Under the pieces are notes generated by a model that was not told the origin of the DNA, ran no database searches, and saw nothing but the letters and a program-made list of their open reading frames with translations. Shown here in pieces: positions 1-64,000 of a stretch of DNA of 64,000 nucleotides (position 1 is the first letter of the stretch; each line of letters begins with the position of its first letter). This DNA is from Bradyrhizobium sp. CB1717 (GTDB lineage: Bacteria > Pseudomonadota > Alphaproteobacteria > Rhizobiales > Xanthobacteraceae), in assembly GCF_029714325.1 (NCBI RefSeq), contig NZ_CP121666.1, positions 806,001-870,000 on the forward strand, written 5' to 3'. Both the position numbers and the translations under genes were made by a program.

Positions 1-2
1 CG

Positions 3-707
3 CATCTCGAGCCCGTGATCTCCGACATCGCCCGGATCATGGGTCTCGCCGTTTGCTACCGCGACGGCAATGTCGCCAAATACGGCCTGGAGAACGCGCT
101 GCTCCCGGTGGATACGATCCTGCTGGAAGTGGTCGCGCCGTTCAAGGACGGCACCACGGCGGGCCGTTTCATCGAGAAGACCGGCGGCCGCGGCGGCTAC
201 ATGGCGATCTTCTGCTGCGATGATCCCGACGAGCGCGGCCGCAATGCCAACGCCATGGGTGTGCGCACCGCCAACGTCATCGACCATGCACCCTATCACG
301 GCGTGCAGCTCCACCCCCGCGACTGCCGCGCCGCCTTCATCGAATTCAACCATACCGAAGGCAGCGATGACATTCTGGGCGCTTATCCACCCGCTGGGCC
401 GGATTGGCAAAAATTCATCCGCACGGATGTGACGCAGGCGCTGACGGGTGTGGAGATGCAGAGCCCGGATCCGGCGGGGCTGGCGGAGCATTGGGGCAAG
501 ATCATCGGAGTTGCGCCGAGTGGCGATGCCGAATTGAAGCTGCCCAATGCCACTTTCCGCTTCGTCAAGGGCGCCAGCGAGATCATGAGCGCGCTGGAGT
601 TTCGCGTGGCTGACGCGGCTCAGGTGCTGCACACCGCCAAGGCGAGGGGACTCGCGGTCGCGGAGAACGAGTTTCTGCTGGGCGGGGTGACATTCCGCGT
701 CAGTTGA
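3..707 (+). CDS. VOC/glyoxalase-like domain protein, 5' end cut by window
   Basis: The frame is open from the first bases of the window, and the residues before the first possible start (GTG at 15) read HLEP, which continues the protein naturally, so the N-terminus lies outside the window. About 234 residues are visible. The sequence has the layout of the Glyoxalase_3 type of the vicinal-oxygen-chelate fold: a first half ending near the HTEGSDD segment and a second half beginning around TGVEMQSPDPAGLAEHW, where one betaalphabetabetabeta unit starts again. Such proteins are often metal-dependent lyases or dioxygenases, but no substrate can be named here. The gene ends just before a palindromic repeat and faces a convergent enoyl-CoA hydratase gene. 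Family call is good; function unknown. Confidence 0.75.
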   Translation, partial: HLEPVISDIARIMGLAVCYRDGNVAKYGLENALLPVDTILLEVVAPFKDGTTAGRFIEKTGGRGGYMAIFCCDDPDERGRNANAMGVRTANVIDHAPYHGVQLHPRDCRAAFIEFNHTEGSDDILGAYPPAGPDWQKFIRTDVTQALTGVEMQSPDPAGLAEHWGKIIGVAPSGDAELKLPNATFRFVKGASEIMSALEFRVADAAQVLHTAKARGLAVAENEFLLGGVTFRVS

Positions 708-716
708 TCGTTCAAA

Positions 717-870
717 CCCTCTCCCCTTGAGGGAGAGGGTGGATCGCCGCGAAGCGGCGAGACGGGTGAGGGGTCTCTCTCCGCACGCACATCGATGAGA
801 GAGAGTCATTTGCGGAGAGATACCCCTCATCCGGCGCTTCGCGCCACCTTCTCCCACAAGGGGAGAAGGA
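717..870. repeat. dispersed palindromic intergenic repeat (CCCTCTCCC type)
   Basis: A long imperfect inverted repeat fills the gap between two convergent genes. It begins CCCTCTCCCCTTGAGGG, has an inner CGCCGCGAAGCGGCG hairpin, and ends with the complementary AAGGGGAGAAGG. Related elements with the same architecture occur at 27109-27250 and 47124-47278. In this convergent position it could also help end transcription from both sides. Confidence 0.7.
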
Positions 871-894
871 AGAAAGAGGTGATCTTCTAAGCCG

Positions 895-1713
895 CTACCT
901 TCCCCTAAAATTCGCCGCGCGGCGCTCTTCCGTGGCTTTCACGCCCTCCTTGAAATCTTCGGTCGCGCGCAGGCGCGTCTGTTCGGCGAGCTCGTGATTG
1001 GTCGCGGCCATGACGCGGTCGGCGAGGCCATTGCGTATCGTGGCGCGGGTCGAGAGCAGGCCGAGCGGGGAGCATTCGGCGATCTCGCCCGCGAGCTTCA
1101 TCGCGGCCGACTTCACCTGGTCCTGCGGCACCAGCTCGTTGGCGAGGCCCCATTTGTAGGCCTCTTCGCCGGTGACGCGGCGGCTGGTGTAGAACATCAG
1201 CTCGGCGTTGTTCTTGCCGATCAGCTCGGGCAGCGTCACGGTCAGGCCGAAGCCGGGATGGAAGCCGAGTTTTGTGAAATTCGCGGAGAAGCGGGCTTCC
1301 GGGCAGGTGACGCGGAAGTCGGCCGACACCGCGAGGCCCAGGCCGCCACCGATCGCTGCTCCTTGCACGGCGGCGACGATCGGCTTCTTGGCGCGGAAGA
1401 TGCGCACGGCCTGGATGTAGAGATGGCTGATCTGCCCGAGATTGTCGGCCGGATCGCCTTTCTTGGCCTGCTCGGCCTCGCGCGCTTCCTGCGCCTGTCG
1501 CGCGGGGTCGCCGAAATTGGCGCCGGCGCAGAACGCCTTGCCTTGCGCCGACAGGACGGAAGCGCGGATTTCGATGTCGCGGTCGAACTCGTCGAGCGCA
1601 TCCGCGATCTGGTTGATCAGCGAGATGTCGAAGAAGTTGAGCGGCGGGCGACGAATCTCGATGGTGCCGACGTGCCCAACCTTCTCGACGCCGATGTCTT
1701 TATACGTGCTCAT
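895..1713 (-). CDS. enoyl-CoA hydratase/isomerase family protein
   Basis: 272 residues, the normal length for the crotonase family, which hydrates or isomerises acyl-CoA thioesters in the cytoplasm. The oxyanion-hole segments are visible: FCAGANFGD near residue 62 and VQGAAIGGGLGLAVSADFR near 115-133. The position of the usual second catalytic Glu is occupied by the FTKLGFHPGFG segment, so activity may differ from a classical hydratase. It is the last gene of a three-gene run transcribed leftwards: acyl-CoA dehydrogenase, acyl-CoA dehydrogenase, hydratase, with 15-17 bp gaps. A GAGG ribosome site precedes the ATG at 1713. The operon context says it handles the enoyl-CoA product of the two dehydrogenases. 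The substrate chain is unknown. Confidence 0.9.
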   Translation of the reverse strand: MSTYKDIGVEKVGHVGTIEIRRPPLNFFDISLINQIADALDEFDRDIEIRASVLSAQGKAFCAGANFGDPARQAQEAREAEQAKKGDPADNLGQISHLYIQAVRIFRAKKPIVAAVQGAAIGGGLGLAVSADFRVTCPEARFSANFTKLGFHPGFGLTVTLPELIGKNNAELMFYTSRRVTGEEAYKWGLANELVPQDQVKSAAMKLAGEIAECSPLGLLSTRATIRNGLADRVMAATNHELAEQTRLRATEDFKEGVKATEERRAANFRGR

Positions 1714-1730
1714 GATGATCCTCGATTGAA

Positions 1731-2891
1731 TTAGCGCAGACCAAGCCCGCGGGCGATGATGCCGCGCAGCACCTCGGTGGTGCCGCCCTGGATGGTGAGT
1801 TTCGGCGCGGTCTTGATCGCGAAGTCGAGCTGCCGCTCCAAGGTCTCGCGGTTGGTCGCGGTCTCCTCGACGAAGGCGGCGAGGTCGCGCACGCGGTGCG
1901 GAAGTTGCTGCTCCCAGACCGTGCCGATGTCCTTGACGATGGACGCTTCGACCACCGGCTCCTTGCCGGCCTGCAGCATGCCGGCAACGGAGACCGACAT
2001 GCGCCGCATGGTGTGGAGCTGCGCGACGAGGCGGCCGATGCCTTCGGCGCTGCGCGTGTCCGGGTTGGGACCGACCGCGCGCACCAGCTCCGTCAGCACG
2101 TAATAGGTTTCGAGAAAGCGCTCGGGACCCGAACGCTCATAGGCGAGCTCGCTCGTCGCCTGCTTCCAGGCGCCGTCGACTTCGCCGAGCACGTGATCGT
2201 CGGGGATGAAGTGATCGGTGAAGACGACCTCGTTGAACTCGTACTGTCCGGTGATCTGGCCGATCGGGTTCACCTTGATGCCCGGCTGCTTCATCTTGAC
2301 CAGGAACTGGGTCAGGCCGTGACGGCGGTTTTCCTTGGTCGGCGGCGAGGTCCGGAAGATCGCGATCATGTAGTCGGCGATGTGCGCCGACGAGGTCCAG
2401 ATCTTGGTGCCGTTGATGAGGTAGCCGCCATCCGTCTTGGTCGCGCGCGTCTTCGCCGCGAACAGGTCGGAGCCGGAGTTCGGCTCGCTCATGCCGATGG
2501 CGAAGCAGATCTCGCCGCGGCAGATCCGCGGCAAGATCTCCATCTTGATGTGCTCGGGCGCGTATTTCAGCAGCACCGGCCCGCTCTGGCGATCGGCGAC
2601 GAAGAAGCGCCGCGTCGGCGCATTGGCGACGCGCATCTCCTCGGTCACGACATAACGTTCGAGGAAGGAGCGCTCCTGGCCGCCATATTTTTTCGGCCAG
2701 GTCATCCCCAGCCAGCCCTTGGCGCCGACCCGGCGGGAAAACTCCGGCGCGTCGGTGTCTTCGCGGTTGGGCTTGTTCGGATCGAAGGTGCCGGCGGCGA
2801 TCTCTTCGGCGAGGAAGGCGCGCACTTCCTTGCGCAGCTGTTCGCACTTTTCCGGCAGGCGGATCGGATCGAAACGGAGGGCAGCGGTCAT
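1731..2891 (-). CDS. acyl-CoA dehydrogenase family protein (large partner)
   Basis: 386 residues with the full acyl-CoA dehydrogenase layout: helical N-terminal domain, a central beta domain with FAIGMSEPNSGSD (the flavin/substrate segment) near 150, and a C-terminal helical domain ending IQGGTTEVLRGIIARGLG, the typical FAD-binding tail. Members oxidise acyl-CoA to enoyl-CoA and pass electrons to ETF. The start ATG at 2891 has a purine-rich GGAGAGAG site. It follows by 15 bp a second, more diverged dehydrogenase gene. Paired adjacent genes of this type in steroid side-chain catabolism form alpha2beta2 heteromers in which the subunits share the FAD site (established for mycobacterial FadE pairs). 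That the same holds here is inference. Confidence 0.92.
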   Translation of the reverse strand: MTAALRFDPIRLPEKCEQLRKEVRAFLAEEIAAGTFDPNKPNREDTDAPEFSRRVGAKGWLGMTWPKKYGGQERSFLERYVVTEEMRVANAPTRRFFVADRQSGPVLLKYAPEHIKMEILPRICRGEICFAIGMSEPNSGSDLFAAKTRATKTDGGYLINGTKIWTSSAHIADYMIAIFRTSPPTKENRRHGLTQFLVKMKQPGIKVNPIGQITGQYEFNEVVFTDHFIPDDHVLGEVDGAWKQATSELAYERSGPERFLETYYVLTELVRAVGPNPDTRSAEGIGRLVAQLHTMRRMSVSVAGMLQAGKEPVVEASIVKDIGTVWEQQLPHRVRDLAAFVEETATNRETLERQLDFAIKTAPKLTIQGGTTEVLRGIIARGLGLR

Positions 2892-2906
2892 GTGTTCTCT
2901 CTCCGA

Positions 2907-3971
2907 TCAGCGCGACGCCACGAGCGGCCACAATTCATCGGCGCCTCTGGTGGCGACCAGCTTGCCGAGCTCGACCGCCCAATGGCTTTCCGAACCGAAA
3001 TCGTCACGCCAGGCCAGTGCCCGCAGCGAATAACGGTGCAGGATGTGCTCCATGGTGAAGCCGATCGCGCCGTGGACCTGATGCGCGATGCTGCCGCCCT
3101 TTTCGGCGGCTTCCGCGCAGCGGATCTTTGCGGAGGCCGCTTCGAGATAGACTTCGTCGTTAAAGCTCTTTGCATTCGCGATGGCGTCGGCCGCCGAGGT
3201 CGCGGCCGCGAGCGCTGCGGCGGACTCGCCGGCAAGCCGCGCGAGATTGTGCTGCACCGCCTGGAATTTCGATATCTTCTTCTCGAAGGCGACGCGCTCG
3301 TTGGAATAGCGCACGGAAATGTCGAGCATCGCTTCCAGCGCGCCGGCGATCTGCAGGCTGCGCGCAACGCCGCCCATCAGCATCAGATTGGTCTGCTCAA
3401 AGCCCTCTGGCGCTGGCTTGATGGTGATCGGCTGGACCTTGTCGAGCGTCACGGTGTCGCTGTGGTCGTAGCCGACATTGAGCCCGGATTCGATCCGGCC
3501 CTTGCTGGCATCGACCAGCGCGATGACCGCGCCATCCTTGCCGTGCGCCAGCACCGCAAAATGTTTCGCCGCCTTGGCGAAGGGCACGCCGCGGGCGCGG
3601 CCGGAGAGCGCGCCGTCGGCATCAAGGGTAATGCGATCCTTCGGAGACGCCGGCACGATTGTCATCTCGCCCTCGGGCGCGGCGATCCCGGCCTGTGCGA
3701 GCAGCCAGCCCGCCAGCATCGTCTCGGCGAGGGGAACCGCGACCGCGAAGCGGCCGGCGGCGTTCAGCAAGGCAAAACCGTCGGCAAGGCTCGCGCCGGA
3801 GCCGCCGAGATCGTCGGGCACCCACGCCAGCGGCAGGCCGGCTTCGCTCAGCGCCTGCCACAGCGGCGCCTGCCATGAATTGTTCTTGTCGTTGTTGATG
3901 GTCTGCGGATCGGCGAGATCGGCGAAGATTTTTTCCGCGGTCTCGACGACGATATTGTCACTCTCCGCCAC
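2907..3971 (-). CDS. acyl-CoA dehydrogenase family protein (diverged partner)
   Basis: 354 residues from a GTG start at 3971, chosen because GGGGAA lies just upstream and because the earlier in-frame ATG (4070) would add a basic, unrelated N-terminus. The fold is recognisable by WQALSEAGLPLAWVPDDLGG near 30, the helical segment ERVAFEKKISKFQAVQHNLA and HQVHGAIGFTMEHILHRY near the C-terminus. The central FAD-binding and TEP-type segment is poorly conserved and the protein is shorter than its neighbour, as in the small subunit of heteromeric acyl-CoA dehydrogenases. It is first in the leftward operon with the second dehydrogenase and the enoyl-CoA hydratase. It likely works only as a complex with the downstream gene product (inference). 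Confidence 0.88.
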   Translation of the reverse strand: MAESDNIVVETAEKIFADLADPQTINNDKNNSWQAPLWQALSEAGLPLAWVPDDLGGSGASLADGFALLNAAGRFAVAVPLAETMLAGWLLAQAGIAAPEGEMTIVPASPKDRITLDADGALSGRARGVPFAKAAKHFAVLAHGKDGAVIALVDASKGRIESGLNVGYDHSDTVTLDKVQPITIKPAPEGFEQTNLMLMGGVARSLQIAGALEAMLDISVRYSNERVAFEKKISKFQAVQHNLARLAGESAAALAAATSAADAIANAKSFNDEVYLEAASAKIRCAEAAEKGGSIAHQVHGAIGFTMEHILHRYSLRALAWRDDFGSESHWAVELGKLVATRGADELWPLVASR

Positions 3972-4130
3972 AGCGTTCCCCGTGTTTTGCCATTGACGCA
4001 TTCGGTCCGATCGGCCGGCGCGCGGTCTCTTCTTGCGCCCGATGATCGGAAAAAGCCATGGCCCTGACAAGCGTTGATCGCAGGTCCATCTGCGGCGCCG
4101 GCATGGGGGCAGGCTTCAAGAAATGCTAAT

Positions 4131-4143
4131 TCCGCTTAGCGGA
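4131..4143. promoter_or_regulatory. perfect 13-nt palindrome in the divergent promoter region
   Basis: TCCGCTTAGCGGA is a perfect dyad (6-bp arms, 1-nt centre) lying between the divergent acyl-CoA dehydrogenase operon (start 3971) and the SDR gene (start 4219). Its position suits an operator for a dimeric regulator, for example of IclR or TetR type. No regulator gene is adjacent, so the assignment is inference. Confidence 0.4.
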
Positions 4144-4218
4144 GTTTGCTCGATTTGCAGGGCGCGGCAAACTCGCTAAACAGGGCGCCAGCAACTTACA
4201 AAAGGAAGGAAATACCGG

Positions 4219-5004
4219 ATGGCAAAGGACGGCTTGTGCGCAATCGTGACGGGGTCCGCATCCGGCCTCGGCGCTGCGACCGCGGAAATTCTCGCCCGGA
4301 GCGGAGCGCGGCTCGTCATCAACTATTCGTCGAGCCAGAAGGAGGCCGAGGCCACCGCGGAAGTCTGCCGCAAGGCGGGCGCCGCGGAGGTGCTGGTTGC
4401 GCAGGGCGACGTCTCGAAGGATGAGGATTGCCGCAAGATCGTCGCGGCAGCCAGCGGCTGGGGCCGCCTCGACATTCTTGTCAACAATGCCGGCACCACC
4501 AAGCATGTCGCCCATGCCGATCTCGACGGCTTGTCGGCTGAAGATTTCCAGCGGCTCTATGGCGTCAACACCATCGGCCCGTTCCAGATGGTGCGCGCCG
4601 CGCGCAGCCTGCTTGAAGCCGGCGCGAAAGCTTCCGGGCGGCCGTCGGCGGTGGTGAACGTGTCGTCGGTCGCCGGCATCAGCGGCGTCGGTTCATCGAT
4701 CGCCTATGCCGCAAGCAAGGGCGCGCTCAACACCATGACCTTGTCGCTGTCGCGCGCGCTGGCGCCGCTGATCCGCGTCAACACGGTGTGTCCCGGCTAT
4801 ATCGACACGCCCTGGTTCACCAAGGGCCGTGGCGAGGCGGGCGCGAAAGCAGTGCGCGACAGCGTGGTGGCGAAGGTGCCGCTGAAGGTCGCATCATCCG
4901 CGGACGACATCGCGCAGCTCGTCTGCTTCCTGGCGATGCCGGCGTCCAGCAACATGACCGGCGAGGTCGTGCGCATGGATGCGGGGATGCATCTGATTAC
5001 CTAA
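4219..5004 (+). CDS. SDR family NAD(P)-dependent oxidoreductase
   Basis: 261 residues, classical short-chain dehydrogenase length. The cofactor motif TGSASGLG is at residues 11-18, NNAG lies near residue 90, the catalytic Ser is in VVNVSSVAG, and Tyr163-x3-Lys167 (YAASK) is the active site. The PG motif (CPGYIDTPWF) follows. These enzymes reduce or oxidise alcohol/keto groups in the cytoplasm; many act on 3-hydroxyacyl-CoA. The ATG at 4219 follows AGGAAGGAA. It is transcribed divergently from the acyl-CoA dehydrogenase operon, sharing a 247-bp region with a palindrome, so it may supply the 3-hydroxyacyl dehydrogenase step of the same pathway (inference). Confidence 0.93.
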   Translation: MAKDGLCAIVTGSASGLGAATAEILARSGARLVINYSSSQKEAEATAEVCRKAGAAEVLVAQGDVSKDEDCRKIVAAASGWGRLDILVNNAGTTKHVAHADLDGLSAEDFQRLYGVNTIGPFQMVRAARSLLEAGAKASGRPSAVVNVSSVAGISGVGSSIAYAASKGALNTMTLSLSRALAPLIRVNTVCPGYIDTPWFTKGRGEAGAKAVRDSVVAKVPLKVASSADDIAQLVCFLAMPASSNMTGEVVRMDAGMHLIT

Positions 5005-5006
5005 TT

Positions 5007-5093
5007 CGTCATTGCGAGCGAAGCGAAGCAATCCAGAAAGTGTCCGCGGTGACAGTCTGGATTGCTTCGTCGCAAGAGCTCCTCGCAATGACG
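5007..5093. repeat. dispersed inverted repeat (CGTCATTGCGAGC type)
   Basis: Begins CGTCATTGCGAGCGAAGCG and ends with the complementary CTCGCAATGACG, with AAGCAATCCAGA/TCTGGATTGCTT as the inner arm. A close relative lies at 7524-7603. It sits directly after the SDR stop codon and could fold as a long hairpin in RNA. Confidence 0.75.
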
Positions 5094-5132
5094 ATGTGGA
5101 GGCAGTGTGCCTTCCACCGACGCCTTGGCGAG

Positions 5133-5405
5133 CTACCCCTTTATCACCCCGCTCGCCACCAGCCGGTGCCAGATGAACAGCACCACCACTGCGCCGATCG
5201 TGGCCATGATGAAGCCGGCGCCCTGGTCCGGACTGTAATGGCCGATGGCCTGGCCGACGAAAGTCGCCAGAAACGCACCCGCAATGCCGAGGATGGTGGT
5301 GAGGATGAAGCCGCTCGGGTTGTTCGGCCCCGGTGCGAGCCAGCGCGCGATGAGGCCGGCGACGAAGCCGACGATGATGATCCACAACAGGCCGCCGAAA
5401 CTCAT
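5133..5405 (-). CDS. GlsB/YeaQ/YmgE family small membrane protein
   Basis: 90 residues with three hydrophobic segments (about 4-22, 31-50 and 64-83) and the glycine-rich helices of the transglycosylase-associated/YeaQ family: FVAGLIARWL in helix 1, TTILGIAGAFLATFVG in helix 2 and FIMATIGAVVVLFIWH in helix 3. These are inner-membrane proteins of unknown biochemical role, often induced by general stress. The ATG at 5405 follows a clear AAGGGGAG site. It stands alone between the SDR gene and a YidB-like gene on the same strand. The family call is firm; no function is established. Confidence 0.9.
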   Translation of the reverse strand: MSFGGLLWIIIVGFVAGLIARWLAPGPNNPSGFILTTILGIAGAFLATFVGQAIGHYSPDQGAGFIMATIGAVVVLFIWHRLVASGVIKG

Positions 5406-5505
5406 GACAGTGCTCCCCTTGCCTGGAATTCGCAGAGCGTGATCCGGTGAAGTGTGCAGCGGTTTTCCGAGCGGATCACGCTCAAAACGGAACTGAAGAC
5501 TTCTC

Positions 5506-6099
5506 CTAAATCCTGCCGGATAGCTCGTTCTCGGTCGGCACCCGTCCGTCCGGCGTCAGATGGTCGATCACCTGCGGCAGGTACTGGCTGAGACCGGAGA
5601 GCAGCTCCTCGCGCGACAACCCGCTCTGGGCGGACAGGCTCTCAATCTGGTCGGCGCCGAGCGCGCTCGCGAGATCGCCGGGCGCGATCGGCTTGTTCTC
5701 GCCCTTGCCGACCCAGGAATTCGCGGCCTCGCCGTGGCCGCCCTGCTGAAGCTGGTTGAGGAGATCGCCGAGCCCGCCGCTCAGCACGGTGCCCGCCGCG
5801 CCACCCGCGAGCAGGCCACCGAGGCCGCCCTTGAGCAGATCGCTGAGGCCGCCGCTGCCGCCGGGAAGCGTGGCGTTGCCGGTGTTGACGGGTGTCGGAG
5901 GCGGCAGCGGCGAGCGCTGCTGCGGGGCAGGCGCCGCGTCGGGCTGGCCGGCCGTCAGATGCTTGAAGGCCTTCCAGGCGAGCAGGCCGAGCAGCGCCAT
6001 GGTCATTGGCGACATGCCGCCGGAGGATTGCTCTGAGCTTGGCGTGCTCGGGCCGCGGGGGCCGTTCTGCATGCCGTTGAGGACATCGAGTAGACCCAT
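5506..6099 (-). CDS. YidB family protein (DUF937)
   Basis: 197 residues from the ATG at 6099, preceded by AAAGGAGAG; an upstream ATG at 6165 is open but has no comparable site. The N-terminal half is low-complexity: MGLLDVLNGMQNG, a short hydrophobic patch (MTMALLGLLAWKAFKHL) and a Pro/Gln linker. The C-terminal half from about residue 85 has the glycine-rich GGLGGLLAGGAAGTVLSGG stretch and the conserved NSWVGKGEN plus DLASALGADQIESLSAQSG segments of YidB-like proteins. The ending, DHLTPDGRVPTENEL, is typical of the family. Function is unknown. It is divergent from the ketopantoate-reductase-like gene. Confidence 0.9.
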   Translation of the reverse strand: MGLLDVLNGMQNGPRGPSTPSSEQSSGGMSPMTMALLGLLAWKAFKHLTAGQPDAAPAPQQRSPLPPPTPVNTGNATLPGGSGGLSDLLKGGLGGLLAGGAAGTVLSGGLGDLLNQLQQGGHGEAANSWVGKGENKPIAPGDLASALGADQIESLSAQSGLSREELLSGLSQYLPQVIDHLTPDGRVPTENELSGRI

Positions 6100-6262
6100 G
6101 GTGCTCTCCTTTGGCGTCTCGTTCGGCGAGCGCTCGCCGCTGACTGCCCCCCGGGGCGAAAACATATGGGGCTCTCATGACGGTTACAAGGCGGATGCGC
6201 CGCAACCAATGGGCAGGCGGCGTTGCCTCTGCTATCGAAGGCGGGACGTTAAGGAGAACGGG

Positions 6263-7270
6263 GTGGTTACGGATCGACCCATCGTGGTGGCCGGCGCGGG
6301 CGCCATCGGCTGTTTCGTCGGCGGCATGCTGGCAGCGGCCGGCCGCCGCGTCGCGCTGCTGGTGCGGCCGCGGGTGAAGACCGAGATCGAGCGGTTCGGC
6401 CTGCGGCTCACCGATTTCGACGGCGCCGAGACGAAGCTCGGTGCCGGCCAGCTCGCGCTCTCGGAAGACCCTTCGATCTTCCACAGCGCCGGCATCGTGC
6501 TGGTGACGGTGAAGAGCGCCGACACCGCCGATGTCGCGGACCAGATCGCACAGCATGCGCCGCAGGACGCCGTCATCGTCTCGCTTCAGAACGGGATCGG
6601 CAATGTTGCAATCTTGCGCGAACGCCTCGGCGGCCGGCCTGTGCTCGCCGGCATGGTGCCGTTCAACGTGGTCGCGATGGGCGAGGGGCGTTTCCACCGC
6701 TCCAGCTCCGGCGACATCCACGTCGGAGAAGACGCGGCGAACACCGCCGGGGCACTTTCGGTGTCCGGCCTTCACATGCGTGCGAGCGGTGACATCACCG
6801 GCGTGCAATGGGGCAAGCTGATCATCAATCTGAACAACGCGCTGAGCGCGCTGTCCGACATGCCGCTCGCCGCGCAACTGGCGAGCCGCGACTGGCGAAG
6901 ATTGTTTGCCGACCAGATGGCGGAGGGGCTGGCCGCGCTGCACGCTGCCGGCATCGCGCCGGCGTCGTCAACGCCGATCCCGATGAACTGGTCTCCGACA
7001 TTGCTGCGGCTGCCCGACATGATCTTCAACGCGATCCTCGGGCGGACCATGAAGATCGATCCCGAGGCGCGCTCCTCGATGTGGCAGGATCTGAAGCAGG
7101 GCCGCAAGACCGAGATCGACTATCTCCAGGGCGCGGTCATCGCACTTGCAGAGCAGAACAATGTCGCCGTGCCGCTGATGCGCCGCATTGTTGCGCTGGT
7201 GAAGGAGGCGGAAGTTGCCGGCAACGGCCCGCCCGGGCTGTCGCCGCAGCAGATTCGCGGGACGGCCTGA
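6263..7270 (+). CDS. ketopantoate reductase family protein (PanE/ApbA-like)
   Basis: 335 residues from GTG 6263, which follows AAGGAGAAC; the reading frame is open far upstream but that part is antisense to the YidB-like gene. The N-terminus VVAGAGAIGCFVGGMLA is the NADPH-binding Rossmann motif. QWGKLIINLNNALSALSD contains the conserved catalytic Lys and Asn, and GRKTEIDYLQG the substrate-binding Glu region. Bona fide PanE reduces 2-dehydropantoate in coenzyme A synthesis, but the family includes many reductases of other 2-keto acids. A second paralogue lies at 29240-30214, so at least one is probably not the pantoate enzyme. It is followed by a small secreted protein gene. Confidence 0.9.
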   Translation: MVTDRPIVVAGAGAIGCFVGGMLAAAGRRVALLVRPRVKTEIERFGLRLTDFDGAETKLGAGQLALSEDPSIFHSAGIVLVTVKSADTADVADQIAQHAPQDAVIVSLQNGIGNVAILRERLGGRPVLAGMVPFNVVAMGEGRFHRSSSGDIHVGEDAANTAGALSVSGLHMRASGDITGVQWGKLIINLNNALSALSDMPLAAQLASRDWRRLFADQMAEGLAALHAAGIAPASSTPIPMNWSPTLLRLPDMIFNAILGRTMKIDPEARSSMWQDLKQGRKTEIDYLQGAVIALAEQNNVAVPLMRRIVALVKEAEVAGNGPPGLSPQQIRGTA

Positions 7271-7287
7271 GTGCAGGGAGGAAGGCG

Positions 7288-7497
7288 ATGAGGCGTTGTT
7301 TGATGATCGGGCTCGCGCTGACCACGGTCTGCGTCGGATCGACGCTCGCCCTCGCGAGGCCGCCGACGGTCATGACCTCGCCCGGCTATGACAGGCGATT
7401 GCAGGAGAGCAGGTCGCAGCTGGGTGGTTCAACGGCGGCGACAGCGGATGCGCCAGTGACAAAGCCGAAGCGTACAAAGAAGAAGCACGCGAATTGA
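7288..7497 (+). CDS. small exported protein, unknown function
   Basis: 69 residues starting at an ATG preceded by GGGAGGAAGG, 17 bp after the reductase gene, so probably co-transcribed. Residues 1-23 form a signal peptide (MRRCLMIGLALTTVCVGST followed by LALA-R). The mature part is short and polar, with a very basic tail (KPKRTKKKHAN). No domain is recognised. It is probably periplasmic or wall-associated; the basic tail could bind anionic polymers, but that is speculation. Confidence 0.65.
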   Translation: MRRCLMIGLALTTVCVGSTLALARPPTVMTSPGYDRRLQESRSQLGGSTAATADAPVTKPKRTKKKHAN

Positions 7498-7523
7498 GGA
7501 TCGGGCGGGAATCTCTATCCATT

Positions 7524-7603
7524 CGTCATTGCGAGCGCAGCGAAGCAATCCAGAATCCCTCCGCGGAAAGACTCTGGATTGCTTCGCTGCGCTCGCAATG
7601 ACG
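7524..7603. repeat. dispersed inverted repeat (CGTCATTGCGAGC type)
   Basis: Near-perfect dyad: CGTCATTGCGAGCGCAGCG at the left end and its complement CGCTGCGCTCGCAATGACG at the right, with AAGCAATCCAGA inside. Same family as 5007-5093. It lies between two convergent genes and could act as a bidirectional transcription stop. Confidence 0.75.
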
Positions 7604-7614
7604 GCTGTGGCTGG

Positions 7615-8232
7615 CTACCCCTTCTTTGCCGGCTTGCTCGGCGTCGGGCTGAACAGCTTCTTGAGGTCGTTCAAGCTTTCCGACAGCCGCGGCCATTCGC
7701 AGGAGAACGAGCCCTTGGTGCATGCGCCCTTCGGGCGCTGGCCGACAGCCTGCTGCACCTTCGGCCGCTCGACCGGGATAGGCACCCGCTCGGTCTCGGT
7801 TCGCAGGGCGATCTGCTGAAGCTGCTGGACCTGTTGCTCCTGCTGCTCGCGCTGCTGGCGGGCCGTGGCCTGGGCCGCTTCATTGCTGCGGCGCTGATTG
7901 GCGAGGTAGGCGGTATAGGTTTCGTCGATCTTCTTCTGCTCCTCCGGCGTCGGGTTGGGACCTGCGATGTCGAAGGTGCGGTCCTGGAGGAAGTCGTAAT
8001 AGGTGTAGCCGCCACCCGGCTTGCGGCGGCCGGCGAACTTGGCGTTGCAATCGGCGAGCGCGGCTGTCTTCTCGGCCTTGGTTGCGGCCTTCTCGGCGGC
8101 ATCGGCGCATTCCTCGAAGTCGACGGGCGCGCGTTTCCACCATTGCGCCTGGGCATGCGACTGCGTCAGCAGAAAAAATCCTGCTGCGGCAACGAGAAGC
8201 GCCGCACGACGCGATGCAACGACAAGCGACAT
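7615..8232 (-). CDS. exported Gln-rich coiled-coil protein, unknown function
   Basis: 205 residues. A signal peptide covers about 1-30 (ALLVAAAGFFLLTQSHAQA). The mature domain begins QWWKRAPVDFEECADAAEKA and carries paired Cys residues (ECAD, DCNAKF) that may form a disulfide. Residues about 110-150 are a strongly Gln/Arg-rich helix (QQREQQEQQVQQLQQ) expected to be a coiled coil. Two more Cys follow (GACTKGSFSCEW). No family is recognised with confidence. It is monocistronic and convergent with the preceding gene. Probably periplasmic. Confidence 0.75.
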   Translation of the reverse strand: MSLVVASRRAALLVAAAGFFLLTQSHAQAQWWKRAPVDFEECADAAEKAATKAEKTAALADCNAKFAGRRKPGGGYTYYDFLQDRTFDIAGPNPTPEEQKKIDETYTAYLANQRRSNEAAQATARQQREQQEQQVQQLQQIALRTETERVPIPVERPKVQQAVGQRPKGACTKGSFSCEWPRLSESLNDLKKLFSPTPSKPAKKG

Positions 8233-8440
8233 TTTACGAGGGCATTCCTTACACGACTCAACCCGAACCGAGTCGGACCAGATTTTTGCCCCTTTATCGC
8301 CGGCTTGTCACCCATGGAACCCGGGAATTTCATGGCTGCGATGCTGACATTTTTTGCTTGACGTGGCGCGGGAGGCACAGCCGCGCGGCACGTGATGCGC
8401 GTAGACTTTTAACGATTTGAATCCGAGAGGAATCTTCGTC

Positions 8441-9469
8441 ATGAGAGCGCTGGCCCGACTTGCCGCACTCGCCCTGGTGCTGACGTGCGGCCATGCCGTC
8501 GCAGCGGAGGAGGATGCACCCAACCGCAAGCCGGTGAAGGCCATCGGGGATGCAAGGCTATCGGTCGGCGGGCGGGGCATGCTGCCGCTTTACCTCTCGC
8601 GCGACTGGTCGATGCCGCTGCCGGCAGTCTCGCGCGCGGTCATCGTGCTGCATGGACGCCTGCGCAATGCCGACGAATATTACATATCGGCCAACAACGC
8701 GCAGGCCGCAGCGGGCGACGACGGCAAGAGCGCGCTGATGATCGTTCCGCAATTCCTGGCGGAGATCGATATCGAGGCGCACAGGCTGCCCGCGGACACG
8801 CTGCGCTGGTCGCTCGAGGGCTGGGAGGGCGGCGATGCCGCGCTCGCGCCGAGCCCGGTGTCGTCGTTCGAGGCGCTCGATGCGATCCTGGCAAAACTTT
8901 CGGACCGGCGCATCTTTCCGAACCTGAAGCAGGTCGTGGTCGCCGGCCACTCCGGCGGCGGCCAGGTCGTGCAGCGCTATGCGATCGCCGGCAAGGGCGA
9001 GGCGCCACTGCTGCGCCAGCATATCGACATTCGCTACGTCGTCGCCAATCCCTCGTCCTATGCCTATTTCAGCGCTGAGCGGCCGCTGCCGAAGGTTGCC
9101 GCATCCTGTCCCGGCTACGACAATTGGAAATACGGCATGGGCGACCGTCCGCCCTATCTCGCGGACGCGACACCTGCGGCACTCGAGCAGCGCTATGTCG
9201 AGCGCGAGGTGATCTACCTGCTCGGCACGCTCGACACCAATCCAAAACAGTCCGCGCTGGACAAGAGCTGCATGGCGGAGGCGCAAGGGCCCACGCGCTA
9301 TGCCCGCGGTCACGCCTATGCCGACGCGATGGCCAGGCGCGACCACGGCACGCCCAATCACCGGGTCTGGGATGTCGCTGGCGTCGGCCATGAGGGCGAC
9401 AGGATGCTGACCTCGAAATGCGGTCTCGCGGCGCTGTTCGATAGTCCGGGCTGCGGCGCCGAGCGCTGA
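8441..9469 (+). CDS. secreted alpha/beta hydrolase-like protein
   Basis: 342 residues from ATG 8441 (GAGAGG ten bases upstream); an ATG at 8417 is in frame but poorly placed. Residues 1-24 are a signal peptide (LAALALVLTCGHAVAAEE). The fold is shown by AVIVLHGRLRNADEYY (oxyanion-hole strand and loop) near residue 72 and by the nucleophile elbow VVAGHSGGGQV near residue 172. A late GVGHEGDRML segment is a candidate for the catalytic His. Four or more Cys in the second half suggest disulfides, consistent with a periplasmic location. Substrate unknown; esterases and polyhydroxyalkanoate depolymerase-like enzymes share this layout. Confidence 0.8.
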   Translation: MRALARLAALALVLTCGHAVAAEEDAPNRKPVKAIGDARLSVGGRGMLPLYLSRDWSMPLPAVSRAVIVLHGRLRNADEYYISANNAQAAAGDDGKSALMIVPQFLAEIDIEAHRLPADTLRWSLEGWEGGDAALAPSPVSSFEALDAILAKLSDRRIFPNLKQVVVAGHSGGGQVVQRYAIAGKGEAPLLRQHIDIRYVVANPSSYAYFSAERPLPKVAASCPGYDNWKYGMGDRPPYLADATPAALEQRYVEREVIYLLGTLDTNPKQSALDKSCMAEAQGPTRYARGHAYADAMARRDHGTPNHRVWDVAGVGHEGDRMLTSKCGLAALFDSPGCGAER

Positions 9470-9661
9470 TGCAGGTGCCTTGAAGGCGCAGCTTCCGCTG
9501 TTACACTTCGCGCCGTGAGCGCCTCACCCCGAGGTGCCGCCAAGAAGACCGTTGCGCGACGAGCGCGCGGCGTGGATGAAGGAGGGGCGCGCCTTCCGGA
9601 TTTTGCCGGCGAAGGCGCCGGCGCATGCCGAATAAGAAAATTCACGAAAGGACACTTTGAC

Positions 9662-10300
9662 ATGACCATCACGATCGCAGCGAACAGCGTGCCGAAGCCG
9701 CCCGCCGAGATCATCGCGGGCTTTCGCGGTGCGCCGACCTCGGTCATCTCGGACAATCTCGCCCGGCTGCCCGGCGCGGTGGGGCTCAAGCCCTATCATC
9801 GCGGCGGCAAGCTGGTGGGGACGGCCTTCACCGTGCGCACCCGGCCCGGCGACAATCTCGCCATCCATCGCGCGCTGGAGCTGGTCGGTCCCGGCGACGT
9901 CATCGTGGTCGACGGCGGTGGCGACGAAACGCGGGCGCTGGTCGGCGAGATCATGAAGAACATCGCGCAATGGCGCAAAGCCGAAGGCTATGTGATCGAC
10001 GGCGCGATCCGCGATGTCGCGGCCTTCGCGGCCGACGACTTCCCCTGCTACGCCCGCGCGGTGATCCATCGCGGCCCCTACAAGAACGGCCCCGGCGAGA
10101 TCAACGTCCCTGTCACGATCGGCGGCAGCGTGATCGCGCCCGGCGACATCGTGGTCGGCGACGAGGACGGCGTGGTGTCGTTTCCCGCCACTGGTGCTGC
10201 CGCGCTGCTGGACGCAGTGCGTGCCCAGGTCGCGCGCGAGGAGGAGACCATGAAGGCGATCCGCGAGGGCCGCTACCAGGGCTCATACGGCAAAGCCTGA
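9662..10300 (+). CDS. RraA-like family protein (aldolase/demethylmenaquinone-methyltransferase-like)
   Basis: 212 residues from ATG 9662 preceded by GAAAGGAC. It carries the conserved family segments: ISDNLARLPGAVGL near 25, GTAFTVRTRPGDNLAIHRAL near 55, DVIVVDGGGDE near 80, GYVIDGAIRDV near 110, and the closing GDIVVGDEDGVVSFP. Members include 4-hydroxy-4-methyl-2-oxoglutarate/4-carboxy-4-hydroxy-2-oxoadipate aldolases and the RNase E regulator RraA. The Gly-x20-Arg-Asp arrangement fits the aldolase branch. It opens an operon with a cupin and a TctC-type binding protein, so a role in breaking down a hydroxy-oxo-dicarboxylic acid is plausible (inference). Confidence 0.88.
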   Translation: MTITIAANSVPKPPAEIIAGFRGAPTSVISDNLARLPGAVGLKPYHRGGKLVGTAFTVRTRPGDNLAIHRALELVGPGDVIVVDGGGDETRALVGEIMKNIAQWRKAEGYVIDGAIRDVAAFAADDFPCYARAVIHRGPYKNGPGEINVPVTIGGSVIAPGDIVVGDEDGVVSFPATGAAALLDAVRAQVAREEETMKAIREGRYQGSYGKA

Positions 10301-10327
10301 TCGGCGAGGAACGAAGGGGAGAGCGGC

Positions 10328-10699
10328 GTGAGCCAGAAGGACGAATTTCACAACATCGATAATCCCGACGACGGGCTGTTCCGCGAGCTCGCCGCCGGCG
10401 TGACCACGCGCATCTTCTCCGGTGAGCAGGCGATGCTGTCGGTGGTGACACTGGCGCCGCATGCGCAAGGTACGCTGCATCATCATCCCGAGGAGCAATG
10501 GGGTGTTCTGCTCGAGGGTTCCGCGATCCGCGTCCAGGGCGATGAGGAAATCCCGGTGAAGAAGGGCGATTTCTGGCGTACCCCCGGCAACGTGCCGCAC
10601 ACCATGCGCGCCGGCCCCGATGGCGCCCGCGTGCTGGACATTTTCAGTCCGCCTCGGCCAGAATACAGAAAAGCGGGGTCGGGCTTCGGCACGACCTGA
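10328..10699 (+). CDS. cupin domain-containing protein
   Basis: 123 residues from a GTG start with an AAGGGGAGAG ribosome site, 27 bp after the RraA-like gene. It is a single small cupin barrel: motif 1 is HAQGTLHHHPEEQWGVLLEG (His ligands at HHH and the Glu), motif 2 is PGNVPHTMRAGP. Such proteins bind a metal and act as isomerases, dioxygenases or sensors; no specific activity can be assigned. The operon position between an aldolase-like gene and a TctC-like binding protein points to small-acid catabolism. Confidence 0.88.
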   Translation: MSQKDEFHNIDNPDDGLFRELAAGVTTRIFSGEQAMLSVVTLAPHAQGTLHHHPEEQWGVLLEGSAIRVQGDEEIPVKKGDFWRTPGNVPHTMRAGPDGARVLDIFSPPRPEYRKAGSGFGTT

Positions 10700-10748
10700 G
10701 CGCTCAAAAGCAAAAAAGCAAAGCGCGAAAAACAAAAGGGAGGGGACC

Positions 10749-11705
10749 ATGACGATCACACGACGGGCGCTGCTCGCCGCGCCTGCCATCCTCGCGATGG
10801 CACCGGCGAGCGCGCAGGCCTCGAAAATCACGCTGGTGGTGCCGTTTCCGCCGGGTGGCTCGACTGACGCAATGGCGCGGCTGCTCCAGAGCAACCTGCA
10901 GACAAAGCTCAACCGCATCGTCGTGGTCGAGAACAAGTCGGGCGCCGCCGGCGCGCTCGGCGCGGCGCAGGTTGCCAAGAGCCCGGCCGACGGGTCGACG
11001 TTCCTGGTCACGTTCGATTCCCACGCGGTGATCCCGTCCATCCTCGACAAGCCGCCGGTCGATGTCGAGCGCGAGCTGATGCCGGTGCTGCTGATCGGCA
11101 CCGCACCCTATGTGATCGCGGCCGGCGCCGGCCGTCCTTACAAGAGCTTTGCCGACGTGGTTGCCGCCTGCAAGGCGACGCCCGGTGCGGTGAAATACGC
11201 CTCCGTCGGCATCGGCACGCTCGGCCATCTCGCCATGACCGTGCTCGGCAACAAGGCCGGCGTCGAGATCATGCATGTGCCCTATCGCGGCGGCGGCCCC
11301 GCGATGAACGACGTGCTCGGTGGGCATGTCGATCTGATCGCGGGATCGGCGGCGCTGGTCGCCGCCCAGCTCGGGACCAACATGCTGCGTCCGATCCTGC
11401 AGCTCGGCCGCGAGCGGCTGCAGGCGCTGCCTGATACGCCGACCGCGATCGAGGCCGGCTTTCCGGATTTCGAGACGCTGGCCTGGTGGGGCATTTTCGC
11501 GCCCGCGGGCACGCCGCCCGATATCGTGTCAGCCATGGCAACTGCGTCGAAGGAGATCCTGAGCGAGCCGGCCACCGCCACCCAGCTCAAGGAGACCCAG
11601 CACATGACGCTGCTGCTCCAGGACGGCCCCGCCTTCAAGACCTTCTTCGACAAGCAGGTCGCCTATTGGGGCAAGGTGGTGAAGGACAACAATATCAGGG
11701 CGTGA
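10749..11705 (+). CDS. tripartite tricarboxylate transporter substrate-binding protein (TctC/Bug family)
   Basis: 318 residues from ATG 10749, preceded by GGGAGGGG. The N-terminus TITRRALLAAPAILAMAPAS is a twin-arginine-like signal ending ASAQA. The mature start, KITLVVPFPPGGSTDAMARL, is the hallmark of Bug binding proteins, and VPYRGGGPAMNDVLGGHVD near 180-200 is the second family signature. These periplasmic proteins bind carboxylates for TctAB-type carriers. No TctA or TctB gene is nearby, as is common for the expanded Bug families of this bacterial group. It ends the RraA/cupin operon, so the ligand is likely the acid processed there (inference). Confidence 0.93.
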   Translation: MTITRRALLAAPAILAMAPASAQASKITLVVPFPPGGSTDAMARLLQSNLQTKLNRIVVVENKSGAAGALGAAQVAKSPADGSTFLVTFDSHAVIPSILDKPPVDVERELMPVLLIGTAPYVIAAGAGRPYKSFADVVAACKATPGAVKYASVGIGTLGHLAMTVLGNKAGVEIMHVPYRGGGPAMNDVLGGHVDLIAGSAALVAAQLGTNMLRPILQLGRERLQALPDTPTAIEAGFPDFETLAWWGIFAPAGTPPDIVSAMATASKEILSEPATATQLKETQHMTLLLQDGPAFKTFFDKQVAYWGKVVKDNNIRA

Positions 11706-11759
11706 GAGGCCTATTCGCGCCACCGTCCCAGGTCCAGTGCGCTCGCGCAGCCTTGAGCG

Positions 11760-12053
11760 TCAGAGCATCTTGCCGACGATATTTGTCATATCTGCTGCCG
11801 AGAACGCGCGCAGCGTCTCGGTGCGGACATTGCCGAGTGCGCCAAGACTAAGGCCGAGCGACATCGCGGCAGCCTCATCCGGAGCCTCGAGAACGGTCAC
11901 AACGTCATATCGTCCCTGCGTCCAGACGATCTCCTTCACGGTCACGCCGAACGTCTTGGCCATCTCCTTGAAGGCTTCGGCCCGCTTCGGCGAATCCTTG
12001 ACGTTGCGGACTCCTTGGTCAGTGAAATTTCCCAGCACGACATAGGTCACCAT
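11760..12053 (-). CDS. GYD domain-containing protein
   Basis: 97 residues. The family motif GRYD (here WTQGRYDVVTVLEAPDE) is at about 46-62, and TYVVLGNFTDQGVRNVKDSP at the N-terminus is typical. This is a small ferredoxin-like (dimeric alpha/beta barrel) fold of unknown function. The ATG at 12053 follows CAGGGAGG. The gene is convergent with the Bug protein gene and stands alone. Confidence 0.9.
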   Translation of the reverse strand: MVTYVVLGNFTDQGVRNVKDSPKRAEAFKEMAKTFGVTVKEIVWTQGRYDVVTVLEAPDEAAAMSLGLSLGALGNVRTETLRAFSAADMTNIVGKML

Positions 12054-12178
12054 GGTCGTCCTCCCTGGTTAGAACCCAGATGCAATTCTCGCTTGAGGAA
12101 ACCGCGCCGAGCTTGCCACAGCGGCTGAGACAGCACTACCTGAACCTTGGGGAACGTCAGCGACTGCGACTTATTCGG

Positions 12179-12532
12179 TCAGGGCAATGGCCGCGCGAAA
12201 CTGAGCTCATGGCCGTCCGGGTCGGTGAGATGGAAGTAGCGCTCGCCCCATTCCGCATCGCGCGGCGTGGTCGACGGATGCCACCCGGCGGCGCATGCGC
12301 GCTGATAGGTTTCGTCGACATCGGCGACGTAGAAGATGACGCGGCCCCACCAGGACCAGCGCTTGTCGTCTGGCTGCACCGTCAAGTTGAGATAGCCGGT
12401 GCCGGCGCGAAAGCTGGTGAATGCCGCGGCCTCGCCGCCATAAAGGAGCTCAAACCCCAGCGAGCGGTAGAAGTGCACGGCTTGCCCCATGTCATGCGTG
12501 CCGAGCGTGATGGCGCTGATGCTTTCGATCAT
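12179..12532 (-). CDS. VOC family protein (glyoxalase/bleomycin resistance-like)
   Basis: 117 residues from ATG 12532, after a GGCGGAG site. Upstream extension in frame to 12925 would run through a tRNA gene and is not credible. The protein begins MIESISAITLGTHDMGQAVH, shows FYRSLGFELLYGG and ends HLTDPDGHELSFARPLP, the standard VOC single-domain pattern with metal-ligand candidates at His and Glu. Such proteins are lyases, isomerases or drug-binding proteins. No substrate can be assigned. Confidence 0.88.
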   Translation of the reverse strand: MIESISAITLGTHDMGQAVHFYRSLGFELLYGGEAAAFTSFRAGTGYLNLTVQPDDKRWSWWGRVIFYVADVDETYQRACAAGWHPSTTPRDAEWGERYFHLTDPDGHELSFARPLP

Positions 12533-12675
12533 GTGAGCTGCTCCGCCGAGAGGGACCTGGAAGCGATTGTACTGCCGCCTTGTCCAGATTGACGATAATC
12601 CGGCTCGCCTTGCGGCTGGCGAACGGCATCCTGCTCTGCTATGAGGGGGCCGAACCCGCAACTTGCGGGTTCCGC

Positions 12676-12752
12676 GGTCCCGTAGCTCAGCCGGATAGAG
12701 CGACGGTTTCCTAAACCGTAGGTCGGAAGTTCGAGTCTTCCCGGGATCGCCA
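12676..12752 (+). tRNA. tRNA-Arg (anticodon CCT)
   Basis: A complete 77-nt cloverleaf including encoded CCA. The acceptor stem GGTCCCG (12676-12682) pairs with CGGGATC (one G-T pair), then discriminator G and CCA. The anticodon arm ACGGT-TTCCTAA-ACCGT gives anticodon CCT, and the T arm is GGAAG-TTCGAGT-CTTCC. Its 3' 38 nt plus one further base are duplicated at 14591-14629, marking it as the integration target of a small island. Confidence 0.96.
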
Positions 12753-12753
12753 G
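12715..12753 (+). repeat. attL-like 39-bp direct repeat (tRNA-Arg 3' end)
   Basis: From ACCGTAGGTCGG to ATCGCCAG this segment is identical to 14591-14629. It covers the 3' anticodon arm, T arm and acceptor strand of tRNA-Arg, the usual crossover region for tyrosine-recombinase elements. Confidence 0.85.
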
Positions 12754-12935
12754 ATTTCCAAACCTGAAGAAGCCCCCTCACTGACGGATTGAGTGGCTGC
12801 GTCAAGTCGGATGCCGGATTGCGCATCGCGGATGTTTGACGCCGCTGATGTCTCTGGCGGCGCGGCCCCCAGATGAAATTCGGGGCAACGAACGACGTCG
12901 CTGGTTGCGCGAATAGTAAACACATCTTTTAGTAG

Positions 12936-13342
12936 ATGACGCTCTTTCCGATCCGTCGACGCGTGCGGCGCGTCATCATCGAACTGGCAGATGCCGCATC
13001 TGGCTCCAGGCGAGGTGGCGGGGACCGTTACGTAACTTCGCCGCACATACCTAGCCATGAACGTCGATCGCAAACTCTCCAGACGATCCTGAATGCCGAG
13101 GGCTTCCTCCCGCCGGTTCTGGATCGCGCGGCGACGGGATCGGGTGCCTATGACGCGATCCGTGGCCGTGAACAGCAATTGATCAACTATTTCGGCGGTG
13201 CCCAGAATGTCGGAGGAACCGCTGCGGCCATGATCAATGGAGTTGCCGATTTCAATCCGAACGGGCCAGATAGATTGGCGCCTCGATTGCGGCGTTTGGT
13301 AATCTGCCTGATAATTCGCCGGCGCGAATGCGGCTGTATTAA
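12936..13342 (+). pseudogene. C-terminal polymorphic-toxin domain remnant, frameshifted
   Basis: The frame opened by ATG 12936 encodes a segment with the look of an RHS/polymorphic toxin tip: EGFLPPVLDRAATGSGAYD, AIRGREQQLINYFGGAQN, then INGVADFNPNGP. After about 13266-13276 the expected ending continues only in another frame (I-G-A-S-I-A-A-F-G-N-L, stop TAA at 13340-13342). One net frameshift therefore separates the core from its natural C-terminus. The true end lies 14 bp before an Imm26-type gene, the spacing normal for toxin-immunity pairs. No translocation or repeat domains precede it in this window, so it is a fragment or orphan toxin cassette. The family resemblance is from memory of RHS-tip endings, not a search. 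Confidence 0.55.
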
Positions 13343-13356
13343 AATTCGGAGTGAGA

Positions 13357-13866
13357 ATGAAAGCGGCCAAGAAGGCGAAAAAACGCCGCGAGATCGAACC
13401 GGGGTCCATCTTCGAGATAGACCTCGGTGGCCTGGGCAGAACCTACGCCGTCCGGGCCGCAGGCAACGACGTGGCGTTCTTCGACTATCTCGGCAACGAA
13501 GCACCCTCGCCGGAGTTGCTGGCGGCAAAGAAGGTTTTGTTTCGGATGAATGTCGCATCCGATGAGCTGGTATCGGGGAAATGGCCTATCGTGGGGAGCA
13601 TGACCCTGACGGAAGCCCTGGCTCACCCCGGGGCCTATTGGAACCAGCCGGTCGGTTCGAACGAGGTCTTCATTTATCGCGATGGCAAATTCGAACCGGC
13701 GTCACGCGAAGATGTTCAGGGTCTCGAACCGCTGGTGGTCTGGTTTCAAATGCACGCGGAGCAGCGGCTGAAGGACCATTTCGAAGGCAGACCCAACAAG
13801 GCGATCGCATATATGAACAGGATCAAGACATATGATGCCGCGACGGGGATGGAAATTAAGGATTGA
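13357..13866 (+). CDS. Imm26-family immunity protein
   Basis: 169 residues from ATG 13357 (GGAG five bases upstream; GTG 13351 is an alternative). After a basic start (MKAAKKAKKRR) it has the Imm26 sequence pattern: EPGSIFEIDLGGLGRTYAV, VAFFDYLGNEAPSPELL, FRMNVASDELVSGKWPIVGS and a C-terminal LKDHFEGRPN. Immunity proteins of this family bind and neutralise toxins delivered by neighbours or kin. It follows the toxin remnant by 14 bp and is followed 12 bp later by a DUF6881-like gene, forming a toxin-immunity-immunity string inside a tRNA-bounded island. With the toxin frame broken it may persist as an orphan protecting against relatives (inference). Confidence 0.75.
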   Translation: MKAAKKAKKRREIEPGSIFEIDLGGLGRTYAVRAAGNDVAFFDYLGNEAPSPELLAAKKVLFRMNVASDELVSGKWPIVGSMTLTEALAHPGAYWNQPVGSNEVFIYRDGKFEPASREDVQGLEPLVVWFQMHAEQRLKDHFEGRPNKAIAYMNRIKTYDAATGMEIKD

Positions 13867-13878
13867 TGTGCCGCACCC

Positions 13879-14163
13879 ATGAAATACATAAAAGTCCTCT
13901 GGCATCACTCGTTTCCTGATGAGCCGACGGTCCTGTACAGTGAGCTCGACGATGACTTTTGGGAGCACCGCAAGGTGTATGTGTTTCGTGACGGCCGGTT
14001 AGGCTATGCCAGCGCGACGGAAGCGGTAAACTCGGTCAAGCTGAGCATCGAACCGCTGCCGCCTCTGTCGAAGATCGGTTCGGATCCCCAGTTCGATCCG
14101 ATGGAGATTGATAAGGCGGAATTTGATGATGTCTGGTCAAAGGCGCACCGCGCAAACGCCTGA
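13879..14163 (+). CDS. DUF6881-type protein, probable second immunity gene
   Basis: 94 residues starting MKYIKVLWHHSFPDEPTVLY, with ELDDDFWEHRKVYVFRDGRL and a C-terminal DPMEIDKAEFDDVWSKA. This matches the pattern I associate with DUF6881, a small alpha/beta family frequently found among toxin-immunity genes. The ATG is 12 bp after the Imm26-like gene, with only a weak ribosome site, suggesting translational coupling. Function is unproven; an immunity role is inferred from context. Base composition of this gene is lower in GC than the catabolic genes around it, consistent with acquisition. Confidence 0.65.
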   Translation: MKYIKVLWHHSFPDEPTVLYSELDDDFWEHRKVYVFRDGRLGYASATEAVNSVKLSIEPLPPLSKIGSDPQFDPMEIDKAEFDDVWSKAHRANA

Positions 14164-14170
14164 CGGAAAG

Positions 14171-14184
14171 CTGCCGGCCGGCAG
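14171..14184. terminator. perfect palindrome after the immunity genes
   Basis: CTGCCGGCCGGCAG is a perfect 14-nt dyad 8 bases past the DUF6881-like stop codon. It has no T-run, so a role as transcription end is only possible. Confidence 0.3.
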
Positions 14185-14321
14185 GATGGTTCGCGGCAAT
14201 TTCATATGCCTGCGGCAAGGTCGCGACACTGGAGCACCCATCGATATTTTTTCAGATATATAACGAAGATTGAAGAACCGCGCATATGATTGTTCCGTAG
14301 CTATCCTTTATGGAGACCATC

Positions 14322-14552
14322 ATGTCACGACGTTCTCGCATTGTGATCGCCATCATTGCCGTCCTCGCCAGCGCTACTGGCTTCGCCCTGCTCACGCCGC
14401 GCACCGTGGCGCAGGCCGCGCCGCCGCCGCCCGTCGTCGTGACGTTCTCCTATGACAGTCTCGGGCGCGTGGTGCGGGAGGTCTACCCGACCAACTCCAC
14501 CGCCTATAACTACGACGCCGCCGGCAACCGGACCACGTTCACGCTGAACTGA
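14322..14552 (+). CDS. tiny exported YD-repeat (RHS-like) protein
   Basis: 76 residues from ATG 14322 (TGGAG upstream; ATG 14310 also in frame). The first about 35 residues are a signal peptide or anchor (RIVIAIIAVLASATGFALL, then PRTVAQA-A). The rest is one pair of YD motifs: FSYDSLGRVVREVYPT and YNYDAAGNRTTFTLN. YD repeats normally occur in tens within RHS/Tc shells that encase toxins, so a single exported unit cannot form a shell. It may be a decayed piece of an RHS toxin that once belonged with the upstream toxin tail, or a small protein in its own right. It stops 38 bp before the right att repeat. Confidence 0.65.
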   Translation: MSRRSRIVIAIIAVLASATGFALLTPRTVAQAAPPPPVVVTFSYDSLGRVVREVYPTNSTAYNYDAAGNRTTFTLN

Positions 14553-14590
14553 CGAAGGTCCACTGATGCGGCAGCCGTCATGCCCGTCGG

Positions 14591-14629
14591 ACCGTAGGTC
14601 GGAAGTTCGAGTCTTCCCGGGATCGCCAG
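14591..14629 (+). repeat. attR-like 39-bp direct repeat of tRNA-Arg 3' end
   Basis: Exact copy of 12715-12753. Only the 3' part of the tRNA is present, so it is a remnant rather than a second gene. Together the copies delimit 1.9 kb with toxin/immunity content and no integrase. Confidence 0.85.
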
Positions 14630-14664
14630 CTCTTCAGAAGTAAATAAGAACAATTTCTGAAGAG
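14630..14664 (+). terminator. 10-bp perfect hairpin abutting attR
   Basis: CTCTTCAGAA (14630-14639) pairs with TTCTGAAGAG (14655-14664) across a 15-nt AT-rich loop. It begins exactly at the end of the duplicated tRNA segment, so it may be the original downstream hairpin of the tRNA gene, displaced by island insertion (inference). Confidence 0.4.
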
Positions 14665-15088
14665 CGCGTTCCGATGCGCATGCCGGCCTGTCGCATCCGA
14701 GCCCGTATGCGCCGTCCGCGGGCGCAACCTTCAAGCCCGAACGGCTAGAGCTGCCATAACGATGGGATTACCCCGAAAGGGGGAGCGTCCAAACAGCAGA
14801 TTGACAAGTGTACCAGGTTGGGGTGGCCTCAGCGCCCGGCGTGTCGCTCTGCCACCGACGCTATGGCGCCCCTTGGAGCTGCAGCACACGCGATTTGGCA
14901 TTCGAAGCATTGTACCAATGATCCGGAAGGGGCCTCGTCGTCGCGAGGGAAGTGATCATCAGGCCACCAAGATTCCGCTTATTGTGAACGGGAATAGCGT
15001 CCAATTCTGACTCAGGCCTGTCCGAGTACATAGTCACTGTTGCCCTTGCGCAGCGAAGGCGCCGTCCGCCCCATCTTTGGAGCGCGCT
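14665..15088. other. intergenic region before the giant RTX gene
   Basis: About 420 bp with no convincing gene. An 82-codon frame at 14762-15010 has no good ribosome site and no recognisable features. There is a compact CCCC-GAAA-GGGG hairpin with a GNRA-type loop at 14771-14782. The promoter of the downstream gene must lie in this stretch; no clear -35/-10 pair stands out. Confidence 0.5.
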
Positions 15089-18000
15089 ATGGCGATCGTG
15101 AATGGCTTCGACCTCGACAATTCCTCTCCGGGCTTCAACGCAACCGGTTCCTACACCGAAGGCAGCTCTGCGATTCTGTTGGCGCCAAAAGCGACAGTAA
15201 CCGCCAGCGGAAACTTCAGCGGCCAGACGCTGACCATTTCGGGGTTGCTGGCCGAAGATAACATCGGATTTGGGAACGGTGTCACGATCGTCGGCAATAG
15301 CATCCGTATCGGCAACAGCGTCATTGGCACATTCGCGGGAGGCTCTGGCGGCGTGGATTTCGTCGTCACCTTCAGCAATAACGCGACTGATAACCGGGTT
15401 CAGACTCTGCTCCGCAATTTGACCTTTCTGGATACGAGCGAAACTCCCATAACCAGCCAGACTCTGACGTTCAATCTCGCGGGGACCAGTCGCACCGATA
15501 CGCTGACGGTCACCCCGGTGAACGACCTACCACTCGTTGACCTCAATGGCCCGGGAACCGGCAACAATGCAACGGGCTCGTTCATCGAGCAGACCCCGAG
15601 CGTGATTGCGCCGGCCGCGACGATCTCCGATCCCGACTCGTCAAACATCGCGTCGCTTACTGCCAGGCTGACGATGCGTCCGGACGGAAATGCGGTCGAA
15701 TCGCTTTCGCTCAATGCATCCGCAATCGCAGCGGCTGCCGGTCTGACGGTGACCTACAACCAGTCTAGCGGCACGCTATCGATCACCGGCTCCGCCTCGC
15801 AGGCCACCTACCAGGCAATCCTGCAGGGCATCCAGTATAACAACAGCAGCAATCAGCCGACGTCATCCAACCGGACGGTCGAGGTCGTTGTCGGTGACGG
15901 CACGGACACCAGCGTCACGCGCAGTGTGACGATCGGCGTCGCGGCCGCAAATGATGCTCCCGTGGTCGACTTGAATGGCGGGACGGCAGGCAGCTCGGTG
16001 TCGCTTGCTTACACCATCGGCAGTCCGCTGACGAAGATCGCGCCCGCAGGAACGGTGATCGATGTCGACTCGGCGAACTTCAACGGGGGCTCGCTAAGCG
16101 TCAAATTCACTCAGAATGGTGTGACGACCGACCGCCTGGGTATCATCGTAGATTCGGTGGTCACGTTGACCGGCAACGGCGCGGTGCGTGTCAACGGCAC
16201 CACCCTTGGCTCCGTGTCGGGCGGCACCAATGGCACCGATCTCGTGATCACGTTCAGCAACAACAATTCCACACCGGCGGCGGTGCAGATCCTGCTCGAG
16301 CATATCGGCTATGCGAACACCTCCGGCAGCCCGTCGACGTTGACCCGTGAGCTGACGTTCACACTCAACGACGGTGACGGCACCGCCAATAGTGGCCAGA
16401 ACATCGGGAGTGCGACGGCGACGATCACCTTTCCGACGACAAATGCGCCTCCGGTCCTCACCGGGGACCTGGCGGCGACGGTCTCGGAGGGCGGCAGCTA
16501 TGTGATCACCACGACCGACCTGAACTTCACGGACCCGGACGACAGTGCGTCGGGTGTGACGTTCACGGTGACCAACCCCGTCAATGGCACGGTGCTGGTG
16601 AACGGGTCGTCGGCGACCAGCTTCACGGGCCAGCAACTGGCGGCGGGCCAGGTGTCGTTCCAGCACAACGGCTCCGAGACGTCGTCGGCATCGTTTGCCG
16701 TGTCGGTGGAGGACGGCAATGAGGACGGCTCGACGCCGGTGGCGCAGACCTTCAACTTCAGTGTCACGGCGCAGAATGACGCGCCGGTCCTCACCGGCGA
16801 CCTGGCCGCGACCGTGGCGGAAGGCGGCAGCTATGTGATCACGACGGCCGACCTGAACTTCACGGACCCGGACGACGGCGCGGCGGATGTGACCTTCACC
16901 GTGACCAGCCCTGTCAACGGCACGGTGCTGGTGAATGGATCATCGGCGACCAGCTTCACGGGCCAGCAACTGGCGGCCGGGCAGGTGTCGTTCCAGCACA
17001 ACGGCTCGGAGACGTCGTCGGCGTCGTTTGCCGTCTCGGTGGAGGACGGCAATGAGGACAGCTCGACGCCGGTGGCGCAGACCTTCAACTTCAACGTCAC
17101 GGCGCAGAACGATGCGCCGGTCCTGACGGGCGACCTGACGGCGGCGGTGCAGAAGGGCGGCACCTACGCGGTCACGACGACCGACCTGAACTTCACGGAC
17201 CCGGACGACGCAGCGTCGGATGTGACGTTCACGGTCACCAGCCCGGTCAACGGCACCGTGCTGGTGAACGGGTCGTCGGCGACCAGCTTCACGGGCCAGC
17301 AACTGGCAGCAGGGCAGGTGTCGTTCCAGCACAACGGCTCGCAGACCTCGTCGGCATCGTTTGCCGTGTCGGTGGAGGACGGCAACGAGGACGGTTCGAC
17401 GCCGGTTGCGCAGACCTTCAACTTGGCTGTCTTCAATGTTGTCGGCGGTGAGGAAGTCGTCTTGACCACCGGAACGGACGTGCTCGCGCCCAGCGCCGTC
17501 AATACGCGGGTGACAGCCGACGCTTCGACGCTCAATCCGACCGACAATCTTGACGGCGGCGACGGCATCGATTCGCTGGCCCTGTTCGGAGGCGGCACGT
17601 TCGATCTGAACGCCCTTGCGGGCTTTGCCAATTTCGAGAAGGTGGAGGTCGTCAACATCTCCACCACGCCGGTCACGCTGACACTGAGGGACGGCACCAC
17701 CAGCGACGTGACGATCGGCGGGGCGGTATTTACTACCCAGCTCAATCTGTCCGGCACCGCCAGCGCCGGCACCATTCTCGGGGGCGACGGCGCCGATTCG
17801 GTGTCGCTCGCCGGCAGCGCCAGCGCCACGACAATCAATCTCGGTAATGGCAATAATCAGTCCGTGACGCTCTCTGACGATGCCAGTGCCGGAAGCATCC
17901 TGGGTGGCACCGGCAACGATGCCATGACGCTGTCCGGCAATGCCAACGTCGGAGGTTTCCAGGGCGGCGAGGGTACTGATGGTGTGACGCTGTCCGGCAA

Positions 18001-21000
18001 TGCCAGCATGGCAATAATCGATCTTGGCAATGGCAATAATCAGAATCAGTTTGTCAGCCTTTTTGATGCTTCCAGTGCTACGACCATTCAGGGGGGAAGT
18101 GGGCGCGATAGTATTAACCTTTCCAGCAGCGGAAGTGCCAATGTCACGACGATCAGCCTCGGCGGCAACGTTGATTTTGTGACCGTCGCCGACGCATCCG
18201 CCTGGAATCCCAATGTCGCCATCGATGCCGGATCAAGCCTCGATACGCTCAGTTTCGGCGGGTCCAACCAGACATACGACCTGCGCCCGACGACATTGAC
18301 CGGCATCGAGACGTTGTCGGTCGGTGACAACACCGCTCTGGTCGATGGCGACACCCTGACGGGCATCACCAGCATCTCCGGGAGTTCGACCAGCAAGCTC
18401 GTAACCGGCGAGGCATCGCTCGACCTGACCGGCAAGACGGTCTCGGGGCTCACCATTCACAGCAGCAACGCCACCGGCACCACCTTCACGGTCGACAGCA
18501 AGGCGACCGGCTTCCAGGTCTTCGGCGGGGACGGCTCCGACACGCTCCAGACCTCGAGCTTCGCCTTCACCGCCTCCGAACGCGAGGCGATCTTCTTCAA
18601 CTCGTCGATCGAGACGATCGTCGATACCGAGGGAACGTTCCATTCAGACTCCAATGCGGTCATCCTCACCGAGGGTACCGACATCCTCACATTGGCGGCG
18701 GACGACGATACGGTCAAAGGCACCGCCTCGACGCTCAATCCGACCGACAATCTTGACGGCGGCGACGGTATCGATTCGCTGGCCCTGTTCGGAGGCGGCA
18801 CGTTCGATCTCAACGCCCTTGCGGGCTTTGCCAACTTCGAGAAGGTGGAGGTCGTCAACAACTCCACCACGCCGGTCACGCTGACGCTGAGGGATGGCAC
18901 CACCAGCGATGTGACGATCGGCGGGGCTGCCTTTACGACCCAGCTCAATCTGTCCGGCACCGCCAGCGCCGGCACCATTCTCGGGGGCGCCGGCGCCGAT
19001 TCGGTGTCGCTCGCCGGCAGCGCCAGCGCCACGACCATCAATCTCGGTAATGGCAACAATCAGTCCGTGACGCTCTCTGACGATGCCAACGTCGGAAGCA
19101 TCCTGGGTGGCACCGGCAACGATGCCATGACGCTGTCCGGCAATGCCAACGTCGGAAGCTTCCAGGGCGGCGAGGGTACTGATGGTGTGTCGCTGTCCGG
19201 CAATGCCAGCATGGCAATAATCGACCTCGGCAATGGCAATAATCAGAATCAGTTTGTCAGCCTTTTTGACGCTTCCAGTGCTACGACCATTCAGGGGGGA
19301 AGTGGGCGCGATAGTATTAACCTTTCCAGCAGCGGAAGTGCCAATGTCACGACGATCAGCCTCGGCGGCAACGTTGATTTTGTGACCGTCGCCGACGCAT
19401 CCGCCTGGAATCCCAATGTCGCCATCGATGCCGGATCAAGCCTCGATACGCTCAGTTTCGGCGGGTCCAACCAGACATACGACCTGCGCCCGACGACATT
19501 GACCGGCATCGAGACGTTGTCGGTCGGTGACAACACCGCTCTGGTCGATGGCGACACCCTGACGGGCATCACCAGCATCTCCGGGAGTTCGACCAGCAAG
19601 CTCGTAACCGGCGAGGCATCGCTCGACCTGACCGGCAAGACGGTCTCGGGGCTCACCATTCACAGCAGCAACGCCACCGGCACCACCTTCACGGTCGACA
19701 GCAAGGCGACCGGCTTCCAGGTCTTCGGCGGGGACGGCTCCGACACGCTCCAGACCTCGAGCTTCGCCTTCACCGCCTCCGAACGCGAGGCGATCTTCTT
19801 CAACTCGTCGATCGAGACGATCGTCGATACCGAGGGAACGTTCCATTCAGACTCCAATGCGGTCATCCTCACCGAGGGTACCGACATCCTCACATTGGCG
19901 GCGGACGACGATACGGTCAAAGGCACCGCCTCGACGCTCAATCCGACCGACAATCTTGACGGCGGCGACGGTATCGATTCGCTGGCCCTGTTCGGAGGCG
20001 GCACGTTCGATCTCAACGCCCTTGCGGGCTTTGCCAACTTCGAGAAGGTGGAGGTCGTCAACAACTCCACCACGCCGGTCACGCTGACGCTGAGGGATGG
20101 CACCACCAGCGATGTGACGATCGGCGGGGCTGCCTTTACGACCCAGCTCAATCTGTCCGGCACCGCCAGCGCCGGCACCATTCTCGGGGGCGCCGGCGCC
20201 GATTCGGTGTCGCTCGCCGGCAGCGCCAGCGCCACGACCATCAATCTCGGTAATGGCAACAATCAGTCCGTGACGCTCTCTGACGATGCCAACGTCGGAA
20301 GCTTCCAGGGCGGCGAGGGTACTGATGGTGTGACGCTGTCCGGCAATGCCAGCTTGGCAATAATCGACCTCGGCAATGGCAATAATCAGTTTGTCAGCCT
20401 TTTTGATGCTTCCAGTGCTACGACCATTCAGGGGGGAAGTGGGCGCGATAGTATTAACCTTTCCAGCAGCGGAAGTGCCAATGTCACGACGATCAGCCTC
20501 GGCGGCAACGTTGATTTTGTGACCGTCGCCGACGCATCCGCCTGGAATCCCAATGTCGCCATCGATGCCGGATCAAGCCTCGATACGCTCAGTTTCGGCG
20601 GGTCCAACCAGACATACGACCTGCGCCCGACGACATTGACCGGCATCGAGACGTTGTCGGTCGGTGACAACACCGCTCTGGTCGATGGCGACACCCTGAC
20701 GGGCATCACCAGCATCTCCGGGAGTTCGACCAGCAAGCTCGTAACCGGCGAGGCATCGCTCGACCTGACCGGCAAGACGGTCTCGGGGCTCACCATTCAC
20801 AGCAGCAACGCCACCGGCACCACCTTCACGGTCGACAGCAAGGCGACCGGCTTCCAGGTCTTCGGCGGGGACGGCTCCGACACGCTCCAGACCTCGAGCT
20901 TCGCCTTCACCGCCTCCGAGCGCGAAGCGATCTTCTTCAGCTTGTCGATCGAGACCATCCGCGACACCAGCGGTATCTATGGCGACGAGACGGCCAACAT

Positions 21001-21415
21001 GATCGTCGGCACGGCGGCGGCCGACAACATCCAGGGCGGCGCCGGCGCGGACAGGCTCACCGGCGCCGGCGGTCCTGACTTCCTTGCCGGTGGCGCGGAC
21101 GCCGACACCTTCGTTTTCAACCTTCCGTCCGAGGGAGTGGACACGGTTGGCGATTTTGTTTCCGGCGCCGATGTTCTGGAGGTCTCCGCGGCGGGCTTTG
21201 GCGGCGGATTGGTCGCCGGCATGAACGTGGCAAGTGTTTACGGTTCGTCGAGCGACGCCACCTTCGGTTCGTCGACAGAGCGATTCCACTACGATACGTC
21301 GTCCTCAACGCTCTACTTCGACGCTGACGGCAGCGCCTCCGGCACGGCGGCGGTTGCATTGGCGCAGTTCGCGAACGGTATCGTCCTTGATCCGGACGGT
21401 CTGCTGATCGTGTGA
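15089..21415 (+). CDS. giant RTX-type secreted repeat protein (type I secretion substrate)
   Basis: 2108 residues from ATG 15089 (TTGGAG six bases upstream). There is no N-terminal signal peptide. Residues 1-450 hold three diverged cadherin/VCBS-like beta domains with VNDLPLVDLNG- and NDAPVVDLNGG-type linkers. Residues 455-787 are three 111-residue cadherin-like repeats (APVLTGDLAATV, LNFTDPDD, SVEDGNEDGSTPVAQTFNF). Residues 813-1953 are three copies of a 401-residue unit rich in GGDGIDSL/GGAGADSV/DLGNGNN motifs. The C-terminus has calcium-binding nonapeptides (GTAAADNIQGGAGADRL, GGADADTFVF) and a final aliphatic ILVxP-type secretion tail. It is expected to be exported by a type I ABC/MFP/TolC system and to act as an adhesin or matrix protein. 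No transporter genes are in the window. Confidence 0.85.
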   Translation: MAIVNGFDLDNSSPGFNATGSYTEGSSAILLAPKATVTASGNFSGQTLTISGLLAEDNIGFGNGVTIVGNSIRIGNSVIGTFAGGSGGVDFVVTFSNNATDNRVQTLLRNLTFLDTSETPITSQTLTFNLAGTSRTDTLTVTPVNDLPLVDLNGPGTGNNATGSFIEQTPSVIAPAATISDPDSSNIASLTARLTMRPDGNAVESLSLNASAIAAAAGLTVTYNQSSGTLSITGSASQATYQAILQGIQYNNSSNQPTSSNRTVEVVVGDGTDTSVTRSVTIGVAAANDAPVVDLNGGTAGSSVSLAYTIGSPLTKIAPAGTVIDVDSANFNGGSLSVKFTQNGVTTDRLGIIVDSVVTLTGNGAVRVNGTTLGSVSGGTNGTDLVITFSNNNSTPAAVQILLEHIGYANTSGSPSTLTRELTFTLNDGDGTANSGQNIGSATATITFPTTNAPPVLTGDLAATVSEGGSYVITTTDLNFTDPDDSASGVTFTVTNPVNGTVLVNGSSATSFTGQQLAAGQVSFQHNGSETSSASFAVSVEDGNEDGSTPVAQTFNFSVTAQNDAPVLTGDLAATVAEGGSYVITTADLNFTDPDDGAADVTFTVTSPVNGTVLVNGSSATSFTGQQLAAGQVSFQHNGSETSSASFAVSVEDGNEDSSTPVAQTFNFNVTAQNDAPVLTGDLTAAVQKGGTYAVTTTDLNFTDPDDAASDVTFTVTSPVNGTVLVNGSSATSFTGQQLAAGQVSFQHNGSQTSSASFAVSVEDGNEDGSTPVAQTFNLAVFNVVGGEEVVLTTGTDVLAPSAVNTRVTADASTLNPTDNLDGGDGIDSLALFGGGTFDLNALAGFANFEKVEVVNISTTPVTLTLRDGTTSDVTIGGAVFTTQLNLSGTASAGTILGGDGADSVSLAGSASATTINLGNGNNQSVTLSDDASAGSILGGTGNDAMTLSGNANVGGFQGGEGTDGVTLSGNASMAIIDLGNGNNQNQFVSLFDASSATTIQGGSGRDSINLSSSGSANVTTISLGGNVDFVTVADASAWNPNVAIDAGSSLDTLSFGGSNQTYDLRPTTLTGIETLSVGDNTALVDGDTLTGITSISGSSTSKLVTGEASLDLTGKTVSGLTIHSSNATGTTFTVDSKATGFQVFGGDGSDTLQTSSFAFTASEREAIFFNSSIETIVDTEGTFHSDSNAVILTEGTDILTLAADDDTVKGTASTLNPTDNLDGGDGIDSLALFGGGTFDLNALAGFANFEKVEVVNNSTTPVTLTLRDGTTSDVTIGGAAFTTQLNLSGTASAGTILGGAGADSVSLAGSASATTINLGNGNNQSVTLSDDANVGSILGGTGNDAMTLSGNANVGSFQGGEGTDGVSLSGNASMAIIDLGNGNNQNQFVSLFDASSATTIQGGSGRDSINLSSSGSANVTTISLGGNVDFVTVADASAWNPNVAIDAGSSLDTLSFGGSNQTYDLRPTTLTGIETLSVGDNTALVDGDTLTGITSISGSSTSKLVTGEASLDLTGKTVSGLTIHSSNATGTTFTVDSKATGFQVFGGDGSDTLQTSSFAFTASEREAIFFNSSIETIVDTEGTFHSDSNAVILTEGTDILTLAADDDTVKGTASTLNPTDNLDGGDGIDSLALFGGGTFDLNALAGFANFEKVEVVNNSTTPVTLTLRDGTTSDVTIGGAAFTTQLNLSGTASAGTILGGAGADSVSLAGSASATTINLGNGNNQSVTLSDDANVGSFQGGEGTDGVTLSGNASLAIIDLGNGNNQFVSLFDASSATTIQGGSGRDSINLSSSGSANVTTISLGGNVDFVTVADASAWNPNVAIDAGSSLDTLSFGGSNQTYDLRPTTLTGIETLSVGDNTALVDGDTLTGITSISGSSTSKLVTGEASLDLTGKTVSGLTIHSSNATGTTFTVDSKATGFQVFGGDGSDTLQTSSFAFTASEREAIFFSLSIETIRDTSGIYGDETANMIVGTAAADNIQGGAGADRLTGAGGPDFLAGGADADTFVFNLPSEGVDTVGDFVSGADVLEVSAAGFGGGLVAGMNVASVYGSSSDATFGSSTERFHYDTSSSTLYFDADGSASGTAAVALAQFANGIVLDPDGLLIV
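16451..17449 (+). repeat. three tandem 333-bp cadherin-like coding repeats
   Basis: Units start at 16451, 16784 and 17117 with exactly 333-bp spacing (111 residues). Each encodes PVLTGDL...LNFTDPDD...VNGTVLVNGSSATSFTGQQL. DNA is highly similar but not identical: the third unit reads LTAAVQKGGTYAVTT where the others have AEGGSYVITT. Confidence 0.9.
17525..20945 (+). repeat. three tandem near-identical ~1.2-kb coding repeats
   Basis: Units begin at 17525, 18728 and 19931, 1203 bp (401 codons) apart. Large stretches, for example 18088-18456 against 19291-19659 and 20428-20796, are translated identically even in antisense frames, so the DNA is essentially identical. The third unit lacks 66 bp: 60 bp between two ATGCCAACGTCGGAAGC direct repeats and a 6-bp CAGAAT. 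Homology stops near 20945. Confidence 0.92.
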
Positions 21416-21471
21416 GGACTATCCGGCAGCCCCCGGGCGGCTGATCAACAGGGAGTGGCGCAGGCACGCAT

Positions 21472-21502
21472 GATCGGGGGCCGGCCGTCGCCGGCCTCGA
21501 TC
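21472..21502 (+). terminator. GC-rich hairpin after the RTX gene
   Basis: GGCCGGC (21479-21485) and GCCGGCC (21490-21496) pair around a CGTC loop, extended by GATCG/CGATC with a small bulge. There is no T-run, so termination is plausible but not certain. Confidence 0.4.
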
Positions 21503-21620
21503 ACTCCCCATGCTTTGCTTGTTCGGCGCGAGATTTGCTATAGGCAGTTTGAGATCAGCGGGAAGACGGTTCGGGCCGCTCGCCCGCCATGCCACGCCTT
21601 GCCTCAATCCGGAGACCATG

Positions 21621-22760
21621 ATGCCTTTTGACTTGATCCTGCGCGGCGGAAGGGTCGTTGACCCCTCTCAGAAGCTCGATGCCGTGACGGATGTCGCATT
21701 TTCGGGCGGCAAGGTCGCCGCGATCGGCACCGGGCTCAAGGCGGATCCGGGTACGGATGTGCGCGACGTTTCGAAATACATCGTGACGCCGGGACTGATC
21801 GATCTCCACACCCATGTCTATTGGGGCGGCACCTCGCTCGGCATCGATGCCGAGGAATTCTGCCGCCTGTCAGGCGTCACCACGGCGGTGGACACCGGCA
21901 GTGCCGGGCCCGGCAATTTCGCCGGTTTCCGCAAGCATGTGATCGAGCCGAGCCAGGTCCGCATCCTCGCTTATTTGCATGTCTCGCATGCCGGCATCTT
22001 CGGCTTCTCGCACCGGATCATGGTCGGCGAGAGCGAGGAGCTGCGGCTGATGAATCCGATCGAGGCGGCCAAGGTCGCCGACGCCAACCGCGATCTCATC
22101 GTCGGCATCAAGGTGCGCGTGGGCCTGCATTCCTCGGGCACCTCCGGGATGGTGCCGCTCGACATCGCGCTCGAGGTCGCCAATGAGGTCGGCATGCCCC
22201 TGATGGCGCATATCGACCATCCGCCGCCGAGCTATGAGGAGGTGCTGGCCCGGCTGCGTCCGGGCGACGTGCTGACCCATGCGTTCCGTCCCTTCCCCAA
22301 CACGCCGGCGACCGCGCAGGGCACGGTGAAGAAGGTGGTGCTGGACGCGCGCGAGCGCGGCGTGCTGTTCGACATCGGTCACGGCAAGGGCTCGTTCGCG
22401 TTCAAGACCGCGCGCGCGATGCTCGCCAACGGCTTCTATCCCGACACCATCTCCTCCGACATCCACCAGCTCTGTATCGACGGCCCCGCCTTCGACCAGG
22501 TGACGACCATGTCGAAATTCCTCTGCATGGGCATGGAGCTGTCCGACGTGGTCGCGGCCTCGACCGTGAACGCGGCGATGGCGCTGCGCCGCCCCGAGCT
22601 CGGCAGCCTCAAGCCCGGCAGCGTCGGCGACGCCACGCTGATTTCGGTGAAGCAGGGCCAGTTCGATTATGAGGACGTCGTCGGCGAGCACCTGATCGGC
22701 GATCGCAAGATCGTCTCGGAGGGTGTCGTCATCGGCGGCCGCTGGTGGCATCCGAACTGA
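21621..22760 (+). CDS. amidohydrolase / deacetylase-type metal-dependent hydrolase
   Basis: 379 residues from the second of two adjacent ATGs (21621), six bases after GGAG. It opens with FDLILRGGRVVDPSQKLDAV and carries the metal motif DLHTHVYWGG near 60-70, the typical start of the amidohydrolase TIM barrel. Further ligands are likely in AHIDHPPPSYEE, and the closing Asp in ISSDIHQLCID. The C-terminal beta sandwich resumes at LKPGSVGDATLISV. This is the dihydroorotase-like/EF_0837-type deacetylase group acting on cyclic amides or N-acyl amino acids. Substrate not known. Convergent with the TlpA-like gene. Confidence 0.88.
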   Translation: MPFDLILRGGRVVDPSQKLDAVTDVAFSGGKVAAIGTGLKADPGTDVRDVSKYIVTPGLIDLHTHVYWGGTSLGIDAEEFCRLSGVTTAVDTGSAGPGNFAGFRKHVIEPSQVRILAYLHVSHAGIFGFSHRIMVGESEELRLMNPIEAAKVADANRDLIVGIKVRVGLHSSGTSGMVPLDIALEVANEVGMPLMAHIDHPPPSYEEVLARLRPGDVLTHAFRPFPNTPATAQGTVKKVVLDARERGVLFDIGHGKGSFAFKTARAMLANGFYPDTISSDIHQLCIDGPAFDQVTTMSKFLCMGMELSDVVAASTVNAAMALRRPELGSLKPGSVGDATLISVKQGQFDYEDVVGEHLIGDRKIVSEGVVIGGRWWHPN

Positions 22761-22767
22761 CGCCGCG

Positions 22768-23346
22768 CTAATCGCGCTCGCGATAGAACTGCAGCAGCCG
22801 CGCGCCCGCGGTCGAGAGCCAGTCGGGCGCGCCAGTGATGTAGCCCTCGACGCGTCCATCCGTCCCGACGAGATAGGTGATGGGCATTCCGACGATTGAA
22901 AACATCTCGGTGGATGCCTGGGCTGCTGCGCCGTAGGCATCGACATAGCAGGCGAGGTTTTGCACGGCGAGGCCGCCGAGAAATGTGCGGATCTTGCGCA
23001 GGTCTTTGGTGTCCGTGCAGATCGCGACGATATCGAGCCGGTCGACCCGCGATCCCGCAAGTCTTGCGAGCATCGGCAGGTCGAGCTTGCAGGCGGCGCA
23101 CCAGGTCGCCCAGAAGTTCACCAAGGTGATGCGGCCCGGCTTCGCCGCCACGGTGACGTCCTTGCCGTGCAAATCCTGAAGCCTGAGCGGTGGCATCAAT
23201 GCGCGCGGCCGCACCAGTGTGAACTGGCTGCGGCCGGCCTCGAACACCGGCGGCCAGCCGTCCTGCGCGCGGCCCGCGTGCGGGACAGCGAGAGAGGCCG
23301 CCGCGGCCATCAGGATCGATCGCCGCGACAGCGCTTCGTCACGCAT
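22768..23346 (-). CDS. TlpA-like thioredoxin-fold protein, Tat-type signal
   Basis: 192 residues. The N-terminus LSRRSILMAAAASLAVPHAG is a twin-arginine signal, so the protein should be exported folded. The active site WATWCAACKLDLPMLARL (CxxC) sits near residue 82, and the cis-Pro loop is IVGMPITYLV. TlpA-like proteins are periplasmic thiol-disulfide reductases. Its ATG overlaps the end of the DsrE-like gene by 8 bp, and the three genes DoxX, DsrE-like, TlpA-like form one leftward operon. This places it as the thiol partner of the DsrE-like protein (inference). Confidence 0.9.
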   Translation of the reverse strand: MRDEALSRRSILMAAAASLAVPHAGRAQDGWPPVFEAGRSQFTLVRPRALMPPLRLQDLHGKDVTVAAKPGRITLVNFWATWCAACKLDLPMLARLAGSRVDRLDIVAICTDTKDLRKIRTFLGGLAVQNLACYVDAYGAAAQASTEMFSIVGMPITYLVGTDGRVEGYITGAPDWLSTAGARLLQFYRERD

Positions 23347-23800
23347 GGATATAGGCCCAGCCCTTCAATTGCAGATCGGCGACGCGGCCGATGCCGAACG
23401 GAACGAGGTTCGCGCCCGGGATCAGCGGGATTGTGATCTGCTCCTTGGCCTCCGCGATCACCTTGGACGAGGCGCACATGCTGTAGGTGAGGTTGGGCAG
23501 CGACTGCCGCAGCGTCGCGAGCGGCTCGATCAGCGGCGTCTTGTCCGCCCGGAAAACGTCGATGCCCTTGCCATTGGCAACGACCTCGATCAGCAGTTTC
23601 GCGCCTCTCTCGGCAAAATGCTTGGAGAGGTTGGCCGAGTAGCTGATCGCGTGGCCCATGACATAGGGCTCGTTGCTGTCGATCAGGATCACGACGCCGT
23701 CGGCGGCACGATCCTCCTTGGCCGAGGCGGTGCCGCCGGCCGTGAGGATCGCGGTGCCCGCGAGCAGGCCCCTGCGGGACCATCCATTGGCAGAGATCAT
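23339..23800 (-). CDS. exported DsrE family sulfur-relay-like protein
   Basis: 153 residues from ATG 23800. The start ANGWSRRGLLAGTAILTAGG is a twin-arginine signal ending in TASA-K. The mature part has the DsrE/F-like fold: ADGVVILIDSNEP strand 1, then LIEVVANGKGIDVFR, and a single Cys in LPNLTYSMCASSKVIAEAK at the position of the sulfur-carrying Cys of DsrE proteins. Cytoplasmic DsrE proteins carry persulfide sulfur; an exported version next to a TlpA-like thioredoxin and a DoxX membrane protein suggests periplasmic persulfide or thiol handling. The role is inference; the family call is fairly good. Confidence 0.82.
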   Translation of the reverse strand: MISANGWSRRGLLAGTAILTAGGTASAKEDRAADGVVILIDSNEPYVMGHAISYSANLSKHFAERGAKLLIEVVANGKGIDVFRADKTPLIEPLATLRQSLPNLTYSMCASSKVIAEAKEQITIPLIPGANLVPFGIGRVADLQLKGWAYIHA

Positions 23801-23819
23801 GGCGGAACGCTGCTTCCGG

Positions 23820-24248
23820 TCAGAACTGACGCGGCGCGATCGGCGCCTTGCTGTTGCGTCCCCACAGCACGAACAGGCTGAGCGCGAGCAGGACGAGGTT
23901 GAGCGGTGTCGTCGCGGCCTCGCCGCGCGCGATGTGGAAGACGAATGCAAACACTTGCAGCACCGAGCAGCCCAGCGCGGCCAGCACCGTGAGTCGCGGG
24001 AGGATACGGGTCAGCGCCGGCAGGAGAATGCCGATGCCACCGGCGAGATCGACCAGGGCGACGGAACGGACGAACGTTTCGGAATACTCGCCGGCAAATG
24101 GCATCATCGCAGCCAGCTGAGGAATCGGCGTGGTCAGCTTGACGAACCCGGCCGAGATGAAGACGAAGGCGAGGACGATTTGGGCGGTCCAGAGGCCGAT
24201 GCGAAGGGCCCGGCCGGGCGTAGCGGTCTCGAGGGTGGTGGCGGACAT
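23820..24248 (-). CDS. DoxX family membrane protein
   Basis: 142 residues from ATG 24248 (TTCTGGAGAA upstream). Four membrane helices are visible at about 18-38 (AQIVLAFVFISAGFVKL), 62-82 (VALVDLAGGIGILLPAL), 84-108 (LTVLAALGCSVLQVFAFVF) and 115-135 (PLNLVLLALSLFVLWG). FVFISAGFVKLT is the typical first-helix motif of DoxX. Relatives include the membrane part of thiosulfate:quinone oxidoreductase and redox complexes. It heads the operon with the DsrE-like and TlpA-like genes and is divergent from a LysR gene, which probably regulates it. Confidence 0.9.
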   Translation of the reverse strand: MSATTLETATPGRALRIGLWTAQIVLAFVFISAGFVKLTTPIPQLAAMMPFAGEYSETFVRSVALVDLAGGIGILLPALTRILPRLTVLAALGCSVLQVFAFVFHIARGEAATTPLNLVLLALSLFVLWGRNSKAPIAPRQF

Positions 24249-24351
24249 GGTGGTTCTCCAGAATGTGAGGGTTGCCACCATTTGATAGTTTCACCATTTT
24301 TGATCATTATTCGTTCTAGGATAGGTTCATTTCCTGGATGTTGATGATCGC
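24249..24351. promoter_or_regulatory. shared divergent promoter region, DoxX operon / LysR
   Basis: 103 bp with an AT-rich centre unlike its surroundings. Two related copies, CACCATTTGATAG and CACCATTTTTGAT, occur about 14 bp apart near 24276-24305 and could be LysR half sites. No dyad of the T-N11-A form is unambiguous. Confidence 0.4.
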
Positions 24352-25236
24352 ATGGATTCCCTGGTCAGCATGAGGGTGTTCTGCCTGGTCGCGGAGCTGA
24401 AAAGCTTTGCGGCTGCGGCGCAGCGGCTGCGCATCTCCCCCGCCATGGCGAGCAAGCATGTGATGCAGCTCGAGAAGCGGCTGGGAACGCGGCTGCTCAA
24501 CCGGACCAGCCGGCGCGTCAGCCTGAGCGAAAGCGGCACGCTCTATTTCGAGCAGGCCCGGCAGATGCTGGATTCGCTCGACGAGGTCGAGGCTGCGGTC
24601 AGCAAGGCGACCGTCGTCCCGCGCGGCACGCTGCGGCTGACCGCGCCGGTGTGGATGGCGAATGCGATCTTCGCGGGCGTGCTGGCCGACTATCAGGCGC
24701 GCTATCCGGACGTGCGCCTCGACGTCGATCTCAGCGGGCGGCTGGTCAACCTGGTCGAGGAGGGTTTTGATCTCGCCCTGCGCGCGACCGCCGCGCCCGA
24801 GGAGGCGCTGATCGCGCGCCCCATCACCAACGTGCCGTTCTACCTGGTGGCAGCCCCAACTTTCCTCAAACGCGCAGGCCGCCCGCAGACGTTCGCCGAT
24901 CTCTCCGGCCAGGCCCTGCTGCACTACGCGCTTTATCCGGGGGAAAGCTTCTCCCTGAACAAGAACGGCACGGTCGAGACCGTCAAGCTCAACCCGGTGC
25001 TGCGCAGCGGCAACGAGACGCTGCTGCACATGGCCGCGCTGGAAGGCATGGGCTTCGCCTTCCTGCCGAAATGGCTGGTGACCGAGGACATCGCCAGTGG
25101 ACGTCTCGTCCATCTCCTCTCCGACGAGGCCATCTTCGAGGGACGACTGCTCGCGGTCTATCCCAGCCGCAAATATCTTTCCGCGAAGGTGAGGACCTTC
25201 ATCGACTTCATCGCCGCCGACAAGCGGATGAGGTAG
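24352..25236 (+). CDS. LysR family transcriptional regulator
   Basis: 294 residues, normal LysR length. The N-terminal helix-turn-helix is SFAAAAQRLRISPAMASKHV, followed by the linker QLEKRLGTRLLNRTSRRVSL, and from about residue 90 the periplasmic-binding-like effector domain (RGTLRLTAPVWMANAIFAGV). This is the CrgA-like subgroup common in alphaproteobacteria. It is divergent from the DoxX/DsrE/TlpA operon and is the obvious candidate for its activator. It ends shortly before the convergent alpha/beta hydrolase gene. Confidence 0.94.
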   Translation: MDSLVSMRVFCLVAELKSFAAAAQRLRISPAMASKHVMQLEKRLGTRLLNRTSRRVSLSESGTLYFEQARQMLDSLDEVEAAVSKATVVPRGTLRLTAPVWMANAIFAGVLADYQARYPDVRLDVDLSGRLVNLVEEGFDLALRATAAPEEALIARPITNVPFYLVAAPTFLKRAGRPQTFADLSGQALLHYALYPGESFSLNKNGTVETVKLNPVLRSGNETLLHMAALEGMGFAFLPKWLVTEDIASGRLVHLLSDEAIFEGRLLAVYPSRKYLSAKVRTFIDFIAADKRMR

Positions 25237-25274
25237 CGCCTTACGGCACCGCGAGATCCGTGGCGTAGAGGCTT

Positions 25275-26000
25275 TCAGTCGCGTCCCGCCTCCATGATCG
25301 CCTTGGCGAGGCGTGCCGGATCGGAGAAGCACAGCTCGTGGCTGCCCGGCACCTGCACCAGGCGAAACAGCCCGAGCTTCTCCGACAGCCGTGGATGCCA
25401 GCCATAGCTGTGCGGCAGCGCGGTATCCTCGGTGCAGTTGATGTAGGATTTCGCCAGCGGCATCTCGGCCGGATTGGTCTTGAGCGCGATCCTGTCGGTG
25501 AAGGTCGCGAGCGGATGCGGATTGAGCACGTCATAGGCGCGCTGCGCCGTCTCGAGATCGGCATCGTTGATGAAGGCTTCGCGCCAGACCGGGAACGGCA
25601 GCACCACGGAGCCGTCGCCGCGCTCGGCGGCGATCGCGTCGAACAGTCCGATATAATGCGGCGGCACCATGTCGTTGAGGCACTCGCCATCGTTGGGCAC
25701 GAAGGCGTTCCAGTAGACGAGGCGGCGGATACGCTCGGGCGCGAGGTCGGCGACACCGGTGATGACCATGCCGCCATAGGAATGGCCGAGCAGGATGACG
25801 TCCTCGAGATTGTTCTCGGCGAGGTAGTCGGCGATCGACTGGATCGCTTCCTTCAGCCCTGTCGTCTTGGCATCCCCCGGGCGGTTGCCCTTGATCGTCG
25901 GCGTGTGGACCTGATGGCCGTGGGCGCGGATCGGGGCTGCCACAGGCTCGAACTCTGCACCGGTGTGCCAGGCGCCGTGAACGAGAACGTAGGTCGACAT
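25275..26000 (-). CDS. alpha/beta fold hydrolase (EstC/salicylate-esterase-like)
   Basis: 241 residues from ATG 26000, preceded by GGGAGGAG. It begins STYVLVHGAWHTGAEFEPVA, has LEDVILLGHSYGGMVITGVA (nucleophile Ser near residue 80), and a late VPGSHELCFSDPARLAKAI with the catalytic His. The length and motifs resemble the small hydrolases related to plant methyl-salicylate esterase and hydroxynitrile lyase, which act on small esters in the cytoplasm. It is divergent from an AraC-type regulator whose promoter region carries two identical 9-bp half sites, suggesting direct control. Confidence 0.9.
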   Translation of the reverse strand: MSTYVLVHGAWHTGAEFEPVAAPIRAHGHQVHTPTIKGNRPGDAKTTGLKEAIQSIADYLAENNLEDVILLGHSYGGMVITGVADLAPERIRRLVYWNAFVPNDGECLNDMVPPHYIGLFDAIAAERGDGSVVLPFPVWREAFINDADLETAQRAYDVLNPHPLATFTDRIALKTNPAEMPLAKSYINCTEDTALPHSYGWHPRLSEKLGLFRLVQVPGSHELCFSDPARLAKAIMEAGRD

Positions 26001-26090
26001 GTTGTGGCTCCTCCCGCGGGTGTGATTAGATCGGCGCGGCATCGCCGCACGGCAAATGTGGACCGGCGACGGATTTGTTGCTTGGCTGGA

Positions 26091-26120
26091 AGTGAACCGG
26101 ATTGGTCTCGGAGTGAACCG
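26091..26120. promoter_or_regulatory. 9-bp direct repeats, likely AraC-type operator
   Basis: AGTGAACCG occurs at 26091-26099 and 26112-26120, 21 bp apart (two helical turns), and a looser third copy (TGTGGACCGG) at 26057-26066. The second copy touches the start codon of the regulator gene, so autoregulation is likely. Confidence 0.5.
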
Positions 26121-27095
26121 ATGCAGCAGATCCCCGTTCCGTCACGCCAATCGGCCTGGAATACCGCGGGCGTGCGACCGAACGAGCAATTCGCCTATTA
26201 CCGCGAGGCGATCTGCCAGGCATTCATGAACCTGACGCCGGAGCCGGCAGCCGCGGCCGGCTTTCCGGCCAGCGTCGAGCACGTCCGGCTCGGCGATGCC
26301 GCGATCAACCGCGTCAGCTTTCCAGAGCATGTGGTCCGCCGCTCCGCCGCCGACATCGCGGCGTCCGATCGCAGCTGCTTCTACCTCAACCTGAAACTGG
26401 CCGGGCGCTGCCGCATTCAGCAGGACGGCCATGAGATCAGCCTCTCGCCCGGGCAGGTCGGAATCTTCGACAGCGACCGGCAGTTCGCCCTCCTGCACGA
26501 TCGCGGTCCGCAGTTGCAGGTCGCTTCGTTCTGGGTGCCGGCAGGCGCGTTGCGCGAGCGGTTGCCGGCTTCGTTCGACGTCACCGCCTGCCGCGTCTCG
26601 GACGATCCCTACGTCGGCCACCTCATTGTGGAGACGGCGCGCACGCTGAGCAACGGCGCGCTGCGCATGACCGAGGAGGAGGGCGTGCGGCTGTTTCGGG
26701 CGCTGATCGAGCTGGTTGCCGTCAGCCTGTCACGGCGCAGCCGGGAAGGCGCTGCGGAATCGGAGAGTCTCACCGAGACGACCACGCTGGCGTTGAAACG
26801 CGCCATTCACCGGCGGCTCCGCGAGCCCGGCCTTGCGGTTGCCGATGTCGCCGATGCGGTGGGCATCAGCGAGCGCTACGTCCATAAACTGCTGGCGAGA
26901 TCTGGCTCCAGCTTCACCGAATACGTCATCGAGCGCCGGCTCGACGGTGCGGCCAGGAATCTCAGGGATCCCGCAATGGCAGATCGGGCGATCGGCGCCA
27001 TCGCGTTCGACTGGGGTTTTTCGGATCTCTCCCACTTCACCCGCCGTTTCAAGCAGCGTTTTGGTTGTCGGCCGCGGGACTGGCGTACGCGGTGA
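26121..27095 (+). CDS. AraC family transcriptional regulator
   Basis: 324 residues from ATG 26121 (GGAG seven bases upstream). The frame is open for another 780 bases upstream, but that part is antisense to the hydrolase gene. The N-terminal ligand-binding region (AraC_binding_2 type) spans about 20-190 with LNLKLAGRCRIQQDGHEISL and PGQVGIFDSDRQ. The C-terminal 100 residues are the double helix-turn-helix: VADVADAVGISERYVHKLLA, then IGAIAFDWGFSDLSHFTRRF, ending GCRPRDWR. It is divergent from the alpha/beta hydrolase gene and probably controls it. Confidence 0.94.
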   Translation: MQQIPVPSRQSAWNTAGVRPNEQFAYYREAICQAFMNLTPEPAAAAGFPASVEHVRLGDAAINRVSFPEHVVRRSAADIAASDRSCFYLNLKLAGRCRIQQDGHEISLSPGQVGIFDSDRQFALLHDRGPQLQVASFWVPAGALRERLPASFDVTACRVSDDPYVGHLIVETARTLSNGALRMTEEEGVRLFRALIELVAVSLSRRSREGAAESESLTETTTLALKRAIHRRLREPGLAVADVADAVGISERYVHKLLARSGSSFTEYVIERRLDGAARNLRDPAMADRAIGAIAFDWGFSDLSHFTRRFKQRFGCRPRDWRTR

Positions 27096-27108
27096 GGGCG
27101 CTGCTGCA

Positions 27109-27250
27109 CCTCGCCCCGCTTGCGGGGAGAGGTCGGATCGCATCGCAAGATGCGATCCGGGTGAGGGGGACTCTCCGCGAGTCCGTCTCTCACCATATTC
27201 GCGGAAGCAGCCCCTCACCCCAACCCTATCCCTGTAAGAACGGGGCGAGG
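27109..27250. repeat. dispersed palindromic intergenic repeat (CCTCGCCCCG type)
   Basis: Ends are exact inverted copies (CCTCGCCCCG and CGGGGCGAGG), with an internal ATCGCATC/GATGCGAT hairpin and CTCTCCGCGAG inner arm. Same class as 717-870 and 47124-47278. It separates convergent genes. Confidence 0.7.
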
Positions 27251-27285
27251 GAGCGCACCGAGCAAGTCGCCTCGGCAGCGCGGAG

Positions 27286-28431
27286 CTACAACGACCTTGC
27301 GATCAACAGCTTCATGATCTCGTTGGTGCCGCCATAGATCTTCTGGATGCGGGAATCGATGAAGATGCGCGAGATCGGATATTCCTGCATGTAGCCGTAG
27401 CCGCCGAACAGCTGCAGGCACTCGTCGGCGGTCTGGACCTGCTTGTCCGAGCACCAGTATTTCGCCATCGACGCCGTGACGGTGTCGAGATCTTTCGCGA
27501 CCAGGCGCTCGATGCACCAGTCCACGAAGACGCGGGCGATCATCGCCTCGGTCTTGCGCTCGGCGAGGGTGAAGGCGGTGTTCTGGAAATCCATCAGCGG
27601 CTTGCCGAAGGCTTTCCGCTCCTTGGTGTATTCGACGGTGAGCTTGACCGCGCGCTCCATCGCGGCGACGGCGCCGACCGCGAGCGCCAGGCGCTCCTGC
27701 GGCAATTGCTGCATCAGCTGGACAAAACCCTGGCCCTCTTCCTTGCCGAGCAGGTTTTCCGGCGGCACGGTCACGTTGTCGAAGAACAGTTCCGATGTGT
27801 CGGAGGCGTGTAGCCCGATCTTGTCGAGGTTGCGCCCGCGCTTGTAGCCATCGGCGCCCGCAGTCTCGACCACGATCAGCGAAATGCCTTTTGCGCCGGC
27901 TTCGCCGGTGCGGGCGACGACGATGACGAGATCGGCGGCCTGGCCGTTGGTGATAAAGGTCTTCTGGCCGTTGATGACGTAGGAATTGCCCTGCTTCTTT
28001 GCGGTGGTCTTGACGGCCTGGAGGTCCGAGCCGGTGCCGGGCTCGGTCATGGCGATGGCGCCGACCATCTCTCCGCTTGCCATCTTCGGCAGCCAGCGCT
28101 TCTTCTGCTCCTCCGAGCCGTAATTGAGGATGTAGTGCGCGACGATCGCGCTGTGCACGGAGACGCCGGTCGTCAGCTCCGGCACCGTGCTCTCGAGGTC
28201 ATCCAGCACGGCGGCGTCATAGGCGAAGGTCGCGCCAAGGCCGCCATATTCCTCCGGCACGCTCGCGAGCAGCGCGCCCATCTCGCCGAGGCCGCGCCAG
28301 GCGAAGCGGTCGACCATCTTCTGCTCGCGCCATTTCTCGGCATGCGGCGCCAGGTCCTTGGCGAGATATTTTCGGAACTGGTCGCGGAAGACGTCGAGCT
28401 CTTCGGTCATCCAGGAGGAGCGGTAGGACAT
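27286..28431 (-). CDS. acyl-CoA dehydrogenase
   Basis: 381 residues from ATG 28431 (GAGGTAACC upstream). All family signatures are present: VGAIAMTEPGTGSDLQAVKT near 125, TFITNGQAADLVIVVARTG near 155, QLPQERLALAVGAVAAMERA near 235, and the C-terminal LFGGYGYMQEYPISRIFIDS plus IQKIYGGTNEIMKLLIARSL. The Glu of the YGYMQEYP segment is the likely catalytic base. It is a long/medium-chain type enzyme that donates electrons to ETF. It is monocistronic and convergent with the AraC gene. Substrate not determinable. Confidence 0.95.
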   Translation of the reverse strand: MSYRSSWMTEELDVFRDQFRKYLAKDLAPHAEKWREQKMVDRFAWRGLGEMGALLASVPEEYGGLGATFAYDAAVLDDLESTVPELTTGVSVHSAIVAHYILNYGSEEQKKRWLPKMASGEMVGAIAMTEPGTGSDLQAVKTTAKKQGNSYVINGQKTFITNGQAADLVIVVARTGEAGAKGISLIVVETAGADGYKRGRNLDKIGLHASDTSELFFDNVTVPPENLLGKEEGQGFVQLMQQLPQERLALAVGAVAAMERAVKLTVEYTKERKAFGKPLMDFQNTAFTLAERKTEAMIARVFVDWCIERLVAKDLDTVTASMAKYWCSDKQVQTADECLQLFGGYGYMQEYPISRIFIDSRIQKIYGGTNEIMKLLIARSL

Positions 28432-28557
28432 GGTTACCTCGGTTGATGCGCGGTTCCGGCTTGGTAAGCCAGGCCGCGGCGGCAATTATTGTGTTTTCAG
28501 GCTGCGCCGGTGACGCTACCAAGGCGGCCGTAACAGCGTCTGTCGGGATGTCTGATT

Positions 28558-29235
28558 GTGGCGACCAAAACTCAAGACCTCAAGCTCGACATCGAGCGCA
28601 CCGGCACGGTCTCCGCGATCCTGACGCTGCCGGACCATGCGCGCGCCTGCTACGTGCTGGCGCACGGCGCGGGTGCGGACATGCGGCACGCCTTCATGGA
28701 GAAGACCGCAGAAGGACTCGCGGAACGCGGTATTGCGACGTTCCGCTTCAATTTTCTCTACATGGAAAAGAAACACGGGCGTCCCGACCAGCCGGCGGTC
28801 GCGCACGCCGCCATCCGCGCGGCGGTCGCGGAGGCGGCACGGCTCTGCCCCGGTCTCAAGCTCGTGGCGGGCGGAAAGTCGTTCGGCGGGCGCATGACCT
28901 CACAGGCGCAGTCGAAGGCTGCTTTGCCTGATGTCAAAGGGCTCGCCTTCCTCGGCTTCCCCCTGCATGCCGCCAAGAAGCCGTCGTCCGAGCGTGCAGA
29001 TCACCTCTCCGGCATCGCGATCCCCATGCTGTTCCTGCAAGGCACCCGCGATGAGCTTGCCGATCTCAGCTATCTCAAGCCTGTCGTCGAGAAGCTCGGC
29101 CCGAAGGCGACACTGCATCAGGTCGAAGGCGGGGATCACTCGTTTGCGGTGCTGAAGAAGTCCGGCCGCACCAATGGCGAGGCGCTCACAGAGGTGCTGG
29201 ACGCGCTCGCGGCCTGGATCGACAAAATCGCCTGA
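28558..29235 (+). CDS. alpha/beta hydrolase (KANL3/Tex30-type)
   Basis: 225 residues from GTG 28558. The pattern is that of the small bacterial proteins related to the KANL3/Tex30 domain: RACYVLAHGAGADMRHAFME near 30, FRFNFLYMEKKHGRPD near 62, nucleophile elbow KLVAGGKSFGGRMTS near 102, then FLQGTRDELADL (acid) and VEGGDHSF (His). Cytoplasmic, with no signal peptide. Biological substrate unknown. Convergent with the ketopantoate-reductase-like gene, stop codons almost touching. Confidence 0.88.
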   Translation: MATKTQDLKLDIERTGTVSAILTLPDHARACYVLAHGAGADMRHAFMEKTAEGLAERGIATFRFNFLYMEKKHGRPDQPAVAHAAIRAAVAEAARLCPGLKLVAGGKSFGGRMTSQAQSKAALPDVKGLAFLGFPLHAAKKPSSERADHLSGIAIPMLFLQGTRDELADLSYLKPVVEKLGPKATLHQVEGGDHSFAVLKKSGRTNGEALTEVLDALAAWIDKIA

Positions 29236-29239
29236 GGGC

Positions 29240-30214
29240 TCAGGCCGAATAAAGCCCCCTGTCGCGCGCCTTCTGGATCGCGAGGGCGGCAATGAGATCA
29301 AGTGTCGGCGTCGACAGGCCGGCGGTGCGCGCGAAGGCGGCCGGCGCCTTCACCAGCACGTCGATCTCCATGGCGCGGCCGAGCTCGTAATCCTGCAGCA
29401 GCGACGGCTTGTGGTTGGGGGCGGGGCCGCTGCGCGTGACGCGCTTGACCTCGGGGATGAAGTGCTGCGCGATATCGTTGGCCTCGTTCAGCATGCGCGG
29501 AATGACGTCCGCAAAGGCCGGGTCGTCGCGCACCCCGCGCGCGGTCTGGCCGGTGAGCAGGCACAGCACCGACAGCGACATGTTGGTCAGCAGCTTTGAC
29601 CAGATCGCCTCGCGGATTTCTGCGACCGGCGGCGATTCCAGCCGGGCGTCGTTGAGGACGTTGCGAAGCTTGGTGATGCGCTCGCAATTGCGATCGTCGC
29701 ATTCGCCGATCAGGAGGCGGTTGCGGTCCGGGGTGAGGTTCTGCACCACGCCGGGCGCGGTCACCTCGTTGGAGGAGAAGATGACGCCGCCGATGATCCG
29801 CTCCTTCGGGATGCAGGCGCGCAGGCGCCCGCCGGGATCGAGGAAGGAAATGTCCGGCGGTGCCGGGTGCCGCGGCGGCAGACCGATACCGTACCACCAG
29901 GGAATGCCGTTCTGCGCGAACACGATCGCGGTGTCGTCCTGCAGCAGCGGCTTGATGCTGGAGACCAGTCCCGTCAGCGCGGTCGCCTTCAGCGTGGAGA
30001 TCACGACGTCCTGCGGGCCGAGCTGGGCCGGATCCCCTGACGCGTTCAGCTTGGCGGAAACCTCGGAATCGCCGACCCGCAGCTTGAGGCCGCCCGCACG
30101 CACCGCCTCGAGATGCGCCCCCCGCATGACGCAGCTGACCTCATGGCCGGCGCGCGCCAGCCGTACCGCGATGTGGCTGCCGACGGCGCCCGCGCCGAAA
30201 ATGCAGATGCGCAT
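29240..30214 (-). CDS. ketopantoate reductase family protein (second paralogue)
   Basis: 324 residues. RICIFGAGAVGSHIAVRLAR is the NADPH-binding motif, AQNGIPWWYG the conserved Asn-Gly segment, EAIWSKLLTNMSLSVLC contains the catalytic Lys, and ELGRAMEIDVLVKAP the substrate Glu. It differs from the gene at 6263-7270 in the middle region (PRHPAPPDISFLDPGGRLRA) and probably acts on another 2-keto acid. Divergent from an enoyl-CoA hydratase gene. Confidence 0.9.
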   Translation of the reverse strand: MRICIFGAGAVGSHIAVRLARAGHEVSCVMRGAHLEAVRAGGLKLRVGDSEVSAKLNASGDPAQLGPQDVVISTLKATALTGLVSSIKPLLQDDTAIVFAQNGIPWWYGIGLPPRHPAPPDISFLDPGGRLRACIPKERIIGGVIFSSNEVTAPGVVQNLTPDRNRLLIGECDDRNCERITKLRNVLNDARLESPPVAEIREAIWSKLLTNMSLSVLCLLTGQTARGVRDDPAFADVIPRMLNEANDIAQHFIPEVKRVTRSGPAPNHKPSLLQDYELGRAMEIDVLVKAPAAFARTAGLSTPTLDLIAALAIQKARDRGLYSA

Positions 30215-30364
30215 GTTGATCCCGTCCCTGATCCCTTGGTGCCATCAGGCGGCAGCATGACACAAGCCGCCATGCGATGGACGCGGCTGCCCTACGCCGG
30301 AAAGATATGGATCAACGCGCGCGGCCTCGGCCATAGTGCGCGGCAAACAACCGGAGGATCGCCG

Positions 30365-31168
30365 ATGACTGCCAGCCCCGTCCTGTGGACCCTCGATGAG
30401 CTTGGGGTTGCGACCGTCACGTTGAACCGGCCGGAGGTCAACAACGCCTATGACGGCGCCTTGATCGCCGGCGTGCTCGCGGCCATGGACGAACTCGGCA
30501 AGAAGCCGAACCTGCGGGTCGTCGTTCTCAAGGGCAACGGCAAGCATTTCCAGGCGGGCGCCGACCTCAAATGGATCAATGGCGTGCGGCCGCAATCGCC
30601 TGAGGCCAACGAGGCGGCCTCGCGCGCCACCTTCGAGGCCGTGCAGCGGCTCAACACGCTGCCGATCCCGACGGTCGCCCTGGTGCAGGGCGGCTGCTTC
30701 GGCGGCGGCACCGGCGTGATCGCGGCCTGCGATGTCGTGATCGCCGCCGACAACGCCCTGTTCTCCATCACCGAGGTACGCTGGGGCCTCACCGCCGCGA
30801 TCATCATCCCGCAGCTCTGCGACGCCATCGGTGTCCGGCAAGTCCGCCGCTACGCGCTGACAGGCGAGCGCTTCGGCGCCGAGGATGCCCGCCGCATCGG
30901 CCTCGTCCACGACGTGGTGCCGCTCGCCGATCTCGAAGCCGCAGGCCGCAAGGTGGTCGAGCAGCTGCTCGCCAACGGTCCGGAGGCGATGGCCGAGACC
31001 AAGAAGCTCGCGCTGGAGAGCTCGTTCGGCGGCATGGCGGTGGACGATGCCGCCTACAAGCGGCTCGTGCAGCTCCATTCGCTCAAGCGCCAGAGCGCGG
31101 AAGCGGCGGAAGGGCTGGCCTCGTTCGCGGAGAAGCGGGCGGGGAATTGGGGTGCCGGGAAAGGTTGA
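30365..31168 (+). CDS. enoyl-CoA hydratase family protein
   Basis: 267 residues from ATG 30365, with GGAGG nine bases upstream. Crotonase signatures: GKHFQAGADLKWINGVR near 60-75 and VQGGCFGGGTGVIAACDVVI near 103-122, then SITEVRWGL with the Glu that is catalytic in hydratases. The ADLKWI form and FGGGTG loop resemble methylglutaconyl-CoA hydratase-type enzymes of leucine or isoprenoid breakdown, but no neighbouring liu genes support that. Cytoplasmic. Confidence 0.92.
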   Translation: MTASPVLWTLDELGVATVTLNRPEVNNAYDGALIAGVLAAMDELGKKPNLRVVVLKGNGKHFQAGADLKWINGVRPQSPEANEAASRATFEAVQRLNTLPIPTVALVQGGCFGGGTGVIAACDVVIAADNALFSITEVRWGLTAAIIIPQLCDAIGVRQVRRYALTGERFGAEDARRIGLVHDVVPLADLEAAGRKVVEQLLANGPEAMAETKKLALESSFGGMAVDDAAYKRLVQLHSLKRQSAEAAEGLASFAEKRAGNWGAGKG

Positions 31169-31171
31169 GCC

Positions 31172-31444
31172 TCAGCAGCCGCGGCAGATGTTGTTGATGC
31201 TGCGATAGACGGCGTCGTCGTCCTGCCGCATCTGGCGCAGCGTTTCGAGCGTCTTGCTCTCGGCGGCCGGCGCGGCCGGCTTGCGCTTCGCCGCGAGCTC
31301 GTCCTCCTGCCGCTTGTAGCAGGCTTCGCGATCGGGCTTGGCCTGGATGAAGCGGCAGTTCTGCTCCACGGCCGAGGCGGCGGTGGTTGAGATCGCGAGA
31401 GCAGTCAGGGCGGGCAAGGCGAATTTCAAGAGTAGCGAATCCAT
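31172..31444 (-). CDS. small exported Cys-containing protein, unknown
   Basis: 90 residues from ATG 31444. Signal peptide about 1-25 (LLLKFALPALTALAISTTAA, then SAVEQ). The mature part has CRFIQAKPDREACYKRQEDE and ends NNICRGC, giving four Cys that may form two disulfides. Short proteins with this CxxxxxxxxxxC-KRQ pattern are common in Bradyrhizobium-like genomes but have no known function. It is convergent with the enoyl-CoA hydratase gene, 3 bp between stops. Confidence 0.7.
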   Translation of the reverse strand: MDSLLLKFALPALTALAISTTAASAVEQNCRFIQAKPDREACYKRQEDELAAKRKPAAPAAESKTLETLRQMRQDDDAVYRSINNICRGC

Positions 31445-31498
31445 GCGGGCACTTCTGTCAGGTCCGTCATTCCCGGGCAACCGTCTTTTGGCGGGCGT

Positions 31499-31569
31499 GT
31501 AGCCCGGATGGAGCGAAGCGCAATCCGGGGCCGGTGTCCCCGCATTCCGCTGCGCTTCATGCGGGCTAC
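31499..31569. repeat. dispersed inverted repeat (GTAGCCCGGATGGAGCG type)
   Basis: GTAGCCCGGATGGAGCGAAG at the left and CGCTTCATGCGGGCTAC at the right form an imperfect dyad with inner AATCCGGGG/CCCCGCATT. A different sequence family from the other repeats in the window. Confidence 0.65.
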
Positions 31570-31592
31570 GGCCCTCTCACAAATGATCCGGC

Positions 31593-32477
31593 CTACAGCG
31601 ATGGCGCCAGTGACGTTTTCAGCAGTGTCAGCAGCGCCTGCACCGCAGCCGCGTTGCGGCGCCGCTCGGGGATTGCGGCCTTGACCCACAATTCCGGAAT
31701 CGGGAAGTCGCGCAGCACCGGCTTGAGCGTGCCGTCGCGCAAGGCATCCGCGACGAGGTAATGCGACATCAGCGCGATACCGTTGCCGGCGATCGCGCTG
31801 CGCGCCAGCACATGGCCCTCGTTGGAGGACAGCAGCGGACTGACCTGGATGCTGATGCGGCCGCGCGGTCCGTCGAAGATCCATTCCGGTCCCGTCGGCA
31901 GGAAGCTGAGGCATCGATGCTCGACGAGGTCGCGGGGATGCTTTGGCGTGCCGTGCTTCTTCAGGTACCCAGGCGAGGCGCAGAGCAGCCGCTTCAGCAG
32001 ACACAGCGGCTCGTCGACCACGCCGCCGAACGAATGCGGGAAGGCGCCGATGGCGATGTCGAATCCTTCGGTGACGGGATCGACCGGGCGATCGATCAGC
32101 ACGATTTCTAGCTTGAGACGCGGGTTCTGGGTCTGGAACGCGCTGAAGGCGTCGGCGAGCCGCGCCACCGTCAGTGAGGTCGGCGCCTTGATGCGGAGGT
32201 GATCGACGAGATCATGACCCTTCTCGCCCATGCGCGAGAGCAGGTCGGTGGCATCAGTGACGACGCCGCGCGCGCGATGCACGTAGCGCTGGCCGGCTTC
32301 GGTGAGCCGTAACTGCCGCGTCGAGCGATGAAACAGCGGCGTGCCGATCCGCGCCTCCAGCTGCGTGACGCGCTTGGCGACGACCGAGGTCGAGACATTG
32401 AGCTTGCGTGCCGCGGCGGAGAAGCCGGCGGCATCCGCGGTGGCGAGGAAGGCCTGGAGGTTCACGAGGATGTCCAT
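31593..32477 (-). CDS. LysR family transcriptional regulator
   Basis: 294 residues. Helix-turn-helix GFSAAARKLNVSTSVVAKRV near 18-37, then QLEARIGTPLFHRSTRQLRL; effector domain from about 88 (HLRIKAPTSLTVARLADAFS) to the end. It is divergent (about 110 bp) from the FAD oxidoreductase and ABC importer genes and is the likely regulator of that operon. Normal length, nothing unusual. Confidence 0.94.
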   Translation of the reverse strand: MDILVNLQAFLATADAAGFSAAARKLNVSTSVVAKRVTQLEARIGTPLFHRSTRQLRLTEAGQRYVHRARGVVTDATDLLSRMGEKGHDLVDHLRIKAPTSLTVARLADAFSAFQTQNPRLKLEIVLIDRPVDPVTEGFDIAIGAFPHSFGGVVDEPLCLLKRLLCASPGYLKKHGTPKHPRDLVEHRCLSFLPTGPEWIFDGPRGRISIQVSPLLSSNEGHVLARSAIAGNGIALMSHYLVADALRDGTLKPVLRDFPIPELWVKAAIPERRRNAAAVQALLTLLKTSLAPSL

Positions 32478-32588
32478 GTTGACCTTTCTCGATTCGCGAA
32501 AGCTGATCGCCTATTTTGATGGATTGTAGCCCGACCCGCGTTAATTCATAGTCGCCCGCAAGCAAGGAATTTTGGGAAGGGACGCGCC

Positions 32589-33956
32589 ATGCGGGCCACG
32601 ACGATCGAAGAACCAGCGCGCAAGGTGCCGCTCTACGGCGAATATGAAGTCGTGGTGCTCGGCGGCGGTCCGGCCGGCATCGTGGCGGCGGCCTCCGCGG
32701 CGCGCGCAGGGCGGAAGACGCTACTGATCGAGCGCTACGGCTTCCTCGGCGGCATGGGCACCGCGGCCGGCGTCACCAATTTCTGCGGCCTGCACGGCAA
32801 TGTCTACGGCAAGGCGCACCGGCTGGTGCAGGGCATGGCGTCCGAGCTGCTGGCGCGCATCGATCTGCTCAATGGCCTCAACACGCCGCATCTGATCCTG
32901 GGCAAGGTGTTTGCCCAGGCCTACGACACCGCGGCCTACAAGATCGCGGCCGATCAGCTGCTCGCAAGTCACAAGGTGCACATCCTCTTCCATGCCCTCG
33001 GCGCCGGCGTGGTGATGGGCGATGACCGCCGCATCGACGCGCTGCTGGTCGAAACCAAGGCCGGCCGGCAGGCGGTGCGTGCTGAGATCTTCATCGATTG
33101 TTCCGGCGACGGCGATCTTGCAGTCTGGGCCGGTGCGCCGTTCGAAATCGGCGACGAACACGGCCATCCGCTCTATCCATCGATGATGCTCCGTCTCAAC
33201 GGCATCGATCCCGAGAAAGCGGGCGAGGCCTGGCGCACCATTCCGCAACTGATGGAAAAGGCCCTTGCCGCCGGCACCCACACATTCCCGCGCAAGAGCG
33301 CGATCGTACGGCCGCAAAAATCCGGCATCGAGTGGCGGGTGAATTTTACGCAAGTCGCGCGCGAGGACGGCCACGCCATCAACGGCGTCGAGCCCGACGA
33401 TCTCACCCGCGGCGAGATCGAGGGCCGCAAGCAGGCGCTTGCCGCGTACGAGTTCCTGCGTAGCACCGTGCCGGGCTTTGAAAAATCCTACATCGTCGAT
33501 CTGCCGCCGCAGCTCGGCATCCGCGAGACCCGCCGCATCAAGGGCGGCTACCAGCTCAGCGGCGAGGACGTGCTCGGCTGCGCCTCGTTCGATGATTCCA
33601 TCGGCGTCAATGGCTGGCCGATCGAGGCTCATGTTCTCGGCGATGTCGTCTTCATCTTCCCGCCGATCCCGGAATCGCGGGGCTACAACGAGCTGCCCTA
33701 CCGGATGCTGGTGCCCGAGGGCGTCGACAATCTCCTGGTCGCCGGCCGCTGCGCCTCGATGACCCATGAGGGCCAGTCGGCGGCGCGGGTCTCCGGTGCC
33801 TGTTTCGTGATGGGCGAGGCGGCCGGTTCCGCCGCCGCGCTGGCGCTCTCCGGAAACCGGATTCCACGCGAAATCCCCATTGAAAAGTTGCAGGAAACGT
33901 TGAAACAACAGGGCGCCTTCATCGGACGGGATCAGCCCGTGCCGGAAGGTCTGTGA
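32589..33956 (+). CDS. FAD-dependent oxidoreductase (FAD_oxidored family)
   Basis: 455 residues from ATG 32589 (GGGAAGGG upstream). The ADP-binding motif VVVLGGGPAGIVAAASAARA is near residue 20, followed by TLLIERYGFLGGMGTAAGVT, the signature of the GidA-like FAD_oxidored family. A second motif, EIFIDCSGDGDLAVWAGAPF, lies near 160. The C-terminal FAD contact is VPEGVDNLLVAGRCASMTHE. Members are soluble flavoenzymes mostly of unknown substrate. It sits 33 bp before an ABC substrate-binding protein gene, so it likely oxidises the imported compound (inference). Confidence 0.9.
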   Translation: MRATTIEEPARKVPLYGEYEVVVLGGGPAGIVAAASAARAGRKTLLIERYGFLGGMGTAAGVTNFCGLHGNVYGKAHRLVQGMASELLARIDLLNGLNTPHLILGKVFAQAYDTAAYKIAADQLLASHKVHILFHALGAGVVMGDDRRIDALLVETKAGRQAVRAEIFIDCSGDGDLAVWAGAPFEIGDEHGHPLYPSMMLRLNGIDPEKAGEAWRTIPQLMEKALAAGTHTFPRKSAIVRPQKSGIEWRVNFTQVAREDGHAINGVEPDDLTRGEIEGRKQALAAYEFLRSTVPGFEKSYIVDLPPQLGIRETRRIKGGYQLSGEDVLGCASFDDSIGVNGWPIEAHVLGDVVFIFPPIPESRGYNELPYRMLVPEGVDNLLVAGRCASMTHEGQSAARVSGACFVMGEAAGSAAALALSGNRIPREIPIEKLQETLKQQGAFIGRDQPVPEGL

Positions 33957-33989
33957 CGGGCTGCCAAAGAAGACGACGGAGGAAACGGG

Positions 33990-34994
33990 ATGATCGGAAT
34001 TGCAAGGCTCGCGGCTGCCGGCCTGATGGCGATCATGGCGATGGGCACGGCGCGGGCCGAGGACGCGCTGAAGGCCAAGGTCGGCGTGCTCCGCCTGTCG
34101 TCATCCGCGCCCGTCTTCATCGCGCAGGACAAGGGCTATTTCCGCGAGGCGGGTCTCGACGTCGAGCTGAAGTTCTTCGACGCGGCGCAGCCGATCGCGG
34201 TCGCCACCACCTCGGGCGACGTCGATTTCGGCGTCACCGCCTTCACCGCCGGTCTCTACAATCTCGCCGGCAAGGGCACGCTGAAGGTGATCGGCGGCAT
34301 GAGCCGCGAGAAAGCAGGCTATCCCCTGATCGGCTATTTCGCCAGCAACAACGCCTATGGCGCGGGCCTGAAGACGCCGAAGGACCTTGCGGGTAAGCGC
34401 GTGGCGATGACACAGGTCGGATCGAGCTTTCACTATTCGCTCGGCCTGCTCGCCGACAAATACGGCTTCAAGCTTGCGGATGTGAAGATTGTGCCGCTGC
34501 AATCGCTGTCGAATGCAGCCGCCGCGCTCAAGGGCGAAACCGTCGATGCGGCGTTACTGCCCATCTCCACCGCGCGAAAACTGATGGACGAGGGCGGCGC
34601 GAAGTTTCTGGGTTGGGTCGGCGACGAGACGCCCTGGCAACTGGGCGCGGTGTTCGCCTCGCCGAAGACACTGGCCAACAAGGCGCTGGTGACGAAATTC
34701 CTCGGCGTGCTCGCGAAGGCCGACCGCGAATATCACGACGTCATCCTCGCCGCGATGAAGGACGGCGTTGCCCCGATCAACGAGCAGACAAAACCGCTGC
34801 TGGAGATCATCGCGAAATACACCAACTTGCCGGTCGAGCAGGTGGTCGGCAATTGCGCCTATATCGATCCCGACGGCAAGCTCGACGTGAAGAACGTCGA
34901 CAACCAGATCAAATGGCTGCAGGAGCAGGGTTTTGCCGACAAGGGCTTTGACGCGGATGCGATCATCGCCAAGGATTATGTGAAGGCGGACTAA
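33990..34994 (+). CDS. ABC transporter substrate-binding protein (NitT/TauT, NMT1-like)
   Basis: 334 residues after a strong GGAGGAAACGGG site. Signal peptide 1-23 (LAAAGLMAIMAMGTARAED). The mature protein starts KVGVLRLSSSAPVFIAQDKG, with GYFREAGLDVELKFFDAAQP, the standard opening of NMT1/SsuA-like proteins, and DFGVTAFTAGLYNLAGKGTL. These periplasmic proteins bind nitrate, sulfonates, thiamine precursors or aromatic acids. The ATPase and permease genes follow, separated by a palindromic repeat. Ligand unknown; the preceding flavoenzyme suggests an oxidisable organic compound. Confidence 0.92.
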   Translation: MIGIARLAAAGLMAIMAMGTARAEDALKAKVGVLRLSSSAPVFIAQDKGYFREAGLDVELKFFDAAQPIAVATTSGDVDFGVTAFTAGLYNLAGKGTLKVIGGMSREKAGYPLIGYFASNNAYGAGLKTPKDLAGKRVAMTQVGSSFHYSLGLLADKYGFKLADVKIVPLQSLSNAAAALKGETVDAALLPISTARKLMDEGGAKFLGWVGDETPWQLGAVFASPKTLANKALVTKFLGVLAKADREYHDVILAAMKDGVAPINEQTKPLLEIIAKYTNLPVEQVVGNCAYIDPDGKLDVKNVDNQIKWLQEQGFADKGFDADAIIAKDYVKAD

Positions 34995-34999
34995 CCTTT

Positions 35000-35079
35000 C
35001 GTCATTCCGGGGCTCGCGAAGCGAGAAGCCGGAATCTCGAGGTTCCGGGTCTGGTCCTTCGGACCATCCCGGAACGACG
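35000..35079. repeat. dispersed inverted repeat (CGTCATTCCGG type) inside an operon
   Basis: Starts CGTCATTCCGGGGCTCGCG and ends CATCCCGGAACGACG; an inner GGTCTGGTCCTTCGGACC hairpin is present. It lies between the binding-protein and ATPase genes of one importer, where it may tune relative expression. Confidence 0.7.
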
Positions 35080-35102
35080 GAGAGCAGGATAGACGAGACA
35101 GA

Positions 35103-35876
35103 ATGGACCTGATCGCCAACCACATCACCCATCGCTTCGGCGACCTCGCCGTGCTCGACGACGTCTCCTTCACCGTCGGTGCCGGCGAGGTGGTGGCGAT
35201 CGTGGGGCCCTCCGGCTGCGGCAAGAGCACGCTGCTCTCGATCCTCGGCGGTCTCTTGCAGCCGACCTCGGGGGCGCCCGAGCTGCGCGGGGCGCCACCG
35301 GCGGACAGTCTCAATCCGCTGACCTTCGTGTTCCAGGATTTTGCGCTGCTGCCTTGGGCGACGGTCGAGGAGAACGTCGAATTCCCGCTGCTGCACACCC
35401 AGCTCTCGGCCGCTGGGCGACGCGCGCTGGTCGAGGACGCCCTGCGCCGCACCGGCCTCACCGACTTCCGCCAGACCTACCCAAAGCAGCTCTCCGGCGG
35501 CATGCGCCAGCGCGTCGGAATCTCGCGCGCGCTCGCGGTGAAGCCCGCCATTCTGCTGATGGACGAGCCGCTCTCGGCGCTGGATTCGCAGACCCGCGAG
35601 CTGCTGATGGAGGATTTTGTCCGCCTGCTCGCCGATGGCGGCATGGGCGCGGTCTATGTCACCCACAATCTCGAAGAAGCCGCGCGGCTGGCCGACCGCA
35701 TCGTGGTGCTGTCGCGGCGACCCGGCCGGATCCGCGAGGTCGTGACCGTGCCGATGACGCGTGCGGCGCGCGGCGAAGCAGCGGCGCGTGAGAAGCTGCT
35801 GGCCCTTCAGAACCAGATCTGGTCGCTGATCCGCAACGAGGCGATCGATGCCGAGCGCGAGGTTCAGCATGCTTGA
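35103..35876 (+). CDS. ABC transporter ATP-binding protein (NitT/TauT type)
   Basis: 257 residues. Walker A GPSGCGKST near 37-45, Q-loop FVFQDFALLPWATVEENV, signature LSGGMRQRVGISRALAV near 130, Walker B ILLMDEPLSALD, and H-loop VYVTHNLEEAARLADR. It energises import through the adjacent permease. Its stop overlaps the permease start by 8 bp. The ribosome site before ATG 35103 is weak, so it may depend on translation from upstream or be expressed at lower level than the binding protein. Confidence 0.95.
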   Translation: MDLIANHITHRFGDLAVLDDVSFTVGAGEVVAIVGPSGCGKSTLLSILGGLLQPTSGAPELRGAPPADSLNPLTFVFQDFALLPWATVEENVEFPLLHTQLSAAGRRALVEDALRRTGLTDFRQTYPKQLSGGMRQRVGISRALAVKPAILLMDEPLSALDSQTRELLMEDFVRLLADGGMGAVYVTHNLEEAARLADRIVVLSRRPGRIREVVTVPMTRAARGEAAAREKLLALQNQIWSLIRNEAIDAEREVQHA

Positions 35877-36693
35877 CCGCGCGGCGAGCGATGTGGCCCC
35901 GAAGGATGAAGCGACGCGCCGCGTCCGCTTCCGTGGCGCAGGCTTCGTGCCCGCCTCGAGCCGCTTCGGCGGCTGGATCGCGCTCGCCCTCGTCATCGCG
36001 ATCTGGCAGGCCGCCGGCAGTGCGGGCCTCGTCAATGCGCTGTTCCTGCCGACGCCCGCTGCGATCGCGCGCGCGATCTACCAGCTCGCGGTGTCGGGCG
36101 CGCTGTGGCACCATTTGTCCGCTTCGCTCCTGCGTATCGGTGTCGGCTGGGTGCTGGGGACCGTGGCCGGCGTCGCCGTCGGCTTCGCCATCGGTCTGTC
36201 GCGGCTGGCGCGCAGCGTCGGCATCACCTTCATCTCGGCGCTGTTCCCGATTCCGAAGATCGCGCTGCTGCCACTGCTCATCCTCTGGCTCGGGATCGGC
36301 GAGGAGCCGAAGATCGCGACCATCGCGCTGGGCGTGTTCTTCTCGACCGCGATCTCGGTCTATAGCGGCGTCGATGCGGTGCCGCGCAACCTCATCCGCA
36401 TGGCGCAGAGCTTCAACGTTCCCTTCGCCACCATCGTCCGCAAGGTGATCTGGCCGGGCGCGCTGCCGGCGATCCTCGCCGGCTTCCGCATCACCGCGTC
36501 GGTCGCGCTCTTGCTCGTCGTCAGCGCCGAGATGATCGGCGCGCAATACGGCATCGGCGCCTTCGTGCTCCAGGCCGGCAATCTGATGCAGACCGATCAG
36601 CTGCTCGCGGGCGTGGTCATCCTGTCGGTGTTTGGCCTCGCGGTGGGCAAGGTGATCGGCTGGCTGGAGACGCGGCTGTTGCATTGGCGGTAG
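35869..36693 (+). CDS. ABC transporter permease (NitT/TauT type)
   Basis: 274 residues from ATG 35869 (GAGG upstream, overlapping the ATPase stop). Six membrane helices, from WIALALVIAIWQAAGSAGL near 35 to VVILSVFGLAVGKVIGW near 255. The cytoplasmic EAA-like loop is about RNLIRMAQSFNVPFATIVRK. It completes the importer with the two preceding genes. The last codons and stop, together with the flanking bases, are partly duplicated downstream (see repeats). Confidence 0.94.
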   Translation: MLDRAASDVAPKDEATRRVRFRGAGFVPASSRFGGWIALALVIAIWQAAGSAGLVNALFLPTPAAIARAIYQLAVSGALWHHLSASLLRIGVGWVLGTVAGVAVGFAIGLSRLARSVGITFISALFPIPKIALLPLLILWLGIGEEPKIATIALGVFFSTAISVYSGVDAVPRNLIRMAQSFNVPFATIVRKVIWPGALPAILAGFRITASVALLLVVSAEMIGAQYGIGAFVLQAGNLMQTDQLLAGVVILSVFGLAVGKVIGWLETRLLHWR

Positions 36694-36710
36694 CCAAGTT
36701 CACCACGGCC

Positions 36711-36779
36711 GTAGGGTGGGCAAAGCGAAGCGTGCCCACGATTTAGAAGATGTGGGCACGGCGCCAGGGCGCCCTACGA
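36711..36779. repeat. dispersed inverted repeat (GTAGGGTGGGCAAAGCG type)
   Basis: GTAGGGTGGGC opens and GCGCCCTACG closes the element; CGTGCCCACG...TGTGGGCACG forms the inner stem. Related to 36817-36932 and 39259-39348. Confidence 0.75.
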
Positions 36780-36816
36780 GACTGTTGCACTGGCTGTAGC
36801 CGCATCCACCGCAGCC

Positions 36817-36932
36817 GTAGGGTGGGTTAGCCCTGCAGATGCGCGAGGCCCATCTGCTCGGCGTAACCCACCACCTTATTTCCACCCGGAGAAATCGTTG
36901 GTGGATTACGCCTTCGGCTAATCCACCCTACG
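36817..36932. repeat. dispersed inverted repeat (GTAGGGTGGGTTAG type)
   Basis: GTAGGGTGGGTTAG at the left pairs with CTAATCCACCCTACG at the right; GGCGTAACCCACC and GGTGGATTACGCC form inner arms. The sequence from 36778 up to this element repeats the permease 3' end (GAGAC...CTGTTGCAC-TGG...TAG). Confidence 0.75.
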
Positions 36933-36943
36933 AGAGCGGTGCC

Positions 36944-37984
36944 TCACGCATTCCCGCGATCTTCCCGGAACAAATCCAGCTTCTGCTGCACCGGCCGATC
37001 CGAGAAGCTGAACAGCACGGCGTCCTCATCCGCCTCGTGCGTCACCCAGTGCCAGCTCGGCACCACGAACAGATCGCGCGGGCCCCATTCGAACACGGCA
37101 TCGCCGATGCGGCTGCGGCCGCGGCCTTCGATCGGACAGAACACGGTGGCATCGGTCGAACGATAGCGCGCGGTGGTAAAACCCTTCGGCAGCAGCTGGA
37201 TGAAGGTGCCGATGGTCGGCATGGCGAAATCGCCGGTCTCGGGGTTGCTGAACTTCAGCTTCAGCCCGTGGCAGGCGTCCCACTCCTGGCTCGTCCTGGC
37301 CTTCTCCAGCGCCTCGCGGGTGTAGGCATAGGGATAGCTGAAGATCGGCGACGTCTTCGAGCTCCGCTTCACATCGACCGGCAGCAGATTGTGACCGTAG
37401 CGGGCAAAGCTGTCGCCGGCTGGCTTGGTAATCTTCTGCTGGTCCTCCTTCGATCCTTCGGCGAAGGAGCAGTCGAAGAACTGCACCAAGGGAATGTCGA
37501 GGCCGTCGAGCCAGAACATCGGCTGATCGGTCTCGTTGGAATGATCGTGCCAGGTCATCGACGGCGTGATGATGAAATCGCCGGGCTCCATCGCGGTGCG
37601 CTCGCCATCGACCGCGGTGTGGGCGCCCCTGCCTTCGAGCACGAAGCGCAGCGCCGACTGGCTGTGGCGGTGCGCGGGCGCGACGTCGCCGGGCACCACC
37701 ATCTGCACGCCGGCATAGAGCGAGGTGGTGATCTTGGACTGGCCGCGCAGGCCGGGGTTCTCCAGCACCAGCACGCGCCGCTCGGCTTCCTTGGCGGTGA
37801 TCAGCTTGCCCGCCTCCGTCATGTAATCGCGGATGATTTCGAACTTCCAGAGGTGCGGCCGGCAGGCGCTTTTCGGCTCCGGCGTGATCAGGTCGCCCAT
37901 CACCGTCCACAGCGCGGTGAGATTTTCGCCGTCGATCTTCTTGTAAAACGCCTCGCGTTCCGGCGTCTTGGTCACGGCTTCCAT
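36944..37984 (-). CDS. gentisate 1,2-dioxygenase
   Basis: 346 residues from ATG 37984 (CCGGGAG upstream), a usual length for this enzyme. It is a bicupin: the first barrel carries the iron ligands in VAPAHRHSQSALRFVLEG near 105 and TWHDHSNETDQPMFWLDG near 145; the second has VFEWGPRDLFVVPSWHWVTH near 310. The enzyme opens the ring of gentisate (2,5-dihydroxybenzoate) with O2 to give maleylpyruvate in the cytoplasm. It is divergent from a zeta-GST-type isomerase gene that would act on that product. A 22-bp site shared with the monooxygenase promoter overlaps its likely -10 region. Confidence 0.93.
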   Translation of the reverse strand: MEAVTKTPEREAFYKKIDGENLTALWTVMGDLITPEPKSACRPHLWKFEIIRDYMTEAGKLITAKEAERRVLVLENPGLRGQSKITTSLYAGVQMVVPGDVAPAHRHSQSALRFVLEGRGAHTAVDGERTAMEPGDFIITPSMTWHDHSNETDQPMFWLDGLDIPLVQFFDCSFAEGSKEDQQKITKPAGDSFARYGHNLLPVDVKRSSKTSPIFSYPYAYTREALEKARTSQEWDACHGLKLKFSNPETGDFAMPTIGTFIQLLPKGFTTARYRSTDATVFCPIEGRGRSRIGDAVFEWGPRDLFVVPSWHWVTHEADEDAVLFSFSDRPVQQKLDLFREDRGNA

Positions 37985-38012
37985 GGCGCGGCTCCCGGTT
38001 GTTCTCGTTGAG

Positions 38013-38034
38013 ATTGACAGCATACTGACAATCT
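38013..38034. promoter_or_regulatory. shared 22-bp operator, copy 1 (divergent dioxygenase/isomerase promoter)
   Basis: TTGACAGCATACTGACAAT with flanking A and CT matches 42168-42189 at 19 of 22 positions; common core TTGACAGyATACTkACwAT. It lies 28 bp before the dioxygenase start on one strand and 57 bp before the isomerase start on the other. On the minus strand TATGCT resembles a -10 box, on the plus strand TTGACA a -35 box. The best candidate regulator is the MarR gene of the cluster. Confidence 0.6.
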
Positions 38035-38091
38035 TTGTAGCGTCAATGGCGGCTCCGGCTGCTAAGCAACGAGAAAACCGGGAGGGTTCCG

Positions 38092-38724
38092 ATGAAGCTG
38101 CACGGCTATTTCCGCTCCAGCGCCGCCTACCGCGTTCGGATCGCGCTGAACCTCAAGGGCCTCGGCGCCGAGCATCTGCCGCATCACTTACGCAAGGGCG
38201 AGCAATGCGCGCCCGCTTATCTCGCCATCAATCCGCAGGGCCTGGTGCCGGCGCTGGAGAACGATGCGGGTACCGTGCTGACCCAATCGGTCGCGATCAT
38301 CGAATGGCTCGAAGAGACCCATCCCAATCCACCGCTGTTGCCGAAGGATCCGCTGCGGCGCGCCAAGGTGCGCGCATTCGCGCTGGCGATCGCCTGCGAC
38401 ACCCATCCGGTGCAGAACTTGAAGGTGCTGGCCCGGCTGCGCGAGCTCGGCCTCGCCGAAGAGAGGGTCCAGGACTGGGCCGCCTGGGTCAACCGCGAGG
38501 GCCTGTCGGCCTGCGAGACCCTGATCAAGGGCGAAGCGGGGCCGTTCTGCTTCGGCGATGCGCCGACGCTCGCCGACCTCTGCCTGGTGCCGCAGCTCGC
38601 CAATGCCCGCCGCTTCGGCGTCGATGTCTCGGCCTATCCGCGCCTGCTCCAGGCCGAGGCAGCCGCCAAGGCGCTGCCGGCCTTCGCGAATGCCGCGCCG
38701 GAGAAGCAGCCCGATGCCGAGTAA
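38092..38724 (+). CDS. maiA: maleylpyruvate/maleylacetoacetate isomerase (zeta-class GST)
   Basis: 210 residues. The N-terminal thioredoxin-like domain has the zeta-class glutathione site FRSSAAYRVRIALNLKGL (Ser9-Ser10 region) and the QGLVPAL and LTQSVAIIEWL segments. The all-helical C-terminal domain contains CDTHPVQNLKVL, also typical of the class. It isomerises maleylpyruvate (or maleylacetoacetate) to the fumaryl form using glutathione. Facing a gentisate dioxygenase gene, the maleylpyruvate activity is the likely one. A fumarylpyruvate hydrolase is not in the window. The MarR gene overlaps its end. Confidence 0.88.
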   Translation: MKLHGYFRSSAAYRVRIALNLKGLGAEHLPHHLRKGEQCAPAYLAINPQGLVPALENDAGTVLTQSVAIIEWLEETHPNPPLLPKDPLRRAKVRAFALAIACDTHPVQNLKVLARLRELGLAEERVQDWAAWVNREGLSACETLIKGEAGPFCFGDAPTLADLCLVPQLANARRFGVDVSAYPRLLQAEAAAKALPAFANAAPEKQPDAE

Positions 38725-39226
38725 GCCTTCCGCTCCCATCACGATCGACGCGGTCTATGCCGCGCCGGGCTATCTGTTCCGGCGCATGCAGCAGATCGCG
38801 GTCTCGATCTTCATGGAGGAGTGCAAGGCGTTCGACCTCACGCCGGTGCAATATGCCGCGCTGATCGCGATCCACACCCATCCCGGCATCGACGCGACGC
38901 GGCTGTCGGCCGTGATCGCCTTCGACCGCTCCACGCTCGGCAGCGTGATCGAACGTCTCCAGGCCAAGGACTATATCGAGCGCAAGCCGGCCCCCGAGGA
39001 CAAGCGGATCAAGCTGCTCTATCTGACCAAATCCGGCGCGGCGATCCTGCGCGAGATCATCCCCGCCGTCGAACGGGCCCAGGCGCGCATGCTGGAGCCG
39101 CTCAAGCCCGCCGATCGCAAGGCGCTGATGGGTCTTCTGGAGCAACTCGTCGACCTCAACAATGAGGCCTCGCGCGTGCCGCTGCGGGCAGAAGACGCGC
39201 TGGAGCATCTGGGGAAGGGTGGGTGA
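38714..39226 (+). CDS. MarR family transcriptional regulator
   Basis: 170 residues from ATG 38714, overlapping the isomerase stop by 11 bp, so translationally coupled. The winged helix is clear: FDLTPVQYAALIAIHTHPGI near 36, the recognition helix region LSAVIAFDRSTLGSVIERLQ, and the wing YIERKPAPEDKRIKLLYLT. MarR proteins usually repress operons for the breakdown of aromatic acids and are released by the ligand or its CoA ester. It is encoded within the gentisate cluster and is the natural candidate for the 22-bp operators at 38013 and 42168. Confidence 0.93.
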   Translation: MPSKPSAPITIDAVYAAPGYLFRRMQQIAVSIFMEECKAFDLTPVQYAALIAIHTHPGIDATRLSAVIAFDRSTLGSVIERLQAKDYIERKPAPEDKRIKLLYLTKSGAAILREIIPAVERAQARMLEPLKPADRKALMGLLEQLVDLNNEASRVPLRAEDALEHLGKGG

Positions 39227-39258
39227 GGGGGCGCCCCGGCGAGCCCAGCCCGCGATCT

Positions 39259-39348
39259 CGTAGGGTGGGCAAAGGCGCTCTTGCGCCGTGCCCACCATCT
39301 CTCTCCTAATGGGCAATGGTGGGCACGCTTCGCTTTGCCCACCCTACG
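39259..39348. repeat. dispersed inverted repeat (CGTAGGGTGGGCAAAG type)
   Basis: CGTAGGGTGGGCAAAGGCG opens and CGCTTTGCCCACCCTACG closes a long dyad; inner CGTGCCCACCAT/ATGGTGGGCACG. Same family as 36711-36779. It separates convergent genes. Confidence 0.8.
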
Positions 39349-39376
39349 ATTGCGGAGTGAATGGCGACGCTCTGCC

Positions 39377-40990
39377 TCACATCCGCAACAACGCCTGCCG
39401 GTCGATCTTCCCCGTCCCCGTCTTCGGCAGCTCGTCGATGAAAATCACCTCGCGCGGATATTTGTACGGCAGCAGCTTGCCCTTCACGTAATCCTGCAGC
39501 TTCCGCGTCGCTTCGACCTGGTCCGCCGCGCGGTTGTTCATCACCACCACCGCCTTCAGCGTCATGCGCCGGTCCGGCAGTTCGGCCGCGAACACCGCGC
39601 ATTCGCGGATGTCGGGGTGGTCGGCGAGGCAGAGCTCGACCTCGAGCGGGTAGACCCACTGGCCGGAGATCTTGATGAGATCGTCGGCGCGGCCGCGGAA
39701 GAAATGGAAGCCGTCGGCATCGCGCACGAAGCGGTCGCCGGTGTAGATCCAGCCGCCCTCGCGAATGGTCTCGGCGGATTTGTCCGGCCGGTTCCAGTAC
39801 AGCGGCGTGTTGGAATCGCCGCGTACCCACAGAATCCCTTCCTCGTTGTCGCCGACGTCACGCCCGTCCTTGTCGCGCAACGCGACCTCGTAGCCGGGCA
39901 CGCGCAGGCCCGCGGCGCCGAGCTTCTTCTGCTCGGGGCGGTTGGAGAGATAGATGTGCAGCACCTCGGTCGAGCCCAGGCCTTCGACGATCTCGAGCCC
40001 GGTGAGCGTCTTCCAGCCGTTGAAGACCTCTGCCGAGAGCACTTCGGCGGCGGAGAGCGCCATGCGCAGCGACGAGAAATTCGTCTTCTCCGCGCCCTCG
40101 GCCTTGGTCAGCGAGGTATAGAGCGTCGGCAGGCCGAAGAAGACGGTCGGCCTGTACTGCTCGATCGCCGCGAAGATCGCGGCCGGCTTCGGCTGGCCCG
40201 GCAACAGCAGCGTCGCAGCGCCCGCCGAGAACGGAAAGGTGATGGAGTTGCCGAAGCCGTAGGCGAAGAAGATCTTTGGCACCGAGAAGCAGATGTCATC
40301 GGACGTCAGCTTCAGCACATTCCGCGCAAAGGCGACTTCGCTGTAGGCCATGTCGTGCTGGAGATGCACGATGCCCTTGGGCCGGCCCGTCGAGCCCGAG
40401 GAATACATCCAGAGCGCCATCTCGTTGCGATCGGTCGCGGCTTCGGCGAGCTCAGTCGGGAATTGTGCGAGCCAGCTCGCCGCCGCGACCGCCGCAGGCG
40501 CGGCGTGCTCGCCGACCTCGCCATTGACGACGATCAGCGTATTCAGCTTCGTCTCCTGGCACGCCTCCGCATTGAAGCGTCCGCAGAACTCGGCGTCCGC
40601 CACTGCAACGGCAGCGCCGGAATCGGCGAGATAGAATTGCAGCAAGTCCGGCGGCGTCAGCGTGTTGATCAGCAGCGGCACGAAGCCGGCGCGCACCGCG
40701 CCGAAGAAGGCGGCAGGATAAGCCGGCGTGTCGTCGAGGAACAACAGCACGCGGTCGCCGCGCTTAAGGCCGAGCGAAGCAAAACCGTTACCCCAACGGC
40801 AAGCCTCCGCGCAAAGCTCGGCATAGGTGCGCGTGCCCGCGGGGCCAAAGAGGGCGCGTTTGTCGCCGCGGCCCTGGGCCAGATTGTGGAACAGCACGCG
40901 GCTGGCGTTATAGACCTGCGGAACGGCAAAGCCGATCTCGCGCGCGCCCGCGCTGTCGGCGGGCACCTGGTCGCGAATCTCGTTGCTCAT
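39377..40990 (-). CDS. aryl-CoA ligase (benzoate-CoA ligase family)
   Basis: 537 residues. AMP-forming ligase with the P-loop MALWMYSSGSTGRPKGIVHL near 190-210, the A5 motif LGSTEVLHIY near 345, GWIYTGDRFVRDADGFHFF (A7-A8) near 420, and the C-terminal Lys in LPKTGTGKIDRQ. The N-terminus (FAVPQVYNASRVLFHNLAQG) and overall pattern match benzoate/4-hydroxybenzoate-CoA ligases. It activates an aromatic acid with ATP and CoA. Its ATG overlaps the stop of the monooxygenase gene (ATGA), so the two are co-translated, and the substrate is probably salicylate or a relative (inference). Confidence 0.9.
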   Translation of the reverse strand: MSNEIRDQVPADSAGAREIGFAVPQVYNASRVLFHNLAQGRGDKRALFGPAGTRTYAELCAEACRWGNGFASLGLKRGDRVLLFLDDTPAYPAAFFGAVRAGFVPLLINTLTPPDLLQFYLADSGAAVAVADAEFCGRFNAEACQETKLNTLIVVNGEVGEHAAPAAVAAASWLAQFPTELAEAATDRNEMALWMYSSGSTGRPKGIVHLQHDMAYSEVAFARNVLKLTSDDICFSVPKIFFAYGFGNSITFPFSAGAATLLLPGQPKPAAIFAAIEQYRPTVFFGLPTLYTSLTKAEGAEKTNFSSLRMALSAAEVLSAEVFNGWKTLTGLEIVEGLGSTEVLHIYLSNRPEQKKLGAAGLRVPGYEVALRDKDGRDVGDNEEGILWVRGDSNTPLYWNRPDKSAETIREGGWIYTGDRFVRDADGFHFFRGRADDLIKISGQWVYPLEVELCLADHPDIRECAVFAAELPDRRMTLKAVVVMNNRAADQVEATRKLQDYVKGKLLPYKYPREVIFIDELPKTGTGKIDRQALLRM

Positions 40991-42153
40991 GCCGTAACCT
41001 CGCCGGCCGCATCCCCGCCGTCGCCCGCGCCATTCTTGGCGGCCTCGTAACGCGCCATGAAGGCCGGTGACATGTGGCGCAGGCGCGCATCGTCGATGCG
41101 TCCGGAGCGGGTGATGTAGCTGTAGGCGAAATCCATCAGGTCAAGCTGCATGTGCTGGGCGAAGTGCTCGTACCAGCAGGCGCTGGTGCGGGCCGCGTTG
41201 ACGAGCTTCTGCACCACCGGCTTGCGCTCGGCCTGGTAGCGCTGCAGCGCGGTGGTCAGATGCGCATCGGATTCCAGCGCCTTGACCAGCGCGATCGCGT
41301 CCTCGATCGCGAGCCGCGTGCCCGAGCCGATCGAGAAATGCGCCGAGTGCAGCGCGTCGCCGAGCAGCACCATGTTCTTGAACGACCAGTGCTCGTTCCA
41401 GACCCAGGGGAAATTGCGCCACACCGATTTGTTGGAGACGAGGCAATGGCCGCCGAGCGTGTCGGCGAACACCTCCTCGCAGACGCCCTTGGACTGCTCG
41501 ACGTCCTTGTAGGCGAAGCCATAGGCCTGCCAGGTCGTGTGGTCGCATTCGACCAGGAAGGTGCTCATGGTCGGCGAATAGCGGTAGTGGTGCGCGTTGA
41601 AGGTGCCGCGGTCGGTCTTCACGAAGGTCTGAGACAGCGTGTCGAAGCGCTTTGACGTTCCGTACCAGACGAACTTGTTGGAGGAATAGGACAGCGAGGT
41701 GCCGAAATCGCCCTCATAGGCGCGGCGCACCAGCGAGTTCAGCCCGTCGGCGGCGACGATCAGATCATGGCCATTGAGCTGGTCGATCGCGTGAACCGGC
41801 GTGTCGAAGCGCGGGGTGACGCCGACATCGAGCGCGCGCTGCTGCAGGAACCGCAGCAGCTCGAGCCGCCCGATCGACGAGAAGCCGACCCCGTCGATGG
41901 CGACGCTGTCGCCTTGCAGGTTCAGCGTGATGTTCTCCCAGCTCTCCATATGCGGCGCGATCGCGTCGACCGTCTCGGGGTCGTCGGCACGCAGGAACTC
42001 CAGGGCCTGGTCGGAGAACACAACGCCAAAGCCCCAGGTCGCGTCGGCCGGGTTCTGTTCGAACAGGTCGACTTGATCCTCGGGGTGACGCTTCTTCCAG
42101 AGATAGGCGAAGTAGAGCCCGCCGGGCCCCCCGCCAATCACGGCGATCCGCAA
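40987..42153 (-). CDS. FAD monooxygenase, salicylyl-CoA 5-hydroxylase-like
   Basis: 388 residues from a TTG start at 42153, supported by TAGGGAGG immediately upstream and by the FAD motif beginning at residue 2 (RIAVIGGGPGGLYFAYLW). Other signatures: GHDLIVAADGLNSLVRRAYE (the DG motif) and FKNMVLLGDALHSAHFSIGS (the GD motif contacting FAD ribose). The ATWGFGVVFSDQALEFL segment is characteristic of aryl-CoA hydroxylases such as salicylyl-CoA 5-hydroxylase and the N-terminal part of 2-aminobenzoyl-CoA monooxygenase. With the ligase it would convert salicylate to gentisyl-CoA, feeding gentisate dioxygenase after thioester hydrolysis (inference). Confidence 0.88.
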   Translation of the reverse strand: MRIAVIGGGPGGLYFAYLWKKRHPEDQVDLFEQNPADATWGFGVVFSDQALEFLRADDPETVDAIAPHMESWENITLNLQGDSVAIDGVGFSSIGRLELLRFLQQRALDVGVTPRFDTPVHAIDQLNGHDLIVAADGLNSLVRRAYEGDFGTSLSYSSNKFVWYGTSKRFDTLSQTFVKTDRGTFNAHHYRYSPTMSTFLVECDHTTWQAYGFAYKDVEQSKGVCEEVFADTLGGHCLVSNKSVWRNFPWVWNEHWSFKNMVLLGDALHSAHFSIGSGTRLAIEDAIALVKALESDAHLTTALQRYQAERKPVVQKLVNAARTSACWYEHFAQHMQLDLMDFAYSYITRSGRIDDARLRHMSPAFMARYEAAKNGAGDGGDAAGEVTA

Positions 42154-42167
42154 CGTCTGCCTCCCTA

Positions 42168-42189
42168 ATTGACAGTATACTTACTATCT
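42168..42189 (-). promoter_or_regulatory. shared 22-bp operator, copy 2 (monooxygenase/ligase promoter)
   Basis: TTGACAGTATACTTACTAT plus flanks; 19 of 22 bases equal those at 38013-38034. It ends 15 bp before the TTG start, next to the ribosome site. On the minus strand it contains AGTATACT, with TATACT as a good -10 box, so a bound protein would block transcription. Confidence 0.6.
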
Positions 42190-42341
42190 AGGGGTAGACT
42201 AATGTGCTCCGACGTCCGGCGCCAGCGGAATTATCGACAAGGCCGGCACGCCGAAGCGCGCTCTCGGACCCACGTTTTGCGTGTGTCCAAAATCCTCTGG
42301 CACGAAACATAGCCAAACCGGGCCGGATTGGCCACCCGGGG

Positions 42342-42557
42342 TCAGACGCAGCGCTTCACGTAGACGCCGTTCACCAGCACCCTGGTACAGCGGACCACCG
42401 GAACCGGCTTGCGAACGACGACGGCCGCGTTCGGCCCGGCGCAACCGGCGCGATAGACGCCGCGGGCGCACACCACCGCGTTGGCGTCGGTGGCCTCGAA
42501 CGTCATGGTTGCCCCGAAGGCGAGGAGCGCGGAAGCGATCAGCAGCAACGAACGCAT
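42342..42557 (-). CDS. small exported protein, unknown function
   Basis: 71 residues from ATG 42557 (CGGGAGAAAG upstream). Signal peptide 1-27 (LLLIASALLAFGATMTFEAT, then DANA). Mature part VVCARGVYRAGCAGPNAAVV ... VRCTRVLVNGVYVKRCV has four Cys in two CxnC pairs, suggesting disulfides. Similar short four-Cys exported proteins are widespread in Bradyrhizobium relatives without known role. Confidence 0.75.
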   Translation of the reverse strand: MRSLLLIASALLAFGATMTFEATDANAVVCARGVYRAGCAGPNAAVVVRKPVPVVRCTRVLVNGVYVKRCV

Positions 42558-42679
42558 GTCTCTTTCTCCCGGTGTTGTCGTGATTGATATTGGCAAAAGG
42601 TTTGTCGTCGCAGCCGCGAGAATTCATTCGCGCGACGCTTCGTCATGGCCACGCGCCTTGGCGCGGCTTCGTGCCTGCC

Positions 42680-43510
42680 TTATCGTGCAGCGAACGGCGC
42701 AAGCACGTCCTTGCACGCGGGCGACAGCGAGGCGGCGTTGTTGGAGATGCACTGGATGATGCGGCCGCCGCCCGGCGCGACGCCGGCACAGAGGGAGCGG
42801 ATGTCGGCGCCACAGGCCGACCGGACGATGAACAGTTCTTCGCGCGGCAGCAATGGGCGCAGCACGATGACGGATGGTGCCGCGGCGGGCGCTGCCGTTG
42901 CGGCCGGTGCAGCACCGGCAGAAGGCGCGGCCGCCGCAGCACCGCCGCCCATAGCCGCATTCACCGCCTTGGCGCAGCCCGCCGACACCTTCGCCTTGTT
43001 CTTCTCCAGACATTCGAGCGCGGGCGCGCCGCCCGGCGGCACGCCGGCGCAGACCTTGGGATAGTCGCCGCGGCAGGCGCTCTTGATCGCGGAAACCTCC
43101 GCAGGGCTCGGCTGCTTTGGCGCTGCCGCTTTCGGGGCGGCTGCCGCTGCCGGTTTGGCCGCGGGCTCGGCGGCGGGCGCAGCTTCCGTCTTTGCAGGCT
43201 CGGATTTGGCAGGTTCAGACTTGGCGGGCGCCGCTTCAGTCTTCGGCGCGGCCGCCGGCTCGACCGCGCGAACCGCGGCCTGGCATCCCGACGACAGGCT
43301 GGACATGTTCTTGGCGAGGCACTGATACGCTTCGACGCCGCCGGGTGTCACGCTCGAGCAATGCGCCATGAAGTCCGAGCGGCATGCGGAGCGGATCGCG
43401 CTCTTCTGCGCTTCGGTCGGCGCCTGTGCGAACGCGCCTGTTGCAGTTGCGAAGAGAGTTGCGGCAAGCAACGCGGTGCGCGTTGAGGCATGTTTCAACG
43501 TGTTGAACAT
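42680..43510 (-). CDS. exported protein with three cysteine-rich (GLG1-type) repeats
   Basis: 276 residues. Signal peptide about 1-28 (ALLAATLFATATGAFAQA). Three copies of one repeat follow: AIRSACRSDFMAHCSSVTPG near 38, AIKSACRGDYPKVCAGVPPG near 145 and IVRSACGADIRSLCAGVAPG near 228, each continuing to a CL/CI..N...LS..C end with four conserved Cys. This matches the cysteine-rich repeat of the eukaryotic Golgi protein GLG1 family, which also occurs in bacteria. The linkers are Ala/Pro/Lys rich (SEPAKSEPAKTEAAPA), like periplasm- or wall-spanning tethers. Function in bacteria is unknown. Confidence 0.85.
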   Translation of the reverse strand: MFNTLKHASTRTALLAATLFATATGAFAQAPTEAQKSAIRSACRSDFMAHCSSVTPGGVEAYQCLAKNMSSLSSGCQAAVRAVEPAAAPKTEAAPAKSEPAKSEPAKTEAAPAAEPAAKPAAAAAPKAAAPKQPSPAEVSAIKSACRGDYPKVCAGVPPGGAPALECLEKNKAKVSAGCAKAVNAAMGGGAAAAAPSAGAAPAATAAPAAAPSVIVLRPLLPREELFIVRSACGADIRSLCAGVAPGGGRIIQCISNNAASLSPACKDVLAPFAAR

Positions 43511-43659
43511 CTGAGCGAATTCCTGCCCTGTCGGTCATGCCGACAATTTTCAAAAAGGTATGCAAGCGCAATCGTCGCGAGGGATGTCTCGCGAGCGGCA
43601 TCTTTGGCCGCTTTGGCCTCTACCGCAAGTAGATAAATGTCTCGGCGACCGCGGCGTAA

Positions 43660-44667
43660 CTATGTCGTCAGTTTCACCATGCGCTTGCCGCGGTTCTCGC
43701 CCGCGAGCAATCCGATCAACGCTTTCGGCGTGTTCTCGAGGCCGTCGATGATGTCCTCCTGCACTTTGAGTTTGCCGGATTTCACCCAGGACTGGAGATC
43801 GGCGAGCGCGCGCTGGCTGTCCTTCATGTAGTCCATCACGATGAAGCCTTGCATCACCAGCCGCTTCACCACGATCAGCCCGGGCACGCCGCGCGGGCCA
43901 TGCGCGGCGGGCGCGCCGTCATATTGCGAGATCGCGCCGCAGCAGGCGATGCGGCCGTAATTGTTCATTTGTGGCAGGCAGGCTTCCAGAATGTCGCCGC
44001 CGACATTGTCGAAATAGACGTCGATGCCCTTGGGCGCCGCGGCGCGCAACGCCTTGAACACGGCGCCGTCCTTGTAGTCCACGGCCGCATCGAAGCCGAG
44101 CTCGGAGGTCAGCCAGTGGCACTTGTCGGCGCCGCCGGCGATGCCGATGACGCGGCAGCCCTTGATCTTGGCGATCTGTCCGACGATCGAGCCGACCGAT
44201 CCCGCGGCCGCCGAGACCACGACCGTCTCGCCCTCCTTGGGCTTGCCGACCTCCAGCAGGCCGAAATAGGCGGTGAGGCCGGCGATGCCGAACACGCTGA
44301 GCAGATGCGTCATCGGCTCGAGCTTCGGCATCTTAGTCAGATGCTTCGCCGGCACCGCGGCAAACTCCTGCCAGCCGGTGTCGCCGAACACGATGTCACC
44401 GGGTGCGAGCCCCTCGGCCTTCGAGCTCACGACCTCGGCGATGGCGCCGCCGGCCATCACGCTGTTGGCTTCGACGGCCGAACGATAGGTCGCGCCGTGC
44501 ATCCAGGCGCGGTTGGCGGCGTCGAGCGAGATGTAACGCACGCGCAGCAACGCCTCGCCGTCCTTCGGCTCCGGCATCGCGCTCTCGACCATTTTGAAAT
44601 GTTCAGGACCGAGCTTGCCGCTGGGCTTTTCCACCAGCAGAATCTGGCGATTGATGTTGCCGCTCAT
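43660..44667 (-). CDS. zinc-independent MDR NADP-dependent oxidoreductase
   Basis: 335 residues from ATG 44667 (AGAGGGGAA upstream). The sequence is that of the medium-chain dehydrogenase/reductase branch containing CurA and prostaglandin/leukotriene reductases: GLTAYFGLLEVGKPKEGETV, the NADPH motif VVSAAAGSVGSIVGQIAK near 155, and DVYFDNVGGDILEACLPQMN. No zinc ligands are seen. Such enzymes reduce the double bond of alpha,beta-unsaturated carbonyl compounds. Monocistronic, divergent from the symporter gene. Confidence 0.93.
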   Translation of the reverse strand: MSGNINRQILLVEKPSGKLGPEHFKMVESAMPEPKDGEALLRVRYISLDAANRAWMHGATYRSAVEANSVMAGGAIAEVVSSKAEGLAPGDIVFGDTGWQEFAAVPAKHLTKMPKLEPMTHLLSVFGIAGLTAYFGLLEVGKPKEGETVVVSAAAGSVGSIVGQIAKIKGCRVIGIAGGADKCHWLTSELGFDAAVDYKDGAVFKALRAAAPKGIDVYFDNVGGDILEACLPQMNNYGRIACCGAISQYDGAPAAHGPRGVPGLIVVKRLVMQGFIVMDYMKDSQRALADLQSWVKSGKLKVQEDIIDGLENTPKALIGLLAGENRGKRMVKLTT

Positions 44668-44880
44668 GGCGTTCCCCTCTTCATTTGTTTGACGATTATT
44701 GATGCAGCTGCCGCAAAGGAAACGTGCAAGCTGCGTTCGTTGTGCGCTGCATGAAGGCTAGATCGCGCAGGCTCGTTTCACAATGGGAACATCCGGCCAA
44801 CGCGATCGCTCGCCAAGCGTGTTGCGTCATCGTCATATCTGCGACATCATAAAGCGGCCGGTGTTGGTGGGGGTCGTTCA

Positions 44881-46176
44881 ATGTCGAACAGGTTTACGCA
44901 ATACATTCTGGCCGCGATGGTGCTGGGCATCGTCATGGGGGCGGCGATCTTCAACTTCCTGCCCGATACGCGCGCCGAGTGGGCCTCCTCCATCAACCTG
45001 ATCGCCATGATGTTCCTGCGCCTGATCAAGATGATCATCGCGCCGTTGGTGTTCGCGACCCTGGTCGGCGGCATCGCCCATATGGGAAGCGGTTCTCGGC
45101 TCGGGCGCATCTTCGCCAAGACCATGGGCTGGTTCGTCAGCGCCTCCTTCGTCTCGCTGCTGCTCGGCCTCGTCATGGTCAACCTGCTCCAGCCCGGCGC
45201 GAACTTCCCCGGCACGCTGCCGCAGGCGGGGCAATCGACCGGCCTGCCGGTCTCGGCCTTCTCGATCGAGAAATTCCTGACCCATCTGATCCCGACCTCG
45301 ATCGCGGATGCGATGGCGCAGAACGAGATCCTCCAGATCGTGATCTTCGCCGTGTTCTTCTCGGTGGCGATGGGCTCGATGCCCGAGCGGTCGAAGCCGA
45401 TCCTGGCGATGATCGACGACGTCGCCCACATCATGCTCAAGGTGACGAGCTATGTGATGCTGTTCGCGCCGCTCGCGGTGTGGGCCGCCATCACGGCCAC
45501 CGTCGCCAAGAACGGCCTCGGCGTGCTCTGGAAGCTCGTCGTCTTCATGGGCGGCTTCTATCTCGCGCTTGCGATCCTGTGGGTCATCCTGATGATCGTC
45601 GGCTTCCTCGTGATCGGGCCGCGCTACAGCCATCTCCTGAAGCTGATCCGCGAGCCGCTGATGATCGCGTTCTCGACCGCGAGCTCGGAAGCGGCCTATC
45701 CGAAGACGCTGGAAGGACTGACCAAGTTCGGCGCCTCGTCGCGGATCTCGAGCTTCGTGCTGCCGCTCGGCTATTCCTTCAACCTCGACGGCACGATGAT
45801 GTACTGCACTTTCGCCAGCATCTTCATCGCGCAGACCTACCACATCGAGATGTCGCTCGCGACGCAGCTAGCGATGCTCGCGACCCTGATGATCACCTCC
45901 AAGGGCGTCGCCGGCGTGCCGCGCGCTTCCCTCGTCGTGATCGCCTCGACGCTGGCGCAGTTCGGCATCCCCGAGGCGGGCCTCTTGATGATCATGGGCA
46001 TCGACACCTTCCTCGACATGGGGCGCAGCGCCACCAACGTGATCGGCAACTCGCTCGCGACCGCCGTGGTCGCGAAGTGGGAAGGCGAGCTCGGGCCCGA
46101 GCACGAGCTCGGACCCGGCGAGGTGGCGACGCCGGACATGGTGCCCGGCGAATTGCCCGCGATGGCCGGCCACTGA
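44881..46176 (+). CDS. dicarboxylate/amino acid:cation symporter (DAACS family)
   Basis: 431 residues. Inner-membrane carrier of the GltP/DctA family: helix 1 RFTQYILAAMVLGIVMGAAI, FLRLIKMIIAPLVFATLVGG near 43-62, the serine-rich re-entrant loop AFSTASSEAAYPKTLEGL near 260-278, and the second loop NLDGTMMYCTFASIFIAQTY near 301-320 with the cation-binding NxDGT pattern. The C-terminal MGIDTFLDMGRSATNVIGNS has the substrate-binding Asp and Arg. Followed 12 bp later by a GltI-like binding protein, so glutamate/aspartate or C4-dicarboxylates are the likely substrates. Confidence 0.94.
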   Translation: MSNRFTQYILAAMVLGIVMGAAIFNFLPDTRAEWASSINLIAMMFLRLIKMIIAPLVFATLVGGIAHMGSGSRLGRIFAKTMGWFVSASFVSLLLGLVMVNLLQPGANFPGTLPQAGQSTGLPVSAFSIEKFLTHLIPTSIADAMAQNEILQIVIFAVFFSVAMGSMPERSKPILAMIDDVAHIMLKVTSYVMLFAPLAVWAAITATVAKNGLGVLWKLVVFMGGFYLALAILWVILMIVGFLVIGPRYSHLLKLIREPLMIAFSTASSEAAYPKTLEGLTKFGASSRISSFVLPLGYSFNLDGTMMYCTFASIFIAQTYHIEMSLATQLAMLATLMITSKGVAGVPRASLVVIASTLAQFGIPEAGLLMIMGIDTFLDMGRSATNVIGNSLATAVVAKWEGELGPEHELGPGEVATPDMVPGELPAMAGH

Positions 46177-46188
46177 CGGAGGTGCATC

Positions 46189-47109
46189 ATGCGCCGCTCA
46201 CTGGCGATATCGGGCAGCCTGTTGCTGGCAGCGTGTCTGCTGGCAACCGGGGCCTCAGCTCAGACCGGCGGCAGCGAAGGGCTTAGCCCGACGCTGTCGG
46301 CGATCAAGAAGGCGCATACCGTGCGGCTCGGCTATCGCGAGAGTTCGCCGCCGTTCTCCTTCCTCGACCAGTCGGGTCGTCCGATCGGCTACAGCCTCGA
46401 ACTGTGCGAGGCCATCGTCGAGGAGATCGGCATCGAGGTCGACGATCCCAATCTCAAAATCGACTACGTCAAGGTCACCTCGGACGACCGCATCGACGCC
46501 GTGCTCCAGAACAAGATCGACCTGGAATGCGGCTCGACCACCGCCAATGCCGAGCGCGGCAAGCGCGTCGCCTTCTCGCCCTTGATGTTCGTTGCCGGCA
46601 CCAAGCTGATGGTGCCGAAGGCGTCGAATGTCCAGTCGCTGACCGATCTGAAGGGCAAGTCCATCGTGGTGACGAAAGGCACCACCAACGAGCAGGCGAT
46701 CCAGGCTGCGGACAAGAAGTTCTCGCTCGGACTCAACATCATCACCTCGCCGGACCACGAGCAGTCGTATCAGATCCTCGTCGACGGCAAGGCCGATGCG
46801 TTCGCGACCGACGACATCCTGCTGTTCGGCCTGATCGCGCGCCACAAGGCGCAGGACAAGTTCCGCGTCACCGGCGACTATTTGTCCTACGATCCCTACG
46901 GCATCATGTTCAAGAAAGGTGAGCCGCAGCTCTCCGCCGTGGTCGAGCGCGCCTTCCGCAAGCTCGGCTCCAACCGGGACCTCGTCCCGCTCTACAACAA
47001 ATGGTTCGTCTCGCGGCTGCCGACCGGCGAGCGGCTCAACGTGCCGATCTCGCTGCAGCTCGAGGAAGCCTTCAAGGCCATGGACGATTCGGCGAGTGCG
47101 AATAATTGA
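46189..47109 (+). CDS. amino acid ABC-type substrate-binding protein (GltI-like)
   Basis: 306 residues after GGAGGTGCATC. Signal peptide with either Sec cleavage after ASA (residue 25) or a possible lipobox LLAAC at residue 16. The domain resembles GltI, the glutamate/aspartate binding protein: VRLGYRESSPPFSFLDQSGR near 46, KIDLECGSTTANAERGKRVA near 112, and VTKGTTNEQAIQAADKKF. No permease or ATPase gene is nearby; instead it is co-transcribed with a DAACS symporter. Whether it hands substrate to a distant ABC complex or acts with the symporter is open. Confidence 0.92.
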   Translation: MRRSLAISGSLLLAACLLATGASAQTGGSEGLSPTLSAIKKAHTVRLGYRESSPPFSFLDQSGRPIGYSLELCEAIVEEIGIEVDDPNLKIDYVKVTSDDRIDAVLQNKIDLECGSTTANAERGKRVAFSPLMFVAGTKLMVPKASNVQSLTDLKGKSIVVTKGTTNEQAIQAADKKFSLGLNIITSPDHEQSYQILVDGKADAFATDDILLFGLIARHKAQDKFRVTGDYLSYDPYGIMFKKGEPQLSAVVERAFRKLGSNRDLVPLYNKWFVSRLPTGERLNVPISLQLEEAFKAMDDSASANN

Positions 47110-47123
47110 GGGCAATCTTTCTT

Positions 47124-47278
47124 ACCCTCCCCTGGAGGGGGAGGGTCGATCGCGCGAAGCGCGAGCGGGGTGGGGTGATCTCTCCGCTCGGGCACTGTTG
47201 GATGAGGAGAGACCGTCACCCCACCCGTCTCGCATCGCTGACGCGCTGCGAGCCGGCCCTCCCCCTCCAGGGGAGGGT
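47124..47278. repeat. dispersed palindromic intergenic repeat (ACCCTCCCCT type)
   Basis: Left end ACCCTCCCCTGGAGGGGGAGG and right end CCCTCCAGGGGAGGGT are complementary; inside are ATCTCTCC..GGAGAGA and CACCCCAC arms. Same architecture as 717-870 and 27109-27250, between convergent genes. Confidence 0.75.
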
Positions 47279-47298
47279 GGGCACCTGTGCCGCGGCTC

Positions 47299-48099
47299 CT
47301 ACCGCTTCCCAAACACCCGGTCCAGCGCCGCGTCATACGCTGCCTGCACCAGCTCCGGATGCAGCTTGGCCAGCGCTTCCATCATCACGCCGGAGTTGAT
47401 CTCGAGCACGCGCCAGGCACCGTCAACGCGCACCACGTCGATGGACGCGAAGACGATGCCGATGGCTCTCGCTGCATCAATCGCGAGCTTCACGCAAGCC
47501 GTTCGAACCTTGCCGTCCTCCATCAGCACCGGCTTTGCGCCGGCATCGAGATTGTGCCGCCAGTCTGAGCCACGCTGCTTGCTGTAGACGACGAGGGGCA
47601 CGTCATCGAGCAGCACCACGCGGACCTCCTGCTCGATCGCGACATAGGGCGAGATCACGAGCCCCGTGCTCATCGAGAAGACCTCGCCAGCCGCGTGGTC
47701 GAGCTCCGCCTCCGTCGTCACCTTGAACACCGCGCGCCCCGACGTGCCCTCGTTCGGCTTCACCACGATGCCTTGCGGATTCTGCGCGAGCAGCGCCAGC
47801 ATCGCTTCACGCCAGCCCGGACCGGCGACGTGCACGCCCAGCCTCGGGTTGAGGAAGAGCTGATGGGGAATGCAGGGCACGTCCGCCAGCGTCAGCGCCT
47901 CGGCGGTCGCGGATTTGTCGTTGGCGAGGCGGTGGGCGATCGCGCTGTTGAGGCCGATGTCGTAGCCGAAGGCGAAGCGGCGCGTCTCGCCGAGGCGCAT
48001 CGCAATCAGCCAGCCGCCGGCGCGGACATCGACCGCGATGTCGTGGCGGGCGCAATAGCGCCTGATCGCCTGGACGAAGACCCGCTCGCTGCCCGCCAT
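47299..48099 (-). CDS. ATP-grasp domain protein (RimK/glutathione-synthase-like)
   Basis: 266 residues from ATG 48099 (GAGGCAG upstream). The ATP-grasp core is visible: ATAEALTLADVPCIPHQLFL near 65, the P-loop-like strand GIVVKPNEGTSGRAVFKVT near 108-126 with the ATP Lys, YVAIEQEVRVVLLDDVPLVV near 152-171, and the metal site WRVLEINSGVMMEALAKLHP near 231 (Glu-x-Asn). Enzymes of this fold ligate a carboxylate to an amine or thiol. It is alone, with no peptide precursor or partner gene beside it, so the substrate is unknown. Start choice fits the normal N-terminal domain only partly; the protein is shorter than RimK. Confidence 0.82.
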   Translation of the reverse strand: MAGSERVFVQAIRRYCARHDIAVDVRAGGWLIAMRLGETRRFAFGYDIGLNSAIAHRLANDKSATAEALTLADVPCIPHQLFLNPRLGVHVAGPGWREAMLALLAQNPQGIVVKPNEGTSGRAVFKVTTEAELDHAAGEVFSMSTGLVISPYVAIEQEVRVVLLDDVPLVVYSKQRGSDWRHNLDAGAKPVLMEDGKVRTACVKLAIDAARAIGIVFASIDVVRVDGAWRVLEINSGVMMEALAKLHPELVQAAYDAALDRVFGKR

Positions 48100-48485
48100 C
48101 TGCCTCAGTCGCTTGTGTCAGTCGTTCCTGGCGCCAAAAGCCGCAAAAATGCGGGAAACGGCGCCAGACCGGGTGAAAATCAGAGCTATTCTTAATGAAA
48201 TTCTCGCGAGCGCGATGGAAATTAAGTGCTGCAATCGAGCCTTGCCGGGAAAAGAAATTGCCCTCTTCGCGCGCCCGACAGCAGATTCATTAATGATGCG
48301 GCCAGTTCTGCCGCAAATGCTGGTTTGATCGGCATCAATTGCATCCGAAACGAGGTTGATTATTGGTCTCAATGGCGTAGATCACACACGCGAAATCCTC
48401 CGCCATGGCAATGGTGACCGCCCCGATTTCAGGGCCGGGCAACGCTTTTGCCCTAAAACCGCAAATATTCGGAATATCGAAAATC
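48100..48485. other. intergenic region with a nested hairpin, upstream of fpr
   Basis: No gene is seen in these 386 bp, which are less GC-rich than average. CTGGCGCC (48128-48135) pairs with GGCGCCAG (48160-48167) around an inner CCGC/GCGG stem, a cruciform-like element near the ATP-grasp start. The fpr promoter should lie in the right half; no clear box is apparent. Confidence 0.5.
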
Positions 48486-49259
48486 ATGAGCGCGTTTTAC
48501 CGAGAGAAGGTTCTTTCCGTCCACCACTGGACCGACACGCTGTTCAGCTTCCGCGCCACGCGCGATACCGGCTTCCGGTTCCAGAACGGCCAGTTCGCCA
48601 TGATCGGCCTCGAGGTCGACGGCCGTCCGCTGCTGCGCGCCTACAGCATGGCGAGCGCCAACCACGAGGAAGAGCTCGAGTTCTTCTCGATCAAGGTGCA
48701 GGACGGCCCGCTCACCTCGCGCCTGCAGAAGATCAAGGAAGGCGACACCATCCTGGTCGGCCGCAAGGCGACCGGCACGCTGATCACCGACAACCTGCTT
48801 CCCGGCAAGCGGCTGATGCTGCTCTCGACCGGCACCGGTCTTGCGCCCTTCGCCAGCCTGATCAAGGATCCCGAGGTCTACGACCAGTTCGAGTCCATCG
48901 TGCTGGTGCACGGCTGCCGCCAGGTCTCCGAGCTCGCCTATGGCGAGAAGCTGGTCGCGACCCTGCGCGATGACGAGCTGTTCGGCGAGCTGCTCGCGGA
49001 CAAGCTGATCTACTATCCGACCGTGACCCGCGAGCCCTTCAAGAACCGCGGCCGCATCACCGACCTCATCAACTCCGAGCAGATCTTCAACGACATCGGT
49101 CAGGGCCCGCTCGACATCGCGACCGACCGCATCATGATGTGCGGCAGCCCGGCGATGCTTGAAGAGCTCAAGGTGATGTTCGAGAGCCGTGACTTCATCG
49201 AAGGCAGCGGCAACAAGCCCGGCCATTTCGTGATCGAGAAGGCCTTCGTCGAGCGCTAA
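48486..49259 (+). CDS. fpr: ferredoxin--NADP+ reductase
   Basis: 257 residues from ATG 48486; the frame is open 27 codons further up but the reductase begins here, as in bacterial Fpr (about 257 residues). FAD domain: FRFQNGQFAMIGLEVDG and RAYSMAS (the RxYS flavin motif) near 51-57. NADP domain: LLSTGTGLAPFASLIKDPEV near 113-132 and IMMCGSPAMLEELK near 217. The C-terminus, EKAFVER, is typical of the subclass I/II bacterial enzymes. It balances NADPH and ferredoxin or flavodoxin pools, often under oxidative stress. Standing alone. Confidence 0.95.
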   Translation: MSAFYREKVLSVHHWTDTLFSFRATRDTGFRFQNGQFAMIGLEVDGRPLLRAYSMASANHEEELEFFSIKVQDGPLTSRLQKIKEGDTILVGRKATGTLITDNLLPGKRLMLLSTGTGLAPFASLIKDPEVYDQFESIVLVHGCRQVSELAYGEKLVATLRDDELFGELLADKLIYYPTVTREPFKNRGRITDLINSEQIFNDIGQGPLDIATDRIMMCGSPAMLEELKVMFESRDFIEGSGNKPGHFVIEKAFVER

Positions 49260-49283
49260 GCGCGGCAGCTTGTTATTTCGGTG

Positions 49284-49401
49284 TCGTCCTGGCGAAAGCC
49301 AGGACCGATAGCCACCGAGCCAAGTTTGGCGAAGGCTGGTTGTTGCCAGTCTTCGCATAGCCCCATTTAGGGGTAATGGGTCCTGGCTTTCGCCAGGACG
49401 A
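49284..49401. repeat. dispersed inverted repeat (TCGTCCTGGCGAAAGCC type)
   Basis: TCGTCCTGGCGAAAGCCAGG (49284-49303) is the exact inverse of the right end (CCTGGCTTTCGCCAGGACGA, 49382-49401). Each arm is itself a hairpin. The rest of the 340-bp gap up to 49599 holds no gene that I can support. Confidence 0.8.
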
Positions 49402-49599
49402 CGGCTGTGGGTAAAGCACCTTGCCCCGCTAGCAGCCTCCCATCCCCATCCCGCCTCTCTGCTGCACTGCAAAAGCCTAACCTCCCGGCGGATTGATCGG
49501 CGCCGGCCGATTTCGCTAGCCTGAAACAAGGGCCGCGTCATATCCGTATGACAGGGGCGGGCGTATCGTAGCGCCTCATGCCGGCGAGAGGATGGGATC

Positions 49600-51285
49600 G
49601 TGGCCGACAACAAAAAGCAGGAATCGCCGAAACGCCTGGCACTGGCGGAGGAGGGGGTCATGGAGACCCTGCTGCTGCCGTTCTCGCCGCGCTTCATCGT
49701 GCTGACGATCTGCGCGGTCGTCACTGCGCTGCTGATCGGCATCGGCATCGCCGACCGCAAGATCTCCGACATCCTGCTGATCCCGATCCTGATCTTCGGC
49801 GCCCTGACGCTGCTCGGCGTCCGCGACCTCTTGCAGAAGGGGCACGCGGTGCTGCGCAACTACCCGATCTCGGCGCATATGCGCTTCCTGCTCGAAGAGA
49901 TACGCCCCGAGATGCGGCAATATTTCTTCGAGAGCGAGAAGGACGGCATGCCGTTCTCGCGCGACACCCGGTCGTTGGTCTATCAGCGCGCCAAGATGCA
50001 GCTCGACAAGCGTCCGTTCGGCACGCAGGAAGACGTCTACCGCGAGGGCTATGAGTGGATGCATCACTCGGTCTCGCCGAAGACCCATGCCGAGGAGAAA
50101 TTCCGCATCACCATCGGCGGCCCCGATTGCAAGAAGCCCTACTCGGCCTCGGTGTTCAACGTCTCCGCGATGAGCTTTGGCGCGCTGAGCCCGAACGCGG
50201 TGCGGGCGCTCAATGCCGGCGCCAGGAAGGGCGGCTTCGCGCACGACACAGGCGAGGGCGGCTTCAGCCCTTATCACGCAGAGATGGGCGGCGACATCAT
50301 CTGGGAGATCGGCTCCGGCTATTTCGGCTGCCGCCATCTCGACGGCTCGTTCGACCCCGAAGCGTTCGCGCGCGTCGCCGGCCAGGACCAGATCAAGATG
50401 GTCGAGCTCAAGATCAGCCAGGGCGCCAAGCCCGGCCATGGCGGCGTGCTGCCGGCGGCGAAGGTCTCGGAGGAGATTTCAAAAATCCGCGGCGTCGCCA
50501 TGGGTGAGGACTGCATCTCGCCGGCCTCGCATCGCGCCTTCTCCACGCCTGTTGGCATGATGCAGTTCATCGCGGAGATGCGCCGCCTGTCCGGCGGCAA
50601 GCCGGCCGGCTTCAAGCTGTGCATCGGCCATCCCTGGGAATTTTTGGCGATCTGCAAGGCGATGCTGGAAACCGGCATCTATCCTGACTTCATCGTCGTC
50701 GACGGCAACGAGGGTGGCACCGGCGCGGCGCCGCTGGAGTTCATGGACCATCTCGGCATGCCGATGCGCGAGGGCGTCAATTTCGTCCATAATGCGCTGG
50801 TCGGCATCAATGCGCGCGACCGCATCAAGATCGGCGCCTCCGGCAAGATCGCCACCGCCTTCGACATGGCGCGCGCGATGGCGATCGGCGCCGACTGGTG
50901 CAATTCGGCGCGCGGCTTCATGTTCTCGCTCGGCTGCATCCAGTCGCTGAGCTGCCACACCGACCGCTGCCCGACCGGCGTCGCGACGCAGGATCCGACC
51001 CGGGCGCGCGCGCTCTACGTGCCGCTCAAGATCGACCGCGTGCACAACTATCACCATGCCACGCTGCACTCGCTGACCGAGCTGATCGCCGCGGCCGGCC
51101 TCGAGCATCCGCAGCAGCTGCGCCCGATCCATTTCAACCAGCGGACGTCGACGACCCAGGTCAAATCCTTCGCGCAGCTCTATCCGGCGCTGCGCCCCGG
51201 CGAGCTGCTCGAAGGCACCGAAGACCCGCGGTTTCGCGACGCCTGGAAGATGGCGCGGGCGGAGACGTTCCAGCCGGCGCTGTGA
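49600..51285 (+). CDS. FMN-binding glutamate synthase family protein
   Basis: 561 residues from GTG 49600 (GAGAGGATGG upstream). Two membrane helices lie at about 30-50 (FIVLTICAVVTALLIGIGIA) and 55-75. The catalytic domain is the glutamate-synthase alpha/beta barrel: SVFNVSAMSFGALSPNAVRA near 185, SQGAKPGHGGVLPAAKV near 268, and the 3Fe-4S cluster cysteines in LGCIQSLSCHTDRCPTGVAT near 447-466. It lacks the amidotransferase and small-subunit domains of GltB/GltD. Stand-alone members are membrane-linked FMN proteins with unproven reaction, perhaps a ferredoxin-dependent oxidoreductase. The fpr gene upstream on the same strand could supply electrons (inference). Confidence 0.92.
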   Translation: MADNKKQESPKRLALAEEGVMETLLLPFSPRFIVLTICAVVTALLIGIGIADRKISDILLIPILIFGALTLLGVRDLLQKGHAVLRNYPISAHMRFLLEEIRPEMRQYFFESEKDGMPFSRDTRSLVYQRAKMQLDKRPFGTQEDVYREGYEWMHHSVSPKTHAEEKFRITIGGPDCKKPYSASVFNVSAMSFGALSPNAVRALNAGARKGGFAHDTGEGGFSPYHAEMGGDIIWEIGSGYFGCRHLDGSFDPEAFARVAGQDQIKMVELKISQGAKPGHGGVLPAAKVSEEISKIRGVAMGEDCISPASHRAFSTPVGMMQFIAEMRRLSGGKPAGFKLCIGHPWEFLAICKAMLETGIYPDFIVVDGNEGGTGAAPLEFMDHLGMPMREGVNFVHNALVGINARDRIKIGASGKIATAFDMARAMAIGADWCNSARGFMFSLGCIQSLSCHTDRCPTGVATQDPTRARALYVPLKIDRVHNYHHATLHSLTELIAAAGLEHPQQLRPIHFNQRTSTTQVKSFAQLYPALRPGELLEGTEDPRFRDAWKMARAETFQPAL

Positions 51286-51389
51286 GCCGATCGCTTCGCC
51301 CGCGGCCACGTCGGGCCGGTCCGCGTAAACTCACCGCGGGCGGGGCTGGCAATTGGCATTTGGTTCAACTTTGGGTGTAAATTCACCCT

Positions 51390-51629
51390 ATGGACGAGCG
51401 ACGCAACAAAGCCAGGCATCGGGTCCTGAAGGCCGGAACGATCGAGTTCGGCGGCGGCGCGATCGACTGCACCGTTCGCAATTTCTCGGACACCGGCGCG
51501 GCACTCGACGTCACCAGCCCGGTCGGCATCCCCGAACACTTCACCCTGTTCATCCAGGCCGACGGAACGCATCTGCCCTGCACCGTGGTCTGGCGCAAGG
51601 AAAAGCGGATCGGGGTGAGGTTCGGGTAG
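51390..51629 (+). CDS. PilZ domain protein
   Basis: 79 residues, a lone PilZ domain. The c-di-GMP site is visible as RNKARHRVLKAG (RxxxR region, residues 4-12) and CTVRNFSDTGAALDV (the D/N-x-S-x-x-G motif). These small proteins bind c-di-GMP and switch motility, polysaccharide or other targets by protein contact. No obvious partner gene is adjacent. No strong ribosome site is visible before the ATG. Confidence 0.9.
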   Translation: MDERRNKARHRVLKAGTIEFGGGAIDCTVRNFSDTGAALDVTSPVGIPEHFTLFIQADGTHLPCTVVWRKEKRIGVRFG

Positions 51630-51667
51630 GGTCGTGTGCGGGAGCAAGTTCGCGCCCAAAACTCAGC

Positions 51668-51695
51668 CGTCGTCCCGGCCTTCGCCGGGACGACG
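51668..51695. repeat. short palindrome CGTCGTCCCGG (dispersed repeat fragment)
   Basis: CGTCGTCCCGGC-CTTC-GCCGGGACGACG is a perfect 12-bp hairpin with a 4-nt loop, lying between convergent PilZ and CorC-type genes. It is one arm of the class seen at 49284-49401 and may stop transcription in both directions. Confidence 0.7.
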
Positions 51696-51742
51696 CGTGA
51701 AGATTGGCGCGGTGGCGTGCGCTACTTCAACAGGCGCTCACC

Positions 51743-53038
51743 TCACGCCGCCGCCTGCTCGCCCCTCCGGCTCGCCAGGATCTTGTCGATCCGCCGGCCG
51801 TCGAGATCGACCACCTCGATATGCCAGCCGCCGAGGTCGAAGGCGTCGCCGACGTTGGGCAGCACGTTGAATTGCTGCAGCACGAGGCCCGCCACCGTGT
51901 TGAAGCGATGCGGCGGCAGCTCGATGCCGAGCAGCTCGCCGAATTCATCGACCGGCATCCAGCCGGCGACCAGCAGCGATTCGTCCGCGCGCTTGACGTA
52001 AGCCGGCTCCGGCGGGCCCTCCTCGGAGTGGAACGCGCCGACGATCGATTCCAGGATGTCGGCGGCGGTGACCACGCCTTCGAAGGCGCCGTACTCGTCA
52101 TAGACGAAGCCGACATGAACCGGAGCGGCCTTCAGGATCGTGAGCACATCGCGGGCATCCGCCGACGCGGGAATGCTCGGCGCTTCGCGGACCAGCGCCC
52201 GCAGGTCGGGTGCGCGTTCGTTCATGTACGCGACCAGCAAATCCTTGGCCTGGAGCACGCCGATCGGCTTGTCGCGATCGCCGTCGGAGGCTGGAAAGCG
52301 CGAATGCGGGCTCTTTTTGATGATCTCCTGAATGGCCTCCGGCGGGTCGTTCAAATCGATCTCGTCGACCTCCGTGCGCGGCGTCATGACGGCCCCGACC
52401 GGCCGGTCGCCGAGCCGCATCACGCCGGCGATCATCTCCTTCTCGCCGGGCTCGAGCACGCCCGCGCTTTCGGCTTCGCTGACGAGGTGATGGATCTCGT
52501 CCTCCGAGACCTTCTCCTCGGCCTTGCCGCCGCGGCCGAGCAGCGTGAGGATCAGCTTGCCGGAGACGTCGAGCAGGAACACGAGCGGCAGCGATATCTT
52601 CGCGAGCACGTGCATCGCGGGCGCGACCCTGACCGCGATGCTTTCAGGATCGCGCAGCGCCACCTGCTTCGGCACCAGCTCGCCGACAATCAGTGTTGCG
52701 TAGGTGATGAGGGTGACGACGATGCCGACGCCGACGATGTCGGCAATGCCGGAGGACAGTCCGAGCTCGACCAGCCATAGTGTCAGCCGCTGCCCGAGTG
52801 TCGCGCCGGAGAAGGCGCCCGAGAGCACGCCGACCAGCGTGATGCCGATCTGGACCGTCGAGAGGAATTTTCCGGGGTCGGACGCCAGCGTCAACGCCCG
52901 CTCGGCGCCGCGCACGCCCTTGGCGGCGAGCAGCGACAAGCGTGCCGGGCGAGACGAGACCACGGCCAGCTCCGACATGGACAAGAGGCCGTTGATGACG
53001 ATCAGGACGACGACGATGACGAGTTCGACGGAGAGCAT
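51743..53038 (-). CDS. hemolysin/CNNM family membrane protein (DUF21-CBS-CorC_HlyC)
   Basis: 431 residues from ATG 53038; an in-frame ATG at 53086 is possible but the first helix starts right at MLSVELVIVVVLIVINGLLS. Domains in order: DUF21 with four membrane helices (1-190, including GKFLSTVQIGITLVGVLSGA), a CBS pair (about 205-325, with VGAVMTPRTEVDEIDLNDPP and KDLLVAYMNER), and the C-terminal CorC_HlyC domain (about 340-425, with LVAGWMPVDEFGELLGIELP). Proteins of this type are implicated in Mg2+/Co2+ efflux. The hemolysin name is historical. Confidence 0.93.
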   Translation of the reverse strand: MLSVELVIVVVLIVINGLLSMSELAVVSSRPARLSLLAAKGVRGAERALTLASDPGKFLSTVQIGITLVGVLSGAFSGATLGQRLTLWLVELGLSSGIADIVGVGIVVTLITYATLIVGELVPKQVALRDPESIAVRVAPAMHVLAKISLPLVFLLDVSGKLILTLLGRGGKAEEKVSEDEIHHLVSEAESAGVLEPGEKEMIAGVMRLGDRPVGAVMTPRTEVDEIDLNDPPEAIQEIIKKSPHSRFPASDGDRDKPIGVLQAKDLLVAYMNERAPDLRALVREAPSIPASADARDVLTILKAAPVHVGFVYDEYGAFEGVVTAADILESIVGAFHSEEGPPEPAYVKRADESLLVAGWMPVDEFGELLGIELPPHRFNTVAGLVLQQFNVLPNVGDAFDLGGWHIEVVDLDGRRIDKILASRRGEQAAA

Positions 53039-53280
53039 TGACGTTCCGAGGTAAGCAAGTATGGCAGGGGCTGCCGGCACACGCATTGATATAGGTATTC
53101 AGAGCGGAATTGCTGGCAATTCTGTCGCATCCGTCGCCGCGAGGGAACCGCGCGGTGGGCCGTGTTCCCTGCGGTCTGCGACGACGTGACACCCGCGGAA
53201 CTACGGGCATGTGCTTAACGGGGTCTTAGTGGCCGCCGACTAGGTTCTCCGCATTTGTAAATGCATTTGGGGGACCGGGG

Positions 53281-55356
53281 ATGCGGATCGGGAAGCTTTT
53301 CGCGCTGTCGATGCTGACGGTGACGGTGTTTGCAGTCATCCTCGGCGCCGAGGTGCTCATACCCCAGACGCGCATCTTCACGAACCGTTCCGACGCGATC
53401 AGGACGGTCGACGCCTTTGGCGCGACCCTGATGATCAGCCAGCAGGTCGCCGGCCTTCGTGCCCCCTACATCGGACCGATCTTCCAGGAAGGCGCTGCGA
53501 CGCAGGCCCAGATCGACGCGGCCGCCAAGGCTGCAAAGGCGGCCGATGCGGCATTCGAGAGGGCAAGGCCTACTTTCCTGGCGCTGAATGACGCCGGACC
53601 GATGATCGAAAAGCTCGACCGTACCGCGCGGCGGCTCAAGGAGGTCACCACGGCCGCAGATCGCGCGATGAGCGTCCCCCTGGCGCAGCGCGACGGTGCC
53701 GTCATCAAGGGTTTTCTGCCCGGCGTGGCCGAGGTCATCGGCAACATCGAGCCGATCATGAATCAGCTCGAAGGACAGGTCGTCAACGCCGATTCCTCAC
53801 TTGCGGCGTTACTGAGCCTGGCGCGGACGGCGCAGGATCTGCGCGTCTCGGCCGGCAGCCGCGCCGCCACGCTGTCGCCGGCGCTGAGCGCACGTCGGCC
53901 GCTCACGGCAGCCGAAATCTCGCTGATGGATCGCATGCAGGGGCGTGTAGAGGCCGATCGCGAACGCATCGAGGCCGGCATCGATCAGCTTGGAAGCCCG
54001 CCCCGCATTTCCACCGCGCAGAAGGCGGCGACCGAATCCTATTTTGGAAAGGCAGCGGTCGTCGTGGACAAGGAGATGCCCGCGGCGAGGAGCGACGGCA
54101 AGTACGGCGTCAACGCCGAGGAGCTCGCGAGCGTCATCGTGCCGGCGATCCAGATGTTTTATGGCGTGCGCGACGCCGCGCTGGCGGAAGCCGCCGAGCG
54201 CGCCACGGCTGCGCGCGACGGCGCATTGGCGATGCTCGCGCTTGCGGGCGTTGCGGTGCTGGCGCTGCTCAGCACGCTCGCCGGCGTCACCATGATGCTG
54301 CGCAGCCGCGTCGTGACGCCGCTCAGCCGGCTCGCCGAGGTGATCGGAACGCTCGCCGCCGGACGGCATGACGTCGAGATTCCGGCGACGGGCCGCAATG
54401 ACGAGATCGGCCAGGTCGCGGGCTCGCTCCAGCACTTCAAGGATTCGCTGCTCGCCCAGAAGGCTGCCAACGAGGCGGGCGCGATCGAGGCCGAGTCGAA
54501 GCTCAAGCGCAGCCAGCGCATGGACCAGATCGCGCGCGATTTCGAGGCCATGATCGGCGACGTCATCAACACCGTCGCGTCGGCTTCCTCGGAGCTCGAA
54601 GTGTCGGCGGGAACGCTGACGAGCACGGCCGATCAATCGGAGAAGGTCACTGCGACCGTCGCCGCCGCCTCCGAGCAGGCCTCCACCAACGTGCAGACCG
54701 TTGCCGCCGCGGCGGAGGAGATGGCCTCGTCGGTCGACGAGATCAGCCGCCAGGTCCAGGACTCCGCGCGCGTCGCCGGCGAAGCCGTGCAGCAGGCCGA
54801 GCGGACCAACGATCATGTCGGCGAGCTCGCCAAGGCCGCGGGGCGGATCGGTGACGTCGTCGAACTCATCAGCCAGATCGCGGGTCAGACCAATCTCCTG
54901 GCGCTGAACGCCACCATCGAGGCGGCGCGGGCCGGCGAGGCCGGACGCGGCTTCGCGGTCGTCGCCTCCGAGGTCAAGGCGCTGGCCGAGCAGACCGCCA
55001 AGGCCACCGGCGAGATCAGCCAGCAGATCTCGGGGATCCAGGCGGCGACCGAGGATTCCGTCGGCGCCATCAAGGCGATCGGCGACACCATCACGAGGAT
55101 GTCCGAGATCGCATCCGCGATCGCCTCGGCGGTCGAGGAGCAGGGCGCGGCGACGCGCGAGATTTCCCGCAACGTGCAGCAGGCGGCGCGCGGCACCCAG
55201 CAGGTCTCCGCCAGCATCGTCGACGTGCAGCACGGCGCCAGCCAGACCGGATCGGCCTCCGCCAACGTGCTTACCGCCGCCAGATCGCTGTCGGGCGAAA
55301 GCACGCGTCTCAAGACCGAGGTCGGGAAATTCCTGGATGCGATCCGGGCCGCGTAA
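53281..55356 (+). CDS. methyl-accepting chemotaxis protein
   Basis: 691 residues. Membrane helix 1 is at about 5-27 ([20 protein letters not shown]), followed by a 280-residue mainly helical periplasmic sensor domain; helix 2 is at about 316-340 ([20 protein letters not shown]); HAMP about 340-392 ([18 protein letters not shown]); then the signalling domain with the highly conserved hairpin [20 protein letters not shown] and [18 protein letters not shown] near 530-570. There is no C-terminal CheR-tethering pentapeptide. It feeds a CheA/CheW array; ligand unknown. GCATTT/AAATGC dyad at 53251-53264 lies just upstream. Confidence 0.94.
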
Positions 55357-55472
55357 CAAGGTCATTGTGCAGGGAACGCGCTTCACCTAGATTTGCATTC
55401 CGGGGATGTCGCAGCCTCCCCGTGAAGTGGTGATCCCACGCAAGCGCTGCTCGCTGATCTTTGGAGCGAGCA

Positions 55473-56204
55473 ATGGACGGGATCGCAACCGAGCTTCCGC
55501 TTTTCCTGTTGGCCACCTTCGCCGGCGCGTTCGTCGCCGGCCTCTCCGGCTTCGCCTTCGGCCTCGTCGCGGCATCGCTGTGGCTCTACGTGCTGACGCC
55601 GCTCCAGAGCGCCACCCTGATCGTCGGCTTCGGCCTTCTCGTGCAGGGCTACTCGGTCTGGAAACTGCGCGCTGCGCTCGATTGGCGCCGGCTGTGGCCG
55701 TTCATCGTCGGTGCAGTCATCGGCGTGCCGGCCGGGGTCTCGCTTCTGACCTCGGCCGATCCGAAGAGTGTCCGTATCGCGGTCGGAGCTATCCTGATCG
55801 CCTACAGCCTGTATGCATTCTTCCGGCCGCAGCTCAAGCTCGCCACCGACGTACCGCCAGTCGCCGACATCACGGTCGGCTTCGTCAACGGCCTGCTTGG
55901 CGGGCTGACGGGCCTTGCCGGCATCGTCGTCACCATCTGGTGCAATCTGCGCGGCCTGCCGAAGGACGCGCAGCGTGCCACGTTTCAGCCTGTCGCGGTC
56001 GCGGTGTTCGCCATGGCGGCGCTCTGGCTCGGCGCCAAGGGATCGCTCACGCTCGATACGGCGAGGCTGTTCGCGCTCGGCCTGCCGTTCCTGTTCGCCG
56101 GCACCTGGCTAGGGCTGAAGCTGTTCGGCCGAATCGACGAGGCCGCGTTCCGGAAGATCGTGCTCGCGCTGCTGTTCGTCTCGGGCGTTGCGCTGTTGTT
56201 CTGA
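55473..56204 (+). CDS. TauE/SafE family sulfite exporter-like permease
   Basis: 243 residues from ATG 55473 (TTGGAG six bases upstream). Seven or eight membrane helices. Characteristic segments: FLLATFAGAFVAGLSGFAFG near 15, the internal repeat FVNGLLGGLTGLAGIVVTIW near 137, and the basic loop RGLPKDAQRATF. Family members move sulfite, sulfoacetate or other organosulfur anions. No sulfur gene is adjacent. Convergent with the porin gene, 8 bp between stops. Confidence 0.9.
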   Translation: MDGIATELPLFLLATFAGAFVAGLSGFAFGLVAASLWLYVLTPLQSATLIVGFGLLVQGYSVWKLRAALDWRRLWPFIVGAVIGVPAGVSLLTSADPKSVRIAVGAILIAYSLYAFFRPQLKLATDVPPVADITVGFVNGLLGGLTGLAGIVVTIWCNLRGLPKDAQRATFQPVAVAVFAMAALWLGAKGSLTLDTARLFALGLPFLFAGTWLGLKLFGRIDEAAFRKIVLALLFVSGVALLF

Positions 56205-56212
56205 GCCGCGGC

Positions 56213-58246
56213 TCAGAACTCGCCGTGCAGCCGTCCTGAAAACACCGACACCGGTCCTCGATCCGCGTTGTAGGCGGGGTTGACGATGAGCTGGTAGTCG
56301 GCGGTGAGCGTGAGATTCTTGTTCAGCGCGTAGGCGTAATAGGTTTCGAGGATGCGCTCCTTGCGGTAGTTGAGCGCGCCGTCGCCGATGAGAACGCCGA
56401 GGCCGCCGGCGGCGAGGAAGTCGCGATAGTCCTGCGACAGCGCGTTGACGGCGCCGCCGATGCCGACGACATCGTCGGGGCGGCCCCATTTCGTGCCCTT
56501 GATCGACAGGCCACCGGACAGGCTGCGGTTGATGTCGGTGAACGCCAGCGTCTCGCTCTTGCCGTCGTTCCAGCTCCAGCGGCCGAACAGGCCGAGATCC
56601 TCGGTGATCGCCTGCTCGACGTTGACGACATAGCCGACCTTGAGACGGCCGCGCCGGGTCTGCGCGATGTCGAGATTCAGCGCGGGATTGTCCAGCGTCT
56701 CGCGGAAGCTGCCCATGTTGGCGCTGTCGACCCAGCCCATGGTGCGGAGCTTGCCGGGCTGGCCGAACAGCGAGTAGCGCGTCTCGAGTTCGAGCACGTA
56801 CTGGCCGCGCTCGCCGACCCTGGTGTCGAAATGATTTGAATTGGACTCCGCAACCATCAGGAAATAGCCGCCCCGCAGCGCCCATTGCTTCTGGTTGAGC
56901 TCGGCCGTCACGCCATAGGTGAGGCCGACCTTGTCGGCGGAATAGTCGAAGGCGCCCGGCGCCCATATCGACCAGTTCATGAAGTCCTTGCGGGTGTCCT
57001 TGGCATAGGCATTGCCGTCGAACACGTCGACCACCGCGAACTTGCCGGCCTGAACGGTGAGACGGGATACGTCGACCTTCTGTCCCAGCTGCAACTGGCC
57101 GCTCGCGAGCTCTTCCTGCTCGCCGCCGAAGCCGAAGGTCTGGCGCACGAACAGGCGCGAGGTGTTGTAGTGCGGGTAGGGGAAGTTCGACTTCTGCGCC
57201 TCGCCGTTGGGGAAGCCGGCCGCGCCGACCGTGTCGTTCAATCCAAAACCCTGGAGCAGCTCGGGATTGTAATAGACCTCGCCGCCATCCCACAGCCGCG
57301 CGTTCAGGAACAGGCTGTTGCTCCACGTCGCCTTGGCCTGCCGCGACGGCGAGAGCGAGTTCTGTCCGCTGTAGAGGGCGGGGAACGATGGATAGCCTTG
57401 CGGCAGGTAGGTGCTCTGGCCGTGAATCTCCCAGCGATCCGACTCCGGGTCGATCAGCGAGCTGTTCGGGTTATAGCCCGGCACGCCCGGCCAATCGACC
57501 TTGCGGTTGAGGCCGAGCCTGATGGTCTGGAAGTCGAGCGCCGAGGAGGTGTATTGGGCGCCCGTCGAGAACGCGATGTTGGCGGCATCGAAGCGGCTGT
57601 AGAGATATTCGAGCCGCGCGCTCCAATGCGGCGCGAAGCCGTATTCGATGCCGGCGCCCGCAATCCAGCCGGGCCGCGTGTTCAGGATTTTCGGGACGGC
57701 TTCGCCGGAGGCCGGCGCGTCGAAATAGCGTTCGCCCATCCACGCAAAGCCGCCGGTGGCATAGACGAGCCATGGACCGCTGGTGTAGCCGACCCGCCCG
57801 CGCAGGCTGGCGGTGTAGTCCCATTGCTGCGTGACGGTGTTGGCCGGTGTCGCCAGGAAGGAGACGATCGAGTTCGAGGTGATGTAGTTGGGAAACGAGA
57901 AATCACCTTCGACGCCGACCAGCCAGCCGGAGTTGAGCCGGTAATTGTAGCCCGCCTGCACGCCGCCGATCGTGCCGCTGAAGACGCCGCTGTCGCTGAT
58001 GGCGGTGCCGTCGTTCAGTGCGAAGCGCGATGAGCCGCGGCTGTAGCCCGCATGCGCGCCGATATAGAGACCGGTCCAGTCATAGACCGCTCGCAGCGCC
58101 GGCGCCTTCAGCGGCAGATCGGCCGCGCGGCCGGCGGCGGGGAGCGCCATCACGCCCGTGGCGATTGCCGCGGCCGTTCGCAAATACCTGTAACGGTGAC
58201 CTCTTAACGTCAAAACGAAACGCCCCCAAACGCGAATGTGTCCCAC
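56213..58246 (-). CDS. outer-membrane fusion: Omp25-like beta-barrel + OprB carbohydrate porin
   Basis: 677 residues from GTG 58246; the start is uncertain because in-frame TTG codons also precede the signal sequence (LRTAAAIATGVMALPAAGRA). After AADLPLKAP, residues about 50-255 match the small outer-membrane barrel of alphaproteobacteria: YDWTGLYIGAHAGYSRGSS, GVQAGYNYRLNSGWLVGVEG and HWSARLEYLYSRFD. Residues about 275-677 match OprB-type porins: WEIHGQSTYLPQGYPSFPAL near the start and ERILETYYAYALNKNLTLTA near the end, closing with Phe. Two barrels in one chain should be separate channels or one modified barrel. Likely role is sugar or solute uptake. Confidence 0.88.
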   Translation of the reverse strand: MGHIRVWGRFVLTLRGHRYRYLRTAAAIATGVMALPAAGRAADLPLKAPALRAVYDWTGLYIGAHAGYSRGSSRFALNDGTAISDSGVFSGTIGGVQAGYNYRLNSGWLVGVEGDFSFPNYITSNSIVSFLATPANTVTQQWDYTASLRGRVGYTSGPWLVYATGGFAWMGERYFDAPASGEAVPKILNTRPGWIAGAGIEYGFAPHWSARLEYLYSRFDAANIAFSTGAQYTSSALDFQTIRLGLNRKVDWPGVPGYNPNSSLIDPESDRWEIHGQSTYLPQGYPSFPALYSGQNSLSPSRQAKATWSNSLFLNARLWDGGEVYYNPELLQGFGLNDTVGAAGFPNGEAQKSNFPYPHYNTSRLFVRQTFGFGGEQEELASGQLQLGQKVDVSRLTVQAGKFAVVDVFDGNAYAKDTRKDFMNWSIWAPGAFDYSADKVGLTYGVTAELNQKQWALRGGYFLMVAESNSNHFDTRVGERGQYVLELETRYSLFGQPGKLRTMGWVDSANMGSFRETLDNPALNLDIAQTRRGRLKVGYVVNVEQAITEDLGLFGRWSWNDGKSETLAFTDINRSLSGGLSIKGTKWGRPDDVVGIGGAVNALSQDYRDFLAAGGLGVLIGDGALNYRKERILETYYAYALNKNLTLTADYQLIVNPAYNADRGPVSVFSGRLHGEF

Positions 58247-58372
58247 GCGCCGCGATATCCCTGCCGATTCGCGGCCACTCTGTCATCAGGCCTCGGTTGC
58301 CGACGCGGTCGGCCGAGATGATCTCGATTCGACGCAACTTCGTCCCAAGCCCCTGGACCTGTTGCGAACCTT

Positions 58373-58391
58373 ATTGCGATTAATTCGCAAT
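58373..58391. promoter_or_regulatory. 19-bp dyad ATTGCGA-N5-TCGCAAT upstream of the porin
   Basis: ATTGCGATTAATTCGCAAT is a perfect dyad with 7-bp arms, about 127 bp before the porin start. Its form resembles Fur/Mur-type operators of alphaproteobacteria. The rest of the 58247-58581 gap holds only this site and a terminator. Confidence 0.4.
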
Positions 58392-58474
58392 AGCAACTGG
58401 CACACGTTGCCGCAGAAAATGGTTCGCACCGCTGTGTGACAGGACTGCAACAAATTACCGGGCCCAAAAAGGAT

Positions 58475-58506
58475 GACCCCGCCCGGGGGGACATCCGGGC
58501 GGGGTC
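58475..58506 (-). terminator. rho-independent terminator
   Basis: GACCCCGCCCGG and CCGGGCGGGGTC form a perfect 12-bp stem with an 8-nt loop. Read on the minus strand it is followed by ATCCTTTTT, so it ends the transcript of the small exported protein gene at 58582-58845. Confidence 0.8.
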
Positions 58507-58581
58507 GGGGGCACGACACGGGGTGGATGAGGCGCCCGTGTCGGACGCAGATCCACGTGAGATCGGCCTCAGGTACTCAAA

Positions 58582-58845
58582 TCAGTAGCAGGAGCGAACG
58601 CGACCGACGTACTGGCCGAAGGCGTTGTACTGGGCGACCCAGCCGCAGCGGTGATAGCCGTAGTAATAGGGGTCGTTGCTGGCGGCGATCGCGGAGCCGA
58701 CGACGGCGGCGGTGGCGATGCCGGCACCGACACCCCAGACCCAGCCGGGCTGCTTGGCTTCGGCCGCGGACGTGGTGGAAACGATGCTGCCGGTGACGGC
58801 GAGGGCAGCGAGGGCTGCGGCGGCAATCTTGGTCTTGATCGACAT
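58582..58845 (-). CDS. small exported glycine/alanine-rich protein, unknown
   Basis: 87 residues from ATG 58845 (GATGGAG upstream). Signal peptide 1-31 (IAAAALAALAVTGSIVSTTS, AAEA). The mature part has a hydrophobic Gly/Ala stretch (GWVWGVGAGIATAAVVGSAI) that may span a membrane or form a hairpin, then an aromatic tail YYYGYHRCGWVAQYNAFGQY with two Cys at CGW and the final CY. Short proteins of this composition are frequent in Bradyrhizobium relatives; function unknown. It has its own clear terminator. Confidence 0.85.
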   Translation of the reverse strand: MSIKTKIAAAALAALAVTGSIVSTTSAAEAKQPGWVWGVGAGIATAAVVGSAIAASNDPYYYGYHRCGWVAQYNAFGQYVGRVRSCY

Positions 58846-58984
58846 GTGAAACTCCATCCGGGTTGAGGCGGTCCGTTGTGGTCCGCGTGCCCAGTTGGAC
58901 GGAGGCATGCCGTGTCAGGTTCGAAAGCGCACCTGGCGCTCCCGGAAGCGGGGTATTTCCTGAATAGTTTCAGTTGGATGCGGG

Positions 58985-59791
58985 CTAGCCGAGGGGGCCC
59001 TTGGCGAGCCTGTTCACGTCGAAGTTATCGACCTCGGCCAGCAGCTCGCAAAAGGCGCGTGCGCCCTGATCGATCAGCTGCTCGCCTTTCTCGGCCACGG
59101 CCAATGTCGCATCGCCGACCGCGCCGCTGGCGTTGAGATCCTGCGCCTGCCAGGCGAACGGCGCAGGCCGCTGCGTCGACAGCCAGCGATACTGCTTTTC
59201 CAGCGCCACGCTGCTCGCGGGAAAATCCGCGATCGCGTCCTTGCGCACCTGACCCGGATAACGCGCCAGCATGATCGAGGTCTCGACGGCGCCGCCGTGG
59301 ATGCCGTGGCGCACTTCAACGGCGGGGAACAATTTGTCCGCGCCCGAGAGCCGCGACCATGACGTCGTCACCACAAAGAGTTTGTGATGCGCGCGCAGAT
59401 CCTGCGCCACCAGCATCATCGCCGCGCTGTTGCCGCCATGGCTGGTGATGATGACGAGCTTCCTCACGCCGCGCCGCGCGACCTCCGCGCCAATCTCTGT
59501 CCATTTCTTCAGCGCAATTTCAGTCGGCAGCGTCTGCGTGCCCGGATAGTCGATATGCTCGGTGGAAATGCCGACCCGCTCAACGGGGAGAAAGCTGGCC
59601 GGAATGTTCTCGGGCAGCACCTCGCGCACGCGCGCGAGATAGGCGTCCGCGATCAGCACGTCCGTCTCGAGCGGCAGATGCGGGCCATGCTGCTCGGTCG
59701 CCGCCAGCGGCAGCACCGCGATACAGCGCGACACATCCGCAGGGGTCGCATCGACCCAGCGGATCTCGGTCCAGGCGCGGGATGGTGTCAT
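58985..59791 (-). CDS. creatininase family amidohydrolase
   Basis: 268 residues from ATG 59791 (an ATG at 59818 is also in frame). Family signatures with the metal ligands: AVLPLAATEQHGPHLPLETD near 23-42 (Glu, His, Asp), LVIITSHGGNSAAMMLVAQD near 110-129 (His), and HGIHGGAVETSIMLARYP near 158 (Glu). Creatininase-type enzymes are binuclear-metal amidohydrolases acting on creatinine, formylamines or cyclic amides in the cytoplasm. It is divergent from an ABC importer operon and could process the imported compound, making a pyrimidine-like or lactam substrate plausible (inference). Confidence 0.92.
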   Translation of the reverse strand: MTPSRAWTEIRWVDATPADVSRCIAVLPLAATEQHGPHLPLETDVLIADAYLARVREVLPENIPASFLPVERVGISTEHIDYPGTQTLPTEIALKKWTEIGAEVARRGVRKLVIITSHGGNSAAMMLVAQDLRAHHKLFVVTTSWSRLSGADKLFPAVEVRHGIHGGAVETSIMLARYPGQVRKDAIADFPASSVALEKQYRWLSTQRPAPFAWQAQDLNASGAVGDATLAVAEKGEQLIDQGARAFCELLAEVDNFDVNRLAKGPLG

Positions 59792-59928
59792 CAAGGTTTC
59801 TTTGCCCGAATTTGTCACGTAATTTGGGTTATGAGGGGACGCGGGCCCGACCGGCTCGCGTCCCCAATGTCATGCGGTTTTATCGCGTTGGCTTGGTATC
59901 GGCTAGAAGCGATCGACGGAGTGCACTC

Positions 59929-60951
59929 ATGAGCCCCTCTCATCTGCGGCGAGCGTTAACGGCAGGCCTGATGGCCGCTTTGGTCTCGATCCTGCCTGCG
60001 CGTGCCGAGACGCTCGACAAGGTCACCTTCGGCACCAACTGGGTCGCCGAGGCCGAGCACGGCGGCTTCTTCCAGGCGGTGGCCGACGGCACCTACAAGA
60101 AGTACGGGCTGGACGTCACCATCGTCCCCGGCGGTCCCAACGAGAACAACCGGATGCTGCTGATCGCCGGCAAGATCGATTTCTTCATGGCCGCGAACAC
60201 GCTGATGTCGTTCGATGCGGTCGCGAACAACGTCCCGGTCGTCACCATCGCCGCGGTGTTCCAGAAGGATCCGCAGGTGATGCTGACGCAGCCCGACGCG
60301 AAAGTCGCCAAGATCGAGGACCTCAAGCCGCTGACGCTGTTCGTCTCCAAGGAGGGCATGACCAGCTACTTCCAGTGGCTGAAGTCCGAATATGGTTTCA
60401 ACGAGAAGAACGTCCGTCCCTATAATTTCAATCCGCAACCCTTCATCGCCAATCCCAAGAGCGCGATGCAGGGCTATGTCACCTCCGAGCCCTTCGCGGT
60501 GGAGAAGGCCGCCGGCTTCAAGCCCAACGTGCTTCTGCTCGCCGATTACGGCTTCAACACATATTCGACCCTGATCGAGACCCGCCGCGATATCGTCGAG
60601 AAGAAGCCCGACCTCGTGCAGCGCTTCGTCGATGCCTCCATGATCGGCTGGTACAATTACATCTACCGCGACAATTCCGCCGGCAATGCCCTGATCAAGA
60701 AGCTCAATCCGGAGATGACCGACGATCTGCTCGCCTATTCCGTCGCCAAGATGAAGGAATACGGCATCGTCGATTCCGGCGACAGCCTGAAGAACGGCAT
60801 CGGCGCGATGAGCGACGAGCGCTACACCTCCTTCTTCAACAAGATGGTGAAGGCCGGCGTCGTAAAGGCGGATCTCGACTTCCGCAAATCCTACACGCTG
60901 CGCTTCGTCAACAAGGGCGTAGGCGTCGAGCTGCGCCCGAACAAGCCGTAA
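59929..60951 (+). CDS. ABC transporter substrate-binding protein (NMT1/THI5-like)
   Basis: 340 residues from ATG 59929 (CGGAGTG upstream); the frame upstream is not protein-like. Signal peptide 1-27 (RRALTAGLMAALVSILPARA). The mature protein begins ETLDKVTFGTNWVAEAEHGG and continues FFQAVADGTYKKYGLDVTIV and GGPNENNRMLLIAGKIDFFM, characteristic of the THI5/NMT1 group that binds pyrimidine-like or other small heterocycles and sulfonates. First gene of an importer operon with ATPase, permease and a hydroxyacid dehydrogenase. Confidence 0.93.
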   Translation: MSPSHLRRALTAGLMAALVSILPARAETLDKVTFGTNWVAEAEHGGFFQAVADGTYKKYGLDVTIVPGGPNENNRMLLIAGKIDFFMAANTLMSFDAVANNVPVVTIAAVFQKDPQVMLTQPDAKVAKIEDLKPLTLFVSKEGMTSYFQWLKSEYGFNEKNVRPYNFNPQPFIANPKSAMQGYVTSEPFAVEKAAGFKPNVLLLADYGFNTYSTLIETRRDIVEKKPDLVQRFVDASMIGWYNYIYRDNSAGNALIKKLNPEMTDDLLAYSVAKMKEYGIVDSGDSLKNGIGAMSDERYTSFFNKMVKAGVVKADLDFRKSYTLRFVNKGVGVELRPNKP

Positions 60952-60961
60952 CGCGCGGCCG

Positions 60962-61777
60962 ATGTCCGCTGTCAAAACCTCGTCCGCCGTCGAGGCCAGC
61001 CTGACGGCTCTCGCCGTCAGCCTGCGTGGCGTGACGAAGACGTATGACAACGGCGTCATGGCGCTCGGCCCGCTCGACCTTGCTGTGCGCAAGGGCGAGT
61101 TCATCGCGCTGCTCGGCCCGTCCGGCTGCGGCAAGTCGACGGCGCTGCGGCTGATCGCGGGGCTCGGCGCGCCGTCGTCAGGCACCGTGCGGGTGGCGCA
61201 TCACGAGGGCGTGCCGCAGCCCGGCCATGGTATCGGCTTCGTGTTCCAGGAGCCCACCCTGATGCCCTGGACCAGCGTGCGCGAGAACGTGCGATTGCCG
61301 CTCAAGCTTGGCGGCGTCCCGAAGGCGGAAGGGCGCGCGCGGGCCGATCAGGCGCTGGCCAGCGTCGGGCTTGCCGATTTCGCCGACGCATTCCCACGCG
61401 AGCTCTCCGGCGGCATGAAGATGCGGGTGTCGCTGGCGCGCGCGCTGGTCACCGACCCCGACATCCTCCTGATGGACGAGCCGTTCGCAGCCCTCGACGA
61501 GATCACGCGCTTCCGTCTCAACAACGACCTGCTCGCGCTGTGGCGCAGCCTTGGCAAGACCGTCATCTTCGTCACGCATTCGGTGTTCGAATCCGTCTAT
61601 CTGTCACAGCGCGTGGTGGTCATGACGGCGCGGCCCGGCCGCATCCAAGCCGACATCCGCATCGAGACGGTCGAGCCGCGCGGCGAGGAGTTTCGCACCT
61701 CCGCTGCCTATTCCGATTATTGCCGGCGCGTGTCGGCCGCGCTGGCACCGTCTTATTCGGGGCAGTCGACGCTATGA
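60962..61777 (+). CDS. ABC transporter ATP-binding protein (NitT/TauT type)
   Basis: 271 residues, 10 bp after the binding-protein gene. Walker A LLGPSGCGKSTALRLIAGLG near 50-60, Q-loop FVFQEPTLMPWTSVRENVRL, signature LSGGMKMRVSLARALV near 145, Walker B DILLMDEPFAALDE, and H-loop FVTHSVFESVYLSQR. Shares the operon with the permease, whose ATG overlaps the stop codon of this gene (ATGA). Confidence 0.95.
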   Translation: MSAVKTSSAVEASLTALAVSLRGVTKTYDNGVMALGPLDLAVRKGEFIALLGPSGCGKSTALRLIAGLGAPSSGTVRVAHHEGVPQPGHGIGFVFQEPTLMPWTSVRENVRLPLKLGGVPKAEGRARADQALASVGLADFADAFPRELSGGMKMRVSLARALVTDPDILLMDEPFAALDEITRFRLNNDLLALWRSLGKTVIFVTHSVFESVYLSQRVVVMTARPGRIQADIRIETVEPRGEEFRTSAAYSDYCRRVSAALAPSYSGQSTL

Positions 61778-62592
61778 ACGCGCAAGCGGCCGTCACCGCG
61801 AAACCGTCCGGCGCGCAACGCGCGATGCGCCTCGTGCTGCCCGTCGTCGTGTTCGCGGCCGGGCTCCTCGCCTGGGAACTCGTGGTGCGCATCAAGGACA
61901 TCCCGCCTTACGTGCTGCCGGCGCCGTCCGTCATCGTCCTGACACTGATCAAGGACTGGGCGGTGCTGTCACAATCGCTCGCGACCACGCTGCTGACCAC
62001 GCTCGAAGGTTTCATCGCCGCCAGCATCGGCGGCATTGCATTGGCGCTGCTGTTCAACCAGTCGAAATGGGTCGAATATTCGCTGTTCCCTTACGCCGTC
62101 GTGCTCCAGGTGACGCCCGTGATCGCGATTGCACCGCTGCTCCTGATCTATCTGGAGCAGCAGACCGCGGTCGTCGTCTGCGCCTTCATCGTCGCCTTTT
62201 TCCCGGTGCTCTCGAACACCACGCTCGGGCTGAACTCGGTCGACCGCAATCTCGCCGGGCTGTTCCAGCTTTATGGCGCCTCACCGCCTCAGACCCTTCG
62301 CTTCCTGAAGCTCCCCGCGGCGCTGCCCTATATCCTTGGCGGATTGCGTATCGCCGGCGGCCTGTCGCTGATCGGCGCGGTTGTAGCCGAGATCGCGGCC
62401 GGAACGGCCGGCGCGGGCTCCGGGCTCGCCTACCGGATCGCCGAGTCGGGCTACCGCTTGAACATACCCCGCATGTTCGCCGCGCTGCTTTTGTTGTCGC
62501 TGGCTGGGATTGTCATCTATGGGGTGCTGGCGCTAGTTTCCCACCTCGTTTTACGGCGCTGGCACGAAAGCGCGCTTGGAAAGGAAAACTGA
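61774..62592 (+). CDS. ABC transporter permease (NitT/TauT type)
   Basis: 272 residues from ATG 61774. Six membrane helices, from LVLPVVVFAAGLLAWELVVR near 20 to LLLLSLAGIVIYGVLALVSH near 240. The inner loop NLAGLFQLYGASPPQTLRFL near 158 is the EAA-type contact with the ATPase. Its stop overlaps the ATG of the following dehydrogenase gene (TGATG). Confidence 0.94.
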   Translation: MNAQAAVTAKPSGAQRAMRLVLPVVVFAAGLLAWELVVRIKDIPPYVLPAPSVIVLTLIKDWAVLSQSLATTLLTTLEGFIAASIGGIALALLFNQSKWVEYSLFPYAVVLQVTPVIAIAPLLLIYLEQQTAVVVCAFIVAFFPVLSNTTLGLNSVDRNLAGLFQLYGASPPQTLRFLKLPAALPYILGGLRIAGGLSLIGAVVAEIAAGTAGAGSGLAYRIAESGYRLNIPRMFAALLLLSLAGIVIYGVLALVSHLVLRRWHESALGKEN

Positions 62593-63581
62593 TGTCTACC
62601 GGTTCGATTTCGTCCGAAAAGATCGATCTTTTGATTTATGGACCGGTGCGGCCGATCCTCGAGAGCGGGTTTTCAGATCATTTCGTCGTGCACAAGGCCG
62701 AGACGCGTGGCGACCTCGAGCGGCTGACGCCCGCGATCCGCGAAAAGATTCGCGGTGTGGCGGTGACCTATCACACCGTCCGCGCCGACAAGGATTCGCT
62801 GTTGCAGCTGCCCAAGATCGAGATGGTGGCGAGCTTCGGCGTCGGCTACGACCACATCGACGCCAAATACGCGGCCGAGCACAACATCATCGTCACCAAC
62901 ACGCCCGACGTGCTGACCGAGGAGGTCGCCGACGTCGCGATGGGCCTTCTGATCTCCACCCTGCGCGAATTCATCAAGGCTGACCGCTACGTCCGCTCCG
63001 GGCTCTGGCAGACGCAGAATTATCCGCTCAGCGTCGGCTCGCTGCGCGACCGCAAGGTCGGCATCGTCGGCATGGGCCGGATCGGCCAGGCCATCGCGCG
63101 CCGGCTCGACGCCTCGCTGGTGCCGGTGGTCTATCACTCGCGCAATCCGTCCAAGGACGTCTCCTACAAGCACTATCCCGACCTGATCGAGATGGCGAAG
63201 GCCGTGGACACCTTGATGGTGATCGTGCCCGGCGGCGCCTCGACCAACAAGATGATCAATGCCGAGGTGCTGAAGGCGCTCGGCCCGCGCGGCGTGCTGA
63301 TCAACGTCGCGCGCGGCTCCGTGGTCGACGAGCCCGCGCTGGTCCAGGCGCTGAAATCCGGCACCATCCTCGCCGCAGGCCTCGACGTGTTCGCCGCCGA
63401 GCCGAACGTGCCTGACGAGCTCAAGACCATGCAGAACGTCGTGCTGCTGCCGCATATCGGCTCGGCCTCGGTGGTGACGCGCAACGCGATGGACCAGCTC
63501 GTCGTCGACAATCTCAAGTCATGGTTCTCAGGCAAGGCGCCGCTGACGCCGGTTGCGGAAACGCCGTTCAAGGGGCGCTGA
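62592..63581 (+). CDS. D-2-hydroxyacid dehydrogenase (NAD(P)-dependent)
   Basis: 329 residues from ATG 62592, coupled to the permease gene. All catalytic elements are present: the NAD site VGIVGMGRIGQAIARRLDAS near 157-176, catalytic Arg in INVARGSVVDEPAL near 238, Glu in DVFAAEPNVP near 268, and His in VVLLPHIGSASVVTRNAMDQ near 287. Of the glyoxylate/hydroxypyruvate reductase type. It reduces a 2-keto acid or oxidises a D-2-hydroxy acid. In an importer operon it probably acts on the transported compound or a product of it. Confidence 0.94.
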   Translation: MSTGSISSEKIDLLIYGPVRPILESGFSDHFVVHKAETRGDLERLTPAIREKIRGVAVTYHTVRADKDSLLQLPKIEMVASFGVGYDHIDAKYAAEHNIIVTNTPDVLTEEVADVAMGLLISTLREFIKADRYVRSGLWQTQNYPLSVGSLRDRKVGIVGMGRIGQAIARRLDASLVPVVYHSRNPSKDVSYKHYPDLIEMAKAVDTLMVIVPGGASTNKMINAEVLKALGPRGVLINVARGSVVDEPALVQALKSGTILAAGLDVFAAEPNVPDELKTMQNVVLLPHIGSASVVTRNAMDQLVVDNLKSWFSGKAPLTPVAETPFKGR

Positions 63582-64000
63582 TGGTCGGTCTTCGGGTCCT
63601 CGCATTCGCCATCGCGGCATGTGCTGCCGCGATGGGCATTGTTCAGATGAATTCTGCGCATGCGCAGGATGCGACGACCCTGAAGAAGACGATGCCCGGG
63701 CAATGGGAGCTCTCGACCACCGAGCGCAGCAAGACCTGCGTCGTCACGCTCAAGGCCGACGCGGTGGGGCACGGTTACAAGCTGGAGCTCGAGCCGGCCT
63801 GCAAGGCCGCGCTGCCCTTCACCAAGGACATCGTCGCCTGGAGCGTGAAGGGCCTCGACATCGTCCGCCTGCAGGATGCGACCGGTGAAGCCGTGATCGA
63901 CTTCACCGAGGTCGAGGCCGGCATCTTCGAGGGCCTGCGCCAGGGCGAGGGTGTCTACATCCTGCAGGACCTCGCCGCCGCCCGCTCGATGGCGAAGTCA
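63581..64000 (+). CDS. AprI/Inh-type metalloprotease inhibitor-like protein, 3' end cut by window
   Basis: 140 residues are visible before the window ends. The ATG overlaps the dehydrogenase stop (TGATGG). Signal peptide about 1-28 (VLAFAIAACAAAMGIVQMNS, AHA). The mature part has the Inh/Omp19 pattern: PGQWELSTTERSKTCVVTLK, LEPACKAALPFTKDIVAW (two Cys that form a disulfide in the family) and GLRQGEGVYILQDL. These periplasmic beta-barrel proteins inhibit secreted metalloproteases. No protease gene is visible here. Its place at the end of a transport operon is unexpected. Confidence 0.8.
   Translation, partial: MVGLRVLAFAIAACAAAMGIVQMNSAHAQDATTLKKTMPGQWELSTTERSKTCVVTLKADAVGHGYKLELEPACKAALPFTKDIVAWSVKGLDIVRLQDATGEAVIDFTEVEAGIFEGLRQGEGVYILQDLAAARSMAKS

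Follow-up and report, generated by a model that had tools for sequence, protein, structure and literature searches.

A CIME-like and probably decayed island at a layered hotspot, the tRNA-Arg(CCT) gene of Bradyrhizobium sp. CB1717

The closest described systems are the tRNA islands of Bradyrhizobium japonicum USDA6 and USDA110, which combine an intact tRNA gene, a duplication of its 3' end and a low GC content (PMC3927601). In the island table of that paper, 15 tRNA islands are given for USDA6 and five of them list no integrase; the smallest, at trnR-ACG, is 2,899 bp long, multiple duplications occur at three tRNAs, and trnR-CCT is not listed. CIMEs (cis-mobilizable elements), as described in PMC5704250, derive from an ICE or IME, carry no integration or transfer genes, keep their att sites, are mobilizable, and often stand in tandem arrays formed by accretion. 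tRNA-Arg is among the attachment genes given for Mesorhizobium ICEs and IMEs in PMC8627217, and a tandem island at tRNA-Lys is reported for Sinorhizobium meliloti in PMC11476347. In a limited literature search, no paper on the trnR-CCT of Bradyrhizobium was found, and passages of PMC11837538 yielded nothing on this site.

Here, we analyzed a 64,000-nucleotide stretch of the strain CB1717 genome (the window; positions are counted from its first letter), in which a short segment lies between an intact tRNA-Arg(CCT) gene and a second copy of the 3' end of that gene. We judge the locus to be a hotspot with several layers that includes a decayed tRNA island similar to a CIME; in kind it is ordinary. 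Compared with the islands tabulated for USDA6 and USDA110 in PMC3927601, it shares the intact tRNA, the 3' duplication and the low GC, but is shorter (1.84 kb) and sits at trnR-CCT, outside that table. It resembles a CIME in lacking an integrase and transfer genes (the latter by Pfam among its four likely genes), and its repeat, identical at 39 of 39 positions, may represent retained att sites. The Mesorhizobium elements differ from it in carrying transfer genes and in ranging from kilobases to hundreds of kilobases, with IMEs from 5,814 bp in the data given in PMC8627217.

The repeat and the segment between its copies

The features of the left part of the locus are as follows.

12676..12752, forward strand: intact tRNA-Arg(CCT), the attachment gene (ARAGORN; Rfam RF00005, 66.1 bits)
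12715..12753, forward strand: left repeat copy, 39 bp, attL-like (exact match to 14591-14629)
12754..14590, no strand: low-GC island, 1.84 kb, 57.8% GC (GC slices; DNA search)
13086..13268, forward strand: putative toxin C-terminal domain remnant, open piece P0001 (similar to P0010-P0013 at E 1.6e-13 to 9.8e-11)
13357..13866, forward strand: Imm26-like gene, 169 aa, frame intact (PF15428, E 2.5e-4, 21.7 bits, under the curated cut-off of 23.3)
13879..14163, forward strand: DUF6881 gene, 94 aa, frame intact (PF21812, E 3.6e-34)
14310..14552, forward strand: orphan YD/RHS-repeat peptide, 80 aa (PF05593, E 6.5e-9; TIGR01643)
14591..14629, forward strand: right repeat copy, 39 bp, attR-like tRNA 3' end (exact match to the left copy)

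A sequence-only reading of this DNA had reported a 39-bp duplication here, and its coordinates proved right: the two copies were identical throughout and could not be extended by a single base on either side. This pair accounted for all exact repeats of at least 25 bp in the window, excluding those wholly inside 15000-21500. The repeat started in the 3' strand of the anticodon stem and stopped one base beyond CCA; as the tRNA ended at 12752, the final repeat base (12753, G) lay outside it. ARAGORN and the comparison of the repeats also bore out that the left copy completes an intact tRNA-Arg(CCT) and that the right copy is its 3' part only. The genome of the strain is a single contig of 9,232,581 bases; apart from the gene itself, the tRNA query matched at 100% identity in it only at the right copy (820591-820629 in contig numbering). 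Thus, an intact tRNA stands at one end and a partial 3' copy at the other, as is characteristic of tRNA islands.

The composition of the segment was likewise that of a tRNA island, its GC lying outside the core range: 258 slices of the same length outside 12.75-21.6 kb had 61.0-68.9%, and the ten lowest-GC slices among 311 across the whole window all overlapped the segment. We searched for its DNA in 265 genomes of the genus, the own genome included, with one genome per species and two candidates scored per genome. No convincing match was obtained in the 264 other Bradyrhizobium species genomes; short weak matches occurred in 20 of them (up to 142 bp, E no better than 6.9e-6). The segment is thus not a stretch present at this site in all distant relatives, the finding that the sequence-only reading had named as counting against it. 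The same search of 264 genomes gave neither a relative carrying the 1.9 kb together with an integrase nor any mobility-gene-bearing relative of the island. Local alignment of the left flank (12754-12914) to 97 tRNA-Arg(CCT) loci reached a top z of 5.2 (L162), which we took as noise. These results support a foreign origin of the segment.

The putative toxin tail, immunity-like genes and YD protein claimed to lie between the repeats were all recovered by Pfam and by matches in relatives. P0001 was compared, as open pieces that were not joined, with P0010-P0013 of four relatives; three of these have an N-terminal part that P0001 lacks, and similarity in its frame ended after 13086..13268. Its position ahead of an immunity-like gene suggests that it encodes a toxin tail. 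The N-terminal motifs of P0011-P0013 may resemble those of GIY-YIG nucleases; domain libraries gave no confirmation. By family and position, the Imm26-like and DUF6881 genes are probably immunity genes. The former had 8 homologues (72-93% identity), and a search for its neighbourhood in genome and viral contig collections returned 145 and 57 pattern matches, respectively, without a confirmed relative. The N-terminus of the YD peptide appeared hydrophobic by eye, and other genomes gave four weak matches to the peptide, with E-values of 2e-4 to 5e-4. PADLOC found no match among the four segment proteins. The YD peptide was the sole RHS-repeat match in the genome, and therefore no complete Rhs toxin gene was found. 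A complete polymorphic toxin-immunity locus was rejected on this ground and because the toxin tail is truncated relative to P0011-P0013.

The DNA right of the second copy

Beyond the right copy, the following features were recognized.

14629..14665, forward strand: hairpin, 13 pairs, no T-run (fold energy; no terminator-like site reported there)
14760..21415, forward strand: second acquired module, an RTX/cadherin gene and upstream DNA (83% identical DNA in genome G161 from 14760)
21449..21510, forward strand: likely remnant of the 3' end of a DUF2252 gene (BLAST matches; shared C-terminal residues)
21618..22760, forward strand: conserved amidohydrolase gene, which at empty sites is the first in synteny to the right of the tRNA (PF01979)

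The hairpin at the right repeat end, described earlier as having 10 bp, is real and slightly longer: arms 14629-14641 and 14653-14665 form 12 Watson-Crick pairs and one G-U pair (-23.4 kcal/mol, z -5.3). The proposal that it is the displaced downstream signal of the tRNA was discarded, since the first 400 bp beyond the tRNA contained neither 11-nt hairpin arm in any of the 97 relatives and no run of T followed the hairpin.

A search with 14630-15700 gave one strong non-self match, in G161, and this similarity ran on through much of the gene for the 2112-aa RTX/cadherin-repeat protein (15077-21415; PF16184, PF00353). In G161, the RTX module sits in another neighbourhood, and ARAGORN predicted no tRNA in 20 kb around the match. 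The same query matched 165 bp inside the repeat gene in G194 (69%, E 2.1e-11) and gave weak matches in 13 further genomes. We also considered that the DNA right of 14629 might be the native flank of the tRNA. The best alignments of 14630-14790 to the 97 loci were weak, with a top z of 4.7 against 30 shuffles (L160), and the hairpin was absent from the three alignments shown; this DNA resembled neither the native flank nor the flank of the DUF2252 type. We concluded that the native flank does not resume after the right copy.

Immediately before the core gene, BLAST matches from the amidohydrolase gene extended back to 21449-21452 in four relatives (L053, L061, L068 and L075), and the stretch 21449-21510 alone matched L061 over 61 bp (79%, E 3.5e-6). 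Its predicted C-terminal residues were the same as in relatives. The stretch is therefore likely what is left of the 3' end of a DUF2252 gene, a gene found at this site in other strains; the corresponding insert group comprised 9 of 34 filled relatives by DNA, with the family assigned by Pfam for one of them (L053).

Empty and filled sites in relatives

tRNA-Arg(CCT) loci were fetched from 97 genomes (40 + 57) in the order of a listing that had matches in 264 of the 265 genomes, the own genome included; taken in this order, they favour genomes with a window-like flank upstream of the tRNA. Sixty-two of the 97 loci could be classified and 35 were not classed. The site was empty in 28 of the 62, where the amidohydrolase gene starts 112-215 bp after the tRNA (126 bp in L120), and filled in 34, where it starts 0.99-3.54 kb after the tRNA. 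The nearest fetched relatives, judged by conserved right-hand DNA, differed from the window and from each other: G052 (93.8%) carries a different insert of 0.99 kb, and G071 (92.3%) is empty.

The sequence-only reading had predicted an empty site in which 12753 joins 14630 directly. No locus with the tRNA joined to the 14630 sequence was present among the 97; empty sites do exist, as it had expected, but they join the tRNA to the amidohydrolase gene at 21618, and the emptiness covers the whole interval from 12753 to 21.5 kb. Since an empty site consists of the tRNA, approximately 120 bp and the amidohydrolase gene, the acquired stretch amounts to approximately 8.7 kb and is layered. We therefore concluded that acquired DNA, in at least three layers, occupies the interval between 12753 and about 21.5 kb.

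At thresholds of E 1e-10 and 150 bp, the 34 inserts formed 13 groups that shared no DNA similarity with one another, and neither of the two segments in the window joined any of them. A second tRNA 3' end was kept in six of the 34 (L049, L050, L054, L056, L122 and L163), 121-172 bp before the amidohydrolase gene, and was absent in the other 28; as a control, 50 shuffled queries gave 0 matches over the 34 inserts. The right copies of L050, L056 and L049 retained 14, 18 and 30 exact terminal bases, respectively, and those of L054, L122 and L163 had 3 or 4 mismatches of 38. All except L049 had a native-like flank after the copy. Three versions of the T-arm occurred among the 97 tRNAs, with counts of 88, 5 and 4. 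In L056, a tRNA with the GCATG/CATGC T-arm was paired with a right copy having the native CTTCC end, and L163 showed the reverse, a native tRNA with a GCATG/CATGC right copy. Such a difference between tRNA and right copy is the trace of recombination within the tRNA, as expected from integration there. The interval between trnR-CCT and the amidohydrolase gene is thus a hotspot.

Integrases and the origin of the island

The claim that the island has no integrase held for the entire window, which contained no PF00589 match at E up to 0.001. The genome has 24 PF00589 matches, of which the nearest lie at 753 kb and 948 kb, the window occupying 806-870 kb. We rejected an integron cassette array on the same evidence, there being no IntI-type integrase nearby.

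To cover the relatives, 1,507 ORFs of at least 120 aa downstream of the 97 tRNAs were compared with 22 integrases of the own genome by phmmer (E 1e-6), a comparison that misses distant integrases. Two ORFs matched: one in L058, 6.3 kb away, and one in G221 (L063), whose integrase gene ends 14 bp from tRNA-Arg(CCT). The latter showed 54% identity to the own-genome integrase beside tRNA-Arg(TCT); its PF00589 match, from a truncated sequence, was below the cut-off (E 0.0048). A 15-nt match to the tRNA end lies 16.7 kb from the tRNA in G221, and the amidohydrolase gene follows 4.8 kb further. A larger integrase-bearing island at the same tRNA, which the sequence-only reading had recommended looking for, was thus found. 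The G221 insert resembles the island in using the same tRNA gene with a tRNA-end match at a distance, but differs in having an integrase, in a different tRNA T-arm and in its intervening genes, which looked phage-like by eye. Among 30 loci of the G221-type integrase family, the stretch covered included a tRNA-Arg(TCT) in 7, a tRNA-Glu in 4, a tRNA-Met in 1, a tRNA-Leu in 1 and no tRNA in 17. The motif CCAAACC occurs after CCA both in the window and beside the own-genome integrase at tRNA-Arg(TCT); it was rejected as a shared attachment-arm motif, because an 84% identical integrase in G114 lacks it.

Lone tRNA-Arg(CCT) 3' halves were also seen on two further records. On an IMG/VR contig (17,678 bp), one with a CCAG end lies 1.76 kb from one contig end, ARAGORN predicting no tRNA in 3.2 kb of the contig, and an integrase scoring 29.0 bits (cut-off 27.1) lies at the opposite end, at 17160-17588. 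A Microvirga lotononidis plasmid has a half that also ends in CCAG, with an integrase gene approximately 0.8 kb off and tRNA-Met between them. Neither integrase had BLASTP similarity to that of G221 at E 1e-3. In plasmid and phage records (the first 20 of 79 for phages), the matches were of the tRNA type, apart from a 52-bp match in a Streptomyces plasmid and besides the Microvirga fragment.

Taken together, the 1.9-kb segment is probably what remains of an integrative element or satellite-like cargo; it would have inserted into tRNA-Arg(CCT) at the 3' end, and no integrase is left in it. A duplicated tRNA 3' end is what site-specific integration leaves, which supports this reading; foreign composition, the lack of an integrase and the G221 insert agree with the decayed element proposed from the sequence, while the predicted 12753/14630 junction was not supported and the acquired DNA extends past the stated coordinates to about 21.5 kb. 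Entry would have occurred by site-specific recombination, leaving the intact tRNA with the left copy as a putative attL and the partial copy at 14591-14629 as a putative attR. The cargo, with its broken toxin tail, its two immunity-like genes and its orphan YD peptide, would be the rest of a polymorphic-toxin locus. Beyond the right copy, the DNA may be an older or separate acquisition at the same hotspot, and the locus would then look like a layered (accretion) array in the order tRNA, element, tRNA 3' end, RTX module, rest of the DUF2252 gene and core gene. We infer this order of events, as well as a tyrosine integrase as the maker of the repeat. The element is probably immobile by itself today and could be excised by an integrase acting in trans.

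The right copy could alternatively belong to the RTX module, which would have integrated first, 14591-14629 being its left end from that first integration. DNA unlike any native flank right of the copy, the solitary occurrence of the RTX module in G161 and the accretion described in PMC5704250 and PMC3927601 fit such a tandem integration. On the other hand, similarity to G161 sets in only at 14760, 130 bp beyond the repeat, the 20-kb neighbourhood there is devoid of ARAGORN tRNAs, and 14640-21600 contained no third tRNA-end copy (the best candidate had 19 mismatches of 38, and 20 shuffles reached 13-19). We regard tandem integration as a serious possibility that falls somewhat short of even chances. 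Segmental duplication or homologous recombination between strains, requiring no integrase, would accord with the integrase-free window and with interval contents that vary among close lineages. This origin seems unlikely to us, because the copy stops one base past CCA like tRNA attachment copies, six relatives have copies near the core-gene junction (two with T-arm differences), and G221 has an integrase at the same tRNA. Chance or an assembly artefact is scarcely credible: a repeat could in principle misassemble, and nothing else speaks for it, but the genome is a single 9.23-Mb contig, and the segment stands out by its low GC and its own set of genes. Ordinary assemblies do not break at repeats as short as 39 bp.

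Taken alone, the island is ordinary. Together with its relatives, it forms a countable hotspot of 62 loci, some empty and others filled with inserts of few genes, where the T-arm can differ between tRNA and partial copy; this suits asking whether integrase-less islands are dead remnants or still moved in trans. It is conceivable, though improbable, that the trnR-CCT-amidohydrolase interval is a cassette slot in which integrases of visiting phages, acting in trans on sites in tRNA 3' ends, would exchange short integrase-less modules and in passing swap the T-arm among its three pairing-compatible versions. The modules of such a slot would hold one to a few genes each, with 13 unrelated groups in relatives and two in the window.

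T-arm versions and apparent exchange of the tRNA 3' half

The T-arm of tRNA-Arg(CCT) was compared among the 97 loci fetched from relatives, and three versions, all compatible with base pairing, were identified (88, 5, and 4 loci, respectively). The loci concerned, at tRNA-Arg(CCT), are L056, L063, L071, L114, and L163. In both L056 and L163, the tRNA and a distant partial copy carried different T-arm versions. Judging from these sequences, integration appears to swap the 3' half of tRNA-Arg(CCT).

At its trnR-CCT (G057:C1, near 129 kb), L056 also carries a 1.7-kb insert with an 18-nt copy of the tRNA end. This insert is absent from the tRNA island table for Bradyrhizobium japonicum USDA6 (PMC3927601).

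Features beyond the right repeat

Two features follow the right repeat, the 39-bp copy of the tRNA 3' end at 14591-14629:

Window 14629-14665: strong hairpin of 13 pairs, immediately 3' of the right repeat
Window 15077-21415: gene encoding an RTX/cadherin-repeat protein of 2112 aa, in the acquired DNA at the tRNA-Arg(CCT) site

The hairpin is followed by no T-run, and no counterpart was detected close to tRNA-Arg(CCT) in any of the 97 relatives. The internal repeats of the RTX/cadherin-repeat gene are long and near-identical. A relative of this gene was found in genome G161, where its neighbourhood differs from that in the window.

Integrases and lone 3' halves elsewhere

G000:C1:5180793-5181977 (L003): integrase gene adjoining tRNA-Arg(TCT), own genome
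L230 12001-12050: lone tRNA-Arg(CCT) 3' half, Microvirga lotononidis plasmid NZ_CP141050.1 (1.13 Mb)
IMGVR_UViG_3300010219_000070, 1761-1792 (L231 533-564): lone tRNA-Arg(CCT) 3' half, virus contig

The integrase at tRNA-Arg(TCT) was 54% identical to that at tRNA-Arg(CCT) in the relative G221. On the plasmid, a tRNA-Met and an integrase lie close to the lone 3' half, and the virus contig encodes an integrase at the end opposite its 3' half.
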